DNA from: a virus
Virus record (IMG/VR): IMGVR_UViG_3300027759_000404
Span: 1-24,542 of that record
Strand: one strand, 5' to 3'
DNA length: 24,542 bases
The notes under the pieces were generated by a model. That model was not told the DNA's origin. It made no database searches and saw only the letters and a program-made list of their open reading frames with translations. Below, in pieces: positions 1-24,542 of this stretch. Both the position numbers and the translations under genes were made by a program. The stretch's first letter is position 1. The number at the start of each line of letters is the position of its first letter.

Positions 1-1
1 T

Positions 2-601
2 GATGAAGTAAAAAATAATCTAGGTCTTTTTGATGAGTATGATATTAAAGACGGTGAGACACCTGAACTTGTTGCTGATAAGTTCTACAATAATTCCGAG
101 CTTCACTGGTTAGTGTTACACTACAATGAAATTATTGACCCGCGATTTGACTGGCCTTTAGATACTAACAATCTTAATAGACAGGTTGCAGGTAAATATA
201 CCGATGTAAATGCTACCCATCATTTTGAAGATGCCAATGGCAATTACACCAATGGTAATGCTTATATTTTATCTTCAAATGCATTTACCAATTTTAGCGT
301 TAATGATGTAATTACCAATAACACAAATAACGGGGTTGGTTATATTACCCAAAAAAATAGTAGTTCTAATGTAAGGGTAACTATTACAGCGGGTGGGTTT
401 AAAACTGGTGATCAGATATTAAAGTCTTCTAATACCAGCAACAGAGCTAATATTACCAGCACAGTAATCCTATCTGGAACTCCCGTTACTAATTTTACCT
501 TTGAAGATGAAATTAATGAATCCAAACGTAGAATTAAAATATTAAAAGCCTCTTATGTAGATGCAGTTGTAAATGACTTTAAAAAGAAGTTAGGTGAATA
601 A
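2..601 (+). CDS. 53: Baseplate wedge subunit gp53-like, 5' partial
   Basis: The reading frame is open from base 2, so the gene begins before the window; 199 residues are visible. GTG at 113 could look like a start, but the codons before it encode a good gp53 pattern (PELVADKFYNNSELHW), so it is internal. The family hallmark is this 'P..vAdkfY.....HW' stretch followed by 'YNEIIDPRFDWPL'. In T4, gp53 is a wedge protein that helps join the six wedges around the hub. The central part, roughly bases 230-480, is rich in Asn, Thr and Ser and reads like a small beta-rich insertion; the end returns to a charged helix-like tail. The stop overlaps the next start (TAATG at 599-603), which suggests translational coupling. 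The identification rests on motif recall, not on an alignment. Confidence 0.88.
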   Translation, partial: DEVKNNLGLFDEYDIKDGETPELVADKFYNNSELHWLVLHYNEIIDPRFDWPLDTNNLNRQVAGKYTDVNATHHFEDANGNYTNGNAYILSSNAFTNFSVNDVITNNTNNGVGYITQKNSSSNVRVTITAGGFKTGDQILKSSNTSNRANITSTVILSGTPVTNFTFEDEINESKRRIKILKASYVDAVVNDFKKKLGE

Positions 602-1977
602 TGATTGGTGAACAAGGTCTTCAACGTGCTGGTGAAGTACGAATTGAACAACTCAAACTTATTAATTCGAGTGATGAGGTAATTGATTTATCTGAATTTA
701 TTGTTGAGTTGAATTTATATGAAGACTTGTTTAAGAATTATCTTCACGGTAACCTGGTGTTAACGGATAGTAGAAATTTAATTGACAAGTATAATATCCA
801 CGGTGAAGAATTTCTTAATGTCAAACTAAGAACCCCTTCATTTCCAGATTCTGAAATTATTGAAAAAACATTTAGAGTATTTAAACTATCAGATAGAACC
901 ATTGTAAGAGATAAAAATACACAAAACTTTGTTCTACATTTTATTTCCATAGAGTTTTTTTACGATGTCTCACTACCATTATTTGCCCCATTTGAGGGAA
1001 CAGTAACTGATATTGCAGGAAGAATTTTTTCTGACTTCCTAGCTACTTCTCGTAATTTTAATGTATCAGAAACAAATAATGAAATTAAAGAAGACCTTAA
1101 GCCAACAGAATTAATTGTTATAAACGAAGCATCAAATAAGATAAAATTTATATCACCTGGTTGGTCGCCGCTTAAATGCATAAATTGGTTAGCCTCTAAA
1201 GCTATACCTAAAGATGGTGTTGCTAAAAACTTTATATTTTTTGAGTCAAGCAAAAACTTTTATTTTGGTACGTTAGAAAATTTGTTTAGAGATGCACATG
1301 AAAATAAAAATTACCTGGGTAGATACTTAATCTCTGCATCCAATGTTCGTGAAGACCAATCATCTCAAAATGTAAGTAGAGAAATGTTTTTAGCTAAAGA
1401 GGTAGAAATGGTTGAGACCACAGACTACATTAAAAACTATACTAATGGGTATCTAGGAAATAGGTTAGTATATCTAGACGTTTTTAATAAAGAATATCAA
1501 CTCATTGACTATGATCATACATTAAATTACGAAAAGCAATTTCATTCTTCTGGAAAAGGAGAAGAAGCTAAACCTGTATTCAATAAAGATACATTTAGAA
1601 ACTTTGCAACTAATATAAGTTTTTATCCAAAGAATCCAAAACTATTTAATGATTACCCAGACAACATAAGTGAGAAGATGGGTGAGATATACGGTAATCG
1701 TTTATCTAGTATGTTAGAATTAACTAACATAAAAATGAATATGACTGTACCAGGTAGAACAGATGCAGAGGTTGGTAGAATAATATATTTTGAATACCCG
1801 TCCATGGGCGCAAAAGATGAAACAGATTCAGGTTCGTCCGCTCAAGATAAATTATATTCAGGTTTTTATATTATTACAGCCATTCATCATAAAGTAAATA
1901 AACTTGAGCACTCTATGACAATGGAAGTTATTAAAGATTCGTTATACGTTGATAAAGAAAGTACCTATAAGGCTTAA
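601..1977 (+). CDS. 27: Baseplate hub protein, gp27-like
   Basis: This 458-residue protein lies between gp53 and the gp5-like protein, as expected for a central hub component. Residues 40-70 (YEDLFKNYLHG, then LVLTDSRNLIDKYNIHGEE) match the shape of the first tail-tube-like domain of T4 gp27, where a short loop, an 'l.f.Ds..i' strand and a 'G.E.i.i....' strand occur. The C-terminal part has the 'MTVPGRTDAEVGRIIYFEYP' stretch, then 'SGFYIITAIHHKVNKLEHSM', typical of hub proteins of this class (second barrel, GpD/VgrG-like). T4 gp27 is 391 residues, so this one is somewhat longer. Known role of the family: a trimeric adaptor between the hexameric tube and the trimeric gp5 spike. Start ATG overlaps the gp53 stop. 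Two nucleotides separate its stop from the next ATG at 1980. Confidence 0.75.
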   Translation: MIGEQGLQRAGEVRIEQLKLINSSDEVIDLSEFIVELNLYEDLFKNYLHGNLVLTDSRNLIDKYNIHGEEFLNVKLRTPSFPDSEIIEKTFRVFKLSDRTIVRDKNTQNFVLHFISIEFFYDVSLPLFAPFEGTVTDIAGRIFSDFLATSRNFNVSETNNEIKEDLKPTELIVINEASNKIKFISPGWSPLKCINWLASKAIPKDGVAKNFIFFESSKNFYFGTLENLFRDAHENKNYLGRYLISASNVREDQSSQNVSREMFLAKEVEMVETTDYIKNYTNGYLGNRLVYLDVFNKEYQLIDYDHTLNYEKQFHSSGKGEEAKPVFNKDTFRNFATNISFYPKNPKLFNDYPDNISEKMGEIYGNRLSSMLELTNIKMNMTVPGRTDAEVGRIIYFEYPSMGAKDETDSGSSAQDKLYSGFYIITAIHHKVNKLEHSMTMEVIKDSLYVDKESTYKA

Positions 1978-1979
1978 TT

Positions 1980-3065
1980 ATGCAGAGAATTTTTAACAAA
2001 GATGGGTTTAATTGGTGGATTGGTGTTGTAGAGGATCGCATGGATCCTGAAAAGATGGGTCGATGCAGGGTACGTATTTACGGTTATCATACCGATAGTA
2101 AGATAATTCTACCAACTAAAGATCTACCCTGGGCAACACCTATACAGCCAATTACCTCAGCTGCAATTTCTGGTATTGGTTCATCCCCACTAGGTCCTGT
2201 TGAAGGTACCTGGGTTATTGGGTTCTTCCTCGACGGTGAAGATATGCAGCAACCTGCTATCTTTGGAACCATTGCAACTAAAGCGGCTAAGAAAGCGTTT
2301 TCTGTACAAGAAGAAACACCATCTGTAACTAATCCTAACGACGGAGTTCTTAAAGATAGCTCTGGTAATCCAGTAGTAGACGGCCAAGGTGAACCAGTTC
2401 GCGCAGGTACCCCTTCTGTGGAAGGATGGGAGTTAGGTCAGACATCTGAAAAGTATGAATCAGGTGGCAAGGGGGCGGGTACCATTAATGCATACAGTGG
2501 TGCTGCCGGGGGTGACCTTGGAGGGGCATCTTATGGAACATATCAGTTAGCCTCTTTCCTTCCTGCTATAATGACTACCGGTAAAGCAAGACCTTCGGCT
2601 AAAAATTCACCTGTAATTCAGTTTTTAAATACTTCTAAGTTCAAAGATAAATTTGCAGGGTTAGAGCCCGCCACAGCCGCCTTTGATGCTAAGTGGACAG
2701 AGATTGCAAGCACTTTCAAAGAAGCGTTTAAAAAAGAACAACACGATTATATTCAGAAAAAGTATTATGACGTTGCTATAGCTAACCTACAACGTCAGGG
2801 CTTAGATATGATAAAATACGGTCCTGCTGTGCAAGATTTAATCTGGTCAGGTGCCGTACAATTTGGTCCTGCTAATACTAGAGCATTTACTGAAACATTA
2901 AGAGGTAAAAGTACTTTAACAGATAAAGATATTGTTACCTTAGTCAGTGAATGGAAAATTAACAATGTAGATACGTTATTTAAATCCAGCTCAGACTCTA
3001 TTAGAGCTGGGGTTAAATCACGCTACCAATCCGAGAAACAAGCCTTACTGAGTTTAATTAAATAA
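1980..3065 (+). CDS. 5: gp5-type OB domain fused to a lysozyme-like hydrolase
   Basis: This is a 361-residue spike-base protein. Residues 1-98 form the gp5/VgrG-type OB domain: 'WWIGVVEDRMDPEKMGRCRV', then 'LPWATPIQPITSA', 'GPVEGTWVIGFFLDGEDMQQ' and 'PAIFGTI'. A low-complexity linker follows (about 100-150). The C-terminal half is not T4-lysozyme-like. It has Y159-E160-S-G-G, then S184-Y-G-T-Y-Q-L190, and later 'EQHDYIQKKYYD' and 'AVQDLIWSGAVQFGP'. From memory, this set of motifs recurs in a hydrolase-like module of some VgrG-related and phage proteins. The E-S-G-G ... G-x-Y-Q order resembles soluble lytic transglycosylases, making E160 a candidate catalytic acid. I infer a cell-wall glycan-cutting role at the tail tip. 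The protein lacks the beta-helix of full-length gp5, which is encoded by the next gene; the stop and next start overlap (TAATG). Confidence 0.8.
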   Translation: MQRIFNKDGFNWWIGVVEDRMDPEKMGRCRVRIYGYHTDSKIILPTKDLPWATPIQPITSAAISGIGSSPLGPVEGTWVIGFFLDGEDMQQPAIFGTIATKAAKKAFSVQEETPSVTNPNDGVLKDSSGNPVVDGQGEPVRAGTPSVEGWELGQTSEKYESGGKGAGTINAYSGAAGGDLGGASYGTYQLASFLPAIMTTGKARPSAKNSPVIQFLNTSKFKDKFAGLEPATAAFDAKWTEIASTFKEAFKKEQHDYIQKKYYDVAIANLQRQGLDMIKYGPAVQDLIWSGAVQFGPANTRAFTETLRGKSTLTDKDIVTLVSEWKINNVDTLFKSSSDSIRAGVKSRYQSEKQALLSLIK

Positions 3066-5407
3066 TGGATCCACTAATTACAAAACAAATTCAAGGGGTA
3101 CTTGAGAACAATATCTTTAACAAGATTATTGCTCTTAACCTTAACATTCCTAGCCCTGTTCTAAGAGCTATAATATCAAGAGTGGCCGAGGTTGGGGCTG
3201 TTGATATTGTTAAGCAAGTTACCTTGAGCTCAAACAAACAACTTACTGATATACCTAAAAATATTATTGGGTCAGTTAACCCTGTTAACATTACTAACAG
3301 TAATAACAGTCCAGCTCAAATTAGTAATAACATTGATGGTATTATTCAACAGCAATTACTACTACAAACAACGGATAAGATTGTATCTAAACTACAGTCT
3401 CAATTAAGACTCTCATTACCTACTGATAAATTAGGTATTATTAATTTTGATAATTTAGCTGCAAGCCTGATACAAGGTATTACACCGACTGTTGGTAAAA
3501 CAATCTCTACTGCTGTTAATAGCTTTACTGATTCTATTTTCAATAAAGGTCAATTACCTAAAATAACTTCTAACAGTATTGAGTCATTTTACAGCTCGTT
3601 ATCCCCTGAAGAGGCATTAGCTAAAACAGATGAGGTATTTGTATCTAGTGCTGCTAATAGTGCACTAACAGAAGCCAAAAGTTTTGATATTAATTCAACA
3701 ACGAATGCTGAGAAGCTAGAAGTATTAGATAAAGGCTTTACAGACCCTAATGCAAATTACCCTACAAAAGAATATGCTGGGATTTCTGAGACTAATAAAC
3801 TTGCACAGGGTGATGTTAGAGGTACGGTAGTTCAAGAAAAAAATAATAACCGAATGTTAGGAGCCAAGTTACCGGGTGGTGAAGCTTGGGATGAACCTGA
3901 ATCAGCTTTCCGGGGAGCATATCCTTACAATAAAGTAACCCAGACTGAATCCGGTCATATTATCGAGATGGATGATACACCTGGCTCCGAACGAATTCAC
4001 ATATATCATAAGTCTGGTACCTATGTAGAAATTGATGCAAATGGATCCATGGTAAAGAGAACGAAAGGTTCCTCATATGAAATTATTGATCGAAATGGAA
4101 AAATATCTATCGCAGGCCGCGCAGACATTTCTGTTAACGGTGCTTGTAATATCTTTGTTGGTAATGATGCAAACATCGAAGTCGAAGGCGATGTAAACCT
4201 AACGTGTCATAATGATATTACTGCTATGGCAGGAGGTACTTTGAACCTTTCTGCAACAGAAGAAGTTAACATTACAAGTAGCAATGTTAATATACAGGCT
4301 TACAACCAAATGAATTTAAGTTCTAATGTTCAACTTAATCTTCATTCTACTTACAGTGTAAATATGTCTGCAAATGCAAACGTACATATCGATTCTGTAG
4401 ATGTATTTCAAAATGCTACTACTAACTATAACCAGGCAGATAATATTCATATTAAATCTAACGAAGGTATCTTTGTAGAGTCTGATACTGATATTAATAT
4501 AAACGCTGGCGGTGGGTTAAATAACCAGGCAGGTGGTGCAATTAGTAATCAAGCCGGTGGTGAATTTAGTGCCGATGGTAGCGCTGTACATTTAAATTCT
4601 GGTAACTCAGTAGATGCAGAAGTCGCTGAACCTAGTGAAGCAGCCGTATTAGCAGGTATTTCAAATATCGGTATTATGTCTGGTCGTAAAGATATTTCTA
4701 GTAACGATAAAGATGATCCTTTAGTGCTTTCCCTTGCTGATAGTAGATCCATTGAATTAGAAGAAGAGACTCAAACTTCTGATGATTTCAATACCCAAAA
4801 GAATTTAATTATAAGTGAGGGTTTTGCTAATGCAGCAGACTTAAATGAAACCCCGATAGCTACAGATAGTGCATCAGTACAATCTGAGCAAGGTAATTTT
4901 GTTGAACCAGATCCTAAGTTGAAGTCCGTAACTCAACTACCAGGTAATTATAATTTATCACCTAACTTTACTGTTGAGATGTTATCAAGTAAAGCTGCAG
5001 TTTCAAGAGACCCAATTCGTGGTCATACAGGTGCAACGTACGGAGAAATTGTTTTTAATCTTCAAGCAGTTGCTCTTAACATCTTAGAACCTGTTAAGAA
5101 GATTTATCCTAATATGTTTGTTACTTCTGCATTTAGAGACCCCGGTAATAGTTCTAATGCTAAGACCTCCCAACACCCATTAGGGCAAGGGGTTGATATT
5201 CAGTTCAAAGGTATTACTAAAAAAGAATATTACGATATTGCAGTTAAATTAGCCAAGGTACTTAAGTACGATCAGTTAATTTTAGAGTACTGTAACTATA
5301 CAAACAACCCTTGGATACATGTATCTTATTCTGTTAAGAATAGAAGTCAGGTACTAACATTCTTCAACCATAAAACTCACTCTCAGGGTCTGACTCAGCT
5401 AGCATAA
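3065..5407 (+). CDS. gp5-type beta-helix spike with C-terminal M15 peptidase
   Basis: This 780-residue protein has three visible parts. Residues 1-250 are of unknown fold, rich in Ile, Asn and Gln. Residues about 260-480 match the C-terminal spike of T4 gp5: 'AWDEPESAFRGAYPYNKV', 'ESGHIIEMDDTPGSERIHIY', 'HKSGTYVEIDANGSMV', then alternating short strands (DISVNGACNIFV, NIEVEGDVNLTC, TLNLSATEEVNI) expected of a trimeric beta-helix. After a Ser/Asp/Gln linker, residues 625-780 form a peptidase M15-like domain: R691 in TSAFRDP, S702-Q-H704-P-L-G-Q-G-V-D711, E741 in LILEY and H752 in WIHVSY. H704, D711 and H752 are the expected zinc ligands and E741 the likely catalytic acid. M15 enzymes cut peptidoglycan stem peptides. 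I infer that the spike carries a peptidase near its tip. ATG overlaps the upstream stop; its own stop overlaps the next ATG. Confidence 0.88.
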   Translation: MDPLITKQIQGVLENNIFNKIIALNLNIPSPVLRAIISRVAEVGAVDIVKQVTLSSNKQLTDIPKNIIGSVNPVNITNSNNSPAQISNNIDGIIQQQLLLQTTDKIVSKLQSQLRLSLPTDKLGIINFDNLAASLIQGITPTVGKTISTAVNSFTDSIFNKGQLPKITSNSIESFYSSLSPEEALAKTDEVFVSSAANSALTEAKSFDINSTTNAEKLEVLDKGFTDPNANYPTKEYAGISETNKLAQGDVRGTVVQEKNNNRMLGAKLPGGEAWDEPESAFRGAYPYNKVTQTESGHIIEMDDTPGSERIHIYHKSGTYVEIDANGSMVKRTKGSSYEIIDRNGKISIAGRADISVNGACNIFVGNDANIEVEGDVNLTCHNDITAMAGGTLNLSATEEVNITSSNVNIQAYNQMNLSSNVQLNLHSTYSVNMSANANVHIDSVDVFQNATTNYNQADNIHIKSNEGIFVESDTDININAGGGLNNQAGGAISNQAGGEFSADGSAVHLNSGNSVDAEVAEPSEAAVLAGISNIGIMSGRKDISSNDKDDPLVLSLADSRSIELEEETQTSDDFNTQKNLIISEGFANAADLNETPIATDSASVQSEQGNFVEPDPKLKSVTQLPGNYNLSPNFTVEMLSSKAAVSRDPIRGHTGATYGEIVFNLQAVALNILEPVKKIYPNMFVTSAFRDPGNSSNAKTSQHPLGQGVDIQFKGITKKEYYDIAVKLAKVLKYDQLILEYCNYTNNPWIHVSYSVKNRSQVLTFFNHKTHSQGLTQLA

Positions 5408-6030
5408 TGGCAATAACCCTTTCAAGTTCTGGAGGAATTTCTGACCCGTATGTTGGATTAGACGGTGTTACAGAGGAATATACATTTCCTAATGGCGCTC
5501 TTGAGGGTGTTATCTATACAGATACTATAACTGTTACGCCGACTCCTTATGCATCAATAGTCAGCTCTTCTGTAACCTCGAGTACTTCATCAACAATTAA
5601 TACCGCTCAAAGCAGTGTTTCGGGTAATAGTACTTTAAATATTACATACGAAGCATTTAACGCTCCCACTAACACATTTGGTGGTATAAGTATCTCTGCA
5701 TCCCCTACCCTCATAACTTTTACAGGTACAATGGATGGTATTTTTAGTGATAAGTATATGAAATATATAGATCACAATAACAGTAATATAAGTGTTACTG
5801 TTACGAGTTTTGGAGATGTACCATCTCAAAATGCAGAAATATATTTGTATAAACCATCATTTATGAAGTATGTATTTACAACATATAAAATTACAGTGGT
5901 TTACTTAGATGAATTTTTAGTACCAGTTACTGTCGAATATACAGTTTTAAAAAGATTATTAAATGATTGGACAGCAGGTAAAAACGCATTAAAAGCAAAG
6001 GTAGCAGCACAATATGCCGGCGGTAACTAG
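5407..6030 (+). CDS. Unknown protein between spike and PAAR genes
   Basis: I do not recognise this 207-residue protein. It begins MAITLSSSGGISDPYVG and has a Ser/Thr/Val-rich N-terminal half (for example SIVSSSVTSSTSSTIN, residues about 50-65), consistent with exposed beta strands or a flexible linker. The second half is more hydrophobic and aromatic (YLYKPSFMKYVFTTYKIT, VVYLDEFLVPVTVEYTVL) and ends in a short basic helix-like tail (LLNDWTAGKNALKAKVAAQY). No signal peptide or membrane helix is obvious. Its ATG overlaps the spike stop (TAATG) and its last 17 bases overlap the PAAR gene, so it is embedded in the spike operon and is probably a virion component, perhaps bound to the spike or PAAR tip. 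That role is inferred from position only. Confidence 0.6.
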   Translation: MAITLSSSGGISDPYVGLDGVTEEYTFPNGALEGVIYTDTITVTPTPYASIVSSSVTSSTSSTINTAQSSVSGNSTLNITYEAFNAPTNTFGGISISASPTLITFTGTMDGIFSDKYMKYIDHNNSNISVTVTSFGDVPSQNAEIYLYKPSFMKYVFTTYKITVVYLDEFLVPVTVEYTVLKRLLNDWTAGKNALKAKVAAQYAGGN

Positions 6031-6316
6031 AGTAGGAGATCTGTCAACAGGGCACGAAGGCTATCCCCCTTCTGCAGTTACTATTCCAAATAACAGCACA
6101 GTTTATGCTAACGGAATTTTAGTTGCTGTACAAGGCGGTAGTTTTGCTACTCACGTTAAACCCAAAAGTCCTCCACACGTTGAAGGCGCCGATCGAGTTA
6201 TAACAGGAGGAAGCAGTACAGTATTTGTTGAGAGTAAGCCTGTTACTAGAATTGGGGACGATATAGCAGATGGAGATGCAAGCGCACAAGGTTCTCCAAA
6301 TGTCTTTGCGGGATAA
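6014..6316 (+). CDS. PAAR-motif spike tip protein
   Basis: This 100-residue protein has the PAAR layout: an early 'MPAVTRVGDLSTGHEG', a central 'VYANGILVAVQGGSFATHVK', and a closing 'VFVESKPVTRIGDDIADGD...QGSPNVF'. Length is typical of stand-alone PAAR proteins. H14, H47 and H55 are candidates for three of the zinc ligands; no cysteine is present, so the usual fourth Cys ligand must be replaced or absent. PAAR proteins form a small cone that caps the blunt beta-helix end of gp5/VgrG spikes and sharpens the tip used to pierce the outer membrane. Its gene is downstream of the beta-helix spike gene, as expected. The start lies inside the end of the preceding gene, 17 bases before that gene's end. 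Confidence 0.93.
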   Translation: MPAVTRVGDLSTGHEGYPPSAVTIPNNSTVYANGILVAVQGGSFATHVKPKSPPHVEGADRVITGGSSTVFVESKPVTRIGDDIADGDASAQGSPNVFAG

Positions 6317-6318
6317 GG

Positions 6319-6326
6319 TATAAATA
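6319..6326 (+). promoter_or_regulatory. T4-type late promoter (TATAAATA) before gp25
   Basis: A perfect match to the T4 late promoter -10 element TATAAATA lies in the 15-base gap between the PAAR stop (6316) and the gp25 ATG (6332). T4 late promoters have no -35 element and start RNA about six bases past this motif, which would fall at or beside the ATG. An AAGG at 6315-6318 would be present only in transcripts that read through from upstream. Confidence 0.6.
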
Positions 6327-6331
6327 TAAAC

Positions 6332-6727
6332 ATGGCTACACGAAATACCAGACAATATTCAGATTTTAATCTTCTTTTCTCTTCTCACCCTGTAACTGGT
6401 GATGTAGCGAGAAAGAATGATGAGGAAGCTGTTAAGCAATCTCTTAGAAACTTAATTTCTACGAGACATTATGAGCGTCCCTTTCATCCTGAAATTGGCT
6501 GTCAGATCCATGGTCTTTTATTTGAGAACTTTAACCCTGTGACTGCACAGGTTATGAAGAAGACTATCTTTGATACAATTAATAAGTTTGAGCCAAGAGT
6601 AACGATATTAGAAGTTAAACTGCGTGAAAAAGCAGATAATAATGAAATTGTTTGCGACATAATTTTTAGACTTAATAACTCTGATAGACCCATTACTTTA
6701 ACAACACTAATAACAAGAGTAAGATAA
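6332..6727 (+). CDS. 25: Baseplate wedge protein gp25
   Basis: At 131 residues this is almost the same length as T4 gp25 (132). It carries the GPW/gp25 pattern: 'YSDFNLLFSSHPVTGDVARK', then 'EEAVKQSLRNLISTRHYERP', 'FHPEIGCQIHGLLFENF' and the conserved E-P-R within 'NKFEPRVTILEVKL'. gp25 is a core part of the wedge in T4 and is related to TssE of type VI secretion; together with gp6 it helps start sheath assembly and relay contraction. The gene follows the PAAR gene, and its stop overlaps the gp6 ATG (TAATG at 6725-6729), so the two wedge proteins are likely made together. There is no good ribosome-binding site within the 5 bases between the late promoter and ATG. Confidence 0.96.
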   Translation: MATRNTRQYSDFNLLFSSHPVTGDVARKNDEEAVKQSLRNLISTRHYERPFHPEIGCQIHGLLFENFNPVTAQVMKKTIFDTINKFEPRVTILEVKLREKADNNEIVCDIIFRLNNSDRPITLTTLITRVR

Positions 6728-8493
6728 TGTCTAACTTAAGAATCTCAGAACTTGATTTTGATCAGATCAAGACCAACCTAAAAACATTCTTGCAGGCTCA
6801 GTCTGAATTTACAGACTATGATTTTGAGGGTTCAGGTCTTTCTACTCTATTAGACGTCCTGGCTTACAACACCCACTATAATGCTTATCTAGCAAATATG
6901 GTAGTTAATGAAATGTTTTTAGACTCGGCAGTTAAAAGATCATCTGCTGTATCTATTGCTAAGCATCTAGGTTATACACCTGTGTCAACAAGAGGTTCTG
7001 TTGCAAATTTAGATATTGTTGTGACCAATCCATCCAACCTCCCTGCAGCTCTCACAATGGATCGCTATACCCCTTTCACGTCTACGGTTGATGGGGTTCC
7101 GTATACATTCTTAACTACCGAAGCAAAGACTGCTTTAAGAGTCGGCACAACTTATACTTTTTCAGACGTTGATGTAACCGAAGGTACATTGTTAAGCTAT
7201 AGCTACGTTGTATCAGATACAACACCTAGTAGTAAATATGAAATACCAAATCCTGCTGTTGATACTACAACAATATTGGTAAGTGTTCAGACGTCATCCT
7301 CTGATACCACAACTACAACGTATACGTTGACTACTGACATAACAGGTTTAGACACTACATCTAAGGTATATTTTTTAGAACAAAACTCACAGGGTAATTA
7401 TCAAATATATTTTGGTGATGGGATTATAGGTAAGAGTCTAACGGCTGGTAACATTGTTACAATTCAATACATGATAGCTACGGGTTCAGCTGTTAATGTA
7501 TCTAGTACTGTAACTCAATTGTTTACAGCAGGAACTACTATCGGTGGTTCAAGTAATATTGCCATTGCTGTTAATAGTAATTCAACCGGTGGTGCAGATG
7601 CTGAAAGCATTACATCGATTAAATTTAATGCACCGAGGGTTAACGCATCTAAAAATAGAGCAGTTACAGCTGCTGACTACGAGGCTTTAATCTTATCTAA
7701 TTATGCAGGAGCTGAATCGGTATCTGTATGGGGGGGTGAGGATAATGATCCACCTTATTACGGAAGAGTAGTAATATCACTTAAACCGTTCACTGGATTT
7801 ACAATTTCTGATGCAGCAAAAGAATCTATTGCTAATAATATTTTAAAATCTAAACAAGCCATTACCGTTACTCCTGTTTTTGTAGACCCAGTTTACTTCC
7901 ATGTAGGCATAAATGCGGATGTGATTTATAATTCTTCCGCTACTACCCTATCATCAGAACAAATTAAAACTCAAGTTAACGATGCTATTACAGCATATTT
8001 TTCAACCAGTTTACAGAAATTTAATAAGAATTATACCCATTCAACATTAATTAACGCCATTCTATCTAAAAATAATTCTATTACAAGCGCGTTATTATCT
8101 GTAAAGCTACAGAGAAGATTACTACCTACATTGAATACGATCAATGTCTTCAGTGGCGATACATCGATTAAGTTTAGAAATGCTATTAAACCAGGTACTC
8201 TATCTTCCAGCTTCTTCTTTATAACTGTTAACGGTGTTACAACATTAGTAAAAATTACCGATCTTCCAGATACAACACCTTCGAGTGATACAGGTACTGG
8301 TACACTACGTCTTGTTAATTCTACTACAGGTGTTATCATAGCAACAAATGTTGGCACAATAAACTACGGTACAGGTATTGTAAGCATTACAAGTATTACC
8401 CCAACAGGGCTCCCTGCAGGTACCTCGGATATTAGAATTACAGGAAGCATTCAAGAGACAAGTTATAATCTGTCAGTCTCTAGAATTAAATAA
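6727..8493 (+). CDS. 6: Baseplate wedge protein gp6 (baseplate J family)
   Basis: This 588-residue protein begins with the gp6 signature 'MSNLRISELDFDQIKTNLKT', then 'DYDFEGSGLSTLLDVLAYNT', 'HYNAYLANMVVNEMFLDSAV' and 'RSSAVSIAKHLGYTPVSTRG'. Around residues 300-330 the 'RAVTAADYEALILSNYAGAE' stretch is the hallmark of the baseplate J-like core. T4 gp6 is 660 residues, so length is close. gp6 forms the ring that joins the wedges and, with gp25, links the inner baseplate to the sheath. The last ~110 residues (from FRNAIKPGTLSSSFFFITVN) read as an extra beta-rich domain. It is coupled to gp25 by a stop-start overlap. Confidence 0.95.
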   Translation: MSNLRISELDFDQIKTNLKTFLQAQSEFTDYDFEGSGLSTLLDVLAYNTHYNAYLANMVVNEMFLDSAVKRSSAVSIAKHLGYTPVSTRGSVANLDIVVTNPSNLPAALTMDRYTPFTSTVDGVPYTFLTTEAKTALRVGTTYTFSDVDVTEGTLLSYSYVVSDTTPSSKYEIPNPAVDTTTILVSVQTSSSDTTTTTYTLTTDITGLDTTSKVYFLEQNSQGNYQIYFGDGIIGKSLTAGNIVTIQYMIATGSAVNVSSTVTQLFTAGTTIGGSSNIAIAVNSNSTGGADAESITSIKFNAPRVNASKNRAVTAADYEALILSNYAGAESVSVWGGEDNDPPYYGRVVISLKPFTGFTISDAAKESIANNILKSKQAITVTPVFVDPVYFHVGINADVIYNSSATTLSSEQIKTQVNDAITAYFSTSLQKFNKNYTHSTLINAILSKNNSITSALLSVKLQRRLLPTLNTINVFSGDTSIKFRNAIKPGTLSSSFFFITVNGVTTLVKITDLPDTTPSSDTGTGTLRLVNSTTGVIIATNVGTINYGTGIVSITSITPTGLPAGTSDIRITGSIQETSYNLSVSRIK

Positions 8494-8502
8494 TTGTTCA
8501 AG

Positions 8503-8574
8503 ATGACAACCACTACAAATAAAATCGGTGGATTAGTAGCCGGCACAAATGTAACAGTTACTGCATCAGTTTAA
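8503..8574 (+). CDS. Possible 23-residue mini-ORF after gp6
   Basis: In the 82-base gap between gp6 and the next large gene there is an ATG-TAA frame of 23 codons. The product starts MTTTTNKIGGL and ends NVTVTASV. Its stop is one base before the next ATG (TAATATG), and the next gene has no clear ribosome-binding site of its own, so translation through this frame could feed that start. The composition (Gly, Thr, Val) resembles short stretches of phage fibre proteins. The site in front of its own ATG is weak (CAAG directly adjacent). It may be a real micro-protein, a leader for coupling, or a remnant; the evidence is slight. Confidence 0.3.
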   Translation: MTTTTNKIGGLVAGTNVTVTASV

Positions 8575-8575
8575 T

Positions 8576-10168
8576 ATGTCTACAACACGAATTAAAGAAA
8601 AAGTATCGCAACTGGTTAACAGCCAGTTACCTGAATTTATCAGGTCTGATTATACTACGTTTGTTGCTTTTCTAGAATACTACTATCAATTTTTAGAACA
8701 AGATCAAAACGCATTAGAGCTGGTACAAAACGCAAGACAGTACAGCGATATCGACCAGACTGCAGATTCCTTTGTAAATTATTTTTTAAATAATTATGCG
8801 AAAGACTTACCTCAAAGTTTATTAGTTGATAAAGGGCTTTTAATAAAAAGAATTAAAGGTCTTTACGCTGCCAAAGGCGGCTCTTTATCTATAGAAACCC
8901 TATTTAAGATTCTATACGATACAGCTGCCTTAACTAGACACCCGTACGACTCAGTATTAAGACCTTCTGATGGGAAATGGAATCAGCGAAATTCTCTTCG
9001 TGTACGTAGAACAACTGGTAGTGTAGGTGATATTAAAGACCGTTTTATTACATTTACTAAAAATCGTGTTAAGTATACAGCAGAAGTACTAAGAGTAAAG
9101 ACATTAGATACTAATTTGTATGAGATATTCTTTCATGCCCCTTACCCTGTTCCTTTTGAAATAAACGATACAATATCGATAAGTAACGATACCAGTGTTA
9201 TATTTACAGGAATATTGCAACCTACATTAACAACGTGGAGTATTATATCTGGTGGTAATAACTTTTTACCTGGTCAAGTCTTTACCCTTGCAATTGCTGG
9301 TGGCTTAAACACTCTAGTTAGAGTTACAAAAGTTAGTAGCAGCGGTACCATTGAGAGACTAAAAATACTAAGTTATGGCTTTGGTTTTAATGAGAGTATT
9401 TCTATTAATCTTTCAAACACCGGTGGTGTTTCAGCTCGAACCAAATACCTATCTACAACAAGTGGTGGTTTCTCTGAAGTTATAACCGTCTTAAGACCTC
9501 ATTCAATACTAAGTGCTAATAGGTATTTTGACTCTGATTATATCAGCCCGTATGACTACACCGGTGATGACCTTGTAAGTCAAAATCTAACTTCTCAGTT
9601 ATTAACCTCTGTAACAACTGCAGGTACAGAGAATCCTAATGATGCTGTTTTATCATTCAATATTGGTCCTATTGCAAGGTACCCCGGGGAGTATACTTCA
9701 ACCCAAGGCTTTTTATCCGAACCTGATAATAGGCTTCAAGATGATGAACTGTACCAACCATTTGCCTACCAAGTTGTATCAGAATTAGATATTAGCGTAT
9801 TCTATGATATAGTCAAGAAACTTATTCACCAAGCTGGTACCAATTTATTTGTTAACCGTGTACTTTCTACAACGGCCGATTTATCAGCAGCAATTAGTGT
9901 TCAAAGTAGAAAGAATGTTCAATCTGAATTGAACAGTGTATTTGCAGTACTTGAGAATCTATCAAAAGTCAGTTATAAAACACTTGATACAGATACGGTA
10001 AATCAATCTGACGCAGTAGCTAAGACGTTCTCTACCACTATAAATAATACAGATAGCACGGTGTCGTTTACAGAATCAGTCTCTGGTACAATGTATATTT
10101 CAGACTATTCTGATATTACATACTTCCTAGAGCTCTACACATCATCTCCGCCCGTCACGGTAATTTAA
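8576..10168 (+). CDS. Baseplate-region structural protein in the gp7 position
   Basis: This 530-residue protein starts with a clear, probably family-wide helical domain: 'LPEFIRSDYTTFVAFLEYYY', 'QFLEQDQNALELVQNARQYS', 'VDKGLLIKRIKGLYAAKGGS' and 'LSIETLFKILYDTAALTRHP' (residues about 18-123). I recall similar N-termini in structural proteins of marine T4-like phages. The rest is beta-rich with Gly-x-Gly segments (SGGNNFLPGQVFTLAIAGG; LSYGFGFNESISINLS), close in style to the repeats in gp8 downstream. Its place between gp6 and gp8 is where T4 has gene 7 (wedge initiator, 1,032 residues), but I see no sequence feature proving it is gp7. The ATG follows the mini-ORF stop by one base. A late-promoter-like TATAAATA at 10039-10046 lies inside its 3' end but may be chance. 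Confidence 0.7.
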   Translation: MSTTRIKEKVSQLVNSQLPEFIRSDYTTFVAFLEYYYQFLEQDQNALELVQNARQYSDIDQTADSFVNYFLNNYAKDLPQSLLVDKGLLIKRIKGLYAAKGGSLSIETLFKILYDTAALTRHPYDSVLRPSDGKWNQRNSLRVRRTTGSVGDIKDRFITFTKNRVKYTAEVLRVKTLDTNLYEIFFHAPYPVPFEINDTISISNDTSVIFTGILQPTLTTWSIISGGNNFLPGQVFTLAIAGGLNTLVRVTKVSSSGTIERLKILSYGFGFNESISINLSNTGGVSARTKYLSTTSGGFSEVITVLRPHSILSANRYFDSDYISPYDYTGDDLVSQNLTSQLLTSVTTAGTENPNDAVLSFNIGPIARYPGEYTSTQGFLSEPDNRLQDDELYQPFAYQVVSELDISVFYDIVKKLIHQAGTNLFVNRVLSTTADLSAAISVQSRKNVQSELNSVFAVLENLSKVSYKTLDTDTVNQSDAVAKTFSTTINNTDSTVSFTESVSGTMYISDYSDITYFLELYTSSPPVTVI

Positions 10169-10177
10169 GGAAAATTA

Positions 10178-10618
10178 ATGTTTACAGAATCAATAAACGT
10201 AAAAGGTAATTTAGAGGTCATACTTCTAGATGAGAACGGTCTTCAAAAAGACTATAGACAAGTTAAAAACTTAGTTGTTGCTGTGGGTAAAGATGTCATT
10301 GCTTCCCGCTTGGTAGGTAACTCGTTAGCAATTATGAGTCACATGGCTGTTGGCTCTTCTAATACAGCAGCGACAACTTCTCAAACTACTCTCGGTACAG
10401 AGTTAGGACGTGTTGCTCTTGACTCAACAACTCGTGCCGCTAATACTATTACCTATATTGCTACCTTCCCCGCAGGAACGGGTACAGGTGCACTTACGGA
10501 AGCTGGAATCTTAAACGCTTCCTCTAGCGGGAATCTACTCTGCCGAACTGTATTTGGTATAGTAACCAAGACTGCTAGTGACACTGTTATTATTACCTGG
10601 AACGTTACTGTAGCATAA
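10178..10618 (+). CDS. Small fibre/collar-like virion protein
   Basis: This 146-residue protein opens with 'SINVKGNLEVILLDENGLQK', then has a pattern seen in many tailed-phage fibre-type proteins: 'IMSHMAVGSSNTAATTSQTT', 'LGTELGRVALDSTTRAANTI', 'ALTEAGILNASSSGNLLCRT' and 'TVIITWNVTVA' at the end. These phrases suggest a compact beta-sandwich. An AAGGA lies just before the ATG (GGAAAATTAATG). It sits between the 530-residue structural protein and gp8, one base apart from gp8, so it is probably an exposed baseplate or fibre-linking subunit. The family is recognised from memory of recurring motifs; the exact role is unknown. Confidence 0.65.
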   Translation: MFTESINVKGNLEVILLDENGLQKDYRQVKNLVVAVGKDVIASRLVGNSLAIMSHMAVGSSNTAATTSQTTLGTELGRVALDSTTRAANTITYIATFPAGTGTGALTEAGILNASSSGNLLCRTVFGIVTKTASDTVIITWNVTVA

Positions 10619-10619
10619 C

Positions 10620-12782
10620 ATGGCCTTCCTTTTAAAAGATGCCATCCACCATTCACTGGTGGAGACGGTGTATAACGAAATTTTATCTCGCCGATCTAAT
10701 TACTATTACTTTATAGGTAATGTATTGGACTGGGCTGATCCTCAAAATCCAGGTGTACCTGAAGCTACTGGTGATTACGAACGTTATACTCGTAATGGTA
10801 TTTTAAGCGTAAAGAAGATAAATTTTAGAGATATTTCTTATGTAATCCCTAGAGTAAACTGGGTGACTGGTACTGTGTATGATCAGTACGATAATAACTA
10901 CAGTACAAGTTTTACCTCTTCAAGCGGAGCTACAAGACTTAAAGATGCTAACTTTTATGTATTGACTACCTCTTTTGGTGTTTATAAGTGTATCTCTAAC
11001 AATAACGGGGCAGCATCTACTGAAGAGCCTTCTGGTCAAGACATAACGACTATCACTACAACTGATGGTTATGTTTGGAAGTACTTATACACAATCCCTC
11101 TTTCATCTCAAAATCGATTTTTAACTGTAGACTTTATGCCAGTTCAAAAAGCGGTTACAAATGCGTATTACTCTAAAGGTGAAATTGGTAGTATTACTAT
11201 TGATAGCCCGGGTTCAGGTTACAGTGGTAATGCCGATGTGACGCTTACCGTTCAAGGTCAATTTTTAGGCCGTACTGGTAATTCAATTGCAAATTTAACT
11301 CCCGTATTTAATACCTCTGGTGAATTCATTGATGTAATTATTAAGGATGCAGGCGCTAATTATAAAACTGCAACAATTAATATTGCCGATGCATCTGGTA
11401 AGGGTACCAGCCTTCTTAAAAATATAAGCAATGTTAGAATTTATAACCCTGGTGCAGGATACACAACAGCAGCCGTTGCTAATACAACTGCAACAATAGT
11501 AACTACCGGTGCTATTCAACCTACTGCCAATGCATTTGCCAATTTAATATTCAGTAGTAACTCTCTTGTCGATATCGTTATTACGAATAAAGGTACAGGG
11601 TATAATACTAACGTTATTGCGAACACTACAATAACAATATCTACTACTGGTAATACTCAGCCAACATCTAATGCATCAGCCAATTTGTACTATGCAACTT
11701 CTGCTGTCTTAACTCCTGTTCTACGCAATGGAGCTATTCATTCGGTTCTTATTGAAGATGAAGGTACAGGGTACAGTTCTAACATTCAAACAACTATTTC
11801 TGCTATAGGTGACGGTACTGGGTTTGTAGCAACCCCGTTCATTAACGCTGCCGGTGAAGTAGAAGATATAATTATTGAAGAGAGAGGTATAGGTTATACT
11901 AGTTTAGATATTTCCTTTGCAAGTGCTACGGGTACAGGCGCTTTAGCCCATGCTAATCTTTCTGTTGACGATTTAGATACCTTACAGACAATTGTTGAAC
12001 TTTCTGCAATTAGAGGTGGTATTCATGCATTTCGAGTAAGCAACGTTGGTTCTGGTTATACATACGCTAACGTTGTAATTACTGGAGACGGAGACGGCTT
12101 TGTTGGTCAACCGGTCCTTGTAAATAATACAATTAGTTATATCTCTGTAACATCACCAGGTTCTGGCTATAACTATGCCAACGTTGTAATTACAGGCAAT
12201 GGATCAAATGCTAACGTTTCTGCAATTATATCCCCTTACGGTGGGCATGGCAGTGACTCAGTTAGAGAACTCCTTGCTGATACTTTGATGCTAACGTCAA
12301 CTATAAATAATGAAAAGAACCAAGGCGTTACAGTTAGTAACGACTACAGACAATTCGGTATTATTAAAGACGTTAAAGTATATGGTTCAGAACAAGACTA
12401 TGCTCCCCCAGCAAATAGTGGTAGAGCATTTGCCAATATTTCAGGTAGTGCTTGCTATTTACTAACCCTCGATACAGTAAGTGGGTTAGCAGCAGATACT
12501 CTTCTCCAGCATAGCATGGGTAATTCAACTCTTAATTTGGAAGTAGTTGAAGTGATTGGTGCTACCAATCAAATACTATTAATGTACAAAGATACTCATG
12601 ATTTAGCTGTAGGTGATGTTTTGTTAGATACAATTACAGATACAGAATATACTATTGATACAATCAATGCGGAACCTACTATAAATAAATTTAGTGGAGA
12701 CATGCTATACATCGATAACAGAACAGCTGTTAGCTATAGCGCTCAGCAACTAGTTACATTAAGAACAGTAATCAAATTATAA
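10620..12782 (+). CDS. 8: Baseplate wedge protein gp8, expanded form
   Basis: The N-terminal part is a clear gp8: 'MAFLLKDAIHHSLVETVYNE', 'SNYYYFIGNVLDWADPQNPG', 'VLTTSFGVYKCISNNNGA', and 'DGYVWKYLYTIPLSSQNRFL' followed by 'DFMPV' (residues 1-175). After the repeats, 'SPYGGHGSDSVRELLADTLM' (539-558) resumes the conserved gp8 core. T4 gp8 is 334 residues; this protein has 720, and the extra length is mostly residues 190-528, a row of Gly-x-Gly-Tyr repeats (listed separately). T4 gp8 forms a dimer in the wedge and contacts gp10, gp7 and gp6. The repeats are probably surface-exposed and could make contact with fibres. Two TATAAATA sequences (12302 and 12680) occur within the gene; they may be chance. 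Confidence 0.93.
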   Translation: MAFLLKDAIHHSLVETVYNEILSRRSNYYYFIGNVLDWADPQNPGVPEATGDYERYTRNGILSVKKINFRDISYVIPRVNWVTGTVYDQYDNNYSTSFTSSSGATRLKDANFYVLTTSFGVYKCISNNNGAASTEEPSGQDITTITTTDGYVWKYLYTIPLSSQNRFLTVDFMPVQKAVTNAYYSKGEIGSITIDSPGSGYSGNADVTLTVQGQFLGRTGNSIANLTPVFNTSGEFIDVIIKDAGANYKTATINIADASGKGTSLLKNISNVRIYNPGAGYTTAAVANTTATIVTTGAIQPTANAFANLIFSSNSLVDIVITNKGTGYNTNVIANTTITISTTGNTQPTSNASANLYYATSAVLTPVLRNGAIHSVLIEDEGTGYSSNIQTTISAIGDGTGFVATPFINAAGEVEDIIIEERGIGYTSLDISFASATGTGALAHANLSVDDLDTLQTIVELSAIRGGIHAFRVSNVGSGYTYANVVITGDGDGFVGQPVLVNNTISYISVTSPGSGYNYANVVITGNGSNANVSAIISPYGGHGSDSVRELLADTLMLTSTINNEKNQGVTVSNDYRQFGIIKDVKVYGSEQDYAPPANSGRAFANISGSACYLLTLDTVSGLAADTLLQHSMGNSTLNLEVVEVIGATNQILLMYKDTHDLAVGDVLLDTITDTEYTIDTINAEPTINKFSGDMLYIDNRTAVSYSAQQLVTLRTVIKL
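11187..12201 (+). repeat. Eight degenerate Gly-x-Gly-Tyr repeats inside gp8
   Basis: The unit reads roughly 'i.I...G.GY....a..ti'. The aromatic positions are Y201 (PGSGY), Y248 (AGANY), Y281 (PGAGY), Y328 (KGTGY), Y385 (EGTGY), Y426 (RGIGY), Y480 (VGSGY) and Y517 (PGSGY), 33-57 residues apart. The last two units share a YANVVITG stretch, indicating recent duplication. The repeats break the gp8 core between residues 190 and 528. Confidence 0.85.
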
Positions 12783-12792
12783 CAGGTAAGAG

Positions 12793-15700
12793 ATGGCGAT
12801 TAATTTTAACACCGATCCGTACTACGATGACTTCAGTGAAAGTAAAGAATTTTACCGTATTCTTTTTAAACCCGGTCGTGCTGTCCAAGCCCGAGAGTTA
12901 ACACAACTACAGACTACCTTACAAAATCAAATCGCTAGATTTGGTCAGAACGTATTTAAAGAGGGTGCAATTGTAATACCCGGTCAGCAAATATTTGATA
13001 ACTTTTATAACTTTGTAAAACTTACTGATAGTTTTAACGGTGTAGTTTCTGATGATATTTTAGCAGACTTAGTAGGCGGTACTGTTGTAGGTCAAACAAC
13101 CGGTGTTACAGCTCGAGTTGTTAACCATACTGTGTCTGAAAGCGGTGACCCATCTACAATTTATGTAAAGTATACTAGTTCAGGTACTGATAAAACAACA
13201 GCAGTATTTGCAGCCGGTGAGTTATTAACTTTTACATATGGTGCAAATAGTACCGCTGTATTGCAAGCTGCTGCTGCCTCAGCTACAGGTAAGGGTGTTG
13301 CGTTTTCAATTGCAGCTGGCGTTATTTTTTGCAAGAATAATTTTGTATACTTTGGAGATGAAACTCATATTGTTTCTAAGTACAGTGATACTCCATCAAA
13401 ATCAGTCGGCTTTTTAGTTACAGAAAGTATTCTTACTTCTGATGATAATGAGACTTTATTAGATCCTGCAGCAGGTTCAAATAACTATTTTGCACCAGGG
13501 GCTGATCGATATTCTATTAGCTTATCTCTTCAATCTAGAACTTTACCGGAGGCTGATACCGTTGATAATAACTATGTAGAGATTTCTAAAATAGAAAACG
13601 GTATTATGATTTATCAGAAGTCCGCTTCTGATTACAACGTTTTAGGAGATGTACTTGCAAGACGTACTTTTGATGAGTCAGGTAACTATACAGTTAAGCC
13701 ATACGGGTTAGAGAATATTGAACACTTAAGAACATCAGCTGCCAGTATTAGAGATGGCTTATATACAGCCAATTCTGGAGGTAATGCCGAGTTATTTGCT
13801 AGTGTAATATCACCCGGTAAAGCTTATGTTTTAGGTTATGAAATTGATAATTTAAAAAGCAAGTATGTTGCAATTCCGAAAGCAAGAGACTTCACAGCAG
13901 TCAATAATAGCACTATCTCTTCCTTAGTAGGTAGCTATGTTACTATAACGGGTCTTTTTTCTGTACCTGATTTAATAACATTAAGTGAAGTAGACTTATA
14001 TAACGGTTATACGGCTACACCAGGTTCACCTGCAGGTACAAAAGTAGGTACTGCAAGAATTAGAGCTATTACTTACATTTCTGGTTCCGGTATGACAGCC
14101 ACATACTCGGCCTACCTGTTTAACATTAAGATGTTAACAGGGTATGCTTTTGATAAAGATGTAAGACAAATTTATTATAACAACAGTGGGTTTGTTGACT
14201 CAACGGCCAACGTTATTCCAACTCTAGTTTCTATTACAGGTACAGTTACAACTACTAACGCAAGTAACGTTATTACTGGTGTTGGTACAAAATTTAATAC
14301 CGATCTTCGAAGTGGTGATTATATTACTATTAATGGTAATATTTCTGCTATTAGTAATGTTGTAAGTGATACTACTGTATATGCAAGCGCTAATTTAATC
14401 GGTAATATTTCTGGCATTAGCGCATCTAAGCATACATCTGTAATTACAAATAACCCATCAGAAAATGATGCAACCTATTTGTTTGAGTTCCCTTACCCTA
14501 TAATTAAAACTGTCGATCCAACAGATACTGAAACGTCTTATTATACAAGACGTGTATACGATAGAACGTTAAGTGGGGGCAATGTAGCTATTACTGCCGG
14601 AACAGATGAGGTGTTTGCGCCTTATTCTGTAACTAATTATATTGTTGTAGATAAATCAGATGGTTCATATATTCCTTTAACTGGTAATGTTACTAGATCT
14701 GGATCACCAACAGGTAAGACTGTTACCTTCTCATTAGGTAGCGGGTACGGGACACACGATGTTCGTATTGTTTCTACTATCGCAAAGACTAATTCTGCTG
14801 CAAATAAAAAGACCAAGACCCTTGTTAGCGGGTCTACTATAGACTTTACAAGTAATACAACAGCTACTGCAACTGTTCTTTCATTAGGACAAGCAGATAT
14901 CTATGTTCTATCTAACGTTAGAATGTCAGCTAATGCTTTTGGAACTGCTTTCAGTACTTCTAATTCTGTAGATATAACTTCACGTTATACTTTAGATAAC
15001 GGGCAAAAGACCTCTCACTACGATCTCGGAAGTGTTAAATTACTACCAGGTCAACCTGCACCAACCGGACCGGTTCGCGTAACATTTAGTTACTTTACAC
15101 ATTCAAGTGGAGATTTTTTCTCTGTAGACTCATACGGTGATATTGAATATATCGATATACCAACATTTACATCTGGTTCTAAAACTTATAATTTAAGAGA
15201 CTGTTTAGATTTTAGACCGAGAATCGATACTAATGGTACAACGTTTACAGGCCCATCTGAGTTTTTAGATCAAACAGTTGATATTTTAACTGATTATAGT
15301 TATTACTTACCCAGAACAGATAAAGTAGTTTTAAATTCTTCTGGAGCTATGCAAGTAGTTCAAGGTGTAAGCTCTCTCACACCTCAAGAGCCTGCGACCC
15401 CGCAAAACTCTATGGCGTTGTTTGTGCTTGCTCAAAAGCCATATGTGTTTAATGTTAAAAAAGATATTGATGTTACTGTTATAGATAACAGACGCTTTAC
15501 AATGAGAGATATTGGTAAACTTGAAAGCCGTATTAAGACATTAGAATACTATACTACCCTATCTTTATTAGAGACCGATACTTCTTTATATCAAATTAAA
15601 GACAGTTTAGGTTTCGATAGATTTAAAAATGGTTTCGTTGTAGATAATTTTACAGGTCACAAAGTTGGTAACCCATTAGATTCAGATTATAAAATATCTA

Positions 15701-17727
15701 TGGACTTCCAAAAAGGTATTTTAAGACCTTCTTACAATCAAACGAATTTAAGATTAAAAGAGATTGCAACCACCACCGCACAGCGTACCTCTAATAATTA
15801 CGCTATGACGGGTAATATAGTCTCGCTGGCATATACTAGTAATGTATTTGTGCAAAGCAATGCAGCATCCAGAATTGAAAATATAAACCCATTCAGTGTT
15901 ATTTCATTTACAGGATCTGTTGTATTAGATCCACCGTCTGACGTTTGGTTTGATACTGAAAAATTACCTGAAATACATATTGATAGAGAAGGTAACTACA
16001 GTACGTTGCTAGCTTCTGCCCAGTCTACAGGTAAGTATGGTACTGTTTGGGGTTCATGGCAGACCAACTACTACGGTGGTGGTTACGTAGACGAAAGACA
16101 GGGTACAACTTACGAAGTTAAAGAAACTATCGATACAACAACTAATAATGATGTTGTATTAAGTAATACTGTTATTCCTAAAATGAGGGATATCAATATT
16201 AAGTTTACTGGTACAGGTTTAAAGCCTAATACTAAAGTACAAGTGTATTTTGATGAGTATAAAGTAACAGATTTTGTAACCGGTACATTTACAGCTAATG
16301 CTGCTGCACAAGCTAACGCAGTCCTTGGCGCTTATCTTATTAATAAAGGTAATGTATATACAGATCATACCGGTACGGTTTCCGGTTCATTCTTCTATGA
16401 TGCATCCCACTTTAACTTCTCAACAGGTGAAAAAGTCTTTAGATTAACTGATTCTCCAACCAATGGTGCAGATAGTGAGACCTCAGCCGAAGCTAAGTTC
16501 AATACATCAGGGCAATTAACTACTTTACAAAATCAAATTGTATCAACTAGAAATGGTTATACAACTGCAGAGGCTGTATTTGATCAGAGAGCGTCATCTT
16601 ATGTACCGCCTCCAGTATATGTTGATTATTATGATCCTCCTGTTTATACAGCACCAGTAGTATCCAGACCGGGGCTAACTTATGCTGACGCAATTTATGG
16701 TGCCTCATTTGGAAGGTTACCAGACCAAGGTGGCGCAGAATTCTGGGCTGCCAGGGGTAACTTTGATATTATTTCTAACGCTGTAAACACTATATCTGAT
16801 GCGGGTAAAACCGTGCTTGCTGGTTTGATGAGCGCTGATGGTACAGGTTGTGATGGAAAATTCGTAGTCGATAATTGGGAGGTTAGAGCTGCAGGGCTTT
16901 CACAAGACGATAAAGCTGCTGCTATTAGTGCCTATAATGCAATTAAGGAAATTACTGCGGCAGGAGCTGTTAATCAAGAATATCTTTATAATAATGGCGC
17001 GCTGACTACGTATACTAATTTTGGATACACAACTGATCAAGCAGCTGCATATAGTGCCGCGCAACTTGCTGTGGTTTTATTAGCCGATGATAAGATACCG
17101 CCAATCACTGCTAATAACCCATACTGGGGTGTGGGAGGTGATTCCGTTCGCTCAGTTGTAGCAGCTATTAATGATAACCCTGATCGTGCAACTGCTAATT
17201 TAGCAGCTACGTCACCTGATGGCCAAAATGTTCCAAGAACCTGTTGGGCTCAAGATCCTTTAGCGCAAACGTTTATTATTTCCGGTAATCCAACTGTACT
17301 AACCGGTGTAGATCTGTTCTTCTATGATACAGATACAACTGCTCCAATGTATATTGAATTACGTACTGTGGTAAATGGCTCACCGTCGCAACAAGTCATC
17401 CCTTTCTCTCGTAGAGCAGTAAGCCCTGAAGAAATTACTACTTCTGATGATGGTTCTGTTGCAACTTATCTTGCATTTGATGGTTTAGTTTATCTAGAAC
17501 CCGGTGAGTATGCATTAGTTCTTTTAACCGGTTCTATCAATTATAAAGTATGGATTTCACAAATTGGTGAAACCGATGTTGCTACTGGTAGAGTAATTAA
17601 TGATCAACCATTCGTTGGTGTGTTATTTAAATCACAAAATGCTTCCTCTTGGGAAGCAAATCAAATCAAGATCTTAAATTTAAAATATACAACGCTGTAT
17701 TCTCTACTACTTCATCAGCTACGGTAG
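12793..17727 (+). CDS. Giant DUF4815-type structural protein, N-terminal 1,644 residues (frameshifted)
   Basis: The start 'MAINFNTDPYYDDFSESKEF', then 'YRILFKPGRAVQARELTQLQ' and 'TTLQNQIARFGQNVFKEGAI' is the signature I associate with DUF4815 phage structural proteins of marine T4-like phages. Visible parts include a 'TGVGTKFNTDLRSGDYITIN' fibre-type module (about residues 490-540), a Pro/Tyr linker (VPPPVYVDYYDPPVY, about 1270-1285), a DUF4214-like motif (LTYADAIYGASFGRLPDQGG, then AEFWAA, around 1295-1320), and a conserved tail-ward domain starting at 'TCWAQDPLAQTFIISG'. The family's C-terminal continuation (SQNASSWEANQ...DLKF) is cut here: after about base 17664 the frame gives unlike residues and stops at 17727, while the expected sequence continues in the -1 frame to 19037. 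Repaired, the protein would be about 2,081 residues. The role is inferred as a large baseplate or fibre-bearing component. Confidence 0.85.
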   Translation: MAINFNTDPYYDDFSESKEFYRILFKPGRAVQARELTQLQTTLQNQIARFGQNVFKEGAIVIPGQQIFDNFYNFVKLTDSFNGVVSDDILADLVGGTVVGQTTGVTARVVNHTVSESGDPSTIYVKYTSSGTDKTTAVFAAGELLTFTYGANSTAVLQAAAASATGKGVAFSIAAGVIFCKNNFVYFGDETHIVSKYSDTPSKSVGFLVTESILTSDDNETLLDPAAGSNNYFAPGADRYSISLSLQSRTLPEADTVDNNYVEISKIENGIMIYQKSASDYNVLGDVLARRTFDESGNYTVKPYGLENIEHLRTSAASIRDGLYTANSGGNAELFASVISPGKAYVLGYEIDNLKSKYVAIPKARDFTAVNNSTISSLVGSYVTITGLFSVPDLITLSEVDLYNGYTATPGSPAGTKVGTARIRAITYISGSGMTATYSAYLFNIKMLTGYAFDKDVRQIYYNNSGFVDSTANVIPTLVSITGTVTTTNASNVITGVGTKFNTDLRSGDYITINGNISAISNVVSDTTVYASANLIGNISGISASKHTSVITNNPSENDATYLFEFPYPIIKTVDPTDTETSYYTRRVYDRTLSGGNVAITAGTDEVFAPYSVTNYIVVDKSDGSYIPLTGNVTRSGSPTGKTVTFSLGSGYGTHDVRIVSTIAKTNSAANKKTKTLVSGSTIDFTSNTTATATVLSLGQADIYVLSNVRMSANAFGTAFSTSNSVDITSRYTLDNGQKTSHYDLGSVKLLPGQPAPTGPVRVTFSYFTHSSGDFFSVDSYGDIEYIDIPTFTSGSKTYNLRDCLDFRPRIDTNGTTFTGPSEFLDQTVDILTDYSYYLPRTDKVVLNSSGAMQVVQGVSSLTPQEPATPQNSMALFVLAQKPYVFNVKKDIDVTVIDNRRFTMRDIGKLESRIKTLEYYTTLSLLETDTSLYQIKDSLGFDRFKNGFVVDNFTGHKVGNPLDSDYKISMDFQKGILRPSYNQTNLRLKEIATTTAQRTSNNYAMTGNIVSLAYTSNVFVQSNAASRIENINPFSVISFTGSVVLDPPSDVWFDTEKLPEIHIDREGNYSTLLASAQSTGKYGTVWGSWQTNYYGGGYVDERQGTTYEVKETIDTTTNNDVVLSNTVIPKMRDINIKFTGTGLKPNTKVQVYFDEYKVTDFVTGTFTANAAAQANAVLGAYLINKGNVYTDHTGTVSGSFFYDASHFNFSTGEKVFRLTDSPTNGADSETSAEAKFNTSGQLTTLQNQIVSTRNGYTTAEAVFDQRASSYVPPPVYVDYYDPPVYTAPVVSRPGLTYADAIYGASFGRLPDQGGAEFWAARGNFDIISNAVNTISDAGKTVLAGLMSADGTGCDGKFVVDNWEVRAAGLSQDDKAAAISAYNAIKEITAAGAVNQEYLYNNGALTTYTNFGYTTDQAAAYSAAQLAVVLLADDKIPPITANNPYWGVGGDSVRSVVAAINDNPDRATANLAATSPDGQNVPRTCWAQDPLAQTFIISGNPTVLTGVDLFFYDTDTTAPMYIELRTVVNGSPSQQVIPFSRRAVSPEEITTSDDGSVATYLAFDGLVYLEPGEYALVLLTGSINYKVWISQIGETDVATGRVINDQPFVGVLFKSQNASSWEANQIKILNLKYTTLYSLLLHQLR
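17631..17727 (+). other. Frameshift window in the giant structural gene
   Basis: The -1 frame has a stop at 17628-17630 and the upstream frame stops at 17725-17727, so the frame change must lie between. A -1 change near 17664 yields SWEANQ then NQDLKFKIYN, the most family-like join. The stretch 17657-17669 holds a short tandem repeat (CAAATCAAATCAA), a plausible place for a one-base indel. A slippery heptamer A-AAT-TTA lies at 17676-17682 in the correct phase for programmed -1 slippage, but slipping there would replace DLKF with other residues. Confidence 0.7.
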
Positions 17728-19037
17728 ATTTTGAAGTAGATGCAAAAGATTATCAACTAGCCCTGCTTGATACAGATCCTTTAGAATTCTACCCAGGTAG
17801 CCGAGTTTTAAAAGTACTCCATTCAAATAATGGTTTTGTGAATGGTTCTACAGTTAAACTATACAACGTTCCAGGAAATGGTACATCAATTGCTGTAAAT
17901 AACAGCGGTAATATATACGGTGTTAATGTTCAGACAATTAATAATGTAGAATTTGCAGTATCCAACGTAAGATCTAACTCTTACACTATTATTTTACCTA
18001 CTGCTTCTACCAGCAATACTATAGTTCGCGCTGGTGGTAATGGCATTGTAGCTGAACGCGATTTTCAATACGATGCTGTCTACCCTGCTATTTCTTCACT
18101 TCAGTTCGCAGATACCTCTGCAAGAGTAAGTGTGAAGGCAGTTGATAAAGGATACACCCCTCAATCATCATTTACTGTACTTAATGGTGCAAGTGCATCA
18201 GAGTTGTATACCACTTCTGTATTACCAAGTACAACAAATATTACCAATAACTTATCAGGTGCAAGACCGCTTACACTACGTATAACTCTTGATAATAATA
18301 CGCCTTTCCTTTCACCTATCATAGATATGGAGCAATTATCGGCTGTGTTTATTAGGAATCAGGTCAATAACCCAACTTATGCAACAGAAAATTTAAGCAC
18401 TGATATTGTAACAGTTGCAAGAAATAGTAATATTTCATTTACAAGAGTTTCAGCTGGAACTGGTTATATTAGTATTGTTGCTGCTAATGATAGGGCTAAT
18501 GTATCTGGTATAGTTAAAGGTACAACGGTTACAGTTGCTAACTCATCGGTAAATAGTACCTCATATAGAGTAATAGATGTATTAGATGCTGGTGCTAACA
18601 TTTTAGTTGCAGGGGCTATTACTACTGCTGCTGCGGCCAATGTTATTACGGTTACAAATGGTAGGGCGTTTATTGCTGAAGAAGCTGCAACTGGTGGTTC
18701 TGCTTTAGCAAAGTACATTACAAGACAGGTTGATTTAGTTAACCCATCTACCTCTATTAACTTGAGACTTGATATTGCTAAGCCTGAAAACGCTAATGTT
18801 AAAGTTTACTATAAAGTAAAAACTGTCGGTGAGTCTGCCGATCTTTCAACAAAGGAATATGTTGAATTATCTGGCTTAGTTATTCCAACATCACTTAACG
18901 GTGAGTTCTTTGAAGTTGAAAAACAAATAGATAACATCACTCAGTTTACATCTATTGTGTTTAAGATTGTACTTCTTTCTGATGATTCTGCTGACATTCC
19001 AAAATGTAAGAACTTAAGAGCGATTATGCTGGTATGA
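17649..19037 (+). CDS. C-terminal part of the DUF4815-type protein, in the -1 frame
   Basis: This frame has only a TTG (17649) as a possible start and no clear ribosome-binding site before it, and it begins right where the upstream gene loses its family sequence. Its first residues (NQDLKFKIYNAVFST) continue the 'FKSQNASSWEANQ' of the upstream frame, as I recall for single-polypeptide relatives. The rest is beta-rich: 'SNNGFVNGSTVKLYNVPGNG' and 'NRANVSGIVKGTTVT-like' segments, then 'NLRLDIAKPENANVKVYYKV', 'TKEYVELSGLVIPTSLNG' and a final 'PKCKNLRAIMLV'. I read it as the C-terminal domains of one large protein rather than an independent gene. The stop overlaps the next start (ATGA at 19034-19037). 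Confidence 0.75.
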   Translation: MGSKSNQDLKFKIYNAVFSTTSSATVDFEVDAKDYQLALLDTDPLEFYPGSRVLKVLHSNNGFVNGSTVKLYNVPGNGTSIAVNNSGNIYGVNVQTINNVEFAVSNVRSNSYTIILPTASTSNTIVRAGGNGIVAERDFQYDAVYPAISSLQFADTSARVSVKAVDKGYTPQSSFTVLNGASASELYTTSVLPSTTNITNNLSGARPLTLRITLDNNTPFLSPIIDMEQLSAVFIRNQVNNPTYATENLSTDIVTVARNSNISFTRVSAGTGYISIVAANDRANVSGIVKGTTVTVANSSVNSTSYRVIDVLDAGANILVAGAITTAAAANVITVTNGRAFIAEEAATGGSALAKYITRQVDLVNPSTSINLRLDIAKPENANVKVYYKVKTVGESADLSTKEYVELSGLVIPTSLNGEFFEVEKQIDNITQFTSIVFKIVLLSDDSADIPKCKNLRAIMLV

Positions 19038-19279
19038 TAAACAGACAAGTAATGAAGGTTAAGGATCACCCAACGTTGTTTCGTGATCCCGATTCTAAAG
19101 CAATTTTGGTTGTTGATCAAAATGCAAGACAGAACTATATTAATCAAAGAAATATTGCTGAGAGAAGTGCGCAGGCATCCGATAACCTGCAGGCGGAGAT
19201 GTCAGATATGAAGCAAGAACTGAGTGAACTCAAAGATATGCTTCGTATTTTAATCAGTCAATCTAAGACAGATAAATAA
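19034..19279 (+). CDS. Small coiled-coil protein after the giant structural gene
   Basis: The 81-residue product begins 'MINRQVMKVKDHPTLFRDPD', followed by a short hydrophobic 'SKAILVVDQNARQNYINQR' and then a long charged helix, residues about 40-75 (LQAEMSDMKQELSELKDML), with heptad-like hydrophobic spacing typical of a coiled coil. I recall small proteins with this 'MIN...KVKDHP.L.RD' start next to the DUF4815 gene in marine T4-like phages, but no experimentally proven role. Its ATG overlaps the preceding stop (ATGA), so it is probably made together with the giant protein and may bind it, either as a virion subunit or as an assembly helper. Its own stop is part of the late promoter-like sequence GATAAATAA. 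Confidence 0.75.
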   Translation: MINRQVMKVKDHPTLFRDPDSKAILVVDQNARQNYINQRNIAERSAQASDNLQAEMSDMKQELSELKDMLRILISQSKTDK

Positions 19280-19289
19280 ACAATAAATA
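19271..19289 (+). promoter_or_regulatory. Paired late-promoter-like elements before fibre cassette A
   Basis: Two copies of the late core, GATAAATA (19271-19278) and AATAAATA (19282-19289), lie 11 bases apart just before the fibre gene at 19317. Each differs from TATAAATA only in the first base. The first contains part of the preceding stop codon (TAA at 19277-19279). Transcripts from the second would start near 19295 and keep the AAGG (19306-19309) seven bases before the ATG. Confidence 0.5.
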
Positions 19290-19316
19290 TTCAAACGAAT
19301 ACTGTAAGGTAATTAC

Positions 19317-20450
19317 ATGGCAACGATACTCTTAAGAACCGCTAATTCGATCTCTAGTCCAGGGTCTACTGTCAAAGGTACACCTCTGACTAATTCGGAA
19401 GTGGATAATAACTTTTCCAATATTAATATTACGCTAGGGGTTCTGTCTAATTTAAGTACCTCGGCCAACGCTAACTTAGTTGCTGCAATTAACTCGATTA
19501 CATATGCAGTAGGCTCTAACGGTAACGTTTTAACAAGTAATGGTAATGTTTGGTCAAGTAAAGCACTTCCAGCCAGTGGTCTATCATATGTTACTAAATC
19601 CACTACTTATACTACTCAAAATAACGAAGGTGTTTTAGCTAATACAGCACTTGGTTCCTTTACTGTAACTCTACCAGCTTCCCCTGTAGTAGGTAATCAA
19701 GTAGTAATAGCCGATTCATATGGTGACTTCGGTGCTAACTCATTGACTGTTGCACGAAATGGCTCAACTATTGAAAACATTGCAGAAGATCTAATATTAG
19801 ATATTAATGGTGTAAGTGTACAATTGGTGTATACAGGTAATACTTGGGATGTATTTGCAACGGTAGGAGGTAATGGTGGTACAGCTGTTACGTTAGACGG
19901 TGTACAAATTTTATCTAATAAAACCTTAAGCAGCCCTGTAATAAATAGCGCTACCTTAAATAGCTCTAACGTTGGTACCCCTTCATACATTAATCTAACA
20001 AACGCTTCTGGCACTTTAAGTAACGTTACCCTAGCTACACCCACTATAACAAGTGCTACTCTAGTAACATCGGCGTTAGGTGTTCCAGCTTCTGGTAACC
20101 TTATTTCTTGTACAGCAGATGGTACGAACCCAGTCGGATACAAAAATATACCGGCTTCAAGTACAAAAACCACTACGTATAATCCTGTAGTATCAGATGC
20201 TGGAAAAATTATAATTTTAGGTACAGGTGGAAATATTTCTCTTACAGCAAGTGTTTTTGCCGCTGGCGATGCATTCTCAGTATTTAACAATACATCAAAT
20301 ACAATTACTTGTAATGTTCAAGCAATTACAACAGTATATAAGAGTGGGTTTGATACTGACGTTAATACCTTTGACCTCACCACGCGTGGTATTGCTACTA
20401 TAGTTTTTATTACATCTACAGTAGCAGTAGTGTCTGGTAGTATATTATAA
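19317..20450 (+). CDS. Modular tail-fibre-type protein
   Basis: This 377-residue protein is built of phage fibre modules. Residues 1-90 are an attachment-like start (MATILLRTANSISSPGSTVK; PLTNSEVDNNFSNIN). Residues about 92-182 are a common fibre module (TTQNNEGVLANTALGSFTVT, then LPASPVVGNQVVIADSYGDF, AEDLILDINGVSVQLVYTG, NTWDVFA). Residues 190-265 have the triplet-like repeat style 'LDGVQILSNKTLSSPVINSA', 'VGTPSYINLTNASGTLSNV'. Residues 268-377 are a C-terminal module also found in the next gene (DGTNPVGYKNIP ... YNPVVSDAGKIII). AAGG at 19306-19309 supports the ATG. I infer a short side fibre or fibre connector. The stop codon is inside the next late promoter. Confidence 0.75.
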   Translation: MATILLRTANSISSPGSTVKGTPLTNSEVDNNFSNINITLGVLSNLSTSANANLVAAINSITYAVGSNGNVLTSNGNVWSSKALPASGLSYVTKSTTYTTQNNEGVLANTALGSFTVTLPASPVVGNQVVIADSYGDFGANSLTVARNGSTIENIAEDLILDINGVSVQLVYTGNTWDVFATVGGNGGTAVTLDGVQILSNKTLSSPVINSATLNSSNVGTPSYINLTNASGTLSNVTLATPTITSATLVTSALGVPASGNLISCTADGTNPVGYKNIPASSTKTTTYNPVVSDAGKIIILGTGGNISLTASVFAAGDAFSVFNNTSNTITCNVQAITTVYKSGFDTDVNTFDLTTRGIATIVFITSTVAVVSGSIL

Positions 20451-20453
20451 ATA
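20446..20453 (+). promoter_or_regulatory. T4-type late promoter (TATAAATA) over the stop codon
   Basis: A perfect TATAAATA contains the stop codon of the upstream fibre gene (TAA, 20448-20450). RNA would start near 20459, leaving about 29 bases of leader with AAGGA at 20477-20481, well placed before the ATG at 20488. Confidence 0.65.
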
Positions 20454-20487
20454 ACAAAGCCGAGTTTAAAAATAATAAGGAACGAAG

Positions 20488-20919
20488 ATGGCAATTAAAG
20501 TAGGCGGAACTACCGTCATTGATGATTCAAGAAACTTAACATCAATAACAATGGGTACTAGTACCACTGTTGATGGTACGAATGCGGTAGGTTTTTTGAA
20601 CGTACCACAGAACAGCCAATCGGCTGCTTACACTACAGTTTTAGCAGATGCTGGGAAAGTTATCTTTCACCCAGCATCAGATGCTAATGCAAGAACGTTT
20701 ACGATTGCGGCAAATGCATCAGTTGCATACCCTATTGGTACTGTAATAGCATTTTGTAATATGACATCTCAGGTTGTAACAATTGCGATAACCTCAGATA
20801 CTATGTATCTTGGTGGTTTAGGTACTACAGGAAATAGATCGCTTGCACAGTATGGCATTGCAAATGCTCTTAAAATAACTTCTACTTCTTGGATTATTAC
20901 TGGAACAGGATTAACTTAA
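20488..20919 (+). CDS. Small fibre-type protein sharing a C-terminal module with its neighbour
   Basis: The 143-residue protein starts 'MAIKVGGTTVIDDSRNLTSI', a common start among short phage fibre proteins. Residues 29-143 parallel the last 110 residues of the preceding fibre gene: DGTN-x-VG-[FY]-x-N-[VI]-P, then Y-x-x-V-x-x-DAGK-[VI]-I, a mid-module 'V...I......' and a closing 'I-x-G-[ST]-G/L' strand. This looks like one module duplicated in tandem genes, with a much shorter N-terminal part here. It has its own late promoter and AAGGA site, so it may be made in larger amount than its neighbour. Role inferred: fibre subunit or receptor-side module. Confidence 0.7.
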   Translation: MAIKVGGTTVIDDSRNLTSITMGTSTTVDGTNAVGFLNVPQNSQSAAYTTVLADAGKVIFHPASDANARTFTIAANASVAYPIGTVIAFCNMTSQVVTIAITSDTMYLGGLGTTGNRSLAQYGIANALKITSTSWIITGTGLT

Positions 20920-20920
20920 T

Positions 20921-22870
20921 ATGTCAGGTATACTATCAATGATTGCTGGCGGAACTTATACCGCCAGACCAGGTGCACCAACTATTGGTACAGCAACAGT
21001 ATCTACTATTACAGCATCTGTTCCGTTTACCGCACCTGCAAATAATGGAGGCGCAACGATTACTTCCTACACGGCGACTTCATCCCCGGGTGGTATTACA
21101 GGCGTACTGAATCAAGCCGGTTCAGGTACAATCACAGTGAGCGGGTTGACAGGGGGTACTTCATATACATTTACAGTTACAGCTACTAACTCAATTGGTA
21201 CAGGTCCAGCCAGCGAGGCATCCAATAGTGTTACTGCAGTTGCACCAAGTGGCGCGCGACAATTTACTGTTCCTGGTTCATATTCCTGGATTGCCCCAGC
21301 CGGGGTTACGTCTATTACTGCTGTTGCTGTTGCAGGCGGCGGAGGTGGCGGCTACACTACCGGAGGAGGGGGCGGTGAGTTAAGATATAAAAATAATATA
21401 ACGGTTACACCTGGTACTTCGTATTGCGTTGTGGTTGGTAATGCAGGTACCCAAAACTATGGTGGTTCAGGTTCAGATGGTGGGAATTCAACATTTAATA
21501 CAACAACTTTAGTAGCCACCTCAGGTAAAAAAGGTGGATCCCCCTCCCCAAATACAAAGCGCGGTGGCGTCGGAGGTTCTGGTGGCACAGGTGATGGCGG
21601 TGGTAATGGTGGTAAAGGTGGCGACACTACACCTTGCGTTGGCGCTTATTATGGCGGCGGTGGAGGTGCTGGTGGTTATGCTGGCACAGGTGGTGGAGGT
21701 GCTAGTGGCGATAGCGCTGGGAATGGAGCAAGCGGCAATGGCGGCGGTGGTGGAGGTGCTGGTGCCTTTTACAATGGTCGCTCTGGCGGAGGCGGTGTAG
21801 GTATTCTTGGCCAAGGTTGCAGCGGGGCAGCCGGAACTGGGGGTAACCAGGCTACTAATGGCGGCTTTGGCGGTTCTGGCGGGCAGCAAGGCAGTACTGA
21901 CAGCTGTTCTGGTCCATCTGGCAACGCAGGTGGTGGCAGGTATGGCGGCGGAGGCGGTGGCGGTTCTAGTGATGGACGAGGTGGCTCAGGAGCCATCCGT
22001 ATTATTTGGCCTGGAACAACTCGTTCATTCCCTTCTACATGCGTATCTGCGTCCTATAGTGCATACGGTGATGTTGAGTATACGACTGCAGGTACTTATT
22101 CCTGGGTTGCCCCAGCTGGTGTTTCCAAAGTTTCCGTGGTTGCTGTTGGCTCAGGAGGCGGGTCAAAAACCGCTTCTTATGTATGTTGTGGCTTGTGGGG
22201 CGGCGCAGGAGGCGGAGGCGGCGGTCTCGGTTATATAAACAATAGAACTGTCACCCCTGGAACTAGTTACAATGTTGTTGTGGGTGCAGGAGCTGCCGCT
22301 ACTATTGGTGGAGATTCATACTTCTGTTCTACATCTGTTGTAAAAGGTGGAGGCGGTGGAATTCCATCAGCTTATTATTGCGGCGGCGTTGGGGGAACAT
22401 ACACCGGAACTGGTGGCGGTAACGGAGGAAGCGGTGGCCGTTTGAGCGGAGGCGGCGACTCATTTTCAAGAGCCTCCGGTGCTGGAGGCGCCGGAGGGTA
22501 TGCCGGCTCTGGTGGTAATGGAGGCTCTAAATGTTCATCATGTTCTGGTATAGGTTATGCTGGAGCAGGCGGCGGCGGTGGAGGCGGCGGTCGTTCCAAT
22601 GTAAACGGTACAAGTGGTAGAGGCGGAGGAGGCGGCGGTGTTGGTATATACGGTCAAGGCTGTAACGGTTCTGGAGGAGCAACGGGATCAAATCCTGCTG
22701 GCCCAGGTACTGGTGGATCATGTGGTTCATCCGGTTCTGCTTCTACGCCAGGCGTATACGGTGGGGGTGCTGGAGGCAATGCTAATGCTGCCGGAGCAAT
22801 CGGTGCTGTACGTATTATATGGCCAGGCTGTGCTCGATCATTCCCTTCAACATGTGCTGGTAGATCTTAA
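20921..22870 (+). CDS. FN3 plus double glycine-rich adhesin-like protein
   Basis: This 649-residue protein has an FN3-like domain at residues 17-105 (PGAPTIGTATVSTITASVPF; TVSGLTGGTSYTFTVTATNS) followed by two glycine-rich halves. Each half starts with Y-S-W-[IV]-A-P-A-G-V (121-129 and 393-401), continues with a strand ending in a run of Gly, has [IN]-x-T-V-T-P-G-T-S-Y (160-168; 442-450), a long Gly-rich stretch, and ends with R-I-I-W-P-G-x-x-R-S-F-P-S-T-C (360-374; 631-645). Cysteines are frequent, especially in the second half (VCCG, YYCGG, KCSSCSG, GCNG). Glycine-rich sandwiches of this type are known in T-even-type tail-fibre tip adhesins, and glycine-rich proteins are common near marine phage fibres. 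I infer a receptor-binding or fibre-tip role. The Gly codons make this stretch richer in G than the rest of the window. Confidence 0.8.
   Translation: MSGILSMIAGGTYTARPGAPTIGTATVSTITASVPFTAPANNGGATITSYTATSSPGGITGVLNQAGSGTITVSGLTGGTSYTFTVTATNSIGTGPASEASNSVTAVAPSGARQFTVPGSYSWIAPAGVTSITAVAVAGGGGGGYTTGGGGGELRYKNNITVTPGTSYCVVVGNAGTQNYGGSGSDGGNSTFNTTTLVATSGKKGGSPSPNTKRGGVGGSGGTGDGGGNGGKGGDTTPCVGAYYGGGGGAGGYAGTGGGGASGDSAGNGASGNGGGGGGAGAFYNGRSGGGGVGILGQGCSGAAGTGGNQATNGGFGGSGGQQGSTDSCSGPSGNAGGGRYGGGGGGGSSDGRGGSGAIRIIWPGTTRSFPSTCVSASYSAYGDVEYTTAGTYSWVAPAGVSKVSVVAVGSGGGSKTASYVCCGLWGGAGGGGGGLGYINNRTVTPGTSYNVVVGAGAAATIGGDSYFCSTSVVKGGGGGIPSAYYCGGVGGTYTGTGGGNGGSGGRLSGGGDSFSRASGAGGAGGYAGSGGNGGSKCSSCSGIGYAGAGGGGGGGGRSNVNGTSGRGGGGGGVGIYGQGCNGSGGATGSNPAGPGTGGSCGSSGSASTPGVYGGGAGGNANAAGAIGAVRIIWPGCARSFPSTCAGRS
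21260..22042 (+). repeat. Glycine-rich unit 1 of the adhesin-like protein
   Basis: Residues 114-374 form the first of two units, about 261 residues. It begins QFTVPGSYSWIAPAGV and ends AIRIIWPGTTRSFPSTC. The central part has Gly runs broken by Asn, Ala, Ser and aromatic pairs. Confidence 0.8.
22079..22855 (+). repeat. Glycine-rich unit 2 of the adhesin-like protein
   Basis: Residues 387-645 form the second unit, about 259 residues, nearly the same length as unit 1. It begins YTTAGTYSWVAPAGV and ends AVRIIWPGCARSFPSTC. The shared start and end, and the equal size, point to an internal duplication that has since diverged in the middle. Confidence 0.8.
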
Positions 22871-22886
22871 TCTTTAGGAAAAAAAC

Positions 22887-23387
22887 ATGAATCTTTATAT
22901 CGAAACAGAAAATAATCAAACTAAAAACCATCCTGCATTTGAGGATAATATTATTCAAGCATTTGGTGAAATTCCAGAGCACTGGGAACCATTTATCCGG
23001 GTTGCACAACCTGTACCAGGCGTATACCAAATTTTAGAATCTAATGATCCTGTTTATGCTAAGGTAGACGGGGTTTGGAAAGACACGTGGAATCTTCGTG
23101 ACATGACAGCTGAAGAGAAAACCACTGCCCAGCTAGCTGTTATTACAGCATTCAACACCCGAGACCAAGCATCTAACTGGTCGGCATGGACGTTGAATGA
23201 GGCAACTTGTTCAATGGTTCCCCCAATTGCAAGGCCTGAGATAGACCAGGTTAAAGTTAATGCAGGGATTTTGACATTCTGGTGCGGTGCGGATGGCAAC
23301 TGGAAAGATACACCCGTACGCCCAGAGGGTAATTACAAATTTGACTTTATTGCCTGGGATTGGGTACTAGTAGTTAATGATGCTTAA
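22887..23387 (+). CDS. Conserved fibre-linked protein of unknown role
   Basis: The 166-residue protein begins 'MNLYIETENNQTKNHPAFED', then 'NIIQAFGEIPEHWEPFIRV', 'PVPGVYQILESNDPVYAKVD', 'WNLRDMTAEEKTTAQLAVIT', 'NWSAWTLNEATCSMVPPIAR'. It is unlike the beta-rich fibre proteins around it: it has many Trp and acidic residues and a likely helix around MTAEEK. I recall this layout (a Trp-rich N-terminus, an 'RDMT.EEK' helix and a 'W..W.l.e.tc...PP' segment) in proteins next to fibres in marine T4-like phages. A role as tail-fibre assembly helper is possible but unproven. AGGA before the ATG (TTTAGGAAAAAAACATG) supports the start. A strong terminator follows 20 bases after its stop. Confidence 0.7.
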   Translation: MNLYIETENNQTKNHPAFEDNIIQAFGEIPEHWEPFIRVAQPVPGVYQILESNDPVYAKVDGVWKDTWNLRDMTAEEKTTAQLAVITAFNTRDQASNWSAWTLNEATCSMVPPIARPEIDQVKVNAGILTFWCGADGNWKDTPVRPEGNYKFDFIAWDWVLVVNDA

Positions 23388-23407
23388 TTAACTTCTTTAT
23401 CAGTACC

Positions 23408-23431
23408 AAAGGCCCTTAGGGGCCTTTTTTT
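23408..23431 (+). terminator. Rho-independent terminator between fibre cassettes
   Basis: An 8-bp stem, AAAGGCCC (23408-23415) with GGGCCTTT (23420-23427), closes a TTAG loop and is followed by a run of T up to 23431. It ends fibre cassette A. The last T of the run is the first base of the next late promoter. Confidence 0.88.
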
Positions 23432-23449
23432 ATAAATATACGATAAATA
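23431..23449 (+). promoter_or_regulatory. Paired late promoters right after the terminator
   Basis: A perfect TATAAATA (23431-23438) is followed by GATAAATA (23442-23449), 11 bases apart, the same spacing as the pair near 19280. RNA from the first would start near 23444 and keep the GAGGG site (23452-23456) before the ATG at 23462. RNA from the second would begin inside that site. The first is therefore the better promoter for translation. Confidence 0.65.
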
Positions 23450-23461
23450 TTGAGGGAAAAA

Positions 23462-23797
23462 ATGGCAAGTGTATCCAATCTTACTATAGATCAGGGAACT
23501 ACGTATACGGTTTCTATTGCAGTTAACGATGATACGGGTTCGGCCAGAAATCTAACCGGCTATGTTGGTCGCTCTCAAATGAGACGGTCGTACTATACTT
23601 CTTCAAATACTGCATTTACTGTAGCAATTACTAACCCTGCTAACGGGGAAATCACCCTTAACCTGACCGCAGCGCAAACGGCTAACGTTAAAGCCGGTCG
23701 CTATGTGTATGACCTCGAATTGGTTAACTCCAATACATTGACAGTTGAGAGGGTGGTTGAGGGTATTATAACAGTGTATCCAGAGGCGACTAAATAA
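23462..23797 (+). CDS. Ig-like beta-sandwich fibre-base protein
   Basis: I chose ATG 23462 over the upstream TTG 23450 because GAGGG (23452-23456) is well placed for it and falls inside the reading frame of the longer form. The 111-residue product begins MASVSNLTIDQGTTYTVSI and has 'LTGYVGRSQMRRSYYTSS', 'FTVAITNPANGEITLNLTA', 'TANVKAGRYVYDLELV' and a closing 'RVVEGIITVYPEAT'. This order (a 'qGtt' strand, 'LTGy...qiR', 'np..G.i.l.lt...ta', 'G.YvYDle', 'rv.eG.v.v.p') is a very common phage module predicted to be a small Ig-like sandwich. It lies at the start of a fibre operon, so it is probably a fibre base or connector. The stop overlaps the next ATG (TAATG). Confidence 0.75.
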   Translation: MASVSNLTIDQGTTYTVSIAVNDDTGSARNLTGYVGRSQMRRSYYTSSNTAFTVAITNPANGEITLNLTAAQTANVKAGRYVYDLELVNSNTLTVERVVEGIITVYPEATK

Positions 23798-24099
23798 TGG
23801 CAGTAACAATAAGACCGTCTACCAATCAGTCGATCGTCATTCAACCGGCGGCGACCGTTAGTTCTGTATCTATTGGTTCTCCTGTTAACTCTTCTACCAT
23901 TGCGATGAACCAGGGTGGTACGTCACCATCGAGTTTAATTGTTAGAAAATCCACCGGAGGTACATTAACATCTCTTGGTGATGTTAATACCTCTTCTGTA
24001 CAAGATGGGTTTACTTTAGTTTATGATTCCGATACAAATAAATGGGTAGCCCAGGCAGTTACATCAGCAGTTGTTTCTGTCGATGGCGGGCGCTATTAA
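23797..24099 (+). CDS. Small fibre-linked protein with a 'LGDVNTSS' module
   Basis: The 100-residue product begins MAVTIRPSTNQSIVIQPAAT and has a Ser/Val-rich first half. The second half carries 'LTSLGDVNTSSVQDGFTLVY' followed by 'DSDTNKWVAQAV' and 'VDGGRY'. The 'LsDVd.s....G..LvYd..t.kWv' pattern is common in phage fibre and structural proteins and often sits at junctions between modules. Its ATG overlaps the previous stop, so it is co-translated with the Ig-like protein and probably works in the same fibre. Function beyond that is not known. Confidence 0.65.
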   Translation: MAVTIRPSTNQSIVIQPAATVSSVSIGSPVNSSTIAMNQGGTSPSSLIVRKSTGGTLTSLGDVNTSSVQDGFTLVYDSDTNKWVAQAVTSAVVSVDGGRY

Positions 24100-24119
24100 A
24101 ATAACAATAAGAGGATAGC

Positions 24120-24542
24120 ATGGCTACCGGAACAATTATTCAGATAAAACGAACGGCTAATATTGCCGCTCCAACGGTAAGCGATCTTGCAGAAGCAGAA
24201 TTAGCTTATTCCCAAGATGCATCCTCCGACGGTGCCGGTGCTATACTTTATATTGAATCGGTTAATGCTAATGCATCTCCTTCGATTCATAAGGTTGGTG
24301 GTAAGTACTACACAGATATCGTTGATGGGGCTACTGCCAATAATACAGCTGGTAACTTAGTAAAGAGAGATGGCTCAGGTAACTTCTCTGCTAACACTAT
24401 TACAGCAGCAACCTTTACCGGTAATATATCAGGTAGGGCTTCTAGCGCAACAATTGCGAATACCGCTAATACATTAACTACAGCTAGAAACATTACTCTT
24501 GGTGGTGATCTAACCGGTAATGCATTCTTTAATGGTTCAGCA
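24120..24542 (+). CDS. Tail-fibre protein, 3' partial
   Basis: An AGAGGA lies before the ATG, and the frame stays open for 141 codons to the window edge, so the gene continues outside. It begins MATGTIIQIKRTANIAAPTV, then 'DLAEAELAYSQDASSDGAG', which resembles the 'FKR....P....L..GELA' start of many phage fibres. The later part is a repeat-like fibre shaft: 'KRDGSGNFSANTITAATFTG', 'NISGRASSATIANTANTLT', 'ARNITLGGDLTGNAFFNGSA'. This style of Gly-Asn-Thr repeats is typical of marine T4-like long fibre shafts, in which the C-terminus binds the host. Inferred to be the main fibre of cassette B. Confidence 0.82.
   Translation, partial: MATGTIIQIKRTANIAAPTVSDLAEAELAYSQDASSDGAGAILYIESVNANASPSIHKVGGKYYTDIVDGATANNTAGNLVKRDGSGNFSANTITAATFTGNISGRASSATIANTANTLTTARNITLGGDLTGNAFFNGSA

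Follow-up and report, generated by a model that had tools for sequence, protein, structure and literature searches.

The window, by which we mean the whole stretch of 24,542 nucleotides that was analysed, contains a T4-like baseplate cluster made up of genes for gp53-like and gp27-like proteins, two adjoining spike genes referred to here as P1 and P2, a 207-aa protein, a PAAR protein, gp25-like and gp6-like proteins, and further wedge and fibre genes. The features relevant to the spike are the following.

601 to 1977, plus strand: gp27-like hub/tail protein, putative partner of the OB domain (phrog_350 tail protein, E 4e-76)
1980 to 3065, plus strand: P1, 361 aa, gp5 OB domain and VgrG3-type muramidase (OB-MUR), from Pfam, PHROG and PDB sequence matches
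2100 to 2297, plus strand: Gp5_OB domain, P1 residues 41-106, profile positions 12-76 (PF06714, E 5.5e-18)
2427 to 3062, plus strand: muramidase domain PF21277, P1 residues 150-361, from Pfam match and predicted fold
2457 to 2459, plus strand: Glu160, putative catalytic acid of P1, present in 72 of 78 distinct OB-MUR proteins
3065 to 5407, plus strand: P2, 780 aa, helical domain, gp5 linker, beta-helix and M15 domain (NT2-BH-M15), from Pfam, PHROG and PDB matches
3065 to 3709, plus strand: NT2, all-helical N-terminal domain, P2 residues 1-215 (predicted helices 3-223)
3722 to 3856, plus strand: gp5 segment GFTDPNANYP...NKLAQGD, end of the OB region, P2 residues 220-264 (Gp5_OB positions 77-118)
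3887 to 4594, plus strand: gp5C-type trimeric beta-helix, P2 residues 275-510 (T4 gp5, 9f4a, phrog_430)
4595 to 4936, plus strand: linker between helix and enzyme, P2 residues 511-624 (pLDDT below 50 at 510-552; helices 557-593)
4937 to 5404, plus strand: M15 metallopeptidase domain, P2 residues 625-780 (phrog_894 'endolysin', E 2.6e-19; 1LBU)
5174 to 5320, plus strand: M15 site, H704 (5174-5176), D711 (5195-5197), E741 (5285-5287) and H752 (5318-5320)
6014 to 6316, plus strand: PAAR tip protein, encoded by its own gene (PF05488, E 5.9e-8; phrog_281, E 2e-24)

The positions and residues singled out in the original prediction (E160, SYGTYQ, H704, D711, E741 and H752) are all present where claimed. 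For comparison we used about 150 related viral sequences. The gp27-like gene lies immediately 5' of P1 in nearly all related loci with enough flank; a scan of prokaryote genome contigs for a clue to the host found no relatives. AlphaFold2 models were computed for single chains with 33 and 38 family members as input, and are usable over the enzyme domains of P1 and P2 (pLDDT mostly 75-94) and poor over the OB and helix regions, as expected for the monomer of a trimer.

The N-terminal part of P1, whose solved relative by sequence is T4 gp5, is a gp5-type OB domain encoded beside a gp27-like gene, as in a T4-like central spike. Its C-terminal half had been proposed to be a lysozyme-like module of non-T4 type, and profile searches over P1 residues 150-361 and P2 residues 625-780, suggested at the same time, returned PF21277 and phrog_894, respectively. 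The PF21277 match (T6SS_VgrG3-like_C, residues 152-353) has an E-value of 6e-55 and 186.5 bits against a cut-off of 27 and spans the full profile (positions 1-183), and PDB entries 4noo/4nso are matched by sequence at E 7e-41. The predicted fold of residues 149-361 superposes on residues 816-1009 of 4nso with Z 23.1 and rmsd 2.6 over 192 aligned positions, at 45% identity to VgrG3 over the aligned fold, followed by GH46 chitosanases (Z 11-14), pesticin (about 9) and T4-type lysozymes (about 8). By sequence and modelled fold, the C-terminal half of P1 is thus a VgrG3-type, GH46-chitosanase-like muramidase and not a T4 lysozyme, which bears out the expected hydrolase fold and refines the module's identity. 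No T4-type lysozyme occupies the OB-side place, where PF21277 is found instead; though homologous to gp5, P1 is no tail lysozyme of the T4 type. By the ungapped offset of the fold alignment, Glu160 falls on residue 827 of VgrG3, which we take to be its catalytic glutamate, although we found no paper in the open-licence literature that names Glu827 as catalytic. Asp179, which lies 19 residues further on and is conserved in 72 of the 73 rows bearing Glu160, is likely the second acid. VgrG3 itself is credited with cleavage of the polysaccharide chains in peptidoglycan (PMC12663445).

P2 opens with the helical NT2 domain, a family without Pfam or PHROG match; a resemblance to CNOT1-type helical repeats was discarded, since a Z of about 9 is no more than unrelated helical bundles are expected to give. 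The gp5 segment that follows is a weak Gp5_OB match when taken alone (E 0.0022). It leads into a beta-helix that matches T4 gp5 (P2 residues 275-371 against gp5 residues 376-471, E 1.8e-17), the spike 9f4a (E 4.4e-20) and phrog_430 (E 9e-52), and that is of the gp5C trimeric type found in T4-like central spikes. As anticipated, the chain ends in an M15 peptidase domain, which carries the pattern SxHxxGxxxD ... E ... WxH with the predicted His/Asp/His zinc ligands and acid, a quartet that 188 of the 191 compared sequences retain in full. Pfam Peptidase_M15_3 scores below threshold on P2 of the window (18.4 bits vs a curated cut-off of 23.2), and the P2 homologue from locus L154 exceeds that cut-off (29.0). 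The M15 fold is recovered in the monomer model, with the zinc DD-peptidase 1LBU as top match (Z 9.9, rmsd 3.0, 131 aligned), and Foldseek returned hedgehog-fold relatives at weak E-values only. In BFVD, an uncultured-phage protein that already bears the name Peptidase M15A (74% identity) comes first among the full-length structural neighbours.

The two genes overlap by one base (TAATG), and overlaps of 1 or 4 nt join them in 91 of 99 loci of the muramidase type and in 41 of 45 of the type found in Methylophilales phage Melnitz, suggesting coupled translation of P1 and P2. The boundary falls inside the Pfam Gp5_OB profile, with positions 12-76 on P1 and 77-118 on P2, and Melnitz is split at the same point (P2 residues 24-76 match positions 71-121, E 0.00018). 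Accordingly, 87 of 106 NT2-BH-M15 proteins contain the gp5 segment motif GFxDP..YP, whereas all 114 OB-MUR proteins lack it, as do the OB-M15b chains, the Melnitz counterpart of OB-MUR. One could suspect that assembly or sequencing has artificially broken a single gp5 gene, since T4 gp5 and the relatives Cr30, pf16 and BUCT-ZZ01 are single chains and contigs of this set do show length differences of a single base, one of them in the window itself, in the tail gene near 17,660. We give this practically no credence: the two-gene architecture recurs, with its start/stop overlaps conserved, in about 90 virus loci and the same boundary is present in four isolated Melnitz genomes, and P2 begins with a conserved domain of its own. 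Together with purifying selection on all domains of both genes (dN/dS 0.01-0.23 by domain), this recurrence also excludes a chance finding. The claim that a spike made as one gp5 protein in T4 is here divided holds at the level of genes; it is qualified by T4 gp5 itself being cut between Ser351 and Ala352, so that the virion contains two chains (PMC3004832), which makes the gene split less of a departure from T4.

The overall order of OB domain, glycan enzyme and trimeric beta-helix is that of T4 gp5, which functions with gp27 and the PAAR tip gp5.4. T4, however, uses one gene, a T4-type lysozyme and no M15 domain, whereas the window has two genes, a muramidase and an M15 domain; moreover, the GFxDP..YP segment belongs in T4 to the OB chain, after the OB domain and before the lysozyme, and in the window to the helix chain. 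An isolated phage with the same split is Melnitz (OB protein QZI95101.1, baseplate hub QZI95102.1), which shares the gp5 segment near the start of P2, the beta-helix and the spike-end M15 (46% identity), but has a VanY-like M15 in place of the muramidase on the OB side and lacks the 215-residue helical domain of P2. Caulobacter phage Cr30 gp5 and Pseudomonas phage pf16 gp5 combine an OB domain, a beta-helix and the same C-terminal M15 (42-48% identity), but in a single chain, with Phage_lysozyme2 between OB and helix in Cr30 and no glycan enzyme detected in pf16. Outside phages, VgrG3, an evolved VgrG of the T6SS, carries a muramidase of the same PF21277 family on a gp5-type spike; there, however, it follows the beta-helix, whereas in the window it is joined to the OB domain and M15 takes the post-helix slot.

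To place these arrangements in context, 256 loci were surveyed with profiles built for this analysis. OB-MUR followed by NT2-BH-M15 is complete in 92 loci, a few of which are the same contig twice; 72 of them have PAAR, 11 have the 207-aa gene and PAAR, and 9 lack PAAR. The Melnitz type, OB-M15b followed by BH-M15, is complete in 37, where M15b is VanY-like (PF02557, E 1e-4, just under cut-off) with the invariant pattern SWHN...ID...D.GHF, and a split form with Phage_lysozyme2 on the OB side, OB-LYZ2 followed by BH-M15, occurs in two. The single-chain forms comprise OB-LYZ2-BH-M15 (Cr30), OB-GH19-BH-M15 with a GH19-like domain (Synechococcus phage BUCT-ZZ01) and OB-BH-M15 without detected OB-side enzyme (pf16 and about 20 others); an OB-BH form without detected enzyme was also found. 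In Milchi, vB_PpuM-Aura, PA5oct and Vibrio phage 1.244 a homologous M15 is placed at the spike tip, attached to PAAR and not to the helix, and no OB-side muramidase was found on the Milchi spike gene. For the M15-PAAR protein of PA5oct, the annotation records detection by ESI-MS/MS. A search of 50,697 phage records for an isolated carrier of the OB-MUR form returned no entry covering 80% of P1. Judged from these domain architectures, M15, wherever it is placed on the spike, belongs to the spike end, either in the helix chain or in the cap, and is the constant element, while the OB-side slot is exchangeable, since it holds a VgrG3-type muramidase, a VanY-like M15, Phage_lysozyme2, a GH19-like domain or nothing, and its enzyme is sometimes dispensable.

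Such variability raises the question of whether M15 alone is enzymatically important, with the C-terminal domain of P1 being mainly a structural sleeve around the spike whose catalysis is optional. This would fit the near invariance of the M15 residues everywhere, the pf16-type spikes that lack any detectable OB-side enzyme, and a clade of six marine OB-MUR proteins (L113, L114, L115, L119, L121 and L122) that retain the domain without Glu160. Five of these are represented in the tree, where a branch with full support separates them from the rest, although the tree is unrooted and its branches are long; YESGG is present in the outside relative Carin-5, which argues for loss rather than gain of Glu160. 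In close pairs the Glu160-less domain evolves at dN/dS 0.10-0.12, so it is kept for a reason other than, or besides, Glu160 catalysis. Four of the six have Glu in place of Gln189, and an acid may thereby have been re-sited to position 189. The marine clade thus suggests that some relatives can do without muramidase activity. As a general account of the domain, however, the sleeve is unlikely: Glu160 is kept in the great majority of OB-MUR proteins, those that bear it show at least 97% conservation of Asp179, Gln189 and further residues, as expected for an active enzyme, and in the window both enzyme sites are intact.

We consider it probable that P1 and P2 form a T4-like gp5 central spike built from two coupled chains, with a muramidase at the base and M15 at the spike end. 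In such an assembly, three P1 OB domains would dock under the gp27-like hub, the GFxDP..YP segment of P2 would complete the OB collar in trans and hold the beta-helix below, PAAR would cap the helix, and three M15 domains would hang near the tip on their long linkers. Contraction would drive the spike across the outer membrane, the leading M15 enzymes would be the first to cut, at stem peptides or cross-links, and the base muramidases would then cut glycan strands and widen the hole. The position of M15 after the spike is borne out by the order along P2 (residues 625-780 follow the beta-helix at 275-510), and its proposed location near the tip is supported by those phages in which the PAAR tip protein bears this M15 domain. 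The 114 residues separating helix and M15 are partly of low confidence in the model, and with so long a linker M15 could also fold back along the helix. The T4 gp5 trimer with gp5C has only about one-tenth the lysozyme activity of the free form, as the linker and helix block the lysozyme site (PMC3004832), and gp5 is cut between lysozyme and helix; the P1 muramidase would need no such cut, nor a maturation protease to free it from the helix, because it is joined to the OB domain only.

An entry role for M15 has to be weighed against one at lysis as an endolysin, or as a maturation protease. M15 endolysins are common in phages, and the closest PHROG of the domain (phrog_894) is a lysis family. 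Endolysins, however, are normally separate late proteins, whereas this M15 is covalently joined to the beta-helix, in split and single-chain relatives alike, or to PAAR, and it has the fold of a wall peptidase (1LBU); we therefore regard the alternative as highly improbable.

The component pieces of the two-chain, two-enzyme spike are already known, and what is new is their layout. Split gp5 genes are already annotated in P-HM1 and Melnitz. The open-licence literature searched yielded no account of a dual-enzyme split gp5 spike, of M15 on a T4-like spike or of an exchangeable OB-side cartridge. The nearest functional precedent is hub gp15 of the Anabaena myophage A-1(L), in which one central baseplate component has glycan- and peptide-cutting domains, with endoglucanase and peptidase activity both shown in vitro for this cyanophage hub (PMC10966104). 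Its enzymes are different domains and lie on the hub, whereas those of the window lie on the OB/helix spike, so that A-1(L) lowers the novelty of the function but not that of the layout. The comparison also corrects an annotation: pf16 gp5 has been described as a tail lysozyme (PMC5587285), but OB, beta-helix and M15 are the only domains detected in it.

A further-reaching reading, which we offer tentatively, as a possibility rather than an expectation, is that the split replaces the maturation cleavage of gp5, with an OB domain completed in trans, a free base cartridge and a tip M15 that makes the indispensable wall cut. The base cartridges would in that reading comprise T4-type lysozyme, Phage_lysozyme2, GH19-like domain, VgrG3-type muramidase, VanY-like M15, none, and the copy lacking the glutamate. 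If true, the core activity by which this T4-like lineage breaches the wall would be to cut peptides rather than glycans. T4-like tail lysozymes are usually taken as glycan-cutting; the family described here suggests that a widespread group of aquatic T4-like phages leads with a spike-end peptidase, the glycan enzyme being an exchangeable add-on. Two-gene constructs, relatives free of an OB-side enzyme such as pf16, and Glu160-less relatives provide natural material with which the wall bond that entry requires, and the reason why T4 cleaves gp5, become directly testable.

The muramidase domain of P1, the OB-muramidase protein of the window, has counterparts in six marine relatives from which the putative catalytic Glu160 is missing. 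These proteins exceed P1 in length, at 445-559 aa, and the close pairs tested (L113 vs L115 and L113 vs L121) are under purifying selection. The OB-muramidase genes lacking Glu160 are:
L113:6580-7917
L114:1639-2976
L115:1651-2985
L119:512-2188
L121:6580-7917
L122:6277-7719

Both its annotation and a published description (PMC5587285) call the gp5 of Pseudomonas phage pf16 (L003:5611-7140) a tail lysozyme; OB, beta-helix and M15 were the only domains detected, and domain searches of the protein found no glycan-cutting domain. P2, the window's beta-helix and M15 protein, is divided into two ORFs in L032, L038, L049, L062 and L068, each in single contigs and probably through sequence errors, with the interruption lying N-terminal of M15 in L032 and L049.

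Further genes of the window are:
5407-6030, 207-aa protein between P2 and the spike-tip protein PAAR, weak phrog_1168 match
12793-19037, large tail/fibre gene, phrog_358, as two ORFs (12793-17727 and 17649-19037)
20921-22870, very glycine-rich protein, phrog_4474, fibronectin-like N-terminal start

Most relatives showed no sign of the 207-aa gene, which was detected in a minority of them; a shorter, 81-aa version of PAAR also exists. A length difference of one base, close to 17,660, splits the phrog_358 gene, and five related contigs keep the frame open at the corresponding site; the break is probably a sequencing or assembly error or a recent mutation. The glycine-rich protein is perhaps an adhesin or tail-fibre tip.
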